NCBI GenBank assembly: GCA_031292195.1
Contig: JARLHP010000184.1
Location: forward strand, 1-61,676
Direction of reading: 5' to 3'
DNA from: Syntrophobacteraceae bacterium
GTDB lineage: Bacteria > Desulfobacterota > Syntrophobacteria > Syntrophobacterales > Syntrophobacteraceae
DNA length: 61,676 nt
In this document: in pieces, positions 1 to 61,676 of the stretch
How positions within the stretch are numbered: the first letter of the stretch is position 1
How the letters are laid out: each line of letters starts with the position of its first letter
The notes under the pieces: model-generated
What the model was told of the DNA's origin: nothing
What the model saw: only the letters and a program-made list of their open reading frames with translations
Database searches by the model: none
Translations under genes and position numbers: made by a program

Positions 1-2
1 GC

Positions 3-125
3 TTGTCGAAGGGGACGGTCGACCACTATGTCACCCACGCCATCGCTCGCCTCGGGGTTCGCAATCGCGCACAGGCCGTGGCGAAGGCGATTCGCTCCCG
101 CCTGATCCCCGGTCGAGCGCCGTAA
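3..125 (+). CDS. LuxR-type HTH regulator, C-terminal end only
   Basis: The window opens inside this gene; only the last 40 codons are present, ending with TAA. They read LSKGTVDHYVTHAIARLG, then VRNRAQAVAKAIRSRLIPG, which is the recognition-helix half of a LuxR/GerE helix-turn-helix: a TV-x2-H helix followed by a KLG.xNR.qAva-like stretch. The A-x-A-x4-LI ending resembles regulators with an autoinducer-binding domain, but the sensory part lies outside the window, so the signal cannot be judged. A perfect stem-loop follows 30 bases after the stop. Confidence 0.8.
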   Translation: MSKGTVDHYVTHAIARLGVRNRAQAVAKAIRSRLIPGRAP

Positions 126-154
126 GGCGTCGTCCGCCTCGGATTTCAGAGATT

Positions 155-178
155 TTCTAGGGTATTTATACCCTAGAA
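155..178. terminator. Perfect 10-bp stem-loop after the LuxR-type gene
   Basis: Arms TTCTAGGGTA and TACCCTAGAA enclose a four-base TTTA loop. It lies 30 bases downstream of the regulator stop and is followed by a short T run, so termination is the simplest reading. The inner 20 bases are also a symmetric palindrome of the size of a lux-box-like operator, so a binding site for the regulator is an alternative. Confidence 0.45.
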
Positions 179-524
179 TTTCCGCCGTATTGCGAACCCG
201 CCCGCCGCCCGTCAGACTCATCTGGTGGTTGCTGGACCGTAAGGACCCGACAACAGGTGCGCCAAAGGGGCAGGTGCATGGAACGCTAAATGAGCGTCCA
301 TGCCGCCCCGCCGCCACACCCTACGCGGGGGCGCACCCCGCTCCTACAAAAAAACCCGATTGGCTATTCTCGGACAGCCGCCCAGGATTTTTCCGGACGT
401 TTGAACTACTAAGAACTCACCGCTGATGGACGCAGATTTTGAAAAAATAGCTGCCCGTGTGCAATCTACGTTCATCTGCGTTTATCAGCGGTGCTTGCCT
501 AAAAGTTTCATCAGGGTGAGGTGC
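179..524. other. Intergenic region without a convincing gene, containing an inverted repeat
   Basis: No reading frame here looks like a real protein. The stretch holds a GC-rich segment with CGCGGGGG/CACCCCGC symmetry near 318-342 and, at 418-493, a pair of 20-base inverted arms typical of scattered intergenic repeats. Confidence 0.5.
418..493. repeat. Inverted repeat of the CCGCTGAT..ATCAGCGG type
   Basis: The left arm at 418-437 and right arm at 474-493 are reverse complements over 20 bases with two mismatches, separated by 36 bases. A related but different pair (ATCCGCAGAT/ATCTGCGGAT) is found at 38129-38194, so this looks like one member of a dispersed family of imperfect palindromes. 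Confidence 0.6.
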
Positions 525-1553
525 TCAGGGCACAAGGACCACTTTGCCGAAAAGTTCTCCCCGCTCCATCAATTCGAAACCGCGTCTTCCCTCGGAAAGG
601 GGCATCACCTGGTCTATGACCGTCCTGATTTTGCCGCTCCAAAGCAGGCGGGTGATGTCGCGAAAGTCTTTGGGCGTACCCATTGTACTCCCGATGAGGC
701 TTATCTGCTTGCCAAAAATCATGCGAACGTCGATTTCGGTCATCGGACCGCTGGTGTTGCCAACTATCACGATCCGGCCGCCCCTTGCCGCGACGGACAT
801 GCTGGTGGAAAGGGTGGCGGCGCCCACGTTATCCACCACGAGGTCCACGCCGCGACGTGCGGTAAGGTTGTGGACCTCTTTGGCCCAGTTCACCCGGGAC
901 CTGTCGATTATAAAATCGGCGCCGAGCTCCAGGGCCTTTTCCCCCTTTCGGGCAGAGCTTGCCACCACGTAGACCAGAGCACCGGCCAGCTTGGCGATTT
1001 GGATGGCCGCCGAGTTCACGCCTCCGCCCGCGCCGACTATCAGCACGGTTTCGCCGGCCCGCAGTTTTGCTCTGGAGATAAGCATCCTCCAGGCCGTAAG
1101 GGTTACCAGAAGAGGCGCGCAGGCTTGGGGAAAGTCGATGTTGTCGGGGATTTTCACCAGGTTTTTGGCGGGCGCTTTGACAAAACGGGCGAATCCCCCC
1201 CGAACATTTTCTCCGATGATCATGTAGCGCGGGCTCATGGAGTGTTCGCCCCGAAGAACGAACTCGTCTTCGACCGGATTTATGCCGTGGTCGATCACCA
1301 CGCGGTGGCCGATTTGAACCCCGGCAGCGCCGTCTCCCAGGCCCACTACAATCCCGGCAATGTCCGAGCCTCCCCAGTGAGGCATCTCCAGCCCCAGGCC
1401 GGGCCATCCCCGCATGACCCATAGATCGAGGTGATTAAGCGCGCACGCTTTTACCTCGATTATGACCTCGCCGCTTGCCGGAACGGGGTCGACCACATCC
1501 TCGTAGCTTAGAACATCCAGATCGCCGTGCTGGTGGAAACAAAGGGCTTTCAT
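525..1553 (-). CDS. Zinc-independent MDR-family NAD(P)H oxidoreductase (quinone-reductase-like)
   Basis: 342 residues, the usual length for the medium-chain dehydrogenase/reductase family. The N-terminal GroES-like fold is followed by a Rossmann domain with VLIVGAGGGVNSAAIQ near residue 170 as the nucleotide loop, then GADFIIDRS and VDLVVDNVG. The catalytic zinc cysteine is replaced by asparagine (ALNHLDLW) and the four-cysteine structural zinc lobe is absent, which points to a quinone oxidoreductase or enoyl-reductase-like enzyme rather than an alcohol dehydrogenase. Start ATG has an AAAGGA ribosome site six bases upstream. The substrate cannot be told from sequence. It is transcribed away from PBP1A. 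Confidence 0.85.
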   Translation of the reverse strand: MKALCFHQHGDLDVLSYEDVVDPVPASGEVIIEVKACALNHLDLWVMRGWPGLGLEMPHWGGSDIAGIVVGLGDGAAGVQIGHRVVIDHGINPVEDEFVLRGEHSMSPRYMIIGENVRGGFARFVKAPAKNLVKIPDNIDFPQACAPLLVTLTAWRMLISRAKLRAGETVLIVGAGGGVNSAAIQIAKLAGALVYVVASSARKGEKALELGADFIIDRSRVNWAKEVHNLTARRGVDLVVDNVGAATLSTSMSVAARGGRIVIVGNTSGPMTEIDVRMIFGKQISLIGSTMGTPKDFRDITRLLWSGKIRTVIDQVMPLSEGRRGFELMERGELFGKVVLVP

Positions 1554-1656
1554 TTTCGGTCCTTTCCGGGCGAGCGCGCCGCCATTTTAGAGGTTGGACA
1601 ATAGCTAAAGCCGCTCCAAATAATTTCAAGCGGTGGGGCCAAAAAAAGCTTTCATA

Positions 1657-1685
1657 TTGAAAAGGGGCCGGTGTGAGCCTATTAT
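1657..1685 (+). promoter_or_regulatory. Putative sigma-70 promoter of the PBP1A gene
   Basis: TTGAAA at 1657-1662 and TATTAT at 1680-1685 are separated by 17 bases. The predicted start near 1692 leaves a leader of about 17 bases before the ATG at 1709, with GAGGTAAGAG as ribosome site. Prediction by eye only. Confidence 0.5.
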
Positions 1686-1708
1686 TACTCGCGAAAGTGA
1701 GGTAAGAG

Positions 1709-4117
1709 ATGAAAAAGCCAGGTCCACAGGGCCGCGACCAGCGCAAGGGGACGCTCCGCTGGTTTGCCTTCGCCCTGTTTTCATTCTTTGTGTGCATCAC
1801 ACTGATCGGCGCCATTGTGGTTTTCGCCTTCTATGTGCAAATCGACCAGTCGCTGCCGAGCGTGGAGTCCCTGAAGAATTATCATCCGCCGCTGGTCACC
1901 AGCGTCTATTCCGCCGACCGCCAGCTCATAGCGGAATTGTTCATCCAGCGAAGGTATCTGGTGTCGCTAAACGAGCTGCCGCCGTATGTGGTCAAGGCGT
2001 TCATCGCCGCGGAGGATTCGCGGTTCTACGAACACGGCGGGGTGGACGTGGTTGGAATCTTTCGCGCGGCGCTAAAAGATCTGGCGGCCGGTCAAATCGT
2101 ACAGGGCGGGAGCACGATTACCCAGCAGGTGGTAAAATCTCTGCTTCTCACCCCCCAGCGGACATTTTCGCGCAAAATCAAAGAGGCCATCCTGGCGCAC
2201 CGGATCGACTCGAGCCTGAGTAAAAACGAAATCCTCTACATTTATTTGAACCAGATTTACCTGGGCGCCGGCGCCTACGGGGTGGAGGCGGCGGCCCGGA
2301 CCTATTTCGACGAACACGCCAGCCAACTCGATCTGGCGCAGGCATCCCTTCTGGCCGGCCTGCCCAGAGCGCCCAACAAATTTTCCCCGGCCACCCACCT
2401 GGCGCAGGCGCGCGAGAGGCAGCGCTATGTGTTGCAAAGAATGGTCGAGGCGCACTTCATAACCAGCGCCGAGGCGCAAAAGGCCCTGGGCGAGCCGTTG
2501 CAGATAGCCGGCAAATCCTTACGCTTTGCCCCGGCGAAGATGGACTATTTTACCGAGGAAGTCCGCCGCGAGGCCGAGGCGCGCTTCGGGCGCGAGATGC
2601 TCTACAAGGAAGGTCTGACCATCGACACCACGGTGGACTACCAGGCGCAGCGGATGGCCGAAACCGCTCTTGACCACGGACTTTCGGCGATCGATAAACG
2701 GCACAGGAAATACCGCGGACTGCATGTGTATGTACCCACCGGAGACTGGCCGGCCACCCTGAAAATCCTGAAGGAATCCAACGGAAAGCTGGAAAAGGGC
2801 AAGGTGGTGGCGGGACTGATAACCGCATTCGACCCTCGAAGCAGGAGCATCTACGTGGACTTGGGGGTGGGCAAGGCGGAGGTTCCCGAATCGGGCTGGA
2901 GATGGGTGCACATTGGGACCAGACAAGCGGAAAAGGTCTTCCGCCGGGGCGACGTCCTGAGGCTTAGACTCGACGAGATGGAAGACGACACCTGGAGCGC
3001 GGGCGTCGAGCAGGATACGGGGCTGGAGGGGGCCATCATGTGCCTGTCGCCTCTTACCGGCAGGGTGATCTGCATGGTGGGCGGGCGCAGCTTCAAAGCC
3101 AGCCAGTTCAACCGGTGCACTCAGGCCCAGCGCCAGCCGGGGTCGTCCTTCAAGCCCATAATTTACGCCGCGGCGCTGGACAAGGGCTATACCGAGGCCT
3201 CGGTGCTCATGGACACCCCCATCAGCTTCCCCGACAGCGCGAGAGGCTCCTGGACCCCGGAGAACTTCGACCGCCGCTACCTGGGGCCGATACTGCTGCG
3301 AAACGCCCTCATCCACTCCCGAAACGTTCCGACCGTAAAGCTTCTCAAGGCAATCGGAATAAGCTACGCCATAAGCTATGCCCGTCAACTGGGGATAACC
3401 ACTCCGCTCACTCATTCCCTGTCCCTTGGTCTGGGGGCATCGGAAGTCACCCTGGAGGGACTGCTGTCCGCCTACTCGACCTTCCCCGGTCTTGGCCAGA
3501 GAGCTCAGCCCTACATCATAGACAAGGTATACGACCGATTCGGCAACCTGGTGGAGCAGCACCAGGTAAAAAGAGAGCAGGCCATATCGGCCAAGACGGC
3601 CTACGTGATTACCGACATACTGCAGGGAGTGGTGCAACACGGGACCGGAATGGCTGCAAGGGCGCTTGACCGGCCATGCGCCGGGAAAACGGGAACCACA
3701 AACGATTTTAATGACGCCTGGTTTATCGGATATACTCCTTCGGTGCTGACCGGGGTCTGGGTGGGCTATGACGACCATTCCTCGCTTGGCAGGGGCGAGG
3801 AGGGGGCGCATGCGGCCTGCCCCATCTGGGTCGAATTCATGAAGCAGTACCTTAAAGACAAGCCTGTCGAGACATTCACGATTCCGGAAGGCATCATTTT
3901 CGCCAGGATAAACGGGGCGAGTGCGGGTTCCAACGACACGAGCGTGGCCTATGCGGCGTTTGCCGACAGAATGCCGGGGCCCGGCGCCAACGTTCCCGGC
4001 CAGCAGGACCAGTCGGAGGAGGCGAGCGGGGAAAATCAAACGGACAATTCGGCGCCCGCGCCGCGCCCGCCGCAGTCTCCAACGGATGATTCCTACTTCA
4101 AATCGGAGCTCTACTAG
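1709..4117 (+). CDS. mrcA: Penicillin-binding protein 1A, bifunctional glycosyltransferase/transpeptidase
   Basis: 802 residues. A cytoplasmic basic tail and one membrane helix (about 20-45) precede a GT51 glycosyltransferase domain with AAEDSRFYEHGG, GGSTITQQVVK and RKIKEAILAHRI. An OB-like insert (about 350-440, starting KVVAGLITAFDP) leads into the class A transpeptidase: SSFK with Ser479 as acyl-enzyme nucleophile, SRN, and KTGT near 660. The C-terminus ends in a Pro/Ala/Gln-rich tail. The protein polymerises lipid II and crosslinks peptidoglycan at the periplasmic face. The OB insert and length fit PBP1A rather than PBP1B. A 17-spaced promoter lies just upstream, and the next gene overlaps its 3' end. 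Confidence 0.95.
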   Translation: MKKPGPQGRDQRKGTLRWFAFALFSFFVCITLIGAIVVFAFYVQIDQSLPSVESLKNYHPPLVTSVYSADRQLIAELFIQRRYLVSLNELPPYVVKAFIAAEDSRFYEHGGVDVVGIFRAALKDLAAGQIVQGGSTITQQVVKSLLLTPQRTFSRKIKEAILAHRIDSSLSKNEILYIYLNQIYLGAGAYGVEAAARTYFDEHASQLDLAQASLLAGLPRAPNKFSPATHLAQARERQRYVLQRMVEAHFITSAEAQKALGEPLQIAGKSLRFAPAKMDYFTEEVRREAEARFGREMLYKEGLTIDTTVDYQAQRMAETALDHGLSAIDKRHRKYRGLHVYVPTGDWPATLKILKESNGKLEKGKVVAGLITAFDPRSRSIYVDLGVGKAEVPESGWRWVHIGTRQAEKVFRRGDVLRLRLDEMEDDTWSAGVEQDTGLEGAIMCLSPLTGRVICMVGGRSFKASQFNRCTQAQRQPGSSFKPIIYAAALDKGYTEASVLMDTPISFPDSARGSWTPENFDRRYLGPILLRNALIHSRNVPTVKLLKAIGISYAISYARQLGITTPLTHSLSLGLGASEVTLEGLLSAYSTFPGLGQRAQPYIIDKVYDRFGNLVEQHQVKREQAISAKTAYVITDILQGVVQHGTGMAARALDRPCAGKTGTTNDFNDAWFIGYTPSVLTGVWVGYDDHSSLGRGEEGAHAACPIWVEFMKQYLKDKPVETFTIPEGIIFARINGASAGSNDTSVAYAAFADRMPGPGANVPGQQDQSEEASGENQTDNSAPAPRPPQSPTDDSYFKSELY

Positions 4118-4538
4118 CTTGCCGGCATGGCTTCTATATTCGATCCTGGCGCTTCTTGCCTGGGGCCTGTGGGGTTTTTTACCCAAAGTGGCCCTGGGTT
4201 TTCTCGATCCCGCAACGGCGTTCGTCTTTGAAGCATTTGGCGGGGCTTTAACGGGCCTGCTGGTGATGCTCATTTTCCGGCCCCGGCTGGCCGGTGCGCC
4301 GATTCAGGGTATACTTCCCGCCTTTTTTACCGGTGTGCTGGGATACCTGGGCCTGATTCTTTTCATGTATGCCATACGCGAGGGGGAAAAGATCAGCATA
4401 ATAGCCCCCCTCACCGCTCTTTACCCCGTGGTGACCATTGGTCTGGCGATGATCTTTTTGCATGAAAAAATCAACCTGGTGCAATTTGCCGGGGTCGTTC
4501 TGGCGCTAATCTCCATATTGCTGATTTCACACCAATAG
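4086..4538 (+). CDS. Half-size EamA/DMT-family membrane protein
   Basis: About 150 residues with four to five hydrophobic helices, including LLYSILALLAWGLWGFLPK at the start and VVTIGLAMIFLHEKINLVQF near the end; the last motif is the classic second-repeat signature of EamA transporters. Typical EamA proteins carry two such repeats, so this one would work as a dimer. The ATG at 4086 overlaps the PBP1A gene by 32 bases; a TTG at 4119, two bases after the PBP1A stop, is an equally good start and would remove a polar N-terminus. Substrate unknown; it is probably co-transcribed with PBP1A. Confidence 0.75.
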   Translation: MIPTSNRSSTSLPAWLLYSILALLAWGLWGFLPKVALGFLDPATAFVFEAFGGALTGLLVMLIFRPRLAGAPIQGILPAFFTGVLGYLGLILFMYAIREGEKISIIAPLTALYPVVTIGLAMIFLHEKINLVQFAGVVLALISILLISHQ

Positions 4539-4809
4539 AGACCGAACATTTTTGTGCCTTTTGTGCACGAAATATTTCGATCTTGTCTCAAAACCGGGAT
4601 AAAATCGTACCGGAAATTTGGCTCTTGCAAGAAAACAGTCCCTTTGTGAACCCGCCGCCCTGGCCGTTGGAATCGCTTGCAGGGGTGGATCCGGCGCAAA
4701 GGCGAAAGAGCTTTAAAGGCAGTGAGCACAAATATTGCTCATTGGGTAGGTGGATAAGAACGTATCGGGGAAAATCACTGTCAATTTATTCGAGTAGAAG
4801 AGGTGAAAA

Positions 4810-5154
4810 ATGGGAAATTTGGGTCTACCCCTGGGCGCATGGCTGGTATTTGTGGGGTCCGCTCTTCTGGAGGTGGGCGGAGACGCGGTGGTGCGAAAGG
4901 GTCTTCGGGGCGCGAGCGTGGCGGTAATCCTGGCCGGAGGTCTGATGCTGGCGGGCTACGGCCTGCTGGTAAACACGGTGCGCTGGGATTTTTCGAGGCT
5001 GCTGGGCGTCTATGTGGCCGTATTCGCCATAGTGAGCATAATGGCCGGCAAATTTGTGTTCGGGGAGTCCATTGCAAACGCCACCTGGCTGGGGTTGCTC
5101 ATTATTGTGGCGGGCGGTTTGGTCATCCAGTTCGGCCAGCACATAATCGGTTAA
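4810..5154 (+). CDS. Small four-helix membrane protein, SMR/EamA-like
   Basis: 114 residues forming four hydrophobic helices: LGAWLVFVGSALLEVGGDA, VAVILAGGLMLAGYGLLV, LLGVYVAVFAIVSIMAGKF and TWLGLLIIVAGGLVIQF. Size and layout match the small multidrug resistance/YnfA-like group, and the glutamate in helix 1 (ALLEVGGD) sits where SMR proteins carry their proton-coupled carboxylate. AGAGGTGAAAA in front of the ATG is a good ribosome site. The upstream 270 bases (4539-4809) show no other gene. Membership in the superfamily is likely; transport activity and substrate are not shown. Confidence 0.7.
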   Translation: MGNLGLPLGAWLVFVGSALLEVGGDAVVRKGLRGASVAVILAGGLMLAGYGLLVNTVRWDFSRLLGVYVAVFAIVSIMAGKFVFGESIANATWLGLLIIVAGGLVIQFGQHIIG

Positions 5155-5228
5155 AATAGCATACTCAGGGGCCCTTGGTCCGTCAATTGGCGATGAGCAC
5201 CACATACACTGAAAAAGGGTGTTGGCAG

Positions 5229-6188
5229 ATGCTTGAAACTGGAACGGTTTTTCAGGACCGCTACAAGATCCTGGCCCCTTTGGGCCAGGGGGGATTCGGG
5301 GCTACTTTTCTGGCCCAAGACCTGGAGTCCAACGACAAGGTCGTGATGAAAGTCCCGCATATCACGCAGTTGGGAGACCCGGCCGTCTACGAGCGTTTCA
5401 GGCGGGAAGTGGCCATAGGCAAGCTTTTGAACCATTCGGATGTCCCCGTGGCCGTGGCGATCTCCGAAGATAATCCGCCCTACCTCGTTTTGAAATACGC
5501 CGAGGGCGAGTCGCTGGCGAAGGTGCTCGAAGAAAAAGGCAGGCTTTCGGCCGAGGAAGTGACGAAAATGGTAGCGAACCTGCTCGATGCGCTCCATTAC
5601 TGCCACGAAAGAGGTGTTTATCACCGGGACATAAAACCGGAGAACCTCGTTTTGGGCCCCGACGGCCATTTGAAAATCCTCGATTTCGGCATAGCTCTCA
5701 TGGAGGGCTCGCCTCGCGTAACCTGGCGGGGCTTTTCGGGCCTCATGGGTACCCCCGAATACATGGCCCCCGAACAGATCAAGGGGGAGCGGGGGTGCGC
5801 CAAAAGCGATATCTACGCGGTGGGATGCCTCATCTATCACCTGCTGAGCGGTTCTCCCCCCTTTACGGGCGACAACCCTCTAACGATCATGTATCAGCAC
5901 ATGACCAAAGACCCCGTACCGCTCACTTCGTTAAAGGGCTTGCACCCCGGAATACGGGCGGTGGTGAGCAGGGCCTTGCGGCGGCGCAAGGAGGAACGCT
6001 ACGAATCGGCCGAGCAGATGGCCAACGACCTGCGCGTTCCGGACAACGCCGACCTCGGGTGGCTGGATAAACCGGACCCGCCGCTTGCCGCGGTTCTTCC
6101 CACCGCCAAAAACAACCTGCTGATATACGGCGGGGCCGTCGTGGCCGCAGTGGTGATCGTGCTGCTGCTGATGCTGCTTAGAAAGTGA
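5229..6188 (+). CDS. Membrane-anchored Hanks-type Ser/Thr protein kinase
   Basis: About 319 residues from the ATG at 5229, chosen because AAAGGG lies nine bases upstream; ATG 5193 is a longer alternative. The kinase domain is complete: glycine loop GQGGFGATF, ATP-binding lysine in VVMKVPH, catalytic HRDIKPENL (Asp134), DFG (Asp152) and the APE region as MAPEQ. A single hydrophobic helix (about 297-317) followed by RK ends the protein, so the kinase is tail-anchored facing the cytoplasm with no extracellular sensor such as PASTA repeats. The convergent genes downstream encode a PP2C phosphatase and a P-II protein, so the phosphatase is a plausible partner. Confidence 0.9.
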   Translation: MLETGTVFQDRYKILAPLGQGGFGATFLAQDLESNDKVVMKVPHITQLGDPAVYERFRREVAIGKLLNHSDVPVAVAISEDNPPYLVLKYAEGESLAKVLEEKGRLSAEEVTKMVANLLDALHYCHERGVYHRDIKPENLVLGPDGHLKILDFGIALMEGSPRVTWRGFSGLMGTPEYMAPEQIKGERGCAKSDIYAVGCLIYHLLSGSPPFTGDNPLTIMYQHMTKDPVPLTSLKGLHPGIRAVVSRALRRRKEERYESAEQMANDLRVPDNADLGWLDKPDPPLAAVLPTAKNNLLIYGGAVVAAVVIVLLLMLLRK

Positions 6189-6216
6189 AAGCGACCAAAG
6201 AAAAGAGATAAAAAGA

Positions 6217-6237
6217 GCGGGGGAGCGTCTCCCCCGC
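6217..6237. terminator. GCGGGGGAG/CTCCCCCGC hairpin after the kinase gene
   Basis: A perfect 9-bp GC stem with a CGT loop lies 29 bases after the kinase stop. It is followed by a C run rather than a T run, so it is not a textbook intrinsic terminator. The identical hairpin with the same AAAAGA flank recurs at 46870-46890 after a response regulator gene, suggesting a reused 3'-end element. Confidence 0.45.
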
Positions 6238-6268
6238 CCCCCCCCCAAACAGAGCCGCCAAGCGGCGA

Positions 6269-6435
6269 GGGGGTGTGGGCAATGTTGTTGAGTTAAGTAG
6301 CCCCGAGTTTTTCCGGCCTGTTTGAACACCATTTGTTTGGAGGCCTCTTTGTGACTCTCGGCTGAGTAGGGTGGCGGGATTTGGGCCTGCAGCATCTCAC
6401 GCGCGAGATGGCATTTTGGATATCGGTGAATATTT
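6269..6435. repeat. Long dispersed repeat, copy A
   Basis: About 165 bases here align at roughly 85-90% by eye with 61503-61676 at the right edge of the window; shared blocks include GAACACCATT, TTGGAGGCCTCTTTGTGACT and GAGATGGCATTTTGGATA. On the minus strand both copies keep an open frame with shared peptides (SAESHKEASK, MVFKQAGK), so it may be a decayed or short protein-coding element. No terminal inverted repeats were found. Confidence 0.7.
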
Positions 6436-6530
6436 TTGCCGCTTTTTGCGGATCATCCGGTGCGAGTATGGGCCGCGTCGGGCGGAATTCAATATGATCA
6501 GAGATAACTTGATTGATGGTTCTGATCTGT

Positions 6531-6571
6531 GACCCCTCACGGGGTCATGATCTGCGACCCCGTGAGGGGTC
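6531..6571. repeat. Perfect 16-bp inverted repeat in the kinase/P-II intergenic region
   Basis: GACCCCTCACGGGGTC (6531-6546) and GACCCCGTGAGGGGTC (6556-6571) are exact reverse complements with a nine-base loop. Each arm is itself partly symmetric (GACCCC/GGGGTC). It sits between two convergent transcription units, where a bidirectional terminator or a repeat insertion are both possible. The rest of 6435-6729 shows no gene. Confidence 0.6.
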
Positions 6572-6729
6572 GTCGCCTTCTTTTTCGTTTCCTTCCGGGG
6601 GTATCGCGGCCTCACGGCCTCAACCCCGGCTAATGGCTTTGATCCCTCCGGGATCATGGGGCCTCGGGCCCCGGCGTATTAATTCGTTGCCCACCGAAAA
6701 ACAATGCCACGCACTGTTGACTCAGGACA

Positions 6730-7068
6730 CTAGATGGCGCTTTCCCCGGTTTCTCCCGTCCTGATCCGGACGGCGTTGCCGATGGGATAGGTAAAGATTT
6801 TGCCGTCTCCGATTTCGCCGGTTCGAGAGATTTCGATTATAGCCCGGATAACCTCATCCACCATGTCGTCCGAAACAACCATCTCTATTTTGGTTTTCGG
6901 AAGCAGATTAATATTGAATTCGGTGTTCCAGTCGTCCCGGGTGTGACCTTTTTGTAAACCGCAGCCGATCACTTCGGTCACGGTCATCCCCTTAACCCCC
7001 AGATTGCCAAGAACGTTACGCACTTCCATTATTTTAGCCGGACGCAGAATGCATTCAATTTTAGTCAT
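6730..7068 (-). CDS. glnB: P-II family signal protein with Phe at the uridylylation site
   Basis: 112 residues, the normal P-II length. The family core is present: Gln39-Lys40-Gly41-His42 before the T-loop, NLLPKTKIE (Lys58) after it, GEIGDGKIF near 86 and the RIRTGE end that closes the ATP site. P-II trimers read ATP/ADP and 2-oxoglutarate and control ammonium channels, glutamine synthetase or nitrogenase. Here the T-loop is divergent (TRDDWNTEF) and residue 51, the tyrosine modified by GlnD in enteric GlnB/GlnK, is phenylalanine. It follows the PP2C gene by 49 bases on the same strand; no amtB or glnA is nearby, so the target is unknown. Confidence 0.85.
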   Translation of the reverse strand: MTKIECILRPAKIMEVRNVLGNLGVKGMTVTEVIGCGLQKGHTRDDWNTEFNINLLPKTKIEMVVSDDMVDEVIRAIIEISRTGEIGDGKIFTYPIGNAVRIRTGETGESAI

Positions 7069-7117
7069 TTTTCACCGCCTATGAGACCCCAAAGTCTTCT
7101 TTTCGGATGGATACCAG

Positions 7118-7870
7118 CTATACTTTGTTGACCTTGACAGTCAGTATGGTCATGTTGTCATGGCCGCCGCGCCTGTTGAGTTCGGCCACCAGTTCGACCA
7201 TGGCCACATCGGAGGAACCCTGCTCCATCAAGAACGACTTCAGTTCGTCGTGGGTGGCATGTTCCAGTATTCCATCGGTAATCATACAGAAAATATCCCC
7301 CGGCTGGGTAAGTCCGGAATAAAAGTCGGGCACGAGCAAAGGACCTTCTCCCACCGCTTTTAAAAGTACATTTTTGTTGGGGTGGGTCCTGGCCTCTTCG
7401 GCGCTTATGAGCCCCAACCGCATAAGCTTTCCCACCAGGTTGTGGTCCTTGGTCAGTTGGATCAAATCATTATCACGCAGCAGCATGATTTTGGAATCAC
7501 CCACATGAGTAATGAAAAAATGGTTTTGTTTCAAGAGAAGAGTTGACAGGGTGCATTTCATATTTCGCGCCGCATCGTGACTGATCGACAGATCGAAGAT
7601 GTGCAGGGAAGTCCTGTGAAAGGCGTTCTTGAGCCGCTCGGGGATCTTTTCGGTGAGATCGCTGAAATAATATTCCTGCAGCAGGACATTTACCGCTTCG
7701 GCGCTGGCCACTTCCCCCGCGGAGCTTCCCCCCACACCGTCGGAAACCGCGAACAGGCTTCCCAGCCTGCTTAGTCCCGAATCCTTCGGCACGTACCAGC
7801 CAAAATAATCTTCGTTGTTCTGGCGGACCATTCCCTTATCGGAAAGGCCGCGCACTTTCAAGGCTTCCAT
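7118..7870 (-). CDS. PP2C-family Ser/Thr protein phosphatase
   Basis: About 250 residues from the ATG at 7870, preceded by GGGGGA at good spacing; an upstream start at 7930 would add an unconserved 20-residue tail. PP2C motifs appear in order: RQNNEDYF, AVSDGVGG (metal aspartate), THVGDSKI, ITDGILE and GGHDNMTIL, providing the two-metal aspartate set. This is the PrpC/Stp type of soluble bacterial phosphatase that reverses Hanks-type kinases. It is the first gene of a unit with the P-II gene and faces the kinase gene at 5.2-6.2 kb, so a kinase-phosphatase pair around a P-II protein is plausible but not shown. Confidence 0.9.
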   Translation of the reverse strand: MEALKVRGLSDKGMVRQNNEDYFGWYVPKDSGLSRLGSLFAVSDGVGGSSAGEVASAEAVNVLLQEYYFSDLTEKIPERLKNAFHRTSLHIFDLSISHDAARNMKCTLSTLLLKQNHFFITHVGDSKIMLLRDNDLIQLTKDHNLVGKLMRLGLISAEEARTHPNKNVLLKAVGEGPLLVPDFYSGLTQPGDIFCMITDGILEHATHDELKSFLMEQGSSDVAMVELVAELNRRGGHDNMTILTVKVNKV

Positions 7871-8070
7871 TACTAAATCCCCCGGAGGGTAAAATGGAAA
7901 AGGCAAAAGGGAGCAGCGAAATTTTTTCATTTCACTTTCAACCTTTGCCTTGAGGAAGGGGGAGTGAAAATTTTGCCCTTTTAAACTTCGGAGTTTGCCT
8001 TCCAGGGCTTTTCACTCCCCGCCTCGTGTTGCGACCCAAATATGGAGATTACTTTCCTGCCGAACCCACT

Positions 8071-9597
8071 TCAGTTGCTCTGGAGCGGTCGGCCGACGAT
8101 CTTGCGATCCGACTTGGCGCTCTGTACGAACAGATAAACAATGCCTACGGCAAACCATACCGCGGTGGCTATGATCGCATAGAGGGCCGCGGTCTTGGTG
8201 TCGCCGCCGCCCAAAATGCCCAGGTACATGACCGCCACCAGCATGGCCACGTTGGCAAGAGCGCCCACGATCGGCACCACTATGTGGGTGATAACATTTC
8301 TCTGCGGGTGCCTGAAGAAGGCCACGAGCGCTATCAGGTTGGTCATTCCGTAGAGAATGAACGTGCCGATATTCGACCACAGGGTTACCGCTGTCAGGTT
8401 TACGACCGAGACCACCCCGAAGGCGCCGATCACGGCAGATGCGACCGCCATTGCCACCACGCCTCCATGGGGCGTGGAGAATTTGGGATTGAGAAATCCC
8501 AGAAAGCTCGGGACTTCCCTGTCCTTGGACATGGCGTAGGTAACGCGCACGCCGGTGTTCATGCAGGCCAGCGTGGTGCCGACCACGGCGATGGCAACCG
8601 AAATGGCCACCAGGATCATCAGCACGAAACCCATGTGGTTGAAAAGAGCGTTACCAAGATTCTGCACCATATCGCCTACCGGGGCGCTGGAAGCCGCCGC
8701 GGCGTCAATACCGTGAACCAGGTTGCCCTTGGCGTCTTTTACCGCATAGGCGGTATTGAGCCAGGCACACGAACCAAAGTACTCGAAAAGATAACACACC
8801 ACTCCCTGGATGAGCAGCGAGAGTATAACACCCCGGCTTACGTGCTTGGGGGACTTGGCTTCGGCCGTGAGCGCGGTTGCCGTCTCAAAACCCACCAGCA
8901 CCAATATGGCGACGGTTGCCTGGAACATCACGCTTGCGAAACTGTGAGGCATCACAATAGACGAAAATGATTGGTGAACGAAAGTCACATGTTCCGGGTT
9001 CTTGAACCGGTACATCAGCGCCAGGATGGTCACCACGACCAAAGTTATGATCTGCAGCACGTTGATGACTATGCTCACCGCCGTCGATCCGTTAATGCCG
9101 CGATAGGCTATGTAAGCCACCGCGAAGGAAAATACGACCGCAATGGCTATCTGCGAACCTATGGAGAGATTGATCCCGAACTGCTGGAAAATATAGCTGA
9201 TCAGGGTGGCCATCATCGCCACCATGACCCCGGGGTAAACCCAGTAGTAGAGGTGGGAGGTCCAGCCCACGATGAACTTTGAGAGCCTGGCGAAAGCCGA
9301 AAGTTTATCTTCGTTTAACATGGCCTGTTCGGTAAAATAATAGGAACTGCCGGTGCCCGCGTTGGGATAGAGTTCAGCCAGCTTGGCATAGGAAATGGCC
9401 GTCAGAAATGACAAGATCAAAGCGAAAAACAAACCGGCCCACATGTCCATGGCCGTGGTTTTTCCGGCCAGGTCGACCTGCGCGGCCTGCACCTGGAATG
9501 TCAACCATAAGAACGCCCCCGGCGCGATCAGCGCCATCGCGTTAACCGTGACGCCGGTAAGCCCCAATGTTTTTTTGAATTCTCCCTGCTGTGCCAT
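8071..9597 (-). CDS. APC-superfamily amino acid permease
   Basis: 508 residues with 12 or more hydrophobic helices. The N-terminal LGLTGVTVNAMALIAPGAFL is the unwound helix-1 region of APC transporters, and VLVGFETATALTAEAKSPK is the helix-6 signature that binds the substrate backbone. GTGSSYYFTEQAM after helix 2 also fits. It would import an amino acid or amine by proton symport or exchange; specificity cannot be assigned. AGATGGGGAAGGTGA precedes the ATG. A sigma-54-type promoter lies 115 bases upstream, and a NifA-like regulator is divergently encoded beyond it. The 8-kb end faces the PP2C gene across about 200 bases without a gene. Confidence 0.85.
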   Translation of the reverse strand: MAQQGEFKKTLGLTGVTVNAMALIAPGAFLWLTFQVQAAQVDLAGKTTAMDMWAGLFFALILSFLTAISYAKLAELYPNAGTGSSYYFTEQAMLNEDKLSAFARLSKFIVGWTSHLYYWVYPGVMVAMMATLISYIFQQFGINLSIGSQIAIAVVFSFAVAYIAYRGINGSTAVSIVINVLQIITLVVVTILALMYRFKNPEHVTFVHQSFSSIVMPHSFASVMFQATVAILVLVGFETATALTAEAKSPKHVSRGVILSLLIQGVVCYLFEYFGSCAWLNTAYAVKDAKGNLVHGIDAAAASSAPVGDMVQNLGNALFNHMGFVLMILVAISVAIAVVGTTLACMNTGVRVTYAMSKDREVPSFLGFLNPKFSTPHGGVVAMAVASAVIGAFGVVSVVNLTAVTLWSNIGTFILYGMTNLIALVAFFRHPQRNVITHIVVPIVGALANVAMLVAVMYLGILGGGDTKTAALYAIIATAVWFAVGIVYLFVQSAKSDRKIVGRPLQSN

Positions 9598-9711
9598 AAG
9601 TCACCTTCCCCATCTACTGAATTGGAAAACAGCCTGTCCGTATGGCGCGATGAAGTTCCGCACCGGTTAGTATGAAATCTGCTGGCGCCTGTGCATGCAC
9701 CGGGAAGCAAA

Positions 9712-9728
9712 AGCAATTTGTTTGCCAA
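9712..9728 (-). promoter_or_regulatory. Putative sigma-54 (-24/-12) promoter of the permease gene
   Basis: On the minus strand the sequence TTGGCAAACAAATTGCT has GG and GC exactly ten bases apart and matches the TTGGCAC-N5-TTGCW consensus at most positions. It would start transcription near 9700, about 100 bases before the permease ATG. The requirement for RpoN is an inference. Confidence 0.55.
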
Positions 9729-10302
9729 CCGAGAGCACATTGGCCAGGGATAAGGGCTGGCGAATTTACGAGGCTAAAACGAGTTTAAAAATGCGACCGT
9801 ATTGACACAAAAGTGTATCGCTGGCGGCGCACCGAACCAAATTGTTACATTTATGAGGACCGAAACCATCCATTGGCCACAGAAGGCAATGCAGCTCCGC
9901 GGGCAGGCCGGATTTTATCCATTCCGCAGCCCTATCCCATCGGGACTGGGTGCCGGGGGCCAGGTCTTCCGCACACTCCCCGCATGGAGCGGTTTGGAGC
10001 AAAATCAAAAAGCCGCGGAAATCATGCCAGGGGTTTTCGGCTCGGCCCGGGACCGTGGAGAGGGGGGTGTGCATCGAATTTTAGTCTAGATTCCGGGTCG
10101 AGACATCCGGTGGACTTGGCCAAAATTGTATCGAATGAAGTAGGAAGAACTAAATTGTTCCATATTAATGAGCTAAAATTATCTGCGCTGCCGTATTACC
10201 CCTGAAAAACCGCCCTTTTAGCAATTGGCACGGAACTGGAAACCAAGATCGCGAATCGGTTTTTGCGGGACGTCCAATTTTTGCGAAAGAAAAGGCGGCA
10301 TT
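9729..10302. other. Divergent regulatory region between permease and AAA+ regulator
   Basis: Nearly 575 bases with no convincing protein. Its length and position between divergent genes, one carrying a sigma-54-type promoter, fit a region with distal activator sites. I could not pick out a clear enhancer palindrome by eye. An AT-rich stretch at 10120-10190 may hold the regulator promoter. Confidence 0.4.
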
Positions 10303-11874
10303 ATGGATACTCTGTGTGAGGTGAAGCTCAACATATTTTCGGCGATGCACCGGATCATAGATCGGGCGCTCTACCTGGAACAGACCGTCGACGGCGTTAT
10401 GGGGGGCCTTTCCCAGGCGGTTCCCCATTGCAGGGTGGCCCTGGTTGTCAGCGACGGCGTGGAGGTTCGGTTTTTCTTCACCCAGAGCGTCAACGGCTCG
10501 GGCGGGGATATGGAGCGGAGGGTTCGCGGTCTTTACAAAACGGGGTTCGACCTGGTAACCCGCATACCGCAGACTTTTGTGGTCCTTAACGACAGTTTGG
10601 GACCTCTTTTCCTGGACCGCAAGGCGCTTAATTCCATTCGAAAGGAACAGGTGTGTCTTTTCGGCGCCCCGATCGTTTCGGCCGAGGAGGTGGTCGGTGT
10701 GATCCTGGTGGACCGCTTTTTCAACGACCGGATCCCGATGCTGGAAGACGTGCAGCTCCTTTCGATGCTGGCTGTGCTGGTGGGTCGGATATTGGGTCTT
10801 CAATCCCAGGTGAAAAGACGGGAGGAGGCGCTGGTAAAAGAGAACCTGGCGCTCCGGGCAAAGATTTCCGAAGAGGGTCTGGGGGTGGTATGTCTTGGGG
10901 AAAGCGAGGCGGCCAGAAAACTGGAAGGATCGATTCGGAAGGCGGCGCCCGCCGAGGCCGCGGTCCACATCAGCGGTGAACCGGGGACCGGAAAGAGTAC
11001 GATCGCGCGCATCATTCACGAATTGAGCGGCAGGAGCCAGTTTCCTTTCGTGCGAGTTCACTGTTCGCTGCCCGAAGAGCTGCTGGAAAAGGAGTTATTC
11101 AGCGGGGGAAACGGTTATCTGAAAAGCGGGCTGGAAGAACCACATGGCTCCCTCCAGCCGGCTCGCCGGGAAGGCGCGTTCGAAAGGGCGGCCGGTGGGA
11201 CCCTGCTCCTCGATGAAGTGGGGGACCTTTCCGCGGCTCACCAGGCAAAGCTGCTCGACATTCTGGAAGGACTGCAAACCGGGGGGTTCGCAGTGGCAGG
11301 CCCCAAAGGCGCGGACGTCAGGCTTGTCTCGGTATCGGGTGCAGACCTTTCCGGGATGCGCAAAAACACTTTCAGAAAAGACCTTCTGAACCGGCTGGGC
11401 ACGCTGCGGATCCATGTGCCCCCCATACGGGAGAGGAAGGAAGACATACCCTTTTTGATCGAATTTTTCATGACTCATGAATGCCGGAAGCAGGGCAAGA
11501 AAACGCAGTTGGGCCCCAGGGTGCTCAAGAGGCTGTGCGAGCATGACTGGCCGGGAAATATAGCGGAGATAAAAAATACGGTGATCAGGCTGGCAATCAT
11601 GGCCGAAGGCCCTCAGATCGAGGCCGGGGATATCGAGTCCCTTTTGCGCGGCGAGGCCGGTCACCGTGCTCCGGCAAACGGCGTAGAGTCCGTATCCCCG
11701 TGGTCCCGCCTGGACAAGATCGAGATCAAGGAGGTTTCCGCCGCGCTGGAGCGCAACAAGTGGATCAGGAGGAAGGCGGCCGACGACCTGGGCCTTACCT
11801 TCCGCCAGATGAACTACCGGGTGAAAAAATTCGGCCTGGACGCGCTTATTCGGGAAAATCGAAGGCAAAAGTGA
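10303..11874 (+). CDS. NifA-like GAF-AAA+-Fis regulator lacking GAFTGA
   Basis: 523 residues from the ATG at 10303 (GAAAGGCGG ribosome site). Order: GAF-like sensory domain (about 20-175), a short coiled linker, an AAA+ domain with Walker A GEPGTGKST (about 225-233) and Walker B GGTLLLDEV (about 298-306), and a Fis-type helix-turn-helix RKAADDLGLTFRQMNYRVKK at the end. After ELF, where sigma-54 activators carry the GAFTGA loop, this protein has a longer unrelated stretch (SGGNGYLKSGL and on), so the sigma-54 contact appears lost. It is divergent from the permease and may regulate it, perhaps without sigma-54 as TyrR does. Confidence 0.85.
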   Translation: MDTLCEVKLNIFSAMHRIIDRALYLEQTVDGVMGGLSQAVPHCRVALVVSDGVEVRFFFTQSVNGSGGDMERRVRGLYKTGFDLVTRIPQTFVVLNDSLGPLFLDRKALNSIRKEQVCLFGAPIVSAEEVVGVILVDRFFNDRIPMLEDVQLLSMLAVLVGRILGLQSQVKRREEALVKENLALRAKISEEGLGVVCLGESEAARKLEGSIRKAAPAEAAVHISGEPGTGKSTIARIIHELSGRSQFPFVRVHCSLPEELLEKELFSGGNGYLKSGLEEPHGSLQPARREGAFERAAGGTLLLDEVGDLSAAHQAKLLDILEGLQTGGFAVAGPKGADVRLVSVSGADLSGMRKNTFRKDLLNRLGTLRIHVPPIRERKEDIPFLIEFFMTHECRKQGKKTQLGPRVLKRLCEHDWPGNIAEIKNTVIRLAIMAEGPQIEAGDIESLLRGEAGHRAPANGVESVSPWSRLDKIEIKEVSAALERNKWIRRKAADDLGLTFRQMNYRVKKFGLDALIRENRRQK

Positions 11875-11966
11875 AGGTCGAAAGTCTAAGGTCGAAAGTC
11901 GAAGGTTATGCCCCGGTTCTGCTGCTTTGACTTTAGACCTTTGACCTTTGACTTTCTGACCGTTAC
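11875..11966. terminator. Repeat-rich inverted structure between convergent genes
   Basis: Directly repeated AAGGTCGAAAGTC units at 11875-11903 face their near-complement (GACTTTAGACC, TTTGACC, TTTGACTTTC) at 11929-11958. Together they can form a long imperfect stem between the regulator and the convergent universal stress gene, so a bidirectional terminator is likely. The short units also resemble intergenic minisatellites. Confidence 0.5.
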
Positions 11967-12890
11967 TTAAAGACTTTCTGACATTCTTTTTTTCCAAACC
12001 GGGACAAGCAGAAGCGGCACGGCCGCCCGGGTGGTGAGGTTGGGTGTGGTGCTTCCCGACCAGAAGGCGTCCAGGCCGGTCTTGCCGTGGGTTGCCAGGA
12101 CGATCAGATCGGCCCCCGTGGTTTCCATGGCGCCCACGATCACCGACACGGGGTCGCCGCGCCGCACGCCGGCGGCCGCCGAAAGCCCTTCGGCCTGAAG
12201 CGACCCGAGGCGCATGGACAGGTACTTTTCCGCCTCCAGCACGGCCAGGTCCAGAAGGGCATGCGTGGTCCGGGGGAGCATCTTTGCCGTGGCGGCCTTC
12301 TCACCGGACAGGGTGGTGAACGTGTGCACCGCCATGACGAGATAGAGTTCCGCCCCGCAGAGGCGGGCAAGGTCCGCCGCGACTCTCAGGCCTTCTTCGT
12401 GATCGGGGTTGCCGTCCAGGGGCACCAGCATCCTTTTGCATGAAAAAACGGCAGGGGCCCCCTCCGCAGAGGGATGAATCAGCAGGACCGGCGCAGTGGC
12501 CAGTCCGCTCACCTGCTGGGCGATTCTGCCGAACATGAATCCGCGAAGGCCTCCCCGTCCGTGGGTGCACATGACGATCAGGTCCGCGCGAAGTTCCGCG
12601 GCATGTTCGGCAATGCTTCGGGCCACATCCTTTACTTCATCGCCGTGAACATGCATTTCGACCTGGATTTCGGGCGGGAAAACCCTTGCGGCCACTTCAC
12701 GCAGATAGTCGCGGGCCTCTCGCTGTCCGGTGAGATGGCGTTCTCCATGGATTTCGCGCGGAGCGGACTTTTCGACGGTGTGGAGAAGGGTCACCCCGGC
12801 CCCCATGGCGCGAGCAAGGGAAAGGGCGGCGGCGAGCGGCGCCTCCGCCAGTCTGGAACCATCCAACGGGACCAGGAGATGTTTGAACAT
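11967..12890 (-). CDS. Tandem-domain universal stress protein
   Basis: 307 residues made of two UspA domains. Domain 1 begins KHLLVPLDGSRLAE and ends with the nucleotide loop CTHGRGGLRGFMFG; domain 2 begins CKRMLVPLDGN (about 152) and has ATHGKTGLDAFWSGS near the end. Both keep a G-x2-G-x9-G-like pattern for ATP binding, although domain 2 is less regular. Tandem USPs act as internal dimers in stress survival. The start lies only four bases after the mntH stop, so the two are translationally coupled and the protein may serve metal or oxidative stress; that link is inferred. Confidence 0.9.
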   Translation of the reverse strand: MFKHLLVPLDGSRLAEAPLAAALSLARAMGAGVTLLHTVEKSAPREIHGERHLTGQREARDYLREVAARVFPPEIQVEMHVHGDEVKDVARSIAEHAAELRADLIVMCTHGRGGLRGFMFGRIAQQVSGLATAPVLLIHPSAEGAPAVFSCKRMLVPLDGNPDHEEGLRVAADLARLCGAELYLVMAVHTFTTLSGEKAATAKMLPRTTHALLDLAVLEAEKYLSMRLGSLQAEGLSAAAGVRRGDPVSVIVGAMETTGADLIVLATHGKTGLDAFWSGSTTPNLTTRAAVPLLLVPVWKKRMSESL

Positions 12891-12894
12891 TTCG

Positions 12895-14202
12895 TTACCC
12901 CCCGGCGAATACCTGGTAGACCAGGTAGATGTTCAAAGCCAGGATCAGGGCCGCCACGGCGCCGGCAAGAAGCGTTACCGCGGGGCTGTTGACCAGGACT
13001 CCCATCACATCTTTTCGCCTCGTAAACACGATCAACGGGATTATGGCAAAGGGGAGCCCGAAGCTGAGGACCACCTGGCTGATCACCAGGGTCCTGGTCG
13101 GGTCCCACCCCATGAGAATTACGGCCATGGACGGTGCGATGGTCACAAGCCGCCGTATCCAGACCTTGATGCGCCTGCGCAGGAAGCCCTGCATCACGAT
13201 CTGGCCGGCCATGGTGCCCACGGCGCTCGAAGACAGCCCGGAGGCGAGAAGCGAGACAGCGAAGATAACTCCGGAGGCCCGGCCCAGCAGCGGCTGGAGC
13301 GTGTGATAGGCGGTTTCGAGAGTCCCGACTCCGGTCAGCCCGTGTTTAAAGAATGTGGCGGCGGCCATGATCAGCATGGCCATGTTGACCAGGCTGGCAA
13401 TGGTCATGGCGACGAGCACATCGACGACTTCAAAGTGGAAGAGCCGCTTTTGCAGGCGGGGCTCCTTTACCACAATGCGGCCCTGGGTAAGGGCGGAATG
13501 GAGATAAATGGCATGGGGCATGACAGTTGCCCCGACGATCCCGGTGGCCAGCAGTATGGATTCGGCGCCGGAAAACCGCGGCACGACCGTGTGATAGAGC
13601 AAAATGGACCAAGCGGGTTTGTCGAGCAAGGTCTCGGCCAGGTAGCTGACCGAAACGATTCCCACCAGGGCGGTGATAACGGCTTCGAGGGGGCGAAAAC
13701 CGTAGCGTTCCAGCCCCAGGATAAGGAAGGTGGCGACCGCGCTGAGGAGGCCCGAGGCCCAGAGGGGAATGGACAAAAGAAGCGTGAAGCCCACCGCCGC
13801 ACCTATGAACTCGGCCAGGTCGGTTGCAATGGCCACGATTTCCATCACCACCCACATCACGAGAACCACGGGCCGGGAGAAGTGGTCGCGGCACAACTCG
13901 GCCAGATTGAGACCGGTAGCTATGCCCAGTTTGGCCGAAAGTATCTGGACCAGCATGGCCATCAGGTTGCTCGCGGCTATGACCCACAGCAGGGTGTAGC
14001 CGAACTGGGCGCCCCCCTGGATGTTTGTGGCGAAATTTCCCGGGTCGATGTAAGCCACACTGGCTATGAAGGCCGGCCCCATGAAGGGAAGCAGACGAGC
14101 AAGCATCCCCTTGCCCCCGCCTTCATTCAGGATCTCCAGGGCGGAATCCACCGTGCCGTGTTTTTCCACTTTTCCGTTACCCGTCATATCGACATCGCCC
14201 AT
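12895..14202 (-). CDS. mntH: Nramp-family divalent metal transporter (MntH-like)
   Basis: 435 residues, eleven predicted helices. The helix-1 metal motif is read as YIDPGNFATN and the helix-6 motif as GATVMPHAIYLHSAL; both supply the conserved Asp, Asn and Met ligands for Mn2+ or Fe2+ with proton coupling. The N-terminus before LLPFMGPAFIASVAYID is polar and poorly conserved, so the exact start (14202 or the ATG at 14187) is uncertain. A universal stress gene follows four bases after the stop. Divergent from the M42 peptidase gene across 124 bases. Confidence 0.93.
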   Translation of the reverse strand: MGDVDMTGNGKVEKHGTVDSALEILNEGGGKGMLARLLPFMGPAFIASVAYIDPGNFATNIQGGAQFGYTLLWVIAASNLMAMLVQILSAKLGIATGLNLAELCRDHFSRPVVLVMWVVMEIVAIATDLAEFIGAAVGFTLLLSIPLWASGLLSAVATFLILGLERYGFRPLEAVITALVGIVSVSYLAETLLDKPAWSILLYHTVVPRFSGAESILLATGIVGATVMPHAIYLHSALTQGRIVVKEPRLQKRLFHFEVVDVLVAMTIASLVNMAMLIMAAATFFKHGLTGVGTLETAYHTLQPLLGRASGVIFAVSLLASGLSSSAVGTMAGQIVMQGFLRRRIKVWIRRLVTIAPSMAVILMGWDPTRTLVISQVVLSFGLPFAIIPLIVFTRRKDVMGVLVNSPAVTLLAGAVAALILALNIYLVYQVFAGG

Positions 14203-14326
14203 TGTCCCGGTCCGCTATATTGCTGTTCGGATATTCATTCGCCTTCAATCGATATTACCTTTACAATCGGGTCCAATTCATGACCAGGGGAACAATATAA
14301 TCAGTTGGAGACATGGAGACAAAAAA

Positions 14327-15418
14327 ATGAACGATTCGATGAAAGAAAAAGGAATCGAACTGCTGGAACAATTGAGCCAGGCGCATGGGGCTCCCGGGCA
14401 GGAAAGCGAGGTGCGCCGGATTTTTCGAAAGGAATTGGGCGAAACCGCCCATACCGACAGGGCCGGAAATATCTTGCTGGAAAAAAAGGGGAGTGCGGAA
14501 CATCCCAGGATTCTCATCGCCGCGCATATGGACGAAGTCGGCCTGGCGGTGCAGGCCGTAACGGAGGAGGGCCTCCTCAGGTTTGTGACTCTTGGGGGCT
14601 GGTGGGCCCATACGCTTCTGGCCAAACGCGTGCGCATCCGCACCTCTCAAGGCGTGGAGATACCGGGGGTAATAGGGGCCAAGCCTCCCCATTTTCTTTC
14701 GGAAAAAGAGCAAGACAAGGTGATGAGCGTCGAAGAGATGTTCATCGACGTGGGCGCAAAAGACGCGGCCGAGGCGCGGGCCTTTGGGATAGGCCTTGGC
14801 GACGCCATTGTGCCGGACAGTTCATTTACCCGGATGCACAACCCCGATCTTTTGCTCTCGAAGGCTTTCGACGACCGGGCCGGACTCTCGGCGCTGATCC
14901 ATGCGGCGCTGGAAAGCGGTAAGAGTCCGCATCCGAACACGGTTATTTTCGCCGGGACGGTCCAGGAGGAAGTTGGAACGCGGGGGGCGCGGGCGGCGGC
15001 ATTTTCCGCCTCACCCGACCTGGCAATTGTGGTGGAAGGCGCCCCGGCCGACGATTTGCCGGGCATAGGTAAACCGGAGCGGCAAGCGGCGATCGGCTGC
15101 GGCCCCCAGATCCGATTAATGGATGCCTCGGCCATTCTCAATCGGGAGTTCATTCGGTTTGTGCTGGAGACGGCGGAAAAAAACTCCATCCGCTGCCAGA
15201 TAGCCGTCAGGAGAAAAGGCGGCACGGACGCCGCTCCCATTCACCTGCACGCTTCCGGCGTACCCACCGTGGTGATCGCCGTACCGTCGCGCTACATCCA
15301 CACTCACAACACCATACTCGATATTTCGGACTACCTGAATACCGTAGAACTCCTAGTGAAGCTGATCGCAGCCATCGATGGAGATACCGCTGAGAGGATC
15401 GGGAGTTTTTCGGATTGA
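14327..15418 (+). CDS. M42-family metallo-aminopeptidase
   Basis: 363 residues from the ATG at 14327, with GGAG nine bases upstream. Metal ligands and catalytic residues of the M42 (FrvX/TET) family are visible in order: AAHMDEVG (first His and Asp), SKAFDDRAG (bridging Asp), VQEEVGTRG (catalytic Glu-Glu), VVEGAPADD, and the last ligand His in RYIHTHN. The inserted domain that drives assembly lies between the first two motifs. Members form large tetrahedral complexes that trim peptides in the cytoplasm. No partner gene is adjacent. Confidence 0.93.
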   Translation: MNDSMKEKGIELLEQLSQAHGAPGQESEVRRIFRKELGETAHTDRAGNILLEKKGSAEHPRILIAAHMDEVGLAVQAVTEEGLLRFVTLGGWWAHTLLAKRVRIRTSQGVEIPGVIGAKPPHFLSEKEQDKVMSVEEMFIDVGAKDAAEARAFGIGLGDAIVPDSSFTRMHNPDLLLSKAFDDRAGLSALIHAALESGKSPHPNTVIFAGTVQEEVGTRGARAAAFSASPDLAIVVEGAPADDLPGIGKPERQAAIGCGPQIRLMDASAILNREFIRFVLETAEKNSIRCQIAVRRKGGTDAAPIHLHASGVPTVVIAVPSRYIHTHNTILDISDYLNTVELLVKLIAAIDGDTAERIGSFSD

Positions 15419-15543
15419 GGGGGGCGGGGCGTTGGCCGGATGGGCTTCTTGCGGTAAAAGGCGGACATACATTCGGGCAGATACCCCCGGGGCAAAGGGC
15501 GGCCTTGCACGGCGGGAAACTCTCGGGCTCACCGCCTCACGGC

Positions 15544-16044
15544 CTATTGGTCGCTCACGGAAGCGTCGATGTCGATGTGGCCTGGAAATTCCCCGAAAAG
15601 CTCGCTCCTTTCCAACTGCCTTTGAGGATTGAAAAAGCGCAGATTGCCATTGTCGTCGCAAAGCCAGAATTCCCTGGCGCCCTTCTCAAAATAAAGCAGC
15701 CTTTTTTCTTCCAACTCGGCGGCACAGTTGGATGGAGATTCTATTTCAATGACAATTTCGGGGGATTCGGGAAGCTCCACCTTTCTGACGCCATGCTTTC
15801 TGTGGAAAGCCGCGCTTGCCCAGGCAACGTCGGCAACCCTGGTGCCCTTGGAAGTCCGGATCGGGCATTGCACCGATACCCTGCCCCACTCCCCCTGCCG
15901 ATGGAACCATTCATTTATGCGTGCCTGATACATGCCGTGCGCGCAAGAGGCCGGAGTCATCATAATCTTTCCCCATTCGTTTGTTTCGATCTTGAAGGGC
16001 AGGTCTTTGAGGCTTGAATGTTCGACCACTTCACGCCATTCCAT
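15544..16044 (-). CDS. Uma2-family (DUF820) restriction-endonuclease-like protein
   Basis: 166 residues. The PD-(D/E)XK core of the Uma2 family is readable: a polar N-terminal segment with HGMYQARINEWF, then VADVAWASAAF (Asp), PEIVIEIESPSN (E-x-E in place of E-x-K) and EKRLLYFEKGAREFWLCDD. These proteins are common in cyanobacteria and Desulfobacterota, often in many copies and possibly mobile; function is mostly unknown. A strong AAAGGAG site precedes the ATG. The gap 16045-16290 shows no gene. Confidence 0.85.
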   Translation of the reverse strand: MEWREVVEHSSLKDLPFKIETNEWGKIMMTPASCAHGMYQARINEWFHRQGEWGRVSVQCPIRTSKGTRVADVAWASAAFHRKHGVRKVELPESPEIVIEIESPSNCAAELEEKRLLYFEKGAREFWLCDDNGNLRFFNPQRQLERSELFGEFPGHIDIDASVSDQ

Positions 16045-16290
16045 TTGTGTCTCCTTTCCAAAGCGCGGGGCGGCAAAAAACTGGAGGCTCTCGCCGGGAC
16101 CGGGGCGAAGCAGTTGTCAGTCGTTCTCAGCCGGCAGCTTTAGTTGGGACGGCGGGCCTTGAGAGGGATGAAAGGGGCGGCCTCTTTCCATTACTGCCGT
16201 CTCCGCTAGAGTATATGATCCCTTACCCTGGTTTGCCAGTGCTTTTCAGGTTAAGCCCACCCTGCCAGGCACAGGCCTGATCGATCACCT

Positions 16291-16755
16291 TCATAAAACT
16301 ATTGATTTCTGAGCGGTCTTTGAAACCATCGCCCGGTCCATAGACCACTTGCTTCCTCCGGTAATCATGAGCGCCAGCGCCATGCCGAGGGCCAGCAGGT
16401 GATATTCGAAGCCTTCCCCGTGCTGTTTTCCAAACCAGTTCATGAAAAAACCGTTTTGCCAGTGAACCAGGTAAATGGCGCCGATCATGTCGCAAAAAAT
16501 CCCGAAGGCGCAGAGCCGGGTGAGAAATCCGAGGATAAGGCCAACCGCGCCAAACGATTCGGCGGCAATGACGAGCAGGGTGAAAACTGCAGGGATATGC
16601 CACGTGTGGGAGAACATGACGATGGTGGCCGAAATCCCGTGGCCTCCGAACCATCCCAGAAGCTTCATGGCGCCGTGAGGGAATATGACTCCGCCGAGGG
16701 TAACCCGTATGATCAGGTTTTGCCATGAGTCGTCAGTATCGAAAAACCATTCCAT
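16291..16755 (-). CDS. DoxX-family membrane protein
   Basis: 154 residues, four hydrophobic helices. The N-terminus (LIIRVTLGGVIFPHGAMKLL) and the central AESFGAVGLILGFLTRL match the DoxX/YphA pattern, as does a C-terminal HLLALGMALALMI helix. DoxX proteins are small inner-membrane proteins linked to terminal oxidases, thiosulfate oxidation or redox stress, without an established catalytic role. It is divergent from thiE with about 270 bases between them. Confidence 0.85.
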   Translation of the reverse strand: MEWFFDTDDSWQNLIIRVTLGGVIFPHGAMKLLGWFGGHGISATIVMFSHTWHIPAVFTLLVIAAESFGAVGLILGFLTRLCAFGIFCDMIGAIYLVHWQNGFFMNWFGKQHGEGFEYHLLALGMALALMITGGSKWSMDRAMVSKTAQKSIVL

Positions 16756-16856
16756 CTATAGCCTCCAATGTCAGGCCCGCGGTTTGCCGGATGGAAGCCG
16801 GCAAGGGGGCCGCGGTTTTGGGTGGTTGCAAGGCGCCCCCGGGGGGCGTTGAGTTA

Positions 16857-16882
16857 CTGTTAAGATACAAACTCATTAACAG
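16857..16882. promoter_or_regulatory. Inverted repeat CTGTTAA-N12-TTAACAG, possible operator
   Basis: Two exact seven-base arms separated by 12 bases lie in the shared upstream region of the divergent doxX-like and thiE genes. The spacing suits a dimeric repressor. No cognate regulator is adjacent. Confidence 0.35.
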
Positions 16883-17029
16883 ATAGCGCAATATATGAAC
16901 TAAAAGCCTCCATGTCTCTACGCAGGAACACTTTTGCCTGCCAAAAGGCTCGAAAGTCGGTATATTCCTATGGCAGTCCCGACTTTGCGGGGCTATTTCC
17001 AGGAATCCCACCGGTTACGGAGAAATGCC

Positions 17030-17686
17030 ATGGGAAGAGATGAAAGAAGAGGTCGTTTCGAAAAGATCGACATCTATCCGGTCACTTGCGAAAGACTCTC
17101 CAGCGGCAGGTCGGATCTGGAAGTGCTGGAGGCGTTGATCGAAGGCGGGGCGCGGATCGTTCAGCTAAGGGAAAAGGAACTCTGCCAGAGGGATTTTTTC
17201 CGGCTGGCCGAGACATTCAGAAAACGCACAGCACATGCCGGTATGCTGCTCATCATAAACGACCGGGTGGATGTGGCGGTTGGTGTGGGCGCCGACGGGG
17301 TCCACCTGGGGCAGGATGATTTCCCGGTTCGGGCGGCAAGAGCGATGGCCCCCGATCTGCTGATCGGCGTGTCTTCGCACAACATCGAGGAGGCCTTGCG
17401 GGCGCAGGATGAAGGGGCCGACTACGTCAATATCGGCCCGATCTTTCCCACCGGGACAAAGGAAGGCGTGGAACGCTACCTCGGCCCGGAGGCGATTTCA
17501 ACGATGGCGCCCCTGCTCCGGATTGCGTTCACCGTAATGGGCGGGATAAAGGAGACGAACATCGGGCAGGTCCTGGAAGCGGGGGCAAGGAAGATCGCCG
17601 TGGTTACCGCCCTGACGCAGGCGCCGGACATCGCCCGGGGTGTGAGGGCTTTTCGTAATATCATAAGCCAGTGGGGTGCGGGATAA
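17030..17686 (+). CDS. thiE: Thiamine phosphate synthase
   Basis: 218 residues from the ATG at 17030, supported by GGAG nine bases upstream; an upstream frame extension lacks homology. The TIM-barrel enzyme joins HMP-pyrophosphate and thiazole phosphate. Motifs: [51 protein letters not shown] (pyrophosphate region) and [18 protein letters not shown] followed by the phosphate-binding loop. No other thi gene and no recognisable TPP riboswitch is adjacent. The 3' end runs directly into a heptamer repeat. Confidence 0.93.
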
Positions 17687-17691
17687 TTGAG

Positions 17692-17840
17692 GGAGCAGGG
17701 AGCAGGGAGCAGGGAGCAAGGAGCAAGGAGCAAGGAGCAGGGAGCAGGGAGCAGGGAGCAGGGAGCGGGGAGCGGGGAGCAGGGAGCGGGGAGCAGGGAG
17801 CAGGGAGCAGGGAGCAGGGAGCAGGGAGCAGGGAGCGGGG
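17692..17840. repeat. Heptanucleotide satellite (GGAGCAG)n
   Basis: About 21 head-to-tail copies of a 7-base unit, GGAGCAG with GGAGCAA and GGAGCGG variants, begin six bases after the thiE stop and end before the groES promoter. The units are near-perfect and strand-asymmetric (G-rich on plus). Copy number is likely variable. No spacers are present, so it is not a CRISPR. Confidence 0.95.
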
Positions 17841-17922
17841 AGAAAACCTCATTTTTATTCGCCGTCCTGCTCCTTACTTGCTGCTTCCGGCGGTCTCCCT
17901 CGATAATTCCTCAATTCCCTTC

Positions 17923-17950
17923 TTGATTTTTGGCGCTGTGGCTTTATATT
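17923..17950 (+). promoter_or_regulatory. Sigma-70 promoter of groESL
   Basis: TTGATT (17923-17928) and TATATT (17945-17950) with a 16-base spacer. The CIRCE operator begins two bases downstream of the -10 hexamer and so covers the transcription start, the usual HrcA-repressed arrangement. Confidence 0.75.
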
Positions 17951-17952
17951 GG

Positions 17953-17979
17953 TTAGCACTCAGTGAGAAAGAGTGCTAC
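17953..17979 (+). promoter_or_regulatory. CIRCE operator (HrcA binding site)
   Basis: TTAGCACTC-N9-GAGTGCTAC matches the CIRCE consensus at 17 of 18 arm positions (last base C instead of A). It lies 57 bases before the groES start. This shows that the chaperonin operon is under HrcA repression; hrcA itself is not in the window. Confidence 0.95.
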
Positions 17980-18036
17980 CATGATATCCAATGGCCCCTG
18001 GGGCAAATCTATCCAAAAATCAAGGAGTGCAGCCAA

Positions 18037-18324
18037 ATGGCGTACAAACCGCTTCACGACAGGATCATCATCCAACGGCTCGAAGAGCAGGACAAGACCG
18101 CTGGAGGCATCATCATTCCCGATACCGCCAAGGAAAAACCGCAGCAGGGTACAGTGATCGCGGTGGGAACCGGAATAGTCCTAAAAGACGGCAAGACGGT
18201 TCCGTTGCAGTTAAAACCGGGCGACCGGGTGCTTTTCAGTAAGTACGGCGGCACGGAAGTCAAGTTTGGAAATGAAGACTACCTCATCATGCGCGAGGAC
18301 GACATCCTGGGCGTAATCGAGTAA
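18037..18324 (+). CDS. groES: Co-chaperonin GroES
   Basis: 95 residues, the standard length. Begins [19 protein letters not shown], with the mobile loop [19 protein letters not shown] that contacts GroEL, and ends [23 protein letters not shown] ten bases before the ATG sets the start. It forms the heptameric lid of the GroEL chamber. Operon with groEL, 30 bases apart, under a CIRCE-controlled promoter. Confidence 0.98.
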
Positions 18325-20028
<1,704 letters not shown>

Positions 20029-20030
20029 GC

Positions 20031-20083
20031 GGTGGGACCGCCAGCCGGGGCGGCGTGCCGCCGCAGCCGGGATTGCCAAGCCC
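20031..20083. repeat. GGCGGCG-type dispersed repeat, copy downstream of groEL
   Basis: These 53 bases differ at only two positions from 41656-41708 near the efflux operon; the inner part (GGCGGCGTGCCGCC) folds into a hairpin. A shorter copy at 41557-41588 lacks the hairpin. Placement immediately after a stop codon suggests insertion in 3' regions. Confidence 0.8.
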
Positions 20084-20150
20084 TGTCAGGGTGGTTCGGG
20101 GGGGTGACAGCTTGTGAGGAGCAGCTCCCCCGGGCATGAGTGGATTGGAA

Positions 20151-20181
20151 ACCGGGGCGAAGTTTATTGCCCCGGTTTTTT
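20151..20181 (+). terminator. Intrinsic terminator of groESL
   Basis: Stem ACCGGGGC / GCCCCGGT with a ten-base loop, followed by a run of six T residues and C. It lies 123 bases after the groEL stop and 15 bases before the end of the convergent glycosyltransferase gene. Confidence 0.9.
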
Positions 20182-20195
20182 CATGTGACAAAGTA

Positions 20196-21224
20196 CTATC
20201 CGGCAATCCCTGGCCTATCGTCTTCCGCGTAGCTTTCCAGGTGCGCGGCGCACGACTCGACAGCGGGCCTTTCCGTTCCCATTCTCCTCTCCGAACCCGT
20301 ATGCCTCCTTTGTCTTTCACCGGCAAAAGGGATGCTGCGGTCGAAGCGCAACTGCGCGATCTGCTCTGAAACGAGTCCTATCAAAAAAATCAAGACGGAG
20401 AAAACCATGAGCATCTGGGAGGTGGGACCATAGCGCCCGTTTAGCAATAAAATCTTGTAGAGACCATATCCCACCCCGAGCAGGAAGGTGAAGGCGCTGA
20501 GGGGAAGGAAAATCTTGAGGGGGGAAAACAGGGTCGTTATTTTGAAAATGATCAGGAAAAAGCGCACTCCGTCACGGAAAAGCCGGATTTTGCTCCTGGT
20601 GCCCGCAACCCGTGCCGGGCTTTTTATGGGCAGGTAGGCCAGACTGAATCCTGAGCGCACCGTGGCCAGGGTTATGGTGGTAGGATAAGAAAATGTGTTA
20701 GGAAGCAAAGAAACGAATTCCTTTGCCACGCCGGCCCTGATGGCCCGAAAACCGGAGGTGAGATCGTCGATGCGGCGGCCGCACACGTAGGAGGCAAAGC
20801 GGTTATAAACCACGTTTGCCAGGTCACGGTGCAGACTGCTCTTTGACCCCGAGGTCCGGGCGCCGACCACCATGTGGTACTTATCAAGCAAATCGAGCAG
20901 GGCGGGGATATCTTCGGGGGGGTGCTGCCCGTCGGCGTCGAGCATTACCATGCAAGCGCCCCGGGCATGCCTTATGCCCGTCTTTATGGCCGCACCGTTT
21001 CCAATGTTGTAAGGGTGGCACAACACCAGCGCGCCGGCTTCACAGGCCTTGTCGGCGGTATGGTCCGAAGAGCCGTCGTCGACCACGATGATTTCGTGGC
21101 TGCACCTGTACTCATCCAGGACTTTTCGGACCCTGGCGATTATCGATTGAATTCCCTTAGCCTCGTTTCTGGCGGGGATTATGACGCTTACCCGCGGCTT
21201 TTCCGGGGAGTTCCTGTGTGGCAC
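20196..21224 (-). CDS. Family 2 glycosyltransferase, DPM1/DPG-synthase-like
   Basis: 342 residues. GT-A fold with VSVIIPARNEAKGI, EIIVVDDGSSDHT, VMLDADGQHPPE (DxD metal site) and a ...SGFRAIR motif, all typical of polyprenyl-phosphate mannosyl/glucosyl transferases. Two hydrophobic helices (about 240-262 and 278-298) place the C-terminus at the membrane, and the last 40 residues are hydrophilic and unconserved. It likely loads a sugar from a nucleotide donor on undecaprenyl phosphate for envelope glycans. The acceptor is not determined. Stop lies 15 bases from the groESL terminator. Confidence 0.88.
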   Translation of the reverse strand: MPHRNSPEKPRVSVIIPARNEAKGIQSIIARVRKVLDEYRCSHEIIVVDDGSSDHTADKACEAGALVLCHPYNIGNGAAIKTGIRHARGACMVMLDADGQHPPEDIPALLDLLDKYHMVVGARTSGSKSSLHRDLANVVYNRFASYVCGRRIDDLTSGFRAIRAGVAKEFVSLLPNTFSYPTTITLATVRSGFSLAYLPIKSPARVAGTRSKIRLFRDGVRFFLIIFKITTLFSPLKIFLPLSAFTFLLGVGYGLYKILLLNGRYGPTSQMLMVFSVLIFLIGLVSEQIAQLRFDRSIPFAGERQRRHTGSERRMGTERPAVESCAAHLESYAEDDRPGIAG

Positions 21225-21455
21225 CGTAGCTCCTTTTCGCCCTCACCCGCCATCAGGGGCGGGAATCTTCGATGACTTGCAGCGCTATAGCCAACCGGAG
21301 GCGAGACATTTACTTCTCCGGTAGCCGGACCTCAATTGGGGAAAGCGCTTTAGTAATCAAGCAGGATTCATGCCGTCGAAAATATTCGAAGGGCGGAAAA
21401 AATGCAATAAAATGAAGTCGGGTTGCCGGAGGGCGGACAAGCGCCCACTGCGTTA
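21225..21455. other. Intergenic region before the def operon
   Basis: No gene recognised. Both flanking genes point away from it, so it must hold the promoter of the glycosyltransferase on the minus strand and that of def on the plus strand. Confidence 0.5.
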
Positions 21456-21484
21456 TTGAAAATAGCGGATCAAGAAATTACAAT
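21456..21484 (+). promoter_or_regulatory. Putative sigma-70 promoter of the def-fmt operon
   Basis: TTGAAA (21456-21461) and TACAAT (21479-21484) with 17 bases between. Predicted start near 21491, 50 bases before the GTG start of def. Read by eye. Confidence 0.55.
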
Positions 21485-21540
21485 AATGGCGTAGCGGCCC
21501 AGCCGCCTGTGCTCAATCCGCAATACACAAGGAAAAGACA

Positions 21541-22074
21541 GTGTCGCTTCTACCCATATCCGTATATCCGGACCCGGTTCTGCGTCAAAAGGCCGAGCGG
21601 GTCGAAAATATCGACGACGTCATTCAGTGTCTGATCGATGACATGATCGAGACGATGCAAGAGGCCCCTGGGATAGGTCTTGCCGCAAACCAGGTGGGGC
21701 GACCCGTGCGGGTGGTGGTGGTGGACGTGGAGTGCCGGGAACCGGGCCGGGGGCTGCTGGTGCTCATAAACCCGGAGTTGATCAGCGCCAGCGGCCAGAC
21801 AAAGTCCGAAGAAGGCTGTCTTAGCATACCCGGGTATTTTGCCGGTGTAGCCCGCCACCAGGAAGTCGTGGTGCAGGCACTGGACCGGGAGGGCCAAAGA
21901 ATCGAAATAGCGGCCGACGGTCTCCTTTCGATTTGTCTCCAGCATGAAATGGATCACCTGGAAGGCAAATTGTTCATCGACCGGATAAGTCCGATTTCCA
22001 GGGATATTTTTAAGAGAAGATGGAAAAAGAAATTGAAGGAGGAGGGGGCGGAAGCCCAATCGTGCCTGGACTAG
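21541..22074 (+). CDS. def: Peptide deformylase
   Basis: 177 residues, starting at a GTG with AAGGAAAAG upstream. All three metal motifs are present: GIGLAANQVG (motif 1), EEGCLSIPG (motif 2, Cys ligand) and CLQHEMDHLEGKLF (motif 3, HExxH-type). The enzyme removes the formyl group from nascent proteins using Fe2+. The basic tail FKRRWKKKLKEEG may contact the ribosome exit. The 3' end overlaps the fmt start by 55 bases, fitting joint translation with the enzyme that adds the formyl group. Confidence 0.97.
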   Translation: MSLLPISVYPDPVLRQKAERVENIDDVIQCLIDDMIETMQEAPGIGLAANQVGRPVRVVVVDVECREPGRGLLVLINPELISASGQTKSEEGCLSIPGYFAGVARHQEVVVQALDREGQRIEIAADGLLSICLQHEMDHLEGKLFIDRISPISRDIFKRRWKKKLKEEGAEAQSCLD

Positions 22075-23000
22075 TATTTCTTGGAACGCCTGATTTTGCT
22101 GTTCCCTGCCTGCGCCAATTGCTCGAATGCAAGGCGGATGTACGGCTGGTGATAACGCAACCGGACCGTGCCAGCGGCAGGGGTCGAAAAATCCATCAGT
22201 CCGCAGTCAAAAAGTTGGCGATTGAGGGGGGGCTTCCCGTCTACCAGCCGGAACGCGTTCGAGGCGAGGAAGTGATCGAAACCATCCGATCATACGGCGC
22301 CGAGATTGCTGTTGTGGCGGCCTTCGGCCAGCTTCTGCCGCAGTCTTTGCTCGATATCTTTCCGCTGGGGTCCTTGAACATCCACGGGTCGCTTTTGCCC
22401 AGGCTCCGGGGGGCAGCACCCATTCAACGCTCCATCCTGGCCGGAGAAGAGCTTACAGGCATCTCGATCATGCTGCTGGACGCGGGGCTGGACACCGGCC
22501 CGGTGCTTTTGCAAAAAGAGGTATCGATCAGCCCTGAAGACTCCTTCGGGAAGGTTTACGGAGAACTGGCCGAAAAAGGCGCGGAACTTCTCCTGGAGGC
22601 CCTTCGCGACTGGCCTGCGGGACGGCTCTCGCCTCTTGCCCAGGACGGCAGTCTGGCAACTTACGCCCCTCCCATCAGTAAAGAGGAGTTGCGGATTAAT
22701 TGGAATTCTGCGGCGAAAGATATTATAAATCAGGTTCGTGCATTTGATCCTGCGCCGGGCGCGTGGTTTTCCCTGGGGGGCAAGAGGGTCAAGTGTTTTC
22801 ACGCCGCTTCGGTTTCCTGGGCGGCAGCCGGGGGCCCCGGCGAGGTGATCGGGATGGCCGAAGGCGGCGGCCTGATCGTCGCGGCGGGCGGCGGCGGGTG
22901 GCTATGCCTGGGAGAGCTCCAAATGGAGGGGATGCGGCGCATGAGCGCGGGCCAATTCGCTCGCGGAAGATCCATACCCCAAGGCTCATTTCTGGAATGA
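22020..23000 (+). CDS. fmt: Methionyl-tRNA formyltransferase
   Basis: 326 residues. LVFLGTPDFAVPCL starts the Rossmann domain; the catalytic triad region NIHGSLLPRLRGAAPIQ and DTGPVLLQKE follow, then an OB-like C-terminal domain (about 210-320). It transfers a formyl group from 10-formyl-THF to initiator Met-tRNA. The ATG at 22020 lies inside def; the in-frame GTG at 22062 nearer the first conserved residue is an alternative start after a GGAGGAGGGGG stretch. The stop overlaps the next start as ATGA. Confidence 0.96.
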   Translation: MEKEIEGGGGGSPIVPGLVFLGTPDFAVPCLRQLLECKADVRLVITQPDRASGRGRKIHQSAVKKLAIEGGLPVYQPERVRGEEVIETIRSYGAEIAVVAAFGQLLPQSLLDIFPLGSLNIHGSLLPRLRGAAPIQRSILAGEELTGISIMLLDAGLDTGPVLLQKEVSISPEDSFGKVYGELAEKGAELLLEALRDWPAGRLSPLAQDGSLATYAPPISKEELRINWNSAAKDIINQVRAFDPAPGAWFSLGGKRVKCFHAASVSWAAAGGPGEVIGMAEGGGLIVAAGGGGWLCLGELQMEGMRRMSAGQFARGRSIPQGSFLE

Positions 23001-23838
23001 TTGAAGTGGAAAAACCTAGGGAACTTCTCCGGGAAGGAGCCCTTCCCGAGTCCGGCTCGCAAGGTGCTGGTTCGGAAAAGCGGGTGATCGTATCACTTGT
23101 TGCGCTTTTCGGGATCATCGCCACCGCTGCGCTCGTGCTCCTTTATATCGTGCCTTATTACGGTTTCCGCAGCATCTCGGTCCATCTTCCCCTGATCATG
23201 GGGGTGCTGACGGGCCTGGCCGGAGCGGTGCTGCTGGGCAGCCTGCTCCTATTGGCCGCGGTTTTCGCTCTTGGCCGGGACATATTCTTTTCCCGCAAGC
23301 TCCGCAGTGTGCCATACGGATGCTGCTGCCGGTCCTGATCGGTATCGGCAGGCTGGCCGGCTTTCGCCGCGAACAGGTGCAGCATGCCTTCGTTGCGGTC
23401 AACAACGAACTCGTTTTGGCCCAGTGTCGAAACGGCAGGCCGCTCAAATCGGTCCTGCTGCTCATGCCTCACTGCCTGCAGGATAGAGACTGCAAGGTAA
23501 AGGTCACCCACCAGGTGCAGAATTGCAAGCGTTGCGGCAAGTGCAGCATAAAGGATCTGTTGGAGCTCTCCGAAAAGTACGGCGCGCACCTGGCGGTGGC
23601 CACCGGAGGCACCATTGCGCGCCGGATAGTGATCGATACCCGCCCCGACCTGATCATCGCGGTAGCCTGCGAGCGCGATCTTACCAGCGGCATCCAGGAT
23701 ACGACTCCCCTGCCGGTATTCGGGATTTTCAACCAGAGGCCCTTCGGGCCGTGCATCAATACCCAGGTCGCCCTGGAGCAGGTCGAAGCCGTGCTGAAGT
23801 CGGTGCTTCCGCAGAAGCGGGACGGTTCGGATAACTGA
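22997..23838 (+). pseudogene. DUF116 protein split by a frameshift
   Basis: The first 113 codons (22997-23338) encode a polar start and two membrane helices (VIVSLVALFGIIATAALVLL; IMGVLTGLAGAVLLGSLLL) and run to ALGRDIFFSRKL before ending in an unconserved tail. The rest of the family sequence (LLPVLIGIGRLAGF on, with the cysteine set PHCLQDRDC and CKRCGKC likely for an Fe-S cluster) continues in the -1 frame to 23838. In known DUF116 proteins these parts are one chain. The switch lies at about 23300-23320. It may be a real mutation, a sequencing error, recoding, or two coupled genes using the ATG at 23320. Confidence 0.7.
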
Positions 23839-23848
23839 GGACTCCGCT

Positions 23849-24985
23849 ATGCCCGCTGATCGTCTGAAATTAAAAGAGCTTACCTTGAAAGGCTTTAAAT
23901 CCGTCGATGCAGCCGGCCAATCGATAACCTTTGGAGACGTAACTGTTTTTCTTGGTGCAAACGGCGCGGGCAAAAGCAATATCGTATCCTTCTTTAAGCT
24001 GCTAAATTATTTGACGACAGGCGGGCTGCAGATTTTTATAGGTGAGCAGGGCTACGGCGATTCACTGCTCCATTATGGCTCATCGACGACAGTGCGCGTC
24101 CAGGCTGAATTGAGATTCGAGCAGGCTGGTTGCAGTGAGGACACCTACAGCTTTACGCTGTCTCATGCCAGCGGCGACACACTCATTTTCACGGAAGAAT
24201 ACGTAACGTGGCGGAAAGCCGGCTATCCGAAGGCCCAAAAAGTTGATTTGAAAGCCGGACACAGAGAAGCGAATCTAATAGAAGATGCGAAAGAAACCGG
24301 TCTAACCAGTAAAACAAGCCGATTCATCCTCAACCTGCTCAGATCGTGTCGAGTTTATCAGTTCCACGATACATCCAGTACGGCAAAGATTCGCAATTAT
24401 GGCTACATTGGCGACGGCGACTACCTAAGAGACAATGCCGGGAATCTGGCCGCCTTCCTTTTTGCGATGGCGAGCAGAGAAGAGTGGAGAAGATATTACG
24501 AGCGCATCGTTCGCCATATCCAATTAGTCATGCCACAATTCGGAGATTTTATTCTAAGACCATCGCCGGTAAACAAAAGCAATATCGACCTGGACTGGAA
24601 AGACAAAGGCAGGGGGCATCACTTCGGTCCCCATCAGATATCGGATGGGGCACTGCGTTTCATGGCCTTGGCTGCGCTGCTGCTGCAGCCTCCGTCAACG
24701 CTTCCCAAGGTCATGGTTCTCGATGAGCCGGAACTTGGCCTGCATCCCGCCGCCATTTCCAATTTCGCAGGCATGGTTCGAACAGCGTCGGCAAATTCTC
24801 AGGTAATACTGGCGACCCAGTCGCCCCGCCTTGTGGATGAATTCGACGCCGAGGAGGTTGTGGTTGTTGAATGGGACGACCACAGTATATTTAGACGCCT
24901 GGACACGACTGCTCTTTCCGACTGGCTGGAACGATACAGCCTGTCCGAGCTCTGGGAAAAGAACGTTCTGGGAGGCCGGCCCTGA
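23849..24985 (+). CDS. OLD/RecF-like AAA ATPase of an AAA-DUF4276 pair
   Basis: 378 residues. ABC-type ATPase of the SMC/RecF/OLD group: LKELTLKGFKSVD start, Walker A GANGAGKSN (37-45), a long middle insert, an ISDGALRF signature-like motif (about 264), Walker B VMVLDEPELGLHP (Asp292, Glu293) with D-loop, and ILATQSPRLVDEF at the H-loop position. Such ATPases pair with a nuclease-like protein in defence systems (OLD, Gabija, PARIS). The partner at 24982 overlaps it by four bases. The gene is visibly poorer in GC than its neighbours and splits def-fmt-DUF116 from rsmB, signs of acquisition. Defence activity is inferred. Confidence 0.85.
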   Translation: MPADRLKLKELTLKGFKSVDAAGQSITFGDVTVFLGANGAGKSNIVSFFKLLNYLTTGGLQIFIGEQGYGDSLLHYGSSTTVRVQAELRFEQAGCSEDTYSFTLSHASGDTLIFTEEYVTWRKAGYPKAQKVDLKAGHREANLIEDAKETGLTSKTSRFILNLLRSCRVYQFHDTSSTAKIRNYGYIGDGDYLRDNAGNLAAFLFAMASREEWRRYYERIVRHIQLVMPQFGDFILRPSPVNKSNIDLDWKDKGRGHHFGPHQISDGALRFMALAALLLQPPSTLPKVMVLDEPELGLHPAAISNFAGMVRTASANSQVILATQSPRLVDEFDAEEVVVVEWDDHSIFRRLDTTALSDWLERYSLSELWEKNVLGGRP

Positions 24986-25677
24986 GCATCATCCGGCTTC
25001 ACATCACCGCCGAAGGTCAAACCGAGCAGGGATTTGTCAAGGAGATCCTGGCCCCTCATCTTGGAGCTTTCGGGGTCTTTGCCGATGCGCGGTGTGTAAT
25101 GACGGCAAGGGACAAACGGATCGGCAAGACATACCGAGGAGGCCTTTTTAGCTACGAAAAAGCCAAATCCGATATAGTTACCTGGATGAAGGAAGATGGC
25201 CATGGTGAGTGCAGATTTAGCACAATGTTCGATCTGTACGCATTGCCACGCAATTTCCCGGGATATTCAGGCGCACCGCGCGAAATGGAACCCTATCGGA
25301 GGATCGCTATTCTGGAGAACGCACTGAGAGATGATGTCGACGACAGGCGATTCATTCCCTATATCCAACTCCACGAATTCGAGGCTCTGATCTTCGCCGA
25401 TGTGAGGCAATTGGATTGGGAATACCTGGACCATGACGGCCCCATTGGGCGCCTCGCGAATACAGTTTGCACGACAAAGGACCAAAATCCCGAACTGATC
25501 GACGACGGCCCCGAGACGGCGCCATCCAGGCGCATCATCAGGGAAATCCCCGGATATGACAAGGTCAATGCGGGAATACTGGTCGCAAGAAAAATCGGCC
25601 TATCGACCATGAGAAACAAGTGCTCTCATTTTCGAGCCTGGATCGAGTCGCTGGAAAGACTGGCACAGGCATCGTGA
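24982..25677 (+). CDS. DUF4276 protein, TOPRIM-like partner of the AAA ATPase
   Basis: About 231 residues. No ATG, GTG or TTG fits the conserved N-terminus; the CTG at 24982, overlapping the ATPase stop as CTGA and preceded by GGGAGG at six bases, is the best start, giving SIIRLHITAEGQTEQGFVKE. DUF4276 hallmarks are AEGQTE near residue 11, the aspartate in FDLYALPRNFPGY, and IQLHEFEALIFAD about two-thirds along. DUF4276 has been proposed to have a TOPRIM-like fold, comparable to the nuclease half of OLD or PARIS systems. The ATPase/DUF4276 pair is recurrent, but its activity is unknown to me. Confidence 0.75.
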   Translation: MSIIRLHITAEGQTEQGFVKEILAPHLGAFGVFADARCVMTARDKRIGKTYRGGLFSYEKAKSDIVTWMKEDGHGECRFSTMFDLYALPRNFPGYSGAPREMEPYRRIAILENALRDDVDDRRFIPYIQLHEFEALIFADVRQLDWEYLDHDGPIGRLANTVCTTKDQNPELIDDGPETAPSRRIIREIPGYDKVNAGILVARKIGLSTMRNKCSHFRAWIESLERLAQAS

Positions 25678-25753
25678 AGCACATATCCCTGTATTCAGAG
25701 AGATATCCTTGGGTTGAGCTGACCGCTCAGGCGCCCTTGAGAGATTTTGCTTG

Positions 25754-27130
25754 ATGGTTACATCACGAATTCTGGCCTATCATATTCTGCTGCACCTGGA
25801 ACAGAAGGCGCCTCATCCCGACCGGCTGATCCGCACCACTTTGGAGCGCCATTCGGGGATCGAGGAGCGCGACCGGGCGCTTCTAACCGAGCTTGTCTAC
25901 GGCGTTTCGCGCTGGCGCGGGCGGCTGGACTGGCACATCGACCAGCTGAGCCGGACCAAGCCGGAGAGGATTCTGCCGGAAGTTCGGGTGTTGCTTCGGC
26001 TGGCTCTCTACCAGATCCTCTTTTTGGACCGCATTCCGGACCACGCGGCCGTAAACGATACGGTGGAGATCGCCAAGAGCAGCCAGCCCCCTCATGTCAT
26101 CAGATTCATTAACGGGTTATTACGCGAAGCCGCGCGCAGAGCCGCCCGACCCGAATCCGCGGGCGCCGGCTCCAATTGGAACTGGCCCGACCCGCAAAAA
26201 GACCCGGCCGGGTATATGGCCGTTATGACTTCCAACCCGCTCTGGCTGGTGAGCAGGCTGAGCGGTGAGATCGGCGCGGAAGAAGCGGGGCTTTTTTTCG
26301 AGGCCAGCAACAAAATCGCCCCGGCGGTCTTCAGGATAAATACCCTCAAGGCTTCCCGCGAGGAAGCGATTGGTTGCCTCAAGGCCGAAGGGATAGAGGC
26401 CGAGCCCTCAGCCCGGCTGGAAGGCGCCATCCGCGTAAAATCGCCCAGGCGGGACATGACGGAGACCGATGCTTTCAGGCAAGGCCTGCTGCAACCACAG
26501 GACGAAGCCTCGCAGATCGTTTCCATGCTGCTCGGGCCCGCGCGCGGTGAGCGCGTTTTGGACCTGTGTTGCGGTTTGGGCGTAAAATCGGCCCACCTGG
26601 CCATCCTGATGGAAAATGAGGGGGAAGTGCTGGGCGTTGACAATGCCGCCTGGAAGCTCGACGAGGCCCGCCGGAACGCCGAAAGGCAGGGATTAACGAT
26701 CATTCGTACCCTTGCCGAAGATGGACTGGCTCTCCAGCCCGAATCCACCGGCCTTTTCGACCGGGTACTTCTCGATGCTCCCTGTACAGGTTTGGGGGCG
26801 GTCCGCAGAAAACCGGATATCAAATGGCGACGACACATAAAAGACTCCTACCGGCTTTCGCTTGTCCAGAAAGAACTTCTCTTACATGCCGCGTGCTTTC
26901 TAAAACCCGACGGCGTGTTGGTCTATGCGACCTGTACCGTTTTGGGAGAGGAAAACGAAGCGGTGGCCCAACATCTTGGCCAATCACACCCCGAGCTTGC
27001 TCTCGAGCCGGCGGCCGAACACCTCCCGCCGTCTTGCCGGGAAATGGTTTCCGGCCCTTACTATCGCTCCTGGCCCCACAAGCATGACGCTGACGGCTTT
27101 TTTTCGGCCAGGTGGAAAAAGAGCCGGTGA
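25754..27130 (+). CDS. rsmB: 16S rRNA (cytosine-967-C5) methyltransferase RsmB
   Basis: 458 residues. An N-terminal NusB-like RNA-binding domain (RILAYHILLHLEQK to about 140) precedes the methyltransferase: RVLDLCCGLGVKSAHLA (SAM site), LLDAPCTGLGAVRRKPDIKW (motif IV cysteine) and LVYATCTVLGEENE (motif VI catalytic cysteine). It methylates C967 of 16S rRNA. In related genomes it often follows def-fmt-DUF116 directly; here two foreign genes lie between. TTGATG gives the start ATG at 25754. The 3' end merges with a GGTGAATR repeat tract. Confidence 0.95.
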   Translation: MVTSRILAYHILLHLEQKAPHPDRLIRTTLERHSGIEERDRALLTELVYGVSRWRGRLDWHIDQLSRTKPERILPEVRVLLRLALYQILFLDRIPDHAAVNDTVEIAKSSQPPHVIRFINGLLREAARRAARPESAGAGSNWNWPDPQKDPAGYMAVMTSNPLWLVSRLSGEIGAEEAGLFFEASNKIAPAVFRINTLKASREEAIGCLKAEGIEAEPSARLEGAIRVKSPRRDMTETDAFRQGLLQPQDEASQIVSMLLGPARGERVLDLCCGLGVKSAHLAILMENEGEVLGVDNAAWKLDEARRNAERQGLTIIRTLAEDGLALQPESTGLFDRVLLDAPCTGLGAVRRKPDIKWRRHIKDSYRLSLVQKELLLHAACFLKPDGVLVYATCTVLGEENEAVAQHLGQSHPELALEPAAEHLPPSCREMVSGPYYRSWPHKHDADGFFSARWKKSR

Positions 27131-27250
27131 ATGGGTGAATAGGTGAATAGGTAAAACAAGGGCCGGTGATTCGGTGAATCGGTAAAACAAGAGCCGGTAA
27201 AAAAAGGGCCGGTGAATGGGTAAAAAAGCGAGCCGGTGGGTTGGTGAGTG
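27123..27250. repeat. Degenerate short tandem repeat (GGTGAATG/GGTAAAA)
   Basis: Starting at the rsmB stop codon, units such as GCCGGTGAATGGGTGAATAG, GGTGAATCGGTAAAACA and GAGCCGGTAAAA recur about seven times. The pattern is irregular with an 8-base core. Downstream, 27265-27322 is AT-rich with repeated AATTCCTAAATTCC. No gene is seen in 27131-27390. Confidence 0.8.
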
Positions 27251-27390
27251 GGAATTCCTTCCGTGATTCCATCTCAAAATTCCAAAATTTCACAATTCCT
27301 AAATTCCTAAATTCTCAAATTTGTTTTATATATGGGCCTCGCCTTTTGGGCACGCATGATTATCGACCATAAACCGGTCAGGAGGAGAAA

Positions 27391-28752
27391 ATGGAGCAAA
27401 GAAAGATCGTTTTGGCAGACAGCGAGATCCCCAGACAGTGGTACAACATACTGGCCGACCTGCCCACGCCGATGAGTCCGCCACTTCATCCCGGCACGGG
27501 CAAACCAGTGGGTCCAGAAGACCTCGCCCCGGTTTTCCCCATGAATCTGATCGAACAGGAAGTGTCCACCGAGCGCTGGATAGACATCCCGGAGCCGGTG
27601 CTGGAAAAATACCTTTTGTGGCGTCCTTCGCCCCTTTGCCGAGCGATCAACTTCGAAAAGCTCCTGGATGCTCCCGTAAAGATTTACTACAAGTACGAAG
27701 GGGCGAGCCCCGCGGGGTCTCACAAGCCCAATACCGCAATCCCTCAGGCCTACTACAACAAGGTCTTCGGCATCAAGCGGCTGTCGACGGAAACCGGCGC
27801 GGGCCAGTGGGGCAGCGCTCTTAGCATGGCCTGCGCCATGTTTGGCCTGGAGTGCCGGGTTTTCATGGTGAAAATCAGTTTCGAACAAAAACCGTATCGG
27901 CGCCTGATGATGGCCACGTGGGGCGGGGAGTGCATAGCCAGTCCGAGCGACCGGACGCAGGCGGGGCGAAACATCCTGGCCGAGAACCCGAACTCGCCCG
28001 GCAGCCTGGGCATCGCCATAAGCGAGGCCATCGAGGACGCGGTCGGCAACAAGGACTCCCGTTACTCCCTGGGCAGTGTTTTAAATCACGTGCTGCTCCA
28101 TCAAACGGTCATAGGGCTGGAGGCGCAAAAACAGTTCGCCCAGATCGGCGTGTATCCCGACGTGGTAATGGGATGCGCCGGGGGGGGCAGTAATTTCGCG
28201 GGCATCTCGCTGCCCTATGTGCGCGACAAGATCCACGGCAAAACCGTTTCGGTGGTGGCGGCCGAACCCACCTCCTGCCCCACCTTGACGCGCGGGCCTT
28301 ATGCCTACGACTTCGGAGACACCGCCATGACCACGCCGCTTCTGCCCATGCACACCCTGGGGCATGGTTTTGTGCCCGAGCCGATTCACGCCGGCGGCTT
28401 GAGATACCACGGCATGGCCCCCATAGTGTCCCATCTGGTAAAGGAAGGACTGGTGGAGGCCAGGGCCTACGACCAGATCGAGACCTTTACCGCGGGCATA
28501 AAATGGGCACGGTCCGAAGGAGTCATTCCGGCGCCGGAGACCAACCACGTCATAGCGGCGGTCGTTCAGGAGGCGGAGCGCGCGAAGCAGGAAGGAAAGG
28601 AAAAGACCATACTTTTCAACTTCAGCGGTCATGGAATAATAGATCTGGCCGCCTACGATTCCTTTCTCACCGGGAAGCTCGCCAATCACAGACTGAGCGA
28701 CGAGGAGATCGCCGTGGCCCTCAAGGCGATCGAAAATTATCCGAAACCGTAG
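27391..28752 (+). CDS. trpB: TrpB2-type tryptophan synthase beta chain
   Basis: 453 residues, longer than classical TrpB (about 400), as expected for TrpB2. The PLP lysine is Lys112 in [18 protein letters not shown] and the phosphate loop [11 protein letters not shown] follow, and LFNFSGHG closes the site. TrpB2 lacks the surface that binds TrpA and probably makes tryptophan from indole and serine, or salvages indole. No trpA or other trp gene is adjacent, in line with a stand-alone role. CAGGAGGAGAAA before the ATG is a strong ribosome site. Confidence 0.93.
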
Positions 28753-28889
28753 GGGGCATCCACAGTGGGAGGCGTCCGTGGAGCTTGGGCTTCGGGCGCC
28801 TCCACCCTGATTTCAGGTCGTGTTTGCAAGGGCGCGAAGTTAGAGATATTGCGCCGAACCAGGGATGTGACGCATGTAAGGATTGAGAG

Positions 28890-29210
28890 ATGAAGAAATC
28901 GATCTGGATTTCCTACGACTTGGGAGTGAAAGGCGATTATGAGGGGCTTTATGCCTGGCTTGACAACCATAACGCCAAGGAATGTGGAAACGGCCTGGCG
29001 ACGCTCGAATACGAATACACAAACACCTTGGTTGAGGAAATTCAGCAGGACCTCTCCCAGTGCATGTCCCTGGCCAGACACGACCGTGTATACATGATAT
29101 GGCGTGAAGATCGGAGAATAAAAGGTAAATTCCTGTTCGGAAAGCGCAAGGCGGCGCCCTGGTCGGGGTATGGTCCCCAGGAGTCCCAGGTAGATGAGGA
29201 AGTGCAATAG
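28890..29210 (+). CDS. Small protein paired with a PIN-domain gene, possible Cas2/VapD-like fold
   Basis: 106 residues, not recognised as a named family. The order of predicted elements is strand (SIWISYDLGV), helix (YEGLYAWLDNHNAKE), strand (LATLEYEY), helix (LVEEIQQDLSQCMSL), strand (RVYMIWRE), strand (KGKFLFGK), a ferredoxin-like pattern like that of Cas2 and VapD, with an aspartate at the end of strand 1. That fold is inference only. The stop is two bases before the PIN gene, so the two form one transcription unit; an antitoxin or partner role is suggested by position. Preceded by an imperfect GGAGGCG/CGCCTCC inverted repeat at 28767-28802. Confidence 0.65.
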   Translation: MKKSIWISYDLGVKGDYEGLYAWLDNHNAKECGNGLATLEYEYTNTLVEEIQQDLSQCMSLARHDRVYMIWREDRRIKGKFLFGKRKAAPWSGYGPQESQVDEEVQ

Positions 29211-29212
29211 AT

Positions 29213-29638
29213 ATGGCTAAGAACCTGCTGGTGGATTCGGGCTTTTGGTATGCTCTTTACGATATTAGAGATACCTACCACGAAGACGCGCGGATACTTG
29301 CCGACCTTCTGGACCATTCAAATTTGGTTCTTCCCTGGCCCTGTCTTTACGAGACACTCAATACAAGGTTCGTTAAGAGGCGTGTTTGGCTTGACGGTTT
29401 TTTTGTATATTCCGGTCATGCCAACACCGTGCGGTTATCAGATGAACCATACCGTGACAAAGCATTGGAAAAGGTGTCCAGGAGCACGGCGCCATGGATG
29501 TCGCTTAGTCTTGTCGATTGGGTCATAAGGCTGGCCATCGAGGATAGAAATACAAAAATAGACGCAGTGGTCACCTTTAATCCGGATGATTTTTCCGACG
29601 TTTGTCATTCTAGAAGAATCGAATTGATTTCAAGCTGA
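29213..29638 (+). CDS. PIN-domain ribonuclease-like protein (toxin candidate)
   Basis: 141 residues. The PIN acidic residues are all in place: Asp8 in LLVDSGFWYAL, Glu47 in CLYETLNTR, Asp102 in LSLVDWVIRLA, and Asp125/126 in TFNPDDFSDV. The DTYHEDA stretch after strand 1 and the T.N..DF ending are typical of VapC-like nucleases, which cut tRNA or mRNA in the presence of Mg2+. It begins two bases after the 106-residue gene, as VapC follows its antitoxin, but that partner is not a VapB, AbrB or RHH protein. Toxin activity is inferred. Confidence 0.8.
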   Translation: MAKNLLVDSGFWYALYDIRDTYHEDARILADLLDHSNLVLPWPCLYETLNTRFVKRRVWLDGFFVYSGHANTVRLSDEPYRDKALEKVSRSTAPWMSLSLVDWVIRLAIEDRNTKIDAVVTFNPDDFSDVCHSRRIELISS

Positions 29639-29688
29639 AGGCGGCGGGTCTCCAGGGACATGCCGATATTGTTTACCATCGCCGACTG

Positions 29689-29982
29689 ATGAGTCGGGAC
29701 AACAGGCCGGATAGCATGGATGGAAGCGATCAACTCTGGATAAGGTGCCCGCGGTTGGGCGGGGAAGCGCCGTTCACATACTGCCTGCGGGAAGGGGGAA
29801 ACCTTCCTTGTCATCGGATCGTTGTCTGCTGGCAACCCTACTTTCCCATAGAAAAATATTTGAAAGCACGACTTTCGCCGCAACAATGGCAGGAGTTCGA
29901 GGGCAAAAGACCCAAGGAAAGGCTCGCCTCGATTCTCGAACTGATCGATGAAGCCAAAAGGAGCACGCAGACCGAAGGCTGA
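29689..29982 (+). CDS. Small cysteine-containing protein, unknown function
   Basis: 97 residues from the ATG at 29689, or 88 from ATG 29716. A compact cysteine set is visible: IRCPRLGGEAPFTYC, then NLPCHRIVVCW, followed by a helical C-terminus (SPQQWQEFEG, ERLASILELIDEAK). Four cysteines and one histidine could bind zinc or an iron-sulfur cluster. I believe similar short proteins are common in Desulfobacterota, but no function is known to me. It sits between the PIN pair and the kinase-like gene. Confidence 0.65.
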   Translation: MSRDNRPDSMDGSDQLWIRCPRLGGEAPFTYCLREGGNLPCHRIVVCWQPYFPIEKYLKARLSPQQWQEFEGKRPKERLASILELIDEAKRSTQTEG

Positions 29983-30106
29983 TGCCCGGCCGATAAACTT
30001 TCGAAGCGGCCTTTATTTGACATTCTTCCCAAAATGTTTAGCGGACTTAAATTTAATCTTGGTGCTGGAGGGCTTTTCTCTCCCACTGGTTAAAGGTCAC
30101 AGCAGG

Positions 30107-30769
30107 ATGGTGCGTCCAAATACCATAACGATCATGCGCGAACTGGGCAGCGGAGGCTCTTATGTCGCCAGGCAGGTGGCCAAGCGGCTGGGCTACGCAT
30201 ACATAGATCAGCAGATCCTGCAGGAGGCGGCCAAAGAGCTGGGCTGCCAGGAGGGGGAGCTGGAAAACAGGGACGGGCGGCTGCAAAGCTTCTGGGAAAA
30301 GCTTATAGCCGTTTTTGCCATGGGCGCCGCCGAGGGCGTCTACACCCCGCCGCCGCGCTGGATTTCCGATGAACTGCTGATCGAAACCCAAAATCGAATT
30401 GTGCAGGAACTGGCGTCCAAAGGGCCATGCGTTGTCGTCGGCCGGGGGGCATTTTATTTTCTGCGCGGACGGGCGAAATTACTCAATGTGTTTGTCCACG
30501 CTCCGTTCAGCTTTCGAATACGAAGGGTCATGAGCATCTATGGCGCCCAAAACCAGAAGGAGGCCGCCGAGATGATCGATCGCAGCGACCAGGAGCGCAA
30601 CCGCTACACCCGATTTTGCACCGGCCTGGATCGGTTGGATGTGCGCAACTACCACCTGGCGATCGACACGGGAGTAATCGACTTCACCACGGCCACGGAA
30701 ATAATCGCCGGTATGGCTGAAAAGCTGACAGAAGAAGGCGAGTGGTCCTGGGTCGAAGACCCGGTTTGA
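30107..30769 (+). CDS. Cytidylate-kinase-like family protein
   Basis: 220 residues from ATG 30107, taken because it begins just before NTITIMRELGSGGSYVAR, the P-loop region; an upstream extension is unconserved. CVVVGRGAFYFLRG, a basic lid stretch (FSFRIRRVM) and DRSDQERNRYTRF match Cytidylate_kin2 proteins. These differ from true Cmk and are frequent in delta-proteobacteria; the phosphate acceptor is unproven. An upstream segment 29983-30106 holds no gene. Confidence 0.85.
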   Translation: MVRPNTITIMRELGSGGSYVARQVAKRLGYAYIDQQILQEAAKELGCQEGELENRDGRLQSFWEKLIAVFAMGAAEGVYTPPPRWISDELLIETQNRIVQELASKGPCVVVGRGAFYFLRGRAKLLNVFVHAPFSFRIRRVMSIYGAQNQKEAAEMIDRSDQERNRYTRFCTGLDRLDVRNYHLAIDTGVIDFTTATEIIAGMAEKLTEEGEWSWVEDPV

Positions 30770-30873
30770 CTCGTCGCCCATTACCGCAAGGCCACTGATG
30801 CCCCTGTTCATTTGAAGCGCTTTTCCCGGGACTTTTTTGAGGAGGGCGGCATGTCTAAAGGAGCTGCGAAGGC

Positions 30874-32466
30874 GTGACCGCCGAAAACAATTTTCCTCCC
30901 GCCGAAACAAGATGGATTCCCAGTTACAATCCCTGGCTGATAGCCATTTCGGTGATGCTGGCCACTTTTATGGAAGTGCTGGACACCTCCATCGCCAATG
31001 TGGCCCTGCCTCACATTGCCGGAAATCTCTCCGCCACAACCGATGAAGCCACCTGGGTGCTGACCAGCTACCTGGTCTCAAACGCCATCGTGTTGCCCGC
31101 CACCGGATGGTTGGGCATCCGGTTTGGCCGCAAGCGCTTCCTGATGACCTGCATCGCCCTGTTTTCGGTGGCTTCCGCCACGTGCGGAGCGGCCCCTACG
31201 CTTGGCGCGCTCATCGTGGCCAGGATCATTCAGGGCGCCGCGGGCGGGGCCCTGCAGCCCATTTCGCAATCCATTCTGCTGGAAAGTTTCCCGCCGGCAA
31301 AACGCGGGGTGGCCATGGCGGCCTTCTCCATGGGCGTGGTGGTGGCCCCCATAATCGGGCCCACGCTGGGCGGGTGGCTAACCGATAATTACACCTGGCG
31401 ATGGATCTTTTATATCAACCTGCCGGTGGGGGTGCTGGCGCTTTATCTGTGCCAGTTGTTCATAGAAGACCCGCCTTATCTTCTGTCCGCCAGGCGGTCC
31501 TCGGTGCGGATCGATTATGTGGGATTTTCGCTCATGGCCATCGGGCTGGCCACCCTGCAGATCATCCTGGACAAGGGGGAGCGCGACGACTGGTTCTCAG
31601 CCCCCTGGATTCGCTGGATGGCCTTGATTTCCCTGGTTTCGATGATTGTCTTCGTTATCTGGGAACTCCGGGAAAAGGAGCCCATCGTCAATCTAAGGGC
31701 GCTAAAAGAACGCAACTTCGCCGTCGGGACAGCCCTGGTGACCCTGGTTGGCATCGTGCTCTACAGCACCATTACTCTTCAGCCGCTGCTGGTGCAGGAC
31801 CTCATGGGATATACGGCCTTCTGGAGCGGAGTGGCGCTTACTCCCCGCGGTATCGGGGCAATCCTGGCCGTATTTTTCGTGGGAAGAGTCATCGGGCTGG
31901 TGGACAGCCGCAAGCTGATGACCTGCGGGTTCCTCTTGCTCGCCTATTCCTCCTACATGCTGAGCGGGCTGAACCTGCAGATCTCGATTCTAAACATCGT
32001 CTGGCCCAACATCCTCATGGGGCTTGCGATGGGGCTCATTTTCGTACCGCTGGCCACCACCACCATGGCCGGTCTGCCCAACGAGCAGATGGGCAACGCC
32101 ACGGGGATTTTCAACCTGATGAGAAACATCGGAGGCAGTTTCGGGATTTCGATTGTGACCACAATGCTGGCCCGCGGCGCCCAGGAGCACCAGACCTACA
32201 TCGCAGCCCATCTCAATGCCTATAACCCGGTTTTTCAGGGCTACTTCACCCGGTTCCAATCGCTTTTTACCCTGGGCGGCGTTTCTAATCACGCCAGCCA
32301 CAAAGCCATTCTGTCCCTCTACGAAGTGGCGGTGCGGCAGGCCACCCTTCTGGCCTATATGGATGATTTCAAGTTTCTGGCCGTCTGCAGTCTTTTGTGT
32401 GTTCCGGCGGCCCTGGCGCTAAGAAAAGCGAGTCTGCGCAAGGGTCCGCCGATGGGCGCCCACTGA
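30874..32466 (+). CDS. EmrB/QacA-type (DHA2) MFS drug exporter
   Basis: 530 residues with 14 predicted helices. Motifs of the DHA2 family: LDTSIANVALPHIAG (motif D1) in helix 1, GWLGIRFGRKRF (motif A) after helix 2, and VVVAPIIGPTLGGWL (motif C, antiporter) in helix 5. It would expel hydrophobic compounds by proton antiport. EmrB usually works with an EmrA adaptor and TolC; here no adaptor is adjacent. The GTG start at 30874 has AAAGGAG 12 bases upstream. Confidence 0.9.
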   Translation: MTAENNFPPAETRWIPSYNPWLIAISVMLATFMEVLDTSIANVALPHIAGNLSATTDEATWVLTSYLVSNAIVLPATGWLGIRFGRKRFLMTCIALFSVASATCGAAPTLGALIVARIIQGAAGGALQPISQSILLESFPPAKRGVAMAAFSMGVVVAPIIGPTLGGWLTDNYTWRWIFYINLPVGVLALYLCQLFIEDPPYLLSARRSSVRIDYVGFSLMAIGLATLQIILDKGERDDWFSAPWIRWMALISLVSMIVFVIWELREKEPIVNLRALKERNFAVGTALVTLVGIVLYSTITLQPLLVQDLMGYTAFWSGVALTPRGIGAILAVFFVGRVIGLVDSRKLMTCGFLLLAYSSYMLSGLNLQISILNIVWPNILMGLAMGLIFVPLATTTMAGLPNEQMGNATGIFNLMRNIGGSFGISIVTTMLARGAQEHQTYIAAHLNAYNPVFQGYFTRFQSLFTLGGVSNHASHKAILSLYEVAVRQATLLAYMDDFKFLAVCSLLCVPAALALRKASLRKGPPMGAH

Positions 32467-32485
32467 AGTGAGAACCGGCTGCTTT

Positions 32486-32689
32486 CTAGTGGAAATTTTC
32501 ACCCGGTTTGATCCCTAAGGCTACCAGAAGCTTCGCCATGGGACAAAACCCGGTAAAAGAAGCCTGAACGGCGTTAGCCCCGACGAAAGCCGTAAACCAC
32601 AACCACTTCGGCGACCAGACGACTGAGAGCAGCAGGCTTACCAGGACAAAACACCCGAAAATACGAAACATCATGCGGTCGGTGTTCAT
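32486..32689 (-). CDS. YgaP-like (DUF2892) small membrane protein
   Basis: 67 residues with two hydrophobic helices ([36 protein letters not shown]) followed by [14 protein letters not shown]. The FTGFCP turn and length match the DUF2892 domain that forms the membrane half of YgaP rhodanese. Here it stands alone, with no rhodanese domain attached. A GGAGATC site precedes the ATG. The region 32690-32861 contains no gene. Confidence 0.8.
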
Positions 32690-32861
32690 TAGATCTCCTT
32701 TTTTTAGACGGGATATGGAGGGATGGGGCGCCAGGTATCGGAGAGGTTCTTCCGAGCCCGCACCCGACTTGGTAGTATACGCCCGGCCTGGCGGCGACTC
32801 AAGCCATTACCCGGGCTGAGGCCAACATTCATGCCGTTGTCTGCTTGAGGATCACTATTTT

Positions 32862-33809
32862 CTATGGAGTTTTGCCGAAAACAAACCGCGGGTCGGCCAG
32901 GGCTTGTTCCGGTTTTTGGTAAACGTGATCCGGGTAGAGATCGTTGGCATTCAGTGTGCCGGGATCATCAAGTGAGGCCAATCTTCCGAGGACGTAGTTG
33001 GCGTAGTTTATGCCGTGGCGCTCCCGATCAGGCTCTACACCGCCTTTGGCTGAGATGCGATCCGGATCGCCGTGATCCTTCAAGTAGAGGATGGTTTCAG
33101 AAGAAATATGTTCGAATTCAAAGGGATAATCAGGCCAACACCGTTTGAGTCCGCTCATCAGTTGTTCCTGATTGACTACATTGGCATACATCTGGACGGC
33201 TCTGTTGGCAGTGCGGGGATCGGTGATGGCTCGGGCGGAGATGACGCCAATGTCGTGGAGCGAGTGGGTGGGAAACAGGCAGTGGAGGTCTCCGAAGGTT
33301 GTGATTTTCTCGAACAACCGCAAATTGGGTAAAAAATAATCGAACATGCCCCCCGGAAAAACCAGGGTCCATTCCAGACCCGACGCAAAGACCCGCTCCT
33401 GAAATCTTTTTTTGGCATCAAAGAGCGTCCCCACACCGTAATCGAGAGCTTTGGTATGAGTCCCAAATTCATCCGGTACGAAGCGGCGCACTTTTGCCGC
33501 GACAGCCGCCTCCAGAATGGGCGGCTCAAGTTCTTCCACCAGACGAACATTGGCTCGAAGGGCCACCACTACGACATCATAGCCGGAAAGCGCTGCGGCC
33601 AAACGATCGACATCTTTTAATCCGGGTTGGAAATGGAGTTGGACCCCGAGGGCTTCAAGAGCTTCGAGCCGGTTCCGGTTATCCGCCGTTATGCTGCGCG
33701 ATACAGCCAATACCTCATGGCCAAGCCGTTTCAACTCTCGTGAGAGAACCATACCCACTTGTCCGGTGGCTCCAAAAACAACGACGCGTTTACAGGGAAT
33801 GTCGCTCAT
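32862..33809 (-). CDS. NmrA/isoflavone-reductase-like NAD(P)-binding protein
   Basis: 315 residues from the ATG at 33809, which has GGGGGCG eight bases upstream. Rossmann start CKRVVVFGATGQVGMVLSR carries the GxxGxxG loop of the NmrA group; ILEAAVAAKVRRFVPDEFG is the family's second signature. These are atypical short-chain dehydrogenases, some redox sensors and some phenylpropanoid-type reductases. The gene follows the MarR gene by 13 bases, so the MarR protein most likely controls it. Substrate unknown. Confidence 0.87.
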   Translation of the reverse strand: MSDIPCKRVVVFGATGQVGMVLSRELKRLGHEVLAVSRSITADNRNRLEALEALGVQLHFQPGLKDVDRLAAALSGYDVVVVALRANVRLVEELEPPILEAAVAAKVRRFVPDEFGTHTKALDYGVGTLFDAKKRFQERVFASGLEWTLVFPGGMFDYFLPNLRLFEKITTFGDLHCLFPTHSLHDIGVISARAITDPRTANRAVQMYANVVNQEQLMSGLKRCWPDYPFEFEHISSETILYLKDHGDPDRISAKGGVEPDRERHGINYANYVLGRLASLDDPGTLNANDLYPDHVYQKPEQALADPRFVFGKTP

Positions 33810-33822
33810 GAATTCGCCCCCT

Positions 33823-34251
33823 TTATCCCCCAAGGTTCCTCTCCAGCTTTTCCAGGCTCCCGATCAGGGCTTCACGCTCCAGCAGGGGCATATCTCCCCA
33901 GGTCATCTCTAAAAGGTTAGAGGAAATATGCTCGAACTGTTGCCTGAAAACCTGGCCTTTGTCCGTCAGCTCAACCAGCGTCACCCTGCTGTCTTCCGGG
34001 GATTTGCACAGCTCAACGTAGCCAGTCGTTTTCAGTTTGCCGACCAGGACCGTCAGGGTATTCTTTTTCCTACCTACCAGCGTAGCCAGGCGGCTGATCG
34101 GCAAAGGCCCATGCCGGTAGAGCTGGACAAGAATGTTTCCGTGCGATGGAACAATCCCGGACACCCCGCGTTGCTCCAGTTGATCTACTATGAGTTCATT
34201 GGCGCGTTGTCTGATTCTTGAGATCAAGCTTATCACTTCATCCGTTTTCAT
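33823..34251 (-). CDS. MarR-family transcriptional regulator
   Basis: 142 residues from the ATG at 34251; the longer frame to 34302 would begin upstream of the -35 box. The winged helix is read as LPISRLATLVGRKKNTLTVLVGKL followed by the wing SPEDSRVTLVELTDKG, typical for MarR. The N- and C-terminal helices that form the dimer flank it. It is the first gene of a unit with the NmrA-like gene and has a palindrome inside its own promoter, so autoregulation and regulation of the reductase by a small ligand is the likely scheme. Confidence 0.9.
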   Translation of the reverse strand: MKTDEVISLISRIRQRANELIVDQLEQRGVSGIVPSHGNILVQLYRHGPLPISRLATLVGRKKNTLTVLVGKLKTTGYVELCKSPEDSRVTLVELTDKGQVFRQQFEHISSNLLEMTWGDMPLLEREALIGSLEKLERNLGG

Positions 34252-34261
34252 AGTGAACCCA

Positions 34262-34290
34262 GAAATAGTTCCATATAGAACCTTTGTCAA
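34262..34290 (-). promoter_or_regulatory. MarR promoter with operator in the spacer
   Basis: On the minus strand TTGACA (34285-34290) and TATTTC (34262-34267) are separated by exactly 17 bases. The spacer starts from the palindrome GTTCCATATAGAAC (34268-34281, one mismatched pair). The predicted transcription start lies only a few bases from the ATG at 34251, so the mRNA would be nearly leaderless. A dimer bound at the palindrome would block RNA polymerase. Confidence 0.65.
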
Positions 34291-34387
34291 GATTTTTCCC
34301 AAGCTGAAGCCAGCCCGGGGGGGGCGAAGCGGGGCAGATATCTTGATAGTTCGCCCGGCGGGTAAAGGGGTGAAAATGGACGCCCTT

Positions 34388-34978
34388 CTATTTGCAGGGA
34401 ATCCCCAACTTCCTCATTCGGCTTCTCAGGGTGTTGGGGTTTATTCCAAGCAAGCGGGCCGCTGATCCTGCCGTTGCAGACCTCGACGGCCCGGCGGATG
34501 TGCTGCGAAGCGGCTTCATCCAGGCTAACCAGGTTCCTTGCCTCTCCGAAAACCGTTTCCGGAACCTCGGAAGTCCTCGGCGTTTCGAAAAGCTCGAAGG
34601 TCAAACGCTGGTTTTTCTTCTTGCCCCGATTGTTTATGAGCGCTCGTTCGACCAGATTTTCCAGTTCCCGCACGTTGCCCGGCCAGTGGTGAGCTTTGAG
34701 CCTCTCGGTCTGTTCGGGCAAAACGAAGGGGGGAGGATAGATTTTGAGGTCCTTCGACTTTTTGGCCACAAAGTGATGAACCAGCGCCGGGACGTCCTCC
34801 CTGCGCCGGCGCAGCGGGGGGATCACAATCGGAAAGACGTTTAGCCGAAACAGCAGGTCGCTTCTAAATTTTCCGGTCCTCACCATCTCCTCGATGTCCC
34901 TGTGGGTCGCGGCGAAAATCCGCACGTCCACCGCAATGGTCTTTGTCCCGCCGCCCCGTTCGATCTCCTTGTGCTTCT
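34388..34978 (-). pseudogene. Truncated, frameshifted sigma-54-dependent activator
   Basis: Only the second half of an AAA+ activator remains. The frame opens at about 34978 with KHKEIERGGGTKTIAVDVRI, continues through FRSDLLFRLNVFPIVIPPLR and WPGNVRELENLVERAL, and reaches NGRISGP in the Fis-type helix-turn-helix. There it breaks: the expected continuation AARLLGINPNTLRSRMRKLG is in another frame and ends with TAG at 34388-34390. The Walker A and GAFTGA parts are missing, and upstream sequence (34979-35087) is unrelated. A clear gene remnant. Confidence 0.85.
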
Positions 34979-35087
34979 AAATGAGGCTGTTATCAATGAT
35001 AGTAAAGCGCATTATGCTGTCTACATCAAGAGAGCTGGTCCAACCTTAAAAAAGGATGATATTCAACTCCCTTCGGACTTTGACTAA
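34979..35087 (+). other. Possible 3' fragment of an unrelated gene
   Basis: On the plus strand an open frame ends NEAVINDSKAHYAVYIKR followed by AGPTLKKDDIQLPSDFD and TAA. Composition is AT-richer than its surroundings and protein-like, but no start or family is recognised. It abuts the truncated activator, so this is probably the recombination joint. From 35088 to 35225 nothing is seen. Confidence 0.3.
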
Positions 35088-35225
35088 AGGCCTAAAGCCT
35101 TCAAGATCGGTTTCATGACGGAGTGGAGCACTACTTCGGCTGCCAAGAGTCCGTTGAACGACATCTTAATTCAAACCACCGCGACGCCGCATCAAGAGCC
35201 AACGCACAACAAGGGAAACGAAGAA

Positions 35226-35888
35226 TCATCTAAGTTTGTAGTTTTGGGGAACCTGGAAGAGTTCCGGGGCCAGCTTTTTCTGTTCGATCTTCCGCAGAGT
35301 GGAGGTTATATTCCCACCCAAAAGAGGCGTAACTTCCCGCACCGGAAAACCATCCAGAACGTCAATCATCCCGACGAAACTCATTTGTCTGAGGTTCGGA
35401 GCCTTCTTGCTTAAGTCAGCAAGGTTGGCCCCGATGTCGCTGAACTCCGCATAGCCTTTGATATCCTTTGTGACCCAGTATTCGGATTGCGCCTTCATGA
35501 AGGTGACCTTCTCCTTCCGGCATTTGTAGCCGGCGATGGTGCGGACCTCGTTTGCGGGTTTCACTGTCGGCGCCTCAGCCCTTTCCATCTCCCCCCCTCC
35601 GGTGGAGGGACCCGAAGCAAGATTTACCTCGATATAGGTCTTGTTCGCGGTATTCAGTTGAAACATTACCAGGCGAACATAATCAGTAATGATTACGGTG
35701 TCTGCCCCTATTTCCACCCGTGAGGCGTTCTTCGTATAGTAGTTCCTCTGAACAGTGCTCCTGGCGGGTTGATTGGGGATGGGCGCAGAGACGATTTCGG
35801 TTTCCCAGTAAAGGCCGGCGCAAGCGTTAGTCGAGAGAAAACACAACCCCAGAACCAACGGAAGCAGTTTTAACCTGAGATGGCTCAT
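35226..35888 (-). CDS. Exported DUF4412-like protein
   Basis: 220 residues. The N-terminal LKLLPLVLGLCFLSTNACA is a Sec signal peptide with cleavage likely after ACA. The mature part is beta-rich: LYWETEIVS, VIITDYVRLVMFQLNTANKTYIE, then AGYKCRKEKVTF and EYWVTKDIKGY, which resembles the DUF4412/LolA-like periplasmic group where a protein reports on its own cysteine-containing hydrophobic core. Function is unknown. It stands alone; 35889-36179 shows no gene. Confidence 0.7.
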   Translation of the reverse strand: MSHLRLKLLPLVLGLCFLSTNACAGLYWETEIVSAPIPNQPARSTVQRNYYTKNASRVEIGADTVIITDYVRLVMFQLNTANKTYIEVNLASGPSTGGGEMERAEAPTVKPANEVRTIAGYKCRKEKVTFMKAQSEYWVTKDIKGYAEFSDIGANLADLSKKAPNLRQMSFVGMIDVLDGFPVREVTPLLGGNITSTLRKIEQKKLAPELFQVPQNYKLR

Positions 35889-36179
35889 ATTGTGCCCTTC
35901 TGGATCGAATCCCTAAAATACAGGTGGGAAAAGAGGCCGCGGCCGGGCTAACCGGTGACCCACGCTATGATGGACCAGGTACCCGCCAAGGCTCACTCAT
36001 ACCAGCCGGCGCGCGCCGGAGCAATATTTATTGCGGCTTGATTTACGTCTTTTCCGTATGTTTTCCACAGGAGCAGTCCCAGCAGCGATATCGTAAGCGA
36101 TGGCGCTTTTTCGCCCAACCTGGTTCGCCTGTGCCAAAAACGAAATGAGCCACGAAAATGGAGTAAGTTGCGGAAGTGA

Positions 36180-36797
36180 ATAACGGCGACACGCTGTGTA
36201 GAGTGGCTCAGATGGATTCCTTCCGGAAAAAAGTTCTTCGTACCCGTCAGGGCGCTTTCAATAATCTTTCGAGCCAAGATCAGGGACGAGCTTGAAAAGC
36301 TCGGCTTCCTCGACTCGATCGATCAAAGAGTCTGGAAAAAGCCATGGGTTGTCCATTCCAAGCCGGTAGGCGACGGAGAAGCGGCATTGAAGTATCTCGC
36401 CCCATATGTCTACCGTGTCGCCATCTCCAACAACCGCATAGAACACTTCGGAGATGCAACGGTCAGATTCCGGTATCGGGAATCTGATGCCGGCGCTCTC
36501 CGCCGAATGACGCTTTCCCCGATGGAGTTCATCCGCAGGTTTCTTCAGCATGTTCTTCCCGCCGGCTTTCATAAAGTGAGGTATTATGGCCTGCTAAGTC
36601 CTACAAAAAGAAAAATCCTTAAGCTTCTCCAGAATACTTTGGCGGCCGCTTCCGTGCTCGAAGCCATCTTGAAGGTCTCTGAACCAGAAAAACCCATGGG
36701 ACCCCGGAAGTCAGAAGTCCTCCTTTGTCCGCACTGCGGCGCTGCGATGAGACTGGTCAAAACAATCGGCGGCGATCGCAACAGGGGGCCCGCATGA
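36180..36797 (+). pseudogene. IS91-family transposase, 3' remnant
   Basis: An open frame without start codon contains WIPSGKKFFVPVRALSIIFRAK, KKPWVVHSKPVGDGEAAL, KYLAPYVYRVAISNNRIEHF, the MEFIRRFLQHVLPAGFHKVR block and a CPHCG end, all in the order of the C-terminal half of IS91/IS801-type Y2 transposases. The N-terminal zinc finger and first HUH motif are absent, as are the element ends. Inactive fragment marking an old insertion in this degraded stretch. Confidence 0.88.
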
Positions 36798-37133
36798 AGA
36801 GGGAAATGGATAGAACGCACAAGTTACAGGCTCGGGCGGAAAACCTGCGTTTCCAGTCAACGCTCTTTTACGTCCTTGCCAAAGCGAGTCGTTCTCGGAG
36901 GAGCAGATCAGGCTACAAGATCTGCTCTTTATACGCGACATGCAACCTGGATTTTCATTGCGATACGACCCCCGACCAGCATATTATTACCCCGAAGAGC
37001 AACCGCGGCCCCACGATCCAGAAACGTAGCCCTTAAAATCCCAGGTCGGACCGGCTTAATTCAATGCGAATTGTGCGGCGGCTTGGTTCCTCGGGCCGTG
37101 GAGATTCGCTGCGAGCACGCCGCGCCACACTAA
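36798..37133. other. Degraded intergenic sequence
   Basis: Between the IS91 remnant and the PEP-CTERM fragment no gene with coding character was found. Short frames here have no motif and are interrupted. Confidence 0.4.
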
Positions 37134-37460
37134 TTCTTAGATCATTCGGGCGACTTTAGCCTGGTGACCTCTACGGGGGACATGGCCAACAACTCCGGAA
37201 CCGCTGATAAGACCCTGGGCCATGGTAGTACCGCATACTTTATCGGCCTTCTCGACTCTTCGACGGGGTTTTCAAGCGTACAACTGGTGAGCAATGGCCC
37301 TCCACAGGGCTATGTGTTCAATATAGATGATATTACACAGGCATCCCAAGGAGCGGTATCCCCGGTCCCCGAGCCAGGTACTCTGATCCTTCTGGGTCCC
37401 GGTTTGTTTATGATGGCCCTTTTGCGATTCAGAAGGCGGGCTCGGTGCGTGACGAGTTGA
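37134..37460 (+). pseudogene. PEP-CTERM protein, C-terminal fragment
   Basis: The frame lacks an export signal and begins right after an in-frame stop. It ends with SPVPEPGTLILLGPGLFMMA followed by RFRRRAR, a textbook PEP-CTERM sorting signal: VPEP motif, hydrophobic helix, basic tail. Upstream, DFSLVTSTGDMANNSG and AYFIGLLDSSTGFSSVQLV look like the last part of a secreted beta-sandwich protein. Exosortase would process an intact version; none is in the window. Most likely a truncated gene. Confidence 0.8.
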
Positions 37461-37507
37461 TTTCGCGCAAAATTTCAAAGCGCAATGTAAACAAAGGAGG
37501 AAAGGCT

Positions 37508-38119
37508 ATGAAGAAAAGTATCCTGATTGTGTTGTTTATTTTTGTTCTGGCGGGCCTTCCCATGATCCCCCAGACCGCGAGCGCCCAAGCGACGGAACCG
37601 TTTATCGGTCAACTCGCCCTGGTGGCGTTTAACTTTGCTCCCGTGGGCTGGCAGATATGTCAAGGCCAAGTGCTGCCCATCTCCCAGAATACGGCGCTTT
37701 TTTCGCTGCTCGGAACGACGTATGGGGGGGACGGCGTCCAGACATTTGCATTGCCGGACCTGCAGGGGCGCGTTCCACTCGGCCAAGGGCAGGGGGCAGG
37801 GCTGACGAGCAGGACTATGGGGGAACGAGGCGGGGCGGAGACTCACACGCTGACCATCGCCGAGATGCCCTACCACAGGCACAGCGCCTCACTAGCGGCT
37901 TCTCCTAATACGGCAAATTCGCCCAACCCCGGGGGAGCGGTCTTGGCCAACACCGGCCGGACGCAAATCTACAGCACCGGAGCTCCAACTGCTTTTATGG
38001 CGTCCGGGGTCGTGCGGGTTTCTCCGACGGGGGGAGGACAACCTCATAACATCATGCAGCCATACGTGGTGATGAACTGGATCATTTCTTTATACGGAGT
38101 ATTCCCTTCTAGAAATTAG
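37508..38119 (+). CDS. Secreted phage tail-collar domain protein (MdpB-like)
   Basis: 203 residues from the ATG at 37508, preceded by AAAGGAGGAAAG. The first 27 residues (KKSILIVLFIFVLAGLPMIP to TASAQA) are a clear signal peptide. The remainder is a tail-collar domain: FAPVGWQICQGQVLPIS, LLGTTYGGDGVQTFALPDL and GRVPLGQGQG, then a low-complexity Thr/Asn/Gly part with PYHRH and PYVVMNWIISLYG. This domain occurs in phage fibres and in microcystin-dependent-like bacterial proteins; the signal peptide here indicates export. Role unknown. Confidence 0.85.
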   Translation: MKKSILIVLFIFVLAGLPMIPQTASAQATEPFIGQLALVAFNFAPVGWQICQGQVLPISQNTALFSLLGTTYGGDGVQTFALPDLQGRVPLGQGQGAGLTSRTMGERGGAETHTLTIAEMPYHRHSASLAASPNTANSPNPGGAVLANTGRTQIYSTGAPTAFMASGVVRVSPTGGGQPHNIMQPYVVMNWIISLYGVFPSRN

Positions 38120-38128
38120 CAGGGACTA

Positions 38129-38194
38129 ATCCGCAGATGGTGAAGATTTTTGCGAAGGGCCAATGCTTTGCACTCATCTGCCTAATCTGCGGAT
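38129..38194. repeat. Inverted repeat ATCCGCAGAT..ATCTGCGGAT
   Basis: Two exact 10-base arms 46 bases apart lie just after the tail-collar gene, with a third related ATCCGCGGAT at 38221. This relates it to the element at 418-493. Possibly a transcript end structure for the tail-collar gene. Confidence 0.55.
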
Positions 38195-38324
38195 CAGTTC
38201 CTTTTCTTTTTTTTACGTTCATCCGCGGATTGTGGAGTCGGCAAAACCGGGGGAGGCTTTAAAAGAGGTTGGGATCACTTTTCGCATATCCATTCCAAAG
38301 CGACTGTGATGGACTCCGGTGACA

Positions 38325-39764
38325 TTACGGCGCGGGCTCTTCCCAGCCTCCTCCCAGGGCCTTGTAGAGGCTGATCAGGTTATCCATCACCTGCGTCCGG
38401 CTAACGGCCAGGCTGTTTTCGATATCGGCCAGCTGCCTTTGGGCATCGAGGACGGTCAAAAGGTCGGAGACCCCCTGCCCGTACCGTTCGTTTGCCAGGT
38501 CCACGGCCCTTTTCTGGGCTTGAAACGAGCGAGCCAGGCGCTCTCTTTGGACCTGATGCTCACCGTAGCGGACAAGAGAGGTCTCCACGTCCTGCATGGC
38601 GCTCAGCACGGCCTGGCGGTAGCGGGCGAGCGCTTCGTCCCGCCTGGCCTCGGTCGCCCTGATGTTGGAGCGGATTTGACCGCCGTGAAAAACCGGCCAC
38701 TGAATACTTGGCCCGAAGGACCACATCAAACTGCTTTGCCGGAAAAGGTCCGAGAATTTGGCGGCCTGGGGCGTGGCCTGGCCGGTCAAAAAAAAGCGGG
38801 GGAAAAGGTCGGCGGTGGCGACACCAATATCGGCGGTGGCCGCGTGGAGGTCATCCCGGGCTCGTCGGAGGTCGGGTCTTCTCAGCAGCAGGTCCGAGGG
38901 CAGCCCCACGGGGACAATATCGGGCGGGTTCGGAATCGGGGCCGTAGCCAGCAGTTCATTTAGCAGGGCGTCGGGGGGGCGTCCCGTTAAAACCGCTATA
39001 CGGTAAGCGGATTCACGAACGGAGGCCTTGAGGGGCGGGATGGTTGCGCCGGTACGTTCAAATTGCGCTCTCGCCCGCTCCACATCCAGGTCCGAAGCTC
39101 TTTTGGCGTCGAACTTCACCTTGACCAGTTGGAGGGTCCTGCGCTCGATACAACTGTTTTCTTCCGCCACAGCCAGCTGCTTTTGAGCACCTCGCAGCTC
39201 CACATAATTTCTGGCGATTTCCGAGATCACGGTGAGCATCACGTCGCGGCAATTATCGATGCCGGCCGCCGCGCGAGCGGAGGCGGCTTCCACCGCGCGC
39301 CGATTGCCCCCGAAGATATCGATTTCCCAGCTGGCGTCAAAGCCGAGCTGGTAGAGATTTTGATTAAAATTGATCAGATTTTTCTGAGGCAGTTGAGAAA
39401 TGAGTCCCGCATTTTCGCTGGTATGCGAGCGGGAAAATAAGGCGCCGAGGTTCGCCTGCGGCAAAAGGGCCCCGACCGCCACGCCCCGGAGCGCCCTGGC
39501 TTCCCGGACCCTGGCCTCCGCCTCCTTGAGGTTCTGGTTTCCGGAAATCCCCATCCCGATAAACCTTACGAGCTGCGGGTCTTGCAGTTTGCGCCACCAG
39601 CGGACATCCCGGGGCTCAAGGGTGGAAGCGCTCCCGGCCTTCTGCCAACTTTTCTCGAGGGGTACGGCCGGCCGGGAATAGTTGGGCCCGACGACGCACC
39701 CCGCGTTCAAAAGCGCCAGGATGAGCACCCCTGCCCGCCGAACCGCCCCTCCCAAACCTTTCAT
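38325..39764 (-). CDS. NodT/OprM-family outer-membrane efflux lipoprotein
   Basis: 479 residues. A signal peptide ends in the lipobox LNAGC; the motif PNYSRPAVPLEKSW after it is characteristic for this family. Two long repeats of coiled helix and beta strand follow (EAEARVREARALRGVAVGAL; DLERARAQFERTGATIPPL), as in TolC-type channels. It would form the outer-membrane exit duct for the adaptor and ABC exporter encoded divergently. Its ATG overlaps the TetR stop as ATGA, so the two genes are translationally coupled. Confidence 0.92.
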   Translation of the reverse strand: MKGLGGAVRRAGVLILALLNAGCVVGPNYSRPAVPLEKSWQKAGSASTLEPRDVRWWRKLQDPQLVRFIGMGISGNQNLKEAEARVREARALRGVAVGALLPQANLGALFSRSHTSENAGLISQLPQKNLINFNQNLYQLGFDASWEIDIFGGNRRAVEAASARAAAGIDNCRDVMLTVISEIARNYVELRGAQKQLAVAEENSCIERRTLQLVKVKFDAKRASDLDVERARAQFERTGATIPPLKASVRESAYRIAVLTGRPPDALLNELLATAPIPNPPDIVPVGLPSDLLLRRPDLRRARDDLHAATADIGVATADLFPRFFLTGQATPQAAKFSDLFRQSSLMWSFGPSIQWPVFHGGQIRSNIRATEARRDEALARYRQAVLSAMQDVETSLVRYGEHQVQRERLARSFQAQKRAVDLANERYGQGVSDLLTVLDAQRQLADIENSLAVSRTQVMDNLISLYKALGGGWEEPAP

Positions 39765-40444
39765 TGCACAGTCCTGTTTTTGCAGTCCCCCGCCACGGCT
39801 TTTAGCCCCGCCATGGTAAATCGCCAGATATGGTTGGCCATTCGGTCGATTCCCTCCCCGCTCAGTTCGAGTTCGGGGTTGACCAGTTCGACCACTTTGC
39901 GGTTCTGAAAAAGGAAGGCGAACTGTGCGACGATGCTTATGGCAGCGCGCGCAACCCCTTCGTGGTCCACCGGCAGCCCCATGACATGCGCCGCCAGAGA
40001 ACGAAAAAGCATGGCCGTGGGGCGGATCTGGAGTTGCACCAGTTCATCGAAGGCAGCGGTCGGGGCCGCCATCTCGCGCAGCATGACCCTGGTCGCCCAG
40101 CTCTCGGGCGAGTTGCCCAGCAGCGACCTGAGATACCCCAGGAAAAACTCCTCTATTTTTTTCTCCGATAGATCGACTGCTTCCGCAAAATCCTTGAGGA
40201 CCCCGAAATGTACCACCCGGCGGTGCGCCTCGCGCAGCACTTCCACATAGAGCTGCTCTTTTCCCCCGAAGTGGTAGTTTACGGCAGCCGAGTTTACCCG
40301 GGCCAGGTCGCAGATTTCCCGGGACGTCGCGCGGTCGAAGCCCTTTTGGGCAAAATGATGCCCGGCGGCCTCTATAATACGATTCCTGGTGGTGTATTCG
40401 GAGGAGAGCCCCCCCTCTTTGTATTCTTTTCTATTTTCCATCAT
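39761..40444 (-). CDS. TetR/AcrR-family repressor of the efflux locus
   Basis: 227 residues from ATG 40444 (a second ATG follows at 40441). The TetR helix-turn-helix is AAGHHFAQKGFDRATSREIC followed by DLARVNSAAVNYHFGGKEQLY. The ligand domain resembles the CerR/DUF1956 type that goes with YbhFSR-like exporters. Divergent from the adaptor gene and cotranscribed with the outer-membrane channel, it most likely senses the export substrate and represses both units through the AT-rich inverted repeat between them. Confidence 0.9.
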   Translation of the reverse strand: MMENRKEYKEGGLSSEYTTRNRIIEAAGHHFAQKGFDRATSREICDLARVNSAAVNYHFGGKEQLYVEVLREAHRRVVHFGVLKDFAEAVDLSEKKIEEFFLGYLRSLLGNSPESWATRVMLREMAAPTAAFDELVQLQIRPTAMLFRSLAAHVMGLPVDHEGVARAAISIVAQFAFLFQNRKVVELVNPELELSGEGIDRMANHIWRFTMAGLKAVAGDCKNRTVQ

Positions 40445-40475
40445 GGAGCGAAATGTAGCGCCGGCAGATCTGAAT

Positions 40476-40503
40476 GTCAAATTCAAATTTAAAGTTGAAA
40501 TTT
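40476..40503. promoter_or_regulatory. AT-rich imperfect inverted repeat, candidate TetR operator
   Basis: CAAATTCAA and TTGAAATTTG face each other around a short centre in an otherwise GC-rich sequence between tetR and the adaptor gene. The site is just upstream of the -35 hexamer of the adaptor promoter. Assignment is by position and symmetry only. Confidence 0.45.
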
Positions 40504-40507
40504 GTGT

Positions 40508-40537
40508 TTGACTGCCCGCCGTCCCTAAATCTATACT
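40508..40537 (+). promoter_or_regulatory. Putative promoter of the efflux adaptor operon
   Basis: TTGACT (40508-40513) and TATACT (40532-40537) with an 18-base spacer. The ATG follows at 40564 with CGGAGGAAGG as ribosome site. Confidence 0.6.
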
Positions 40538-40563
40538 TGCTCGGACGGAGGAAGGCTCACGGG

Positions 40564-41580
40564 ATGAAAAAGACAATTATCTTCATTCTCATTATCGTTA
40601 TCGGCGCCATAGCAGCCCTGGCCTACGAAATCCACGAGCGCCGGGGGAGTTCCAGGGACGAGCTCGTGCTGTACGGCAACGTCGATTTGCGGCAGGTAAA
40701 CCTGGCTTTCAACGGAAACGAGCGAATCCAATCCATTCTGGTGCGGGAAGGTGACCGGGTAAAGAAGGGGCAGGTGTTGGGAACGCTGCAGAAGGAGCGT
40801 CTGAAGGCCTCGGTGGATGAGGCGCGGGCGCGGGTGGAGGCGCAGCGGGAGGTGGTGGCGCGGTTGGAGCGCGGGTCTCGTCCGGAGGAGATCGATCAGG
40901 CCAGGGCCAATGTCGATTCGGCCAAAGCCGATCTTACCAACGCGCGGTTGCTGTATGAGCGGGCCAGTAAGACTTCGGTTAGCGGCGCCACCAGCGGCCA
41001 GGACCGGGACAGCGCGAAGGCGGCTTTCGAGATGGCCGAAGGCAGGCTGCGGGTAAATCAAAAGGCGCTGGAGCTGGCAGTGAAAGGCCCCCGGCAGGAG
41101 GACAAAGCCCAGGCGCGGGCTACGCTTCGAGCCGATGAGGCAAACCTGGCTCTTCTCGGGCAGGACCTGGCTTACGCCACCCTGGTGAGTCCCACCGACG
41201 GAGTGGTGCAAAATCGCATACTCGAACCCGGAGAAATGGCTTCTCCCCAGAGGCCGGTGCTCGACATCGCCATAACAAACCCCAAGTGGGTCAGGGTTTA
41301 CGTTTCCGAACCCGATCTGGGCAAGCTCCACCAGGGCATGAAGGCCCAAGTGTCCACCGACAGCTTTCCGGGGAAGGTTTACAACGGGTGGGTGGGGTTC
41401 ATCTCTCCCAGCGCTTCCTTTACGCCAAAATCGGTGGAAACGACCGATCTTCGGACCTCACTGGTCTACGAAGTGAGGGTTTTTGTGACCGACCCGCGCG
41501 ACGAACTGCGGCTGGGCATGCCCGCGACGGTGGTGGCGGCGTGGCGCCGCAGCGGCGGTGGGACCGCCAGCCGGGATTAG
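40564..41580 (+). CDS. HlyD-type periplasmic adaptor of the ABC exporter (YbhG-like)
   Basis: 338 residues. One N-terminal membrane helix (TIIFILIIVIGAIAALAY) anchors the protein. A split lipoyl domain (LVREGDRVKKGQVLGTL and YATLVSPTDGVVQNRI) flanks a long alpha-hairpin rich in Ala/Glu/Arg, then a beta-barrel with KWVRVYVSEPDLGKL. It links the inner-membrane ABC exporter to the TolC-like channel. The last residues, RRSGGGTASRD, are not conserved and derive from a GC-rich dispersed repeat that also supplies the TAG stop. Confidence 0.92.
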   Translation: MKKTIIFILIIVIGAIAALAYEIHERRGSSRDELVLYGNVDLRQVNLAFNGNERIQSILVREGDRVKKGQVLGTLQKERLKASVDEARARVEAQREVVARLERGSRPEEIDQARANVDSAKADLTNARLLYERASKTSVSGATSGQDRDSAKAAFEMAEGRLRVNQKALELAVKGPRQEDKAQARATLRADEANLALLGQDLAYATLVSPTDGVVQNRILEPGEMASPQRPVLDIAITNPKWVRVYVSEPDLGKLHQGMKAQVSTDSFPGKVYNGWVGFISPSASFTPKSVETTDLRTSLVYEVRVFVTDPRDELRLGMPATVVAAWRRSGGGTASRD

Positions 41581-41800
41581 CCAAGCCCAAACCACGGACT
41601 TTGGTGGTTGCCGGGTGTCCCTGGTCGACATGAGAAACAGCTCTGAAAAGTTGGCGGTGGGATCGCCGGCCGGGGCGGCGTGCCGCCGCAGCCGGGATTG
41701 CCAAGCCCAAACCATGGACTTTTGGCGGTTTCCGGGTATCCCGGGTCGACATGAGAAACTGCTCTGAAAAGTTGGCGGTGTGATCGCCGGGCGGGATTGT
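41557..41800. repeat. Tandem duplication carrying the GGCGGCG repeat
   Basis: Two units of about 126 bases run head to tail: each has CCGGGATT(A)GCCAAGCCCAAACCA, a GGTCGACATGAGAAAC block and CTCTGAAAAGTTGGCGGTG, and a third partial unit starts after 41785. The second unit carries the hairpin seen behind groEL, the first lacks it. Starts within the 3' end of the adaptor gene. The rest, 41801-42020, has a GGGCTGCGC element and no gene. Confidence 0.8.
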
Positions 41801-42020
41801 TGGGCTGCGCTACCGCTTAGTACAACCGTGTATCTTAAAAGAGCAAGAGCATGGGATCGACCGGGGCGCCAGTCGCAGGGCAATTCTGTTGGGGTTCGCG
41901 GAGGCTCACCCCAACCTACGGGTCCCACCCAGCGGCTCTTAGCCCTTCGGATCTCTGAAAGAGAGCAGGAGGAAGCGTGCCCCCTAACCTTTTGGGTGTT
42001 CCGAGGTCACATGAGGGATT

Positions 42021-43802
42021 GTGGAAGAAAAAGTGAGCGATAAGGGAGCTTTGGTGGGGCCGTATGTAATCGAAAGCCGGGAGTTGACCAAGGAATTTGT
42101 TCAGGTCAACAAGGAAAGGATAAAGGCCCTCGATTCGGTTTCCATTTCGGTTTCGCGCGGAACGGTCACCGGACTGATCGGTCCGGACGGGGCGGGAAAG
42201 ACCACCCTGATCCGGCTTACGGCGGGTCTTTTCAGGCCCGAGGCCGGCTCTATCCGGGTGCTTGGAATCGATGCGGCCTCGGAACCCCAGGCGGTGCAGT
42301 CCCGTGTGGGCTACATGCCCCAGAAGTTTGGTCTCTACGAGGATCTGAGCGTACAGGAAAACCTGGACCTCTATGCCGACCTTCACGGGCTCTCGCGGGA
42401 GGCCAGGGCCGAACGCTATCCCGCCTTGATGCAGATGACCGGTCTATCCCGATTTACCGGCAGACTTGCCGGGCGGCTTTCCGGAGGGATGAAACAGAAA
42501 CTGGGGCTTGCCTGCACATTGGTGAGCACACCGGAACTGCTTTTGCTGGACGAACCGACCGTGGGGGTGGACCCGCTTTCCCGCCGGGAATTGTGGGAAA
42601 TCGTCTACCACCTGGCAAGGGAGCAGAACCTGACGGTACTGCTCAGCACCTCCTACCTCGATGAAGCCGAGCGGTGCGGCATGACCATCCTTCTTTTCAA
42701 GGGGCGGGTGCTGGAAAGCGGGGTACCCTCCAAGATCAGCTCGATTGCGGCGGGAAGGGTTTTTCGAGTGGAAACGCCCGCATCCCTTAAGCCTCGTCAA
42801 CTCCAGTTCCGGCTGGTATCCGGGAGCGCGGTGGTGGATGCGAGCCTCGAAGGCGAGAGGGTTCGGTTGACCACCTCCACCGATCCGGCCAGGGACGACC
42901 CCTTGTTCCAGGGGCTTACGCCAACTCCGATCGCGCCCCGCTTCGAGGATGGTTTCATGACACTGGTGCGCCGGGCCTCAGACCATACGGTGGATACCCG
43001 GTTCCTGTCCGGGGGGGTGGCAAACGGGGCGAAGCACGTCAGTTCCGATGAGGTGGTGGTCGAAGTCCGAAATCTCTACAAAAGATTCGGAGAGTTCACG
43101 GCCGTAAAGGACGCTTCCTTTGAGGTCCGAAGAGGTGAAATATTCGGTCTTCTGGGGCCTAACGGGGCGGGGAAGAGCACCACTTTCCGGATGCTTTGCG
43201 GCCTGCTTCCGCCCAGTGAAGGGACCCTGGGGGTAGCCGGTGTGGACCTTCGCCGCGCCCGCGCCTCGGCCCGGCAGCGCATCGGCTATGTGGCCCAGAA
43301 GTTTTCGCTCTACGGACAACTGAGCGTTTCGGAAAACCTGGAATTTTTTGCCCGCGCCTACGGATTGCGGGGGGCCCGCCAGCGGGAAAGGGTCGATTGG
43401 GCGATCGAGCAGTTTGATTTGCAGGCGATTACCGGGCAAACCAGCGGGGAGCTGCCGGGGGGGTACAAGCAGCGGCTGGCGATGGCCTGCGCGCTGATGC
43501 ACGAACCCGAAATCCTTTTTTTGGACGAACCGACTTCGGGCGTGGACCCTCTGGCAAGACGCGAGTTCTGGCAGAGGATAAGCGCGCTGGCCGACCACGG
43601 GGTGACGGTGATCGTCACCACCCATTTCATGGAAGAAGCGGAGTACTGCGATCGCATGGTCATCATGGTGGACGGGGAAATACTGGCTGCGGGAACCCCG
43701 GCGGGCATCCGACAGCGCGCCCGTGTCGTGGAACCAAAAGAACCGACTATCGAGGATGCGTTCATAGCGATAGTCGAAGATTTTCGCCAGAGCGCGGCCT
43801 GA
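42021..43802 (+). CDS. ABC exporter ATPase with two fused nucleotide-binding domains (YbhF-like)
   Basis: 593 residues. Domain 1: Walker A GPDGAGKTT (about 58), signature LSGGMKQ and Walker B LLLLDEPTVGVDP. Domain 2: Walker A GPNGAGKST (about 380), signature LPGGYKQ and Walker B ILFLDEPTSGVDP. Both have the H-loop. The GTG start at 42021 is supported by GAGGG five bases upstream. The protein powers the two permeases encoded next, as in the YbhFSR exporter family for drugs. Signature 2 has Pro where Ser is usual, a minor deviation. Confidence 0.94.
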   Translation: MEEKVSDKGALVGPYVIESRELTKEFVQVNKERIKALDSVSISVSRGTVTGLIGPDGAGKTTLIRLTAGLFRPEAGSIRVLGIDAASEPQAVQSRVGYMPQKFGLYEDLSVQENLDLYADLHGLSREARAERYPALMQMTGLSRFTGRLAGRLSGGMKQKLGLACTLVSTPELLLLDEPTVGVDPLSRRELWEIVYHLAREQNLTVLLSTSYLDEAERCGMTILLFKGRVLESGVPSKISSIAAGRVFRVETPASLKPRQLQFRLVSGSAVVDASLEGERVRLTTSTDPARDDPLFQGLTPTPIAPRFEDGFMTLVRRASDHTVDTRFLSGGVANGAKHVSSDEVVVEVRNLYKRFGEFTAVKDASFEVRRGEIFGLLGPNGAGKSTTFRMLCGLLPPSEGTLGVAGVDLRRARASARQRIGYVAQKFSLYGQLSVSENLEFFARAYGLRGARQRERVDWAIEQFDLQAITGQTSGELPGGYKQRLAMACALMHEPEILFLDEPTSGVDPLARREFWQRISALADHGVTVIVTTHFMEEAEYCDRMVIMVDGEILAAGTPAGIRQRARVVEPKEPTIEDAFIAIVEDFRQSAA

Positions 43803-43850
43803 GAAGTGAAAATGGCAAACCGATTACCCCCGGGACCTGAGGAGCGGACA

Positions 43851-44960
43851 ATGAGTGCTCGCCGCATCACGGCCCTGCTGCGCAAAGAAATGCTGCAGAT
43901 CTTTCGCGATCCCAGCAGCATAGCGATCGCCATTGTTTTGCCCATTTTTTTGATTCTGCTTTTCGGCTACGGCCTGTCCCTGGACCCGAAGGATATACCG
44001 GTGGCCCTGGTGGTCGAAAACCCCACGCCCGTATCCGCAGGTGTCGGCGCGGCGTTCGGGCTGTCCAGGTACTTCAGGATCACCACGGTCACTTCCATGA
44101 AAAAAGCGGAGGACCTCATGCGGGAAGGCCGTGTGGACGGGATCGTGCGGCTGGGGCAGAATTTCGACCGCCGGCTCTTAATTGGAACCGCACCGATCCA
44201 GGTGATAGTGCAGGGAGTGGATGCCAACCGGGCGAGGATAATCGAGGGCTACGCCAGGGGGGCCATAGGGCAGTGGATGGGGCAAAGAAACAGCGCGGGC
44301 GCCGATTCCTCGGTCGGACCCGTTGTGGTCCAGAGCCGAATCTGGTTCAACGCCGATTCGGACAGCCGCTACTTCCTGGTTCCCGGGCTGGTGGTGCTCA
44401 TAATGACGATTACGGGCGCACTTCTAACGGCCATGGTAATGGCTCGCGAGTGGGAGCGCGGGACGCTGGAGGCCCTTTTTGTCACCCCGGTTCGAGCCGG
44501 GGAGATTCTTATCGGGAAGACCGTACCTTATTTCCTTCTCGGTATGGCCGGTCTTTTGCTGACCGCCTCCACGGGGCGGTTTCTTTTCCATGTGCCTTTG
44601 AGGGGGTCGCTGCTCGTCCTGACCGCGGTTTCGGCCCTCTATCTCTGTGTGGCCCTGGGGTTCGGGCTATTGATTTCATCGATTACGCGCAGCCAGTTCG
44701 TCGCCGGCCAGATCGCGCTGATCGCCGCTTTTCTGCCCGCCGTTTTCCTCTCGGGTTTCATCTTCGACCTGGCCAGCGTACCCAAAGCCGTGCGCCTGGT
44801 AAGCTACCTGCTTCCCGCCCGCTATTACGTCTCACTGCTGCAAACCCTGTTTTTGGCCGGAGACATCTGGAGCATCATTATTCCGGATTGCGCCGTGATG
44901 CTCGTAATGTTGCTGGTTCTTTTCGGCCTGACGCTGCGAAAAACAAAGAAGAGGCTGTAA
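43851..44960 (+). CDS. ABC-2 type permease (YbhS-like)
   Basis: 369 residues from ATG 43851, which has GGAG six bases upstream; earlier in-frame starts (43806, 43812) lack support. An N-terminal helix (SIAIAIVLPIFLILLFGYGLS) precedes a large periplasmic domain, then five helices with the ABC-2 motif EWERGTLEALFVTPVRAGEIL. One half of the membrane channel, pairing with the next gene product. No gap to the ATPase gene beyond 48 bases. Confidence 0.92.
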   Translation: MSARRITALLRKEMLQIFRDPSSIAIAIVLPIFLILLFGYGLSLDPKDIPVALVVENPTPVSAGVGAAFGLSRYFRITTVTSMKKAEDLMREGRVDGIVRLGQNFDRRLLIGTAPIQVIVQGVDANRARIIEGYARGAIGQWMGQRNSAGADSSVGPVVVQSRIWFNADSDSRYFLVPGLVVLIMTITGALLTAMVMAREWERGTLEALFVTPVRAGEILIGKTVPYFLLGMAGLLLTASTGRFLFHVPLRGSLLVLTAVSALYLCVALGFGLLISSITRSQFVAGQIALIAAFLPAVFLSGFIFDLASVPKAVRLVSYLLPARYYVSLLQTLFLAGDIWSIIIPDCAVMLVMLLVLFGLTLRKTKKRL

Positions 44961-44966
44961 TAAGAC

Positions 44967-46082
44967 ATGGAAAGCCTGCGCAGAATCGCGGCCCTGATAT
45001 GGAAAGAGCTTCTGGCCATCTTGAAAGATCCCAGGAGCCGTTTTGTGGTGCTCATTCCCCCGCTGCTCCAGGGTCTTGTCTTTGGATATGCGGCCACCTA
45101 CGATCTCAACCGGGTGCGCTACGCGGTCTACGACCAGGACAGAAGCGATGCGTCCCGGCAGTTCCTGGCCATGATCGACGGATCGGGGACTTTTCGACGC
45201 ATTGCGAACCTGGGGGACCAAAGGGAGATCAAATCGATAATAGACGACAGGCAGGCCATCCTGGTCGTTCAGATAGGATCCGATTTCGAGCGGCGGTTGC
45301 TCACGGGTCAACCGGCGGACGTGCAGGTCATAGCCGACGGTCGAAACTCCAATACCGCCGGGACGGCCCTGAACTACATCGCCACCATAACCGATGCGTT
45401 CAATTCCCGGTGGAGGAGCGCCAAGGGACTTACCTCCCCGCCGGTGGAACCTTCGGCCAGGGCCTGGTTCAACCCCAACCTGGAGACCCGCTGGTTCATG
45501 ATACCCGGGCTGATCGGCATGCTCACCCTGGTCCAGATGATCGTTATAACGGCCATGTCCGTTGCCCGCGAAAGAGAACAGGGGACATTCGACCAGTTGC
45601 TGGTCACCCCTTTCCGGCCGATCGAAATCATGATCGGCAAGTCGGCGCCCAGTGTTTTGATCGGGCTGGTGCAGGTGACGATGGTTCTGGCCCTGGCCAT
45701 TTTCTGGTTTCGGATTCCTTTCCAGGGATCGCTTCTAAACCTCTACCCGGGGGTGCTCCTCTTTCTGGTGGCGGCAGTGGGGATCGGGCTGATGGTCTCA
45801 TCGGTGGCGGGGACCATGCAGCAGGCGCTTCTGGGAAGCTTTCTGACCATCACTCCCCTGGCCATGCTCTCGGGGTTGAACACTCCGATCTCCAACATGC
45901 CCGCGGGGATACAATACGTAACTTTGATCAATCCCTTGCGCTACGTAATCGTAATCGCCCACAAGGTGTTTCTGGAAGGCGCATCCCTGCGCTACATTTT
46001 CCCGGAAATGTGGCCCCTGGCCCTGATAGCCGCCTTCACCCTCTCATTTGCGGTGTGGATGTTTCACCGCCGACTGATGTAA
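44967..46082 (+). CDS. ABC-2 type permease (YbhR-like)
   Basis: 371 residues, same plan as the previous gene: amino-terminal helix, periplasmic domain, then five helices with EREQGTFDQLLVTPFRPIEI, the ABC-2 coupling helix. It begins six bases after the YbhS-like stop. Two distinct permeases and a double ATPase fit an asymmetric heteromeric exporter. The following regulator gene starts 14 bases later. Confidence 0.92.
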   Translation: MESLRRIAALIWKELLAILKDPRSRFVVLIPPLLQGLVFGYAATYDLNRVRYAVYDQDRSDASRQFLAMIDGSGTFRRIANLGDQREIKSIIDDRQAILVVQIGSDFERRLLTGQPADVQVIADGRNSNTAGTALNYIATITDAFNSRWRSAKGLTSPPVEPSARAWFNPNLETRWFMIPGLIGMLTLVQMIVITAMSVAREREQGTFDQLLVTPFRPIEIMIGKSAPSVLIGLVQVTMVLALAIFWFRIPFQGSLLNLYPGVLLFLVAAVGIGLMVSSVAGTMQQALLGSFLTITPLAMLSGLNTPISNMPAGIQYVTLINPLRYVIVIAHKVFLEGASLRYIFPEMWPLALIAAFTLSFAVWMFHRRLM

Positions 46083-46096
46083 TCGGGAGTATGCTT

Positions 46097-46816
46097 ATGA
46101 GCCGCATCCTGGTTATCGACGACGACAGGAAATCACGTGAATTGCTGACCGGCTGTTTCAATGCCGAAGGCTTTGAGACCACCTCCGTTCACGACAGCGA
46201 ACAGGAATTGAAACGCAGGGTCCGCCGGGCAGACCAATATGACCTGATAGTGCTCTCCACAATGCTTTCGGGAGCAAGCGGCTTCGAGGTGCTCAAGTCC
46301 CTTCGTCCCGGGTCCGATACCCCTATCCTCATGCTGACCACCCGGGACAAAAAAACGGACGGCATTATCGGGCTGGAAATGGGCGCTGACGCCTATATGC
46401 TCAAGCCTTTCAATCCCCGCGAGCTTGTCGCCTATGTCCGGGCCATTCTTCGGCGGACCAAAGATCAGCATCGCCGCCTTTTAAAGCCTGAAAGAATCAG
46501 CGTGGGCGATGTGGAACTGGATACCGCGAGCCGGGTGGTGCACCATTGCGGCGAGCAGGTGCATTTAACCCGGGTCGAATTCGGGTTTCTGGAAATGCTG
46601 CTGGGAGCGGCCGGCCGAGTGATAACGTCCGAACAGCTGGCCGAAGGTGTTCTGGGCCGGGCGCTTTCCGCCTACGACCGCAGCGTGAGCGTGCACATGG
46701 GCAACCTCCGGAAAAAACTGGGACACAGATTGGGGGAACTGGAACGGATCATCACGGTGCGCGGCCGGGGATACATTTATGTGAACCCGCAGGAGCACAA
46801 TGCCATGTCTCAGTGA
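46097..46816 (+). CDS. OmpR-family regulator with degenerate receiver domain
   Basis: 239 residues; ATG 46097 is preferred because GGGAG lies seven bases upstream. The receiver has the acidic pair (VIDDDRKS), Thr and Lys (LMLTTRD, MLKPFNP) but the phospho-acceptor position reads IVLSTMLSG, with Ser in place of Asp and a second Ser for the usual Pro. The C-terminal winged helix is normal (LTRVEFGFLEMLL; SVSVHMGNLRKKLG). No histidine kinase is nearby. It is the last gene of the efflux operon and may act without phosphorylation or sense a ligand. Confidence 0.9.
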   Translation: MSRILVIDDDRKSRELLTGCFNAEGFETTSVHDSEQELKRRVRRADQYDLIVLSTMLSGASGFEVLKSLRPGSDTPILMLTTRDKKTDGIIGLEMGADAYMLKPFNPRELVAYVRAILRRTKDQHRRLLKPERISVGDVELDTASRVVHHCGEQVHLTRVEFGFLEMLLGAAGRVITSEQLAEGVLGRALSAYDRSVSVHMGNLRKKLGHRLGELERIITVRGRGYIYVNPQEHNAMSQ

Positions 46817-46869
46817 TTGGGCGGTTGGCCGAAGGGTGCGACTTGGTAGAAAAGGCGAAGGTCAAAAGA

Positions 46870-46932
46870 GCGGGGGAGCGTCTCCCCCGCGCCCCCCGGG
46901 AGTCGGCCATACGCGCTGCGCGCGTGTGGCCG
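46870..46932. terminator. Two GC hairpins after the efflux operon
   Basis: First, the GCGGGGGAG/CTCCCCCGC hairpin (46870-46890), identical with the one at 6217 including its AAAAGA flank. Second, CGGCCA-ACGCG/CGCGT-TGGCCG (46904-46932) with a short loop. They probably close the operon transcript, though neither has a T run. Confidence 0.5.
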
Positions 46933-47088
46933 AGTGCTCGGCGTTTTCGGCGCCAGGCCGAAGGCGGCCGCCGAACACAAGCCGGGGCTAAATTTAAATC
47001 GGAGATGTGAAGTTTTCTCAAAAGTATTATATTGCCGCTGTTCCAGGTTGCTATGTTCACTCATCCAATCAGAAAAGGAGATTGCCAA

Positions 47089-47436
47089 ATGGTGGAACGG
47101 AAGAGCGGCGCGAAGATTTGCGCACTGGTGTTTGCGTTGGTTCTTACTGTGGCCGTAAGCGGCTGTGAAAAGAAGGTGAAAGGCACGATTCAAATAAAGG
47201 GGGAAAAGCAGATCGCCTTTGCCGAGATGGCCAGAATCCCCCTTCCTGCTGCCGTAAGCAGCGCAACCCAAAAATATCCCGGCAAAGCGATCAAGGTGGA
47301 ACTGATAAACCTGGACGGCTACCTGGTATATGAAATGGAAATCGTTACCAAGGAAAATAGCGTTTTGGACCTCGCGGTGGACGCCGGAAACGGAGCCATC
47401 CTCAAAACAGGAGAGGGAAAGGTCGAGAGGGACTAA
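47089..47436 (+). CDS. PepSY-like lipoprotein
   Basis: 115 residues from ATG 47089 (AAAAGGAG eight bases upstream). The signal peptide ALVFALVLTVAVSGC ends in a lipobox, so Cys is lipid-modified. The mature part, AAVSSATQKYPGKAIKVELI, LVYEMEIVTKENSVLDLAVD and AGNGAIL, follows the PepSY pattern of alternating helix and strand found in protease-inhibitor and periplasmic binding modules. No protease gene is adjacent. Convergent with the LUD gene, six bases apart. Confidence 0.85.
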   Translation: MVERKSGAKICALVFALVLTVAVSGCEKKVKGTIQIKGEKQIAFAEMARIPLPAAVSSATQKYPGKAIKVELINLDGYLVYEMEIVTKENSVLDLAVDAGNGAILKTGEGKVERD

Positions 47437-47442
47437 AGGTCC

Positions 47443-48093
47443 CTACAGGCCCAGGTCCTGGTTTATCAAAACTATTTTGATCCTGCCCTTCGGATAGGAC
47501 TTTTCGGTAATCGTCCAGGTGTTGCAAATCCGCTCGGGGCTGCGGCATTCCTCGCATACCGAGGTCTTGACGCAGGGGGTCTTTTTGTCGAGGCGCATGG
47601 CGTTGGCCGGAGCGGCGAAGTTTTTCACCCTGAGCATCGCGTCTTCCACGTCCGGCACAACCTTGTTGCGCCCGGCAAGAATAATGACGTTTCGGGGGCC
47701 GAAAGTGATGCCGGCCACCCTGTTGCCGGTCATATCCAGATTGACCAGCTTTCCAGTCTCCGTCACGCCATTTGCGCCGGTAATGAATAGGTCCGCCAGA
47801 AGCGAGCGCCTTCTGAGTTCGAACATTTCCTCGGGCGGCAGTTGCTTCTGAAAGCTGTCGAGGACATCGTAGTCCGGGCAGTTTTTCAGTTCATCGTAGA
47901 GACCGGTTTGCACGAATGTCACAGAACCGCCCCAGGCGATGCTTTTTGCCCCCGTGCGGGGAAGTATCTCTTTTACGATTTTTCTGGCCTCATCGGTATC
48001 CCGAGCGATGTGGACCTCGAAATTGTTGTCTTCCAGGGCGACTCTTAAGTCTTTGAGCCTGAGCAACCAGTAATTTTCGATCGGATTATCCAT
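47443..48093 (-). CDS. LUD-domain protein (LutC/YkgG-like, DUF162)
   Basis: 216 residues. LUD motifs: FEVHIARDTDEARKIV near the start, SIAWGGSVTFVQTGLYDELK, LFITGANGVTETGKLVNLD and FGPRNVIILAGRNKVVPD. The C-terminus carries PCVKTSVCEECRSPERIC, a cysteine set seen in stand-alone LUD proteins. LUD proteins take part in lactate oxidation, but this short form lacks the LutB Fe-S domains, and no lut genes are adjacent. Function uncertain. Confidence 0.88.
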   Translation of the reverse strand: MDNPIENYWLLRLKDLRVALEDNNFEVHIARDTDEARKIVKEILPRTGAKSIAWGGSVTFVQTGLYDELKNCPDYDVLDSFQKQLPPEEMFELRRRSLLADLFITGANGVTETGKLVNLDMTGNRVAGITFGPRNVIILAGRNKVVPDVEDAMLRVKNFAAPANAMRLDKKTPCVKTSVCEECRSPERICNTWTITEKSYPKGRIKIVLINQDLGL

Positions 48094-48106
48094 CCTTACT
48101 TCTCCA

Positions 48107-48583
48107 TTATGGGCATGTTTGGAGCTGAGAGATTCTATCCGACAGGAGCTGCTTGTGACCGAGTTCTTCGGCCTTTATTTTGTCCAGCATGGCGCGTACG
48201 CCCCGGTTGGAGACGAAGGGGGTAATGAAGTCGAAAAAGATCAAGGTATCTTCTTCGAAGACCAGGGCCGCGCGCAGGATGTCCTCTTCCTCCCGGATCG
48301 AGTCGATTGCGAGTTCGTCCAGGGAGAAGGCGTGGCGGCCCATGGCGCTTTGCAAAACGTCCCGGCCAAGGGATGAAAGGGCGGGATCCTGCTGCGTTTG
48401 CCCGGCAAGTTCCTCGCTAATTTTGGCAAAGATGCTCTTGTGCACTACTTCCTGTTCCGCAAGCCAGCCCAAAAGCTCCTTTAGCGGTCCCGGTTCTAAT
48501 TTCTCCAGAGCGCTCCGGTAGAATCGCTCGCCATTTTCCTCCACCCGGACGGCCAGGTCGAAGAGTTCAGAAGCCGTAAACAT
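48107..48583 (-). CDS. Ferritin-like diiron protein (rubrerythrin type)
   Basis: 158 residues from ATG 48583 (GGAGTGC upstream). A four-helix bundle with possible iron ligands: Glu in AVRVEENGERFYRSA, EQEVVHKSIFAKI (E-x2-H-like), EEDTLIFFDFI and AEELGHKQLL. There is no rubredoxin-like CxxC tail, so it is the short ferritin-like form found in anaerobes. A role in peroxide or iron handling is inferred. It lies 13 bases before the LUD gene on the same strand. Confidence 0.85.
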   Translation of the reverse strand: MFTASELFDLAVRVEENGERFYRSALEKLEPGPLKELLGWLAEQEVVHKSIFAKISEELAGQTQQDPALSSLGRDVLQSAMGRHAFSLDELAIDSIREEEDILRAALVFEEDTLIFFDFITPFVSNRGVRAMLDKIKAEELGHKQLLSDRISQLQTCP

Positions 48584-48730
48584 AACGCCGCACTCCTTCG
48601 AATTTTCTTGACAAGAATACAACAAAAACGAAGTTATGCAATTACTCAGAGGGGGAATTTAGAATTTTTGGCAGGTTTGCTCCTGCGATAATTTTGCGAA
48701 CCTGGATCAAGACAGTTGAGGCGGAGTGCT

Positions 48731-49150
48731 ATGGACGAAAAACTGAGGGAGGCTTTTCATTCCCGGGTGCCACTGGAACCTTTTGCGGCGAAGTTTGGGA
48801 TCAAACTCCTGGAAATAGGGGACGGCTACTCGAAAGTTGAAATGCAATTTCGCCCGGACATGGAGAACCTGTTCGGGTTGGCGCACGGAGGGGCCCTGTT
48901 CGCGCTGATCGACGAGGCGTTTGAAACGGCGTCGAACTCGCACGGCACCCTTGCCGTGGCGCTGAACATGAACATTACCTACGTCGCTTCCCCCAAGCCG
49001 GGAAGCGTTCTGAGGGCGGAGGCCCGCGAGGTGAGCCTCACTCGGAAAACGGCCTCCTACGACATCAAGGTCCACGATGAAAACGGCGGCCTTATCGCAA
49101 CCTGCATGGCCCTGGTCTACCGCAAGGGCCAACCGCTGCCCTTTGACTGA
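48731..49150 (+). CDS. PaaI-type hotdog-fold thioesterase
   Basis: 139 residues from ATG 48731, with GGCGGAG upstream. The hotdog signature LAHGGALFALIDEAFETASN supplies the HGG motif and the catalytic Asp/Glu; ALNMNITYVASPKPGSVL and a beta-rich end complete the fold. It hydrolyses acyl-CoA thioesters, perhaps aromatic ones. Single gene between the ferritin-like and rhodanese genes. Confidence 0.92.
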   Translation: MDEKLREAFHSRVPLEPFAAKFGIKLLEIGDGYSKVEMQFRPDMENLFGLAHGGALFALIDEAFETASNSHGTLAVALNMNITYVASPKPGSVLRAEAREVSLTRKTASYDIKVHDENGGLIATCMALVYRKGQPLPFD

Positions 49151-49152
49151 AA

Positions 49153-49659
49153 TCAGCGGGTTTTGGCGACGGGCAGGCCGGCATTGCGCCAGAGGGTCCA
49201 GCCGTTAAGGAAGACCGCGACGTGTGAAAAGCCGTTGGCCACAAGTTGGGCGGCAACCTCCCGGCTAAGGGAACAATGCTCGCCGTCGCAATAGGCAATG
49301 AGGAAGGCGTCGGGGGAAATCCTGGTTTGAAGGGAGGGCAGCGCCCGATCGAACGAGTTGGCCGGAAGGTTCAAAGCTCCCTGGATATGCCCCGAGCGGT
49401 AGTCCTGCTCGGGTCTGGCATCGATAAAAACGGCCCCGTGGGCCAAAAAGAGCGCTCGCGCCTCTTCCATGGTCACCAGGGGTTCGTCTGAGCTTCGGGA
49501 ACCGTTTGCAGCGGCTTTTGAGGAAGGACTGGGGAGGAGGGGCAACCCGCCGCTCCTGATAAAATTCACCGACAAGGAAATGGCGAGGGCGATCAAAACG
49601 ATCAGGCCCCCCTGTTTCAAAGCCTCCCGAGGAAAGCTTTTGCCGCAGGCGGTTTTCAT
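49153..49659 (-). CDS. Membrane-anchored rhodanese-like protein
   Basis: 168 residues. An N-terminal helix (GGLIVLIALAISLSVNFI) followed by a Ser-rich linker anchors a single rhodanese domain outside the cytoplasm: LVTMEEARALFLAHGAVFID, RSGHIQGALNLPANSF and the active loop YCDGEHCSLSREVA. The loop has Cys, Asp, Gly, Glu and His before a second Cys, not the CRxGxR of sulfurtransferases, so activity may differ. Stop lies two bases after the thioesterase stop on the other strand. Confidence 0.88.
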   Translation of the reverse strand: MKTACGKSFPREALKQGGLIVLIALAISLSVNFIRSGGLPLLPSPSSKAAANGSRSSDEPLVTMEEARALFLAHGAVFIDARPEQDYRSGHIQGALNLPANSFDRALPSLQTRISPDAFLIAYCDGEHCSLSREVAAQLVANGFSHVAVFLNGWTLWRNAGLPVAKTR

Positions 49660-49730
49660 TCCCGGTTATCTCCGCTCTATGAGAGACTTGCCATGAAAAG
49701 TTCCTGCCTGTCCGTGCTGGAAAGTCTTTG

Positions 49731-49755
49731 TTGGGCTGCGCTGCGCTTAGCCCAA
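49731..49755. repeat. TTGGGCT..AGCCCAA hairpin of a dispersed family
   Basis: Seven-base arms around a GCGCTGCGCTT centre, followed by CCTACAGCCCACCCTACAGCC. Related copies are at 54124-54148, 55898-55925 and, degenerate, 41801-41825. It lies between convergent rhodanese and upstream sequence of ahbD end. Confidence 0.7.
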
Positions 49756-49768
49756 CCTACAGCCCACC

Positions 49769-50887
49769 CTACAGCCTGGACACGCCTGGAGGCTCGTAGA
49801 GGCAAAGAGGTTCTTCGGCCATGTAGTTGCCGCTCAGCTCATGGGCCCTGGCGCGACAGCCACCGCAAACCCTTATGAATTCGCATTTCCCACATTTGCC
49901 CTCGTAGCGCTTGAGGTCTCTTAAGTTTTGGAAAACAGGGGAGTCGAGCCAAATGTCGCGGAAAGATTTTTCCCGCACGTTTCCGCAGTCCAGCTCGAGG
50001 TAGCCGCAGGGCTGCACCTGTCCGAGGTGGGATATGAAAACAAAGCCGGTCCCGCCCAGGCAGCCGCGGGTCATGGCGTCGAGCCCGAAGGTCTCGAAAC
50101 TTATCTGCGTACCATCAGACCTGGCCCGCTGGCGCATGATGCGGTAATAGTGCGGGGCGCAGGTGGCCTTTAGCTGGAGCGGGGCCTTGTCCCGGCGATC
50201 ATAGAACCAGTGAAGGGTCTTTTCGTATTCTTCGGCGCTTATGGAATCTTGCGCCAGGTCTTTTCCCCGCCCCATGGGGACCAGCATGAAGATGTGGTGC
50301 GCAACGGCGCCAAGGGAGACCACGAGGTCGTGGATTTGGGGGAATTCCGCGATATTTGCCCGGGTGATGGTGGTATTGATCTGAAAATCCAGTTTTGCTT
50401 CCCGGGCAAGAGCGATACCGCGCAAGGCGCCTTGGAAAGCGCCCGGGACCTTTCGGAACGCGTCATGGGAGCGGGCGTCGGCCCCGTCGAGACTTATGCT
50501 TATGCGCTGGATTCCCGAAGCTAGCATGTTTTGAACGATTTGCGGCGTGAGCAGGGTGCCGTTGGTAGCCATGGTCATCCGGAAGCCCAGACCATGGCCG
50601 TACTGTGCCAGCTCGAAAACATCGGGCCGCAGCAGTGGCTCACCGCCGGTGAGGATGAGTATGGGCTTTGCAACTTCGGCAATTTCGTCCATCACGCGTT
50701 TGCACTCGGAAAGAGACAACTCCCCTTCGTAGGGGCAGTCCTGTGCTGCCGCGCGGCAGTGAACGCATGCGAGATTGCAGGAACGGGTCAGTTCCCAGGC
50801 CACGAGCCGCAGGTTGGCGGCAAGGCTCGAGCCGGTTTGCGCCCCGGGCGGGTGGCCTTTCATTTCGGTGTGATCTATTTGTGCCAT
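49769..50887 (-). CDS. ahbD: Radical-SAM haem synthase AhbD-like
   Basis: 372 residues. Radical SAM cysteines are Cys37, Cys41 and Cys44 in ELTRSCNLACVHCRAAA; LILTGGEPLLRPD and SISLDGADARSHD follow. The C-terminal SPASM-like part carries CGYLELDCG and CGKCEFIRVCGGCRARA for a second cluster. This is the NirJ/AhbC/AhbD group; neighbouring hemB and the close similarity of gene order to that of Desulfovibrio favour AhbD, which turns Fe-coproporphyrin III into haem b in the siroheme-dependent pathway. AhbC is the main alternative. The 100 bases before hemB contain no gene. Confidence 0.85.
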   Translation of the reverse strand: MAQIDHTEMKGHPPGAQTGSSLAANLRLVAWELTRSCNLACVHCRAAAQDCPYEGELSLSECKRVMDEIAEVAKPILILTGGEPLLRPDVFELAQYGHGLGFRMTMATNGTLLTPQIVQNMLASGIQRISISLDGADARSHDAFRKVPGAFQGALRGIALAREAKLDFQINTTITRANIAEFPQIHDLVVSLGAVAHHIFMLVPMGRGKDLAQDSISAEEYEKTLHWFYDRRDKAPLQLKATCAPHYYRIMRQRARSDGTQISFETFGLDAMTRGCLGGTGFVFISHLGQVQPCGYLELDCGNVREKSFRDIWLDSPVFQNLRDLKRYEGKCGKCEFIRVCGGCRARAHELSGNYMAEEPLCLYEPPGVSRL

Positions 50888-50986
50888 GTTCCTCTCGGAT
50901 CCACTAAGAGCACGAAGCTCTCACGAAGAAAACCCTTTTCCGCTATGCATTCCTACCTTCATGTTCTTCGTTTCTTCGTGGTGAAA

Positions 50987-51958
50987 TCAGCGCAGCAGAG
51001 CGGCGGCGTCCTTTGCAAAATAGGTCAAAATCAGATCGGCCCCGGCTCGAACCATGGAAGTCAGCACTTCCATCATGACGCGGTCTCCGTCGATCCATCC
51101 GTTGGCGGCAGCGGCCTTGATCATGGAGTATTCACCGCTCACGTTGTAGGCCGCGACCGGGCGGCCGCATTCCGCCTTTACTCGCCATATTATATCCAGA
51201 TAGGACAAGGCCGGCTTGACCATAACCATGTCGGCGCCTTCTTCAATATCCAGCTCCACTTCTCTCAAAGCCTCCGCCCCATTGGCCGGGTCCATCTGGT
51301 AGGACCTGCGGTCGCCAAATTTGGGGGCGGAATCGGCGGCATCGCGGAAAGGTCCGTAGAAGCCGGAACAATATTTGGCCGAATAGGCCAGGATGGCGGT
51401 CTGGTCAAAGCCGTTTTCATCGAGCGCGTCTCTTATGGCGGAAACCCGGCCATCCATCATGTCGGAGGGGGCGATAATGTCCGCCCCTGCCTTAGCGTGA
51501 GACAGGGCCACCCGGGCTAGTAGTTCCAGCGTGGCGTCGTTTTGGACTTCGTTTCCCTCCAGGATTCCGCAGTGGCCGTGGCTGGTGTATTCACAAAGGC
51601 ACACGTCGGTAATGACGGTGAGTTGGGGCCACAACCGCTTAATCTCGCGCACCGCCTGCTGGACCGGGCCGTTATCAGCCCAGGCCTCGGAGCCGATTTC
51701 GTCCTTTTTTTCGGGCAGGCCGAAGAGGATGATGCCGGGAATGTCCAGGGCCACCACCGAGCGCACTTCCTCGATCAGTTGGTCGACCGAGAACTGAAAT
51801 ACCCCCGGCATGGATTGCACCGGGTTTTTGACCCCCTTGCCGGGCATAACGAACAGAGGGTATACCAGATGATCGACGTCGAGCCTGGTTTCTCGAATCA
51901 TGCGCCGCAGGTTTTCGGTGCGCCTGAACCTTCTTGGCCTGTAGACCGGAAAATACAT
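50987..51958 (-). CDS. hemB: Porphobilinogen synthase (delta-aminolevulinic acid dehydratase)
   Basis: 323 residues from ATG 51958, which has AAAGGACG upstream; a longer frame is unconserved. [14 protein letters not shown] supplies the three zinc cysteines, so it is the zinc-dependent type. The Schiff-base lysines are in [16 protein letters not shown] and [10 protein letters not shown]. It joins two 5-aminolevulinate molecules to porphobilinogen, the common precursor of haem, siroheme and cobalamin. The adjacent AhbD and the B12-dependent mutase further on both rely on this product. Upstream of CDF gene on same strand. Confidence 0.96.
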
Positions 51959-52088
51959 GAAATCGTCCTTTCCAACAGTTCTGATATGATAGAATCGATA
52001 CGCGCCCGAATTTATCAGCCGGCTCAATATCCGGTGCGAAGTCCCAAATGATAACATATCGCCCCTGAAAGTCATCGGGCGATGTTTC

Positions 52089-53114
52089 TCACTCTCTGCC
52101 GGGTTCGGGATCGTTTTCGGCCGCCCCGTGATGGGCAACTTCACTGCTGCACAAATCAGGCTGTTCGCTAAACGACTTTCCGCGAACGCGGCAGCGTTTC
52201 CGCGAGCAGATGCGGCACTCGGGGTCTATGCAGGGCTCTACGTGAATCATAATATCCTGCGCGCCGGGAAGCTGCGATTTGAGAAGATCCTGCACCTCGA
52301 CCACCTGCCTGTGTGCGTCTTCCAGGCTCAAATCGCGCGGCAGGATGAGATGGAAATCCATGTGAATCTCGCGGCCCGAACTCCACGCGCGCAGACGATG
52401 AATGTGGATCCATTCGGGCTTTCGGTTCTTGGCGATAATAGAGGTGATGCTCTCGAGCAGTTCGGGGTCGTGGGCCCGCATCAGGCGAGAGGTAGAGGCG
52501 AAGATGAGCTTTATGCCCACAAAAACAATGTTGGCCGCTACCGCGCAGGCCACCGCCCCGTCCAGGAAGTTCCACCCGGTCAGCCGCACCAGCAACAGGC
52601 CGGCAACGACCCCTGTCGTCGTGTAAACATCGGTCAGGATGTGCCTGCCGTCGGCCGATATGGCCATGGACCTGGAGCGTTTGCCCGCGCGAAGGAGGGC
52701 GAGTCCCAGCCACAGATTGGCCAGTCCGGTCCCCAGCAGGATGAGAAGGCCCCAATCGAGCTTTGGCAAAGCGTGAGGGGTAAGGATGTTGGGGACCGAC
52801 TCCCAGACGATTGCCCCGGCCGCCAGTACAATCAGCGCCCCTTCGAAACCGGCCGAGAAGAACTCCATTTCGCCGTGTCCGTAGGGATGCTCGGCATCGG
52901 GGGGCTTGGAGGCGAGGTAGACGCTCCACAGCCCGAATGCGCCTGCCGCCACGTTTATGATCGATTCGAGGGCATCCGAAAGGATGGCGGAGGACCCGGT
53001 GAGCAGGAAGGCAAAGAATTTGAGCGCCATCAAAAGGGTGCTGACGCCCACCGACAAGCCCATCATGGCCAGCCGCCGTTTCTTTTCAGCTGCCGCCCCG
53101 GTTTCTTTTTCCAT
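52089..53114 (-). CDS. Cation diffusion facilitator with a Cys-rich tail
   Basis: 341 residues. Six membrane helices with the CDF metal motifs [16 protein letters not shown] (helix 2) and [16 protein letters not shown] (helix 5, HxxxD). A cytoplasmic domain follows ([20 protein letters not shown]), then [18 protein letters not shown] and a histidine/acidic tail. It exports Zn2+, Fe2+ or Cd2+ by proton exchange; the metal is not defined. The CxxxxCxxC.. tail is an unusual addition for a CDF. The gene starts six bases before the next USP stop on the same strand. Confidence 0.92.
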
Positions 53115-53119
53115 GACTT

Positions 53120-53581
53120 TTATTGTTTGTGACGAACGGTGAGGACCGAGCAGCCGGCTTTTCGAACGATCCTCTCCGCGGTGCTTCCGAAAAGAACGTG
53201 GGCCAGACCTGTCAAACCGTGCGATCCCATGATCAGCAGATCGAGGTTCTTTTCCTCCGCAACCCTGAGTATCTCGGTAGCGGGGTAGCCGGAAACAACG
53301 TTTACATCGTGCTCCATATTTTCGGGAAGCTGTTTGACATACTTTTCCTCGATAGATTCCATAGCGGCCCTGGCCACCTGCTCGACAAACTCCGGATCAT
53401 ATTCGACCGGCATATAGGTGGCGTGCACCGGAGGGGCATGTACGAAACTGACCGTTATATGAATGATTTCGAGGCTCGCTCCGAACTTGGCCGCCATATC
53501 CCTGGCAATGACAAAGGCCTGATCGGCATTTTCGGAAAAATCAGTGCAAAAGCCTATCCTGCTGAACAATTTCGATTCCAT
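53120..53581 (-). CDS. Universal stress protein, single domain
   Basis: 153 residues. RIGFCTDFSENADQAFVIA at the start and IMGSHGLTGLAHVLFGSTAE with the G-x2-G-x9-GST ATP loop near the end are typical of ATP-binding UspA proteins. It lies 24 bases after the next USP-like gene and six bases before the metal transporter gene, forming a small metal/stress operon. Role in survival under starvation or metal stress is inferred. Confidence 0.92.
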   Translation of the reverse strand: MESKLFSRIGFCTDFSENADQAFVIARDMAAKFGASLEIIHITVSFVHAPPVHATYMPVEYDPEFVEQVARAAMESIEEKYVKQLPENMEHDVNVVSGYPATEILRVAEEKNLDLLIMGSHGLTGLAHVLFGSTAERIVRKAGCSVLTVRHKQ

Positions 53582-53604
53582 GCTCCATCCTTTCCGGTTG
53601 CCCG

Positions 53605-54093
53605 TCAGATTTCGATAACCCAGACCGCAAGACTGCGGGCCGATTTAATCACCGCCCGCGACACGCTGCCACGCAAAAATTCCTTGACCAACCCGGAGTG
53701 CCTGCGACCGATCACGATTGTGGAGCAACCGAGTTCGGATGCTTTGGCCAGGATTATGTCGGACCTCTCACCGGATTCGACTACGAAAGAAGACGCAATG
53801 GAATCGGGCCGAAAGCCCGCCCGCACCAGCTTTTCCCTGGCCTGCTCAAAGCAGTTTTTCATCATTTCTTCGTCTTCGGCCTCCCAGAAATATCCGCTGA
53901 GGTCGGGCCTGGCAGCGTGCACATCTTCGATGCGCTGGAGTTCCTCTCTCCTCAACCTGTCGGGAGAGGCCGTCGGAAGGATGTGGAGCAGGTGGAATTC
54001 AGACTGGCCGGCGCCGGTGAGGACCCGCACCATATAGTCGATAATTTTCTCGCAATCCTGCCGGCAGTCAAGCGCGATAAGGAAACGTTCCAT
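53605..54093 (-). CDS. Divergent universal stress protein
   Basis: 162 residues. FLIALDCRQDCEKIIDYMVR and HLLHILPTASPDR resemble the UspA fold, with an Asp-rich insert (SGYFWEAEDEEMM) before IVIGRRHSGLVKEFLRGSVS near the end. The ATP loop is weak: the first glycines are replaced by RRHSG, so nucleotide binding is doubtful. First gene of the USP-USP-CDF unit. Confidence 0.85.
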   Translation of the reverse strand: MERFLIALDCRQDCEKIIDYMVRVLTGAGQSEFHLLHILPTASPDRLRREELQRIEDVHAARPDLSGYFWEAEDEEMMKNCFEQAREKLVRAGFRPDSIASSFVVESGERSDIILAKASELGCSTIVIGRRHSGLVKEFLRGSVSRAVIKSARSLAVWVIEI

Positions 54094-54123
54094 TGGTCTT
54101 TTCTCTGTGGCGAGAGGTTTTTG

Positions 54124-54148
54124 GCGGGCTGCGCTACGCTTAGCCCAA
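54124..54148. repeat. GGGCT..AGCCC hairpin element, second copy
   Basis: GCGGGCTGCGCTACGCTTAGCCCAACC, shortened arms of the element seen at 49731, again followed by TACAGCCCACCCTACAACCTACAGCCC. Located between divergent universal stress and metabolic genes. Confidence 0.65.
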
Positions 54149-54296
54149 CCTACAGCCCACCCTACAACCTACAGCCCGTCATATAGAGGGCGTGGCGCGG
54201 GACTGCGCGAAATCGCGCAGCCACCGCTACCCACTTTGCCCTTCCAAGATAAGACTGTCAACCAGGATATTCCTTTCGCGCGGGCTTGAGCAGTGT

Positions 54297-54427
54297 CCAT
54301 CCGGAAACTTTCCGGTGGGCATCGCTACGCTTTTGCCCACCCTACTGGAGTCGCCATCGGTGCGGGGTGGGCGCCGGCGACATCACTTCGCTCCCTCACC
54401 GCGTGAGGGGCCCGCGTTTCCGGATGG
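54297..54427. repeat. 131-bp element with 12-bp inverted ends
   Basis: CCATCCGGAAAC (54297-54308) and GTTTCCGGATGG (54416-54427) are perfect inverted ends around a GC-rich core that itself contains the GGTGGGCAT..TTGCCCACC hairpin and a TCACCGCGTGA palindrome. It looks like a small mobile or MITE-like unit; no target duplication was identified. No gene is seen in 54149-54435. Confidence 0.55.
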
Positions 54428-54435
54428 AAACCGGA

Positions 54436-54837
54436 CTATCTTTCCGAAAGTTCTATCAGCACGCCGAAGGTCGACTTGGGATGCAGGAACGCGATCTTTG
54501 CTCCGCCGGCGCCCCTCCGGGGCTTTTCGTCGATCAGCCGGATCCCCTTGGCCTTGAGTTCTTCGAGGGCTTGTTCGATGTTATCGACCCGGAAGGCGAT
54601 GTGCTGGATTCCCGTGCCCTTGGATTCTATGAATTTGGCGATGGGACCGTCCGGAGCGGTCGATTCCAAAAGCTCCACTTCCGCTTCCCCAACCGGGAAG
54701 AAGGCCGTCGTTACTTTTTGCTCGGCAACGGTTTCATTTCCAGCGTGCGGGATGCCCAGAATATCCGTATAGAGCTTTTTTGCGTCCTCGATATTATTTA
54801 CAGCTATGCCTATATGGTCAACTTTGAGTATCTTCAT
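54436..54837 (-). CDS. mce: Methylmalonyl-CoA epimerase
   Basis: 133 residues, vicinal oxygen chelate fold with two beta-alpha-beta modules. Metal ligands: His in [11 protein letters not shown], Glu/His in VELLEST and [10 protein letters not shown], and Glu in GVLIELSE. It interconverts (2S)- and (2R)-methylmalonyl-CoA in the propionate pathway. Last gene of the minus-strand operon mcm large, mcm small, meaB, mce; its start overlaps the meaB end by 20 bases. Confidence 0.95.
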
Positions 54838-55810
54838 CGTGTCTCCTTTTGCATTGGGAAGAAGAAAGCCACTCGGTGACAGTGTCGCGCATCAGGGTGT
54901 AGGGATCGAGCTTTTTGGCCATGAGTTTTTCGACAGCGGCATCGAGCCTTCCACTTTGCTCCAACTGTTCCCGCACCACCCGGAACAGTTCTCCATGAAT
55001 CATGCGCAGCGCTTCCCGGGAAGTCCTCTCGCGCCTGTTGTCATAAAACTTGCCCGATTCGAGCAGGTATTTGCGGTGAGATTCGATGGAAAGCCACATC
55101 TCATCGAGCCCGACGGATTCCACCGCAACGGTCTTATTGACCGGGGCGGACCACTCGCGCTTCCTCAGATGGGCATCCATCTCGATGCGGGCGCATACTT
55201 CGGCGTTGAGCATGTCCGCGCCGGCATGGTCGGCCTTGTTGATCACGAACACGTCGGCTATTTCCATTATGCCCGCCTTCATGCTCTGGATGGCATCTCC
55301 CAGGCCAGGCACCAGGACGACACAGGTGGTATCGGCAACGTCCACGATATCCACCTCGTCTTGCCCCACGCCCACGGTCTCTATCAAGATGACGTCCTTA
55401 CCCAAGGCGTCGAGGACCTTCACCACGTCGGCCGCGGCCTTGGCCATTCCTCCCAGAAATCCACGCGTGGCCATGCTCCGGATAAAAATATCCGGGTCGT
55501 CGGCCAGATCGTTCATCCGCACCCGGTCGCCCAGCAAGGCGCCTCCGGTGAAGGGGCTGGAAGGATCGACCGCCACGATCCCCACCCGCAACCCGCTTTG
55601 CCGGATCACACGCGCCAGACCGTTGGTAAGAGTGGATTTACCCGCCCCGGGGGAACCGGTGATGCCTATCACATAGGCCCTGCCGGTGTGCGGGTAGAGT
55701 TGTCTCATGCACTCGTAGGCCCTCTCATCTTCGTCTTCCAGCCAGGAGATGAGGCGGGCCGCAGCCCGATGAGAACCTTCCAGGATTTGGGCCGCGTATT
55801 CGACTGACAT
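54818..55810 (-). CDS. meaB: Methylmalonyl-CoA mutase-associated GTPase MeaB
   Basis: 330 residues from ATG 55810; a longer frame to 55924 would include a repeat hairpin. GTPase motifs: [18 protein letters not shown] (P-loop), [33 protein letters not shown] and [12 protein letters not shown]. MeaB protects the mutase from inactivation and gates B12 loading. Between it and the small mutase subunit lies a GGTGGGCAA hairpin. Confidence 0.95.
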
Positions 55811-55897
55811 GGTGATCGGTTCCCCAATATTGCAGGTCCTAAAGTCAAAAGTAAGCCACATTGATTTTCGCAGGGTGGGCGCCGCTTTTGTGGTGTT

Positions 55898-55925
55898 GGT
55901 GGGCAACGCTTCGCTTTTGCCCACC
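55898..55925. repeat. GGTGGGCAA..TTGCCCACC hairpin inside the mutase operon
   Basis: Perfect nine-base arms with a CGCTTCGCTT centre between the mcm small subunit and meaB genes; related in form to the elements at 49731 and 54297. It may affect transcript processing, or is only a repeat insert. Confidence 0.65.
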
Positions 55926-55930
55926 CTACA

Positions 55931-56329
55931 TTAGCGTTTGCGCACGTTTGTCCGAATAAAGTCGACTATCTCGGTGGTCGGGGTCCCCGGTCCGAAAATG
56001 GCGTTCATGCCCGATTTTTTAAGAAAATCGTAGTCTTCTTCGGGAATAATGCCTCCGCCCACCAGCAAAACGTCGTTTAGACCCTTTTGCTTCATCAGTT
56101 CCACAACCTTCGGAAAGAAGTAGTTGTGGACCCCCGACAGGCTGCTAAGACCCACTACGTCGGCATCTTCCTGCTCGGCAGCGGCGACTATCATTTCAGG
56201 TGTCTGCCGAAGGCCGGTGTAAACAACTTCCATTCCGGCTTCCGCACATACTCTTGCCAGGAGTTTGGCGCCGCGGTCGTGTCCGTCCAGACCCGGCTTG
56301 GCCATTATCATCTTGATCTTTCCAGCCAT
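55931..56329 (-). CDS. Methylmalonyl-CoA mutase, cobalamin-binding subunit
   Basis: 132 residues: a stand-alone B12-binding Rossmann domain with [13 protein letters not shown], whose DGHDRG carries the histidine that coordinates cobalt, then [16 protein letters not shown] and [16 protein letters not shown]. It binds adenosylcobalamin and pairs with the catalytic subunit encoded upstream. The separate-subunit form is common in anaerobes and archaea. GAAATTCC-flanked start at 56329. Confidence 0.95.
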
Positions 56330-56389
56330 GGAATTTCCCCTTCCAGATGTTCATTCGCAGTTCAGGCCCGAGGCGGCGAGTCGCCGCTG

Positions 56390-56507
56390 CCGGGATGCCC
56401 GCTGGCTTCGCCGGCGGGCTTGTTACTTTGGGCATCTCGCCCGAGGCGGCACGCCGCAAAACCCACCGGGGTAACCGGCCCGCCGGCAAAGCCAGCGGGC
56501 ATCCCGG
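56390..56507. repeat. 30-bp inverted repeat between the two mutase genes
   Basis: 56390-56419 and 56478-56507 are reverse complements with one mismatch (CCGGGATGCCCGCTGGC..CCGGCGGGC) around a 58-base loop. Flanks 56372-56387 and 56508-56523 resemble the GGCGGCG..CGCCGC repeat of groEL. A long stable stem inside the operon could stabilise the upstream mcm transcript or reduce downstream expression. Confidence 0.75.
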
Positions 56508-56524
56508 CCGCGGTGGCACACCGC

Positions 56525-58204
56525 CTAGACGAATTCCTTGGGCCGGTATTCGCCGTAGATATTGCGCCATACGTCGCAGATTTCACCAACGGTGGCCTTG
56601 GCCGTGACCGCTTCGATCACGTAGGGCAGCACGTTTTCACTCGTGGCGGAAACCTCGCGCAGCTTGTCCAGGGCCGCCTTCCATTTGGCGTTGTCCCTCT
56701 TGGCCCGGTACTCCTTCAGCGCGGCGGCCTTCTTTTCGCCAACCGCCATATCCACCCTGAGAAGCCCGGTTGGAGGGGGCTCTTCCATGGTGTACTTGTT
56801 TATGCCAACGTAAACTCTCTCGCGCGATTCTATTTCCTTTTGGAAACGATAGGCGCTGTTCTGTATCTCTTTTTGGATGTATCCCTGTTCGATGGCGGTA
56901 AGCGTTCCGCCCATCGCGTCGATCTTCTTTATGTATTCGTCGACTTCGGCTTCGATCCTGTTGGTCATGTTCTCCACATAATAGGAGCCGGCCAGCGGGT
57001 CGATACTGTCGGTGGCGCCGGACTCCTCGGCCACGATCTGCTGGGTGCGAAGCGCCACGGTCACGGCCTGCTGGGTCGGCAGGCAGAGCGCCTCGTCATA
57101 AGAGTTGGTGTGCAGGGACTGGCCGCCGCCAAGGGCCGTGGCGTATGTCTGGAGGGCCACCCGGACGATATTGTTCAGGGGCTGCTGGGCCGTGAGGGTA
57201 ACGCCTCCGGTCTGCACGTGATAGCGCAGCATCATGGAGCGCGGGTCCTTGGCCTTGAAGCGATCCCTCATGACCTTGGCCCAATACCTGCGGCCGGCCC
57301 GGAATTTGGCCACTTCTTCCAAAACGTTGGTGAAGGCGTTAAAGAAAAAGCTGAGGCGCGGCGCGAAACTGTCGACATCCATGCCGCGCTCCATGCAGGC
57401 CTGGGTGTACGCAATGCCGTCAGCCAAGGTGAATGCCATTTCCTGGGCGGCGGTGGAGCCCGCCTCGCGGATGTGATAGCCGCTTATGCTGATGGTATTC
57501 CATTTGGGAACGAATTTCTGGCAAAATTCGATGAGGTCTACCGTGAGCCTCATGGTGTGCCTGGGCGGATAAATATACTGACCCCGGCAGATGATTTCCT
57601 TCAAAACGTCGTTCTGGACGGTCCCGCCGACTTTTTCCCACGGAACTCCCTGCTCCTTGGCGATGGCCAGGTACATGGCCAGAAGCACGCCCGCCGGGGC
57701 GTTCATGGTCATGGAGGTGGTGACCTTGTCCAGCGGTATCCGGTCGAAAAGGAGCCGCATATCGTCAATGTGATCTATGGCCACGCCCACTTTGCCCACT
57801 TCGCCCATGGAGAGCGGATGGTCGGAATCGTAGCCCGCCTGGGTGGGGAGATGGAAAGCCACGCTCAGGCCCGTTTGGCCCTGGTCGAGCAGGTAGCGAT
57901 AGCGTTCGTTGGTGCTTTTCGCATCGCCGAATCCCGCGTACTGACGCATGGTCCAGTAGCGGCCCCGGTACATGGTGGGCTGAACGCCGCGGGTAAACGG
58001 AAACGTTCCCGGGTAGCCCAGATCGCGCTCGTAGTCGACTCCGTCCACATCCAGAGGGGTGTAGAGTCTTTCGACTGGAGTGCCCGAAATCGTGGTGAAA
58101 ACGGGCTTGGCTTCGGGCGACCTCGAAAGGGACTTCGCAAGGAGCCCCTGCTCCCATTTTTCCTTATCGGCCTTAATTTTTTGAAGCACCTTCTCTTCGA
58201 ACAT
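56525..58204 (-). CDS. mcmA: Methylmalonyl-CoA mutase, catalytic subunit
   Basis: 559 residues from ATG 58204 with GAGGAGG upstream. It is the substrate-binding TIM barrel: VDYERDLGYPGTFPFTRGVQ, VAFHLPTQAGYDSDHP, SMTMNAPAGVLLAMYLA, ISISGYHIREAGSTAAQEMA and HTNSYDEALCLPTQQAVTVA. The B12 domain is not attached. Together with the small subunit it interconverts succinyl-CoA and methylmalonyl-CoA. First gene of the four-gene operon, with a likely promoter at 58274-58302. Confidence 0.96.
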   Translation of the reverse strand: MFEEKVLQKIKADKEKWEQGLLAKSLSRSPEAKPVFTTISGTPVERLYTPLDVDGVDYERDLGYPGTFPFTRGVQPTMYRGRYWTMRQYAGFGDAKSTNERYRYLLDQGQTGLSVAFHLPTQAGYDSDHPLSMGEVGKVGVAIDHIDDMRLLFDRIPLDKVTTSMTMNAPAGVLLAMYLAIAKEQGVPWEKVGGTVQNDVLKEIICRGQYIYPPRHTMRLTVDLIEFCQKFVPKWNTISISGYHIREAGSTAAQEMAFTLADGIAYTQACMERGMDVDSFAPRLSFFFNAFTNVLEEVAKFRAGRRYWAKVMRDRFKAKDPRSMMLRYHVQTGGVTLTAQQPLNNIVRVALQTYATALGGGQSLHTNSYDEALCLPTQQAVTVALRTQQIVAEESGATDSIDPLAGSYYVENMTNRIEAEVDEYIKKIDAMGGTLTAIEQGYIQKEIQNSAYRFQKEIESRERVYVGINKYTMEEPPPTGLLRVDMAVGEKKAAALKEYRAKRDNAKWKAALDKLREVSATSENVLPYVIEAVTAKATVGEICDVWRNIYGEYRPKEFV

Positions 58205-58273
58205 AAAGCGACCTCCTCGCCGGTCAAAATCCACGCATAAGGATCCGGATTGTGAAAATATTTTCAGACTTCA

Positions 58274-58302
58274 CCTATACCAGCAGTTCCCTCAGGGGTC
58301 AA
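58274..58302 (-). promoter_or_regulatory. Putative sigma-70 promoter of the mutase operon
   Basis: Minus-strand TTGACC (58297-58302) and TATAGG (58274-58279) with exactly 17 bases between. Predicted start near 58267, giving about 60 bases of leader to the ATG. No cobalamin riboswitch was recognised in that leader. Confidence 0.55.
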
Positions 58303-58824
58303 CAGCAATTGAGTGAAAATCATTATAGTTGGTTTAACGGTTTAATCACTAAAATAATAACCGGTGTAGGGGCTTGGCAAGCGGGGGTGCGCTTCAGGCC
58401 GCGTGGGAGAAAAAGCGCAAGGTCGAGGGCGAGGGGCAAAGGCGAAGGGCATGAGCCCCCGCACCCCCGCGGGACCCGGTATGCGGGGCGGCTGTGGTGC
58501 ACACGATGAGGCCCGCGACCGGTATGGTGGCGCCTTCGCGGCGCAGGAAGGTGTTCGAGGATGCTTAGAGTGTAAAGGGGCTCGTTCGTATTGGGTTTTC
58601 CGCGAGCGAGGTGCGGCAATAGAAAGGGCAGCCAGAATGGGCAAACGCCGGGTGAAAACAAACACTGCGGGAAGTCAAAAGAAGTGAAAATAGTAACGAG
58701 TGGTGGGCGGCGTACTCACACTATATGCTCTCTTCGGAGCAGGTCCATGCGCCGCCGCCCCGTGGTCATGGGCGCAAGTGCGGGCACGAGCAAGGGAAAA
58801 TCGAGCGAGGCCGGGATGCGGGCG
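58303..58824. other. Intergenic region between mutase operon and cysQ
   Basis: Over 500 bases without a convincing gene. 58313-58365 is AT-rich, and 58450-58480 carries CCCGCACCCCCGCGGG, an echo of the left edge of the dispersed repeat near 61500. Short frames lack motifs. Confidence 0.4.
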
Positions 58825-59628
58825 CTATTCGCGCAATTTGGATGCCGCCTCCAGTATGCCGGTTTTTTCGAGCCATTCCATGCTGGAACAAACTATGAAG
58901 GGTCCGTTTAGCAGGTTCTCCTTATTATAGACGAAAGGCTTCGCGGATAAATCCAGCATGACGCCGCCGGCCGCGGTAACGATGGCCTGCCCGGCGGCGG
59001 TGTCCCACTCCCAGGTGGGGCCGAAGCGGGGGTAAAAATCGGCTTCTCCGGCCGCCACGGAGCAGAATTTCAGGGCGCTGCCCCGGTTTATGAGTTGGTG
59101 GGAGGGAATGAGCGACAGGAATTGCTCCAGGCCGGGGGTGGGATGCGAGCGGCTCCTTGCGACCCGCACCGGCGTGTCGGGGGAAATCGGGGAGACGGTC
59201 AGTTTTTTGCGGCCGCCCGAAGAGATTTCCCAGCAGCCCTCGTTTACATCGGCCACAAAAACGCGGTCTGAGACCGGAATGTAGATGATTCCCACAACCG
59301 GCGTGTGCTCGCGCACCAGGGCGATATTAACGGTGAATTCGCCGTTTTTTTTCACAAACTCCTTTGTGCCGTCGAGCGGGTCGACCAGCCAGAAGCTGTC
59401 CCATTGTCGCCTCTCCTGGAAGGAGATCTCGCGGCCCTCTTCGGAGAGGACCGGAATTTGGGGGTAGCGCTGCCGCAGGGCGGCCGAGATTATGGTATGC
59501 GAGCGCATGTCGGCCAGGGTCAGAGGGGAGTGGTCCTGTTTTGTGGTCACCTCGAAATCGGTTGCATATACTTCCAGGATGGCCCTGCCGGCCTCTTTTG
59601 CAACCCCGACCAAAAAATCGATATCCAT
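58825..59628 (-). CDS. cysQ: 3'(2'),5'-bisphosphate nucleotidase CysQ
   Basis: 267 residues of the inositol-monophosphatase fold. Metal motifs: LSEEGREIS (Glu), WLVDPLDGTKEFVKKNGEFTV and WEWDTAAGQAIVTAAGG. It hydrolyses 3'-phosphoadenosine 5'-phosphate and so supports sulfur metabolism. Divergent from nothing close by; the methyltransferase gene lies 19 bases upstream on the same strand. Confidence 0.95.
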   Translation of the reverse strand: MDIDFLVGVAKEAGRAILEVYATDFEVTTKQDHSPLTLADMRSHTIISAALRQRYPQIPVLSEEGREISFQERRQWDSFWLVDPLDGTKEFVKKNGEFTVNIALVREHTPVVGIIYIPVSDRVFVADVNEGCWEISSGGRKKLTVSPISPDTPVRVARSRSHPTPGLEQFLSLIPSHQLINRGSALKFCSVAAGEADFYPRFGPTWEWDTAAGQAIVTAAGGVMLDLSAKPFVYNKENLLNGPFIVCSSMEWLEKTGILEAASKLRE

Positions 59629-59647
59629 CGGTATTCTCCCTTGCGCC

Positions 59648-60619
59648 TTATCTTTGGGCCTTTATAAAGAGGCTGCGGATAAGCTCGAAATGATTCCTGT
59701 GATTGCGGATTTTCCACCACACCGCGCCCCTGCGTGCAATTGTCCAGGCCGGGCCGGCGGGCTGGTTTGGCGCGGAAAGAAGGTGCGCCACGTTTTCCAT
59801 GCCCGCGCCGGTGAATTTGCCGTTAGGCGCGCCCCCGAGCCAGTTTTCGGGAGCGCATATTTTTTCGGACCATGAAAACGGGTCGGATAGGAGCAACTGG
59901 GCATTATCCGGGCGCGCCGTGCGACAGGCCTCCCTTATATGTTCCAGGGGACGCGCGGTCTTGTCGATTACATTTAGAGATGCGACGCAGGCGAAGGAGT
60001 TGGAACGAAACGGCAGCGCCTCGGCATCGGCCACGACGAATTCCACCTTCGCCGGGTTCCACTCAGGCGGCAGAATGAAACTTTTTTCGGAGTGAATCAA
60101 GCCCTCTTCTTTGATTGTAAAAGAGAGTTTTCGTTCCCGCATGATGCGCCTGGCGGTTGCAACGAAACTCATGGACGCATCCACCCCGATAACCAGGTCG
60201 CACTTGGCGCTCATCTCGAAGCTGAACCGGCCCGTGGCGCAACCCGTATCGAGCGCCGCCCCGGAGGTTGGCGCAAATTGCGCGGCCCACCGGGAATAGG
60301 CCTGCGTTACATCCGGGTCCCCGAAAAGGTCGGCGTAATGGGTCCAAAGATAGGTCGAAAGCACCTCGGGGGACTCGTAGGCCGAAGTCGAAGGTCCAAC
60401 ATCGGAGGGTGCGAGAGTTTCCTGTGGACCTATTTCGAGGCAGGCGATTCCATCGATTATGGGGTAGGCTTTTGCACAACGCGGGCACTCAAGGCGTCCC
60501 TCGATGATCTCTTCGTCCCGGGATCGAAAATTTTCAAGCCGCAGACCACTTTCTGCCGGGAGGCACTCGGGGCATATCAAATATTCCAGGATTTGGCGCT
60601 TCACTGCATTTTTGCCCAT
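59648..60619 (-). CDS. SAM methyltransferase with N-terminal Trm112-like zinc ribbon
   Basis: 323 residues from ATG 60619. The first 70 residues form a Trm112-type zinc ribbon (EYLICPEC, EGRLECPRCAKAYPIIDGIA). A class I methyltransferase follows: GAALDTGCATGRFSFEMSAK (SAM loop), VIGVDASMSFVATARRI and VADAEALPFRSNSFACVASL. Substrate unknown; RNA, peptide or small molecule are all possible. Cotranscribed with cysQ. Confidence 0.85.
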   Translation of the reverse strand: MGKNAVKRQILEYLICPECLPAESGLRLENFRSRDEEIIEGRLECPRCAKAYPIIDGIACLEIGPQETLAPSDVGPSTSAYESPEVLSTYLWTHYADLFGDPDVTQAYSRWAAQFAPTSGAALDTGCATGRFSFEMSAKCDLVIGVDASMSFVATARRIMRERKLSFTIKEEGLIHSEKSFILPPEWNPAKVEFVVADAEALPFRSNSFACVASLNVIDKTARPLEHIREACRTARPDNAQLLLSDPFSWSEKICAPENWLGGAPNGKFTGAGMENVAHLLSAPNQPAGPAWTIARRGAVWWKIRNHRNHFELIRSLFIKAQR

Positions 60620-60690
60620 CACAAGGGGTGAGGTTCACGCCCGGCGGCGACTCGACAGATAAATTTCCGGGCAATATTCGGGTCCTTCCA

Positions 60691-60734
60691 TTGAAGAACC
60701 TAAAACCAAGCATAATATAAACCAAGCATAATAT
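60691..60734 (+). promoter_or_regulatory. Promoter-like segment with a 16-bp tandem repeat
   Basis: TTGAAG at 60691-60696 and a TAATAT -10-like hexamer 16 bases later. The hexamer is part of a 16-base unit AAACCAAGCATAATAT (60703-60718) repeated exactly at 60719-60734, so the -10 site is duplicated. It lies about 110 bases before the DUF4337 gene. Confidence 0.45.
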
Positions 60735-60843
60735 AGGGTCCCCTTATCGCAAAGCATGACAGAGGCATGGAGAAGATGATAGTTTAAAGAAAAATGTTGT
60801 CAAGAAGACGGGAAAATGAGGCTTCAAATCAAGGAGGGAACAG

Positions 60844-61434
60844 ATGGCGGAAACTGAACTGCCCAGTCCAAGGGAACTCGAAGAAATCAAAGGAAAGAAA
60901 TTTAACAGCAGGGTGGCGCTTGTCACCGCGTTTTACGCCGTGATCCTGGCCATATCGTCTCTTGGCGGAAATCATGCCATGAAGGGGATGCTCCTTGCCC
61001 AGCAGCAGGCCTCGGACCAGTGGGCTTTCTACCAGGCCAAGTCGATACGGGAGCACATCTACAAGAGTCAGAAGCTGTTGTTCGAAAACGAACTTATGCT
61101 TCTGTCATCGACTCTTGGCGCCGACAAGGCGGCGCAGGCCGGCGCGGCCGTCAAGAAGCTTGGAGAGGAATCCTCGCGGTTTTCCCATGAGAAAAAGGAA
61201 ATAATGGAGAAAGCGAGGGATCTGGAAAAAGAACGGGATAAAAACGAGGCAAAGGACCCCTATTTCGAATATGCGGAGGTGCTGCTCCAGCTAGCCATCA
61301 TCATGGCGTCGGTATCGATATTGGCAGACAGTTTCGCGGTATTTGGCCTTTCGGTGCTGTTTGCCCTGGGGGGCGGTTTCATGTGCGCGAACGGGTATCT
61401 GCAGTTTGTCTCCCTGCCCTTTATTCATTCGTAG
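60844..61434 (+). CDS. DUF4337-family membrane protein
   Basis: 196 residues, start set by AAGGAGGGAACAG. An N-terminal helix (VALVTAFYAVILAISSLGGN) is followed by a long helical, coiled-coil-like region with QQASDQWAFYQAKSIREHIY and KARDLEKERDKNEAKD, then two membrane helices (LLQLAIIMASVSILADSFAV; LSVLFALGGGFMCANGYLQF). This matches DUF4337, a family of unknown function where the helical region presumably lies in the periplasm. No partner gene is seen. Confidence 0.82.
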   Translation: MAETELPSPRELEEIKGKKFNSRVALVTAFYAVILAISSLGGNHAMKGMLLAQQQASDQWAFYQAKSIREHIYKSQKLLFENELMLLSSTLGADKAAQAGAAVKKLGEESSRFSHEKKEIMEKARDLEKERDKNEAKDPYFEYAEVLLQLAIIMASVSILADSFAVFGLSVLFALGGGFMCANGYLQFVSLPFIHS

Positions 61435-61502
61435 CGTATGGCGCCGGCGTTCCGGTCGCGGGTTCGTCGTGTGCGGCATAGCCGCCGTGATCCGGATCCC
61501 GC

Positions 61503-61676
61503 GGGGGTGCGGGGGGCAATGTTGTTTGAGTTAAGAAGCCCCGAGCTTTTCCCGCCTGTTTGAACACCATTGGTTTGGAGGCCTCTTTGTGACTCTCGGC
61601 TGAGAAGGGCGGCGAGATTTGGGCCTGTAGTACCTCCCGGGTGAGATGGCATTTTGGATAGCGGTGAATATTTGTA
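61503..61676. repeat. Long dispersed repeat, copy B (runs off the window)
   Basis: Second copy of the element at 6269-6435 in the same orientation, starting about 70 bases after the DUF4337 stop and continuing to the end of the window, so its right boundary is unknown. Differences are scattered substitutions, not gaps, apart from one or two single-base indels near the left end. Confidence 0.7.

Follow-up and report, generated by a model that had tools for sequence, protein, structure and literature searches.

A HEC-01-type pair of an OLD-like ATPase and a predicted TOPRIM protein inserted in a translation-gene operon of a Syntrophobacteraceae bacterium

Gene order and composition of the locus

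The DNA analysed here, termed the window, comprises 61,676 nt from a Syntrophobacteraceae bacterium (assembly GCA_031292195.1, contig JARLHP010000184.1, positions 1-61,676 of the plus strand). Coordinates without a locus label refer to the window; Gxxx and Lxxx denote compared genomes and loci. Seven genes on the plus strand follow one another in the order def, fmt, DUF116, ATPase, DUF4276, rsmB and a PALP-family (TrpB-like) gene. The features considered below are as follows.

21456..21484, plus strand: promoter-like site upstream of def (consensus scan; the sole plus-strand match between 21200 and the module)
21541..22074, plus strand: def, peptide deformylase (Pfam PF01327)
22020..23000, plus strand: fmt, methionyl-tRNA formyltransferase (Pfam PF00551 and PF02911)
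22997..23838, plus strand: DUF116 gene, frame-shifted near 23316-23320 (ORF list and sequence; Pfam DUF116 on the C part)
23849..24985, plus strand: OLD/ABC-type ATPase, HEC-01A (PADLOC, 424.6 bits; AAA_21; model with pLDDT 89.7; Foldseek)
23951..23980, plus strand: Walker A, LGANGAGKSN (G36, N38, G39, G41, K42, S43 and N44 each kept in all or all but one of 26 ATPases)
24707..24748, plus strand: Walker B region with DEPELGLHP (D292-P300 invariant in 19/19)
24982..24985, plus strand: CTGA, likely DUF4276 start overlapping the ATPase stop (sequence; junction comparison)
24982..25677, plus strand: DUF4276 protein, HEC-01B, predicted TOPRIM nuclease (Pfam, PADLOC, model, OLD match)
25012..25026, plus strand: E11-E15 codons, ExxxE, putative first TOPRIM motif (invariant in 24/24)
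25231..25239, plus strand: D84-L85-Y86 codons, DxY at the DxD position (D84 invariant and Y86 nearly so in 24 sequences)
25372..25383, plus strand: H131-E132-F133-E134 codons (E134 invariant; H131 and E132 nearly so)
25561..25563, plus strand: K194 codon, possible equivalent of the catalytic lysine in OLD (invariant in 24/24)
25678..25753, plus strand: spacer plus rsmB leader (continued in part at the module-free junction of G007, by-eye comparison)
25754..27130, plus strand: rsmB, 16S rRNA methyltransferase (Pfam PF01189 and NusB)

The two central ORFs are intact at 23849-24985 (378 aa) and 24982-25677 (231 aa), where an initial annotation of the sequence had placed them. That annotation described the pair as tightly coupled, lower in GC than its surroundings and splitting a translation-related gene order, and these descriptions hold. 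The ATPase stop and the DUF4276 start overlap by 4 nt, and the ATPase begins 10 nt past the DUF116 stop. The GC content is 51.5% in the ATPase gene and 53.2% in the DUF4276 gene, compared with 56.4-60.7% in def, fmt, DUF116 (C part) and rsmB; of all 1829-bp stretches in the window, 0.9% have a GC content as low as that of the pair. DUF116 directly precedes rsmB in 8 of the 11 genomes of the genus. The DUF116 gene is split in the window assembly by the frameshift near 23316-23320 and forms a single frame of 280 aa in G008; the frameshift may be true or a sequencing error.

Comparison of the window with G009 gave dN/dS ratios of 0.069 (ATPase), 0.079 (DUF4276), 0.124 (rsmB) and 0.073 (TrpB-like gene), which are rough since dS is near or above 1. 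Judged by these ratios, both genes of the pair are under purifying selection. Full-length family matches and dN/dS below 0.08 rule out that the two frames are chance ORFs. The promoter consensus scan is weak, with 4 matches found against 2.4 expected. Its sole plus-strand match between 21200 and the module precedes def, a weak sign of read-through. The module is probably transcribed from the def promoter in this way, and expression of the pair would then be constitutive.

Three further features of the window lie outside the operon. A 7-bp tandem repeat, AGGGAGC, occupies 17690-17842 (21.9 copies, 95%), with genes downstream of it that we take to be groES/groEL from their translations. Two small adjoining ORFs of 106 and 141 aa are located at 28890-29638; the longer is PIN/VapC-like by eye, and neither has a Pfam match at E 0.01. 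A 121-bp unit is repeated 1.9 times (90%) at 41568-41795.

The ATPase

The ATPase matches the PADLOC HEC-01A model PDLC04175 over residues 7-378 with 424.6 bits and Pfam AAA_21 with 92.6 bits. In addition to Walker A, it contains a signature-like SDGALR and the Walker B motif VMVLDEPELGLHP. The residues of all three motifs are invariant or nearly so among 26 ATPase sequences, and thus the motifs pointed out in the initial annotation are both present and conserved in relatives. The structure model (pLDDT 89.7, pTM 0.89) has its nearest Foldseek matches in the PtuA proteins of retrons and Septu, in SMC heads and in Rad50. Elsewhere, the window genome has another ATPase of HEC-01 type, which is divergent and adjoins a weaker DUF4276 match of 42.7 bits (L045 9324-10508, contig C46).

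Start and family of the DUF4276 protein

The second protein matches Pfam DUF4276 with 176.5 bits (cut-off 30.2) and the PADLOC HEC-01B model PDLC04188 with 249.2 bits over residues 3-228. The earliest ATG, GTG or TTG in its frame is at 25099. A start there would leave the protein without its first conserved motif, and the CTG at 24982, which lies downstream of GGGAGG, is therefore the likely start. Junctions in seven close homologues read ATGA in five, GTGA in one and CTGA in one (G009), and those of six more distant homologues vary. The acidic motifs on which the initial annotation had focused are present, AEGQTE as residues 10-15 and LHEFEALIFAD as residues 130-140.

DUF4276 as a predicted TOPRIM protein

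The DUF4276 model was built from 24 sequences and has a mean pLDDT of 89.0 and a pTM of 0.87. Its best match among solved structures is the C-terminal region of Xanthomonas OLD (6njv; probability 1.00, E 1.7e-3, TM 0.43/0.46), and no solved structure matches at E < 0.001. Pyridoxal kinases (probability up to 0.90) rank behind OLD, with retron Eco8 at rank 14 (0.35). The best viral structure match is an RloB-like protein (probability 0.99, E 2.9e-3). A sequence search of solved structures with the DUF4276 sequence and alignment found no relative and at most three weak matches to unrelated proteins.

Profile comparison points in the same direction. DUF4276 against OLD TOPRIM regions gives P 3.7e-4, or 1.2e-4 end to end, with a modest hhalign probability of 36%; the comparison with RloB is weaker (P 0.019; 0.001). 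Five unrelated families give P 0.22-0.72; with reversed profiles the range is 0.24-0.71 in local and 0.44-0.93 in end-to-end comparison. The test is insensitive, since OLD against RloB itself gives a P of just 0.013.

Thirteen residues are invariant in all 24 DUF4276 sequences: E11, G12, E15, F18, G53, D84, E134, P170, E171, P181, Y192, K194 and C214. Y86, H131 and E132 are nearly invariant. The catalytic residues of Burkholderia OLD are E400, E404, D455, D457, T506, E508 and K562 (PMC6755086, in part). By order and helix position, and independent of any superposition, E11, E15, D84, E134 and K194 would correspond to OLD E400, E404, D455, E508 and K562. On the same basis, Y86 would take the place of OLD D457 and E132 that of T506. 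The motif-1 glutamate typical of TOPRIM proteins is invariant (E11), the DxD motif is absent with Tyr always or nearly always in its second position, and the fold is indicated by the OLD structure match and the profile comparison.

DUF4276 is thus very likely, as a prediction, of TOPRIM type, and the OLD structure match together with the OLD-like residue order makes it probably a TOPRIM nuclease. The comparison of the predicted structure with TOPRIM folds, which the initial annotation had proposed, thereby points to TOPRIM. The suggested combination of an ATPase with a TOPRIM protein stands in that the partner is TOPRIM-like, but the view of DUF4276 as a different kind of partner does not, since DUF4276 itself appears to be TOPRIM-type with DxY for DxD.

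Insertion at the DUF116-rsmB junction

Within the genus, rsmB was found in 11/11 genomes. Eight of them (G001-G007 and G010) have rsmB immediately after DUF116, and the pair lies between the two genes in two, the window genome and G009; the ATPase and DUF4276 of G009 are 82% and 77% identical to those of the window. In the remaining genome, G008, residues 1-31 of the ATPase and the 25 C-terminal residues of DUF4276 persist at the junction, with ~1.7 kb of other sequence between them. This insert (L033 7955-9671, G008:C178) contains a DUF6932 gene and an ORF of 348 aa without clear family. The DUF6932 protein matches PF22014 with 105.4 bits and, weakly, with 46 bits, the PADLOC model PDC-M63A, which belongs to a different candidate defence system. 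Outside the genus, DUF116 directly precedes rsmB at 24/26 loci of the order. One of the other two ends 3 bp before rsmB. The second, in G308 (L187 1-3605, G308:C456), has neither DUF116, the pair nor a clear gene in the 829 bp before rsmB, which extend to the contig end. The order-wide rsmB search covered 39 genomes, three of which, including G008, gave no rsmB match at E 1e-60.

The insertion is local. With the junction occupied in few genomes and empty in 8/11 of the genus, insertion into a translation operon is borne out. The pair is not kept at the junction across relatives, and the constant vertical conservation that had been named as counter-evidence to a defence role is not found. By eye, part of the window rsmB leader continues in the module-free G007, and the right border therefore lies soon after the DUF4276 stop. 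A target-site duplication at the borders was considered and rejected; no common word of at least 6 nt occurs in the stretches compared. The three occupied genomes form no supported group in a tree built from def, fmt, DUF116, rsmB and the TrpB-like protein, and so either one old insertion followed by losses or several insertions may account for the junction.

Distribution and defence neighbours of related pairs

Of 296 genomes sampled from the phylum, 52 gave a PF14103 match (43 above the cut-off), as did 8 of 26 genomes of the family (7 above the cut-off) and none of 14 control genomes. At all 45 places with flanking sequence, an OLD-like ATPase lies within 1.5 kb of DUF4276. Other pairs of the genus sit elsewhere, and most differ more from the window pair than do those of a Spirochaeta and a Phycisphaerales genome: their ATPase identities to the window are 46% (G006) and 39% (G010), compared with 55-56% for these two. 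The G004 pair, likewise sited elsewhere, is a closer relative with 70% identity, and its DUF4276 is broken by a frameshift into two frames (L042 8951-9710, G004:C353). DUF4276 relatives occur on 12 plasmid records among 72,556 searched. A phage-borne gene was considered too and rejected, with no DUF4276 match at E 1e-5 in 50,697 phage records. The patchy occurrence, the plasmid carriage and the lack of fixation at the junction are consistent with a mobile module.

Several relatives of the pair are embedded in defence operons. A BREX operon encloses it at at least 3 of 18 long-type loci (L090 and L095, with BrxC and BrxL; L099, with PglX and BrxL), and type I restriction genes flank it at at least 1 of the 18 (L092); these counts are minima, as the loci were assigned via 10 chosen proteins. 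Plasmid contexts were viewed for 11 of the 12 matches (all but H2). In four of these, helicase and methyltransferase genes adjoin the pair; among the four, an Aeromonas veronii plasmid carries it between type III mod and res and an Ideonella plasmid beside a PDC-S02 match. In two Nostoc plasmids it lies downstream of an AIPR-family gene, which on one of them has no PADLOC match at E 1e-15. The remaining 5/11 contexts have no helicase/methyltransferase-type system adjoining the pair. Their neighbours are a VapBC pair, a TrfA replication gene, transposases, partition genes, and an integrase, with a gene for a Piwi-domain protein at a greater distance.

The neighbour set consisted of 154 genes within five genes of the 18 long-type loci (148 aligned, 135 scanned). 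The control drew on 20 arbitrary regions in 14 of the genomes that carry these loci, with 135 of 155 genes used. PADLOC families matched at E 1e-10, counted over all members, number 152 among neighbours and 70 in the control. Enrichment of defence genes around the pair is not claimed because the control regions also held defence matches, namely a Zorya operon and DpdE-like and type IIG matches. The neighbour count that had been proposed thus does not establish enrichment over the control; individual relatives do lie within operons for BREX and for type I and type III restriction. A complete separation from defence genes, which would have told against a defence link, is not observed. OLD-ABC/TOPRIM pairs have been described as backup effectors in BREX loci (PMC12839542, in part). 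The DUF116-rsmB site of the window is itself not in a defence island.

Comparison with known systems

The pair is not an unnamed combination, which modifies the initial annotation. A HEC-01A-matching ATPase adjoins a HEC-01B-matching DUF4276 protein (models from PADLOC-DB 2.0.0), and the pair belongs to the candidate type HEC-01 already catalogued in PADLOC. HEC-01 is reportedly described in a 2024 preprint by Payne et al. Both proteins match the HEC-01 models over nearly their whole length; unlike HEC-01 embedded within another defence system, the window pair lies in a translation operon. HEC stands for Hma-embedded candidate (excerpts of PMC12988326 and PMC10855318), and HEC-01 is listed among the defence systems of Desulfovibrio piger strains (PMC12724379, in part). 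The word DUF4276 occurs in no paper of the open-licence library searched, and no account of how HEC-01 works was found there, most papers naming HEC-01 being judged by title.

Compared with PARIS (AriA/AriB), the pair likewise combines an OLD-type ATPase with a separate TOPRIM-like protein, and the window ATPase scores as high as 80.8 bits against the AriA models. The partner differs in being DUF4276 with DxY, and membership in PARIS was rejected as DUF4276 has no AriB match at E up to 1 and no DUF4435 match. Gabija and class 1/2 OLD nucleases share the ATPase with TOPRIM and the order of the catalytic residues, whereas the window pair consists of two chains and lacks the second Asp of DxD. 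It is not Gabija, with two ORFs in place of one chain and with DUF116 and rsmB rather than a GajB helicase adjoining. AbiL/RloAB is also a two-gene system of an ATPase and an RloB/AbiLii-type TOPRIM, and both the AbiLi match (64.8 bits) and the RloB-like fold match are in line with it; the absence of an RloB or AbiLii match of DUF4276 at E up to 1 excludes membership. PtuA structures of Septu and retron PtuAB top the fold list of the window ATPase, and Septu was rejected in turn since the partner is the TOPRIM-like DUF4276, not the HNH nuclease PtuB.

Proposed mechanism and alternatives

As a whole, the pair is read as a horizontally mobile two-gene defence module of HEC-01 type with an ATPase-gated TOPRIM effector, to which we assign a probability of roughly 0.75. 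The pairing, motifs, insertion, conservation and TOPRIM-like model come from sequence or prediction, and from them we infer the defence function, the gating, the target (tRNA or DNA) and the expression. AriB of PARIS is a TOPRIM nuclease that acts with the ATPase AriA and cleaves tRNA, which its E26A mutant does not; among ATPase-TOPRIM systems, tRNA cleavage (PARIS) and DNA nicking (Gabija) are both reported (PMC12409363, in part). A PARIS-like ATPase-gated TOPRIM effector is most likely. Read-through from the def promoter would transcribe the module, and the 4-nt overlap would couple translation of the two proteins. The OLD/PtuA-like ABC ATPase would most likely sense infection, holding back the separate DUF4276 nuclease and then releasing or activating it. 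Like OLD and AriB, DUF4276 would use two metals to cut nucleic acid, and the cutting would stop phage growth, probably by abortive infection. The chances that the target is tRNA rather than DNA are about even.

The position in a translation operon, and purifying selection as strong as in the core genes, would also fit a nucleic-acid quality-control or repair pair that, together with def, fmt and rsmB, serves to turn over RNA or to maintain ribosomes, comparable to RNase M5, a TOPRIM nuclease that matures 5S rRNA (excerpt of PMC6755086). However, this role is less likely, and we regard it as improbable: the junction lacks the pair in 8/11 genomes of the genus, the middle of the pair is replaced in G008, and localised relatives are found on plasmids and in restriction and BREX operons, not by translation genes. 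An equally small chance is given to a toxin-antitoxin-like addiction pair, in which the ATPase would neutralise a toxic DUF4276 nuclease and the pair would persist mainly through its own stabilising effect and not through phage defence. Plasmid carriage suits this reading, as do the TOPRIM_OLD toxins that are paired with and neutralised by AAA proteins; but the same source speculates that such pairs are abortive-infection systems, which makes addiction compatible with defence (PMC10440598, in part), and the ATPase comes first in the pairs displayed. That DUF4276, with its second Asp replaced across 24 aligned sequences (DxY for DxD), has lost its nuclease activity and acts just in nucleic-acid binding or in signalling for the ATPase is very unlikely, given that all 24 sequences keep the five other catalytic positions that were mapped and that single metal-site substitutions in OLD had no discernible effect, just combinations abolishing cleavage (PMC6755086, in part).

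Beyond the ATPase-gated defence module, a tentative extension may be considered. The DUF116-rsmB junction could be a swap site of small defence cassettes that use the operon promoter, where in G008 the DUF6932/PDC-M63A gene and a second gene replaced the HEC-01 core and left both ends, and the HEC-01 effector could form a separate TOPRIM class, distinguished by ExxxE, DxY, HExE and YxK and by an altered metal site.

New here are the TOPRIM assignment with its residues and the DxY change, the CTGA start, and the housekeeping-operon site with the core replaced in a relative. Naming the OLD/AriB-like TOPRIM residues makes the DUF4276 assignment directly testable. That a probable defence module sits within a housekeeping operon and has partly given way to other genes in a relative suggests that defence systems turn over outside the islands targeted by most searches as well.
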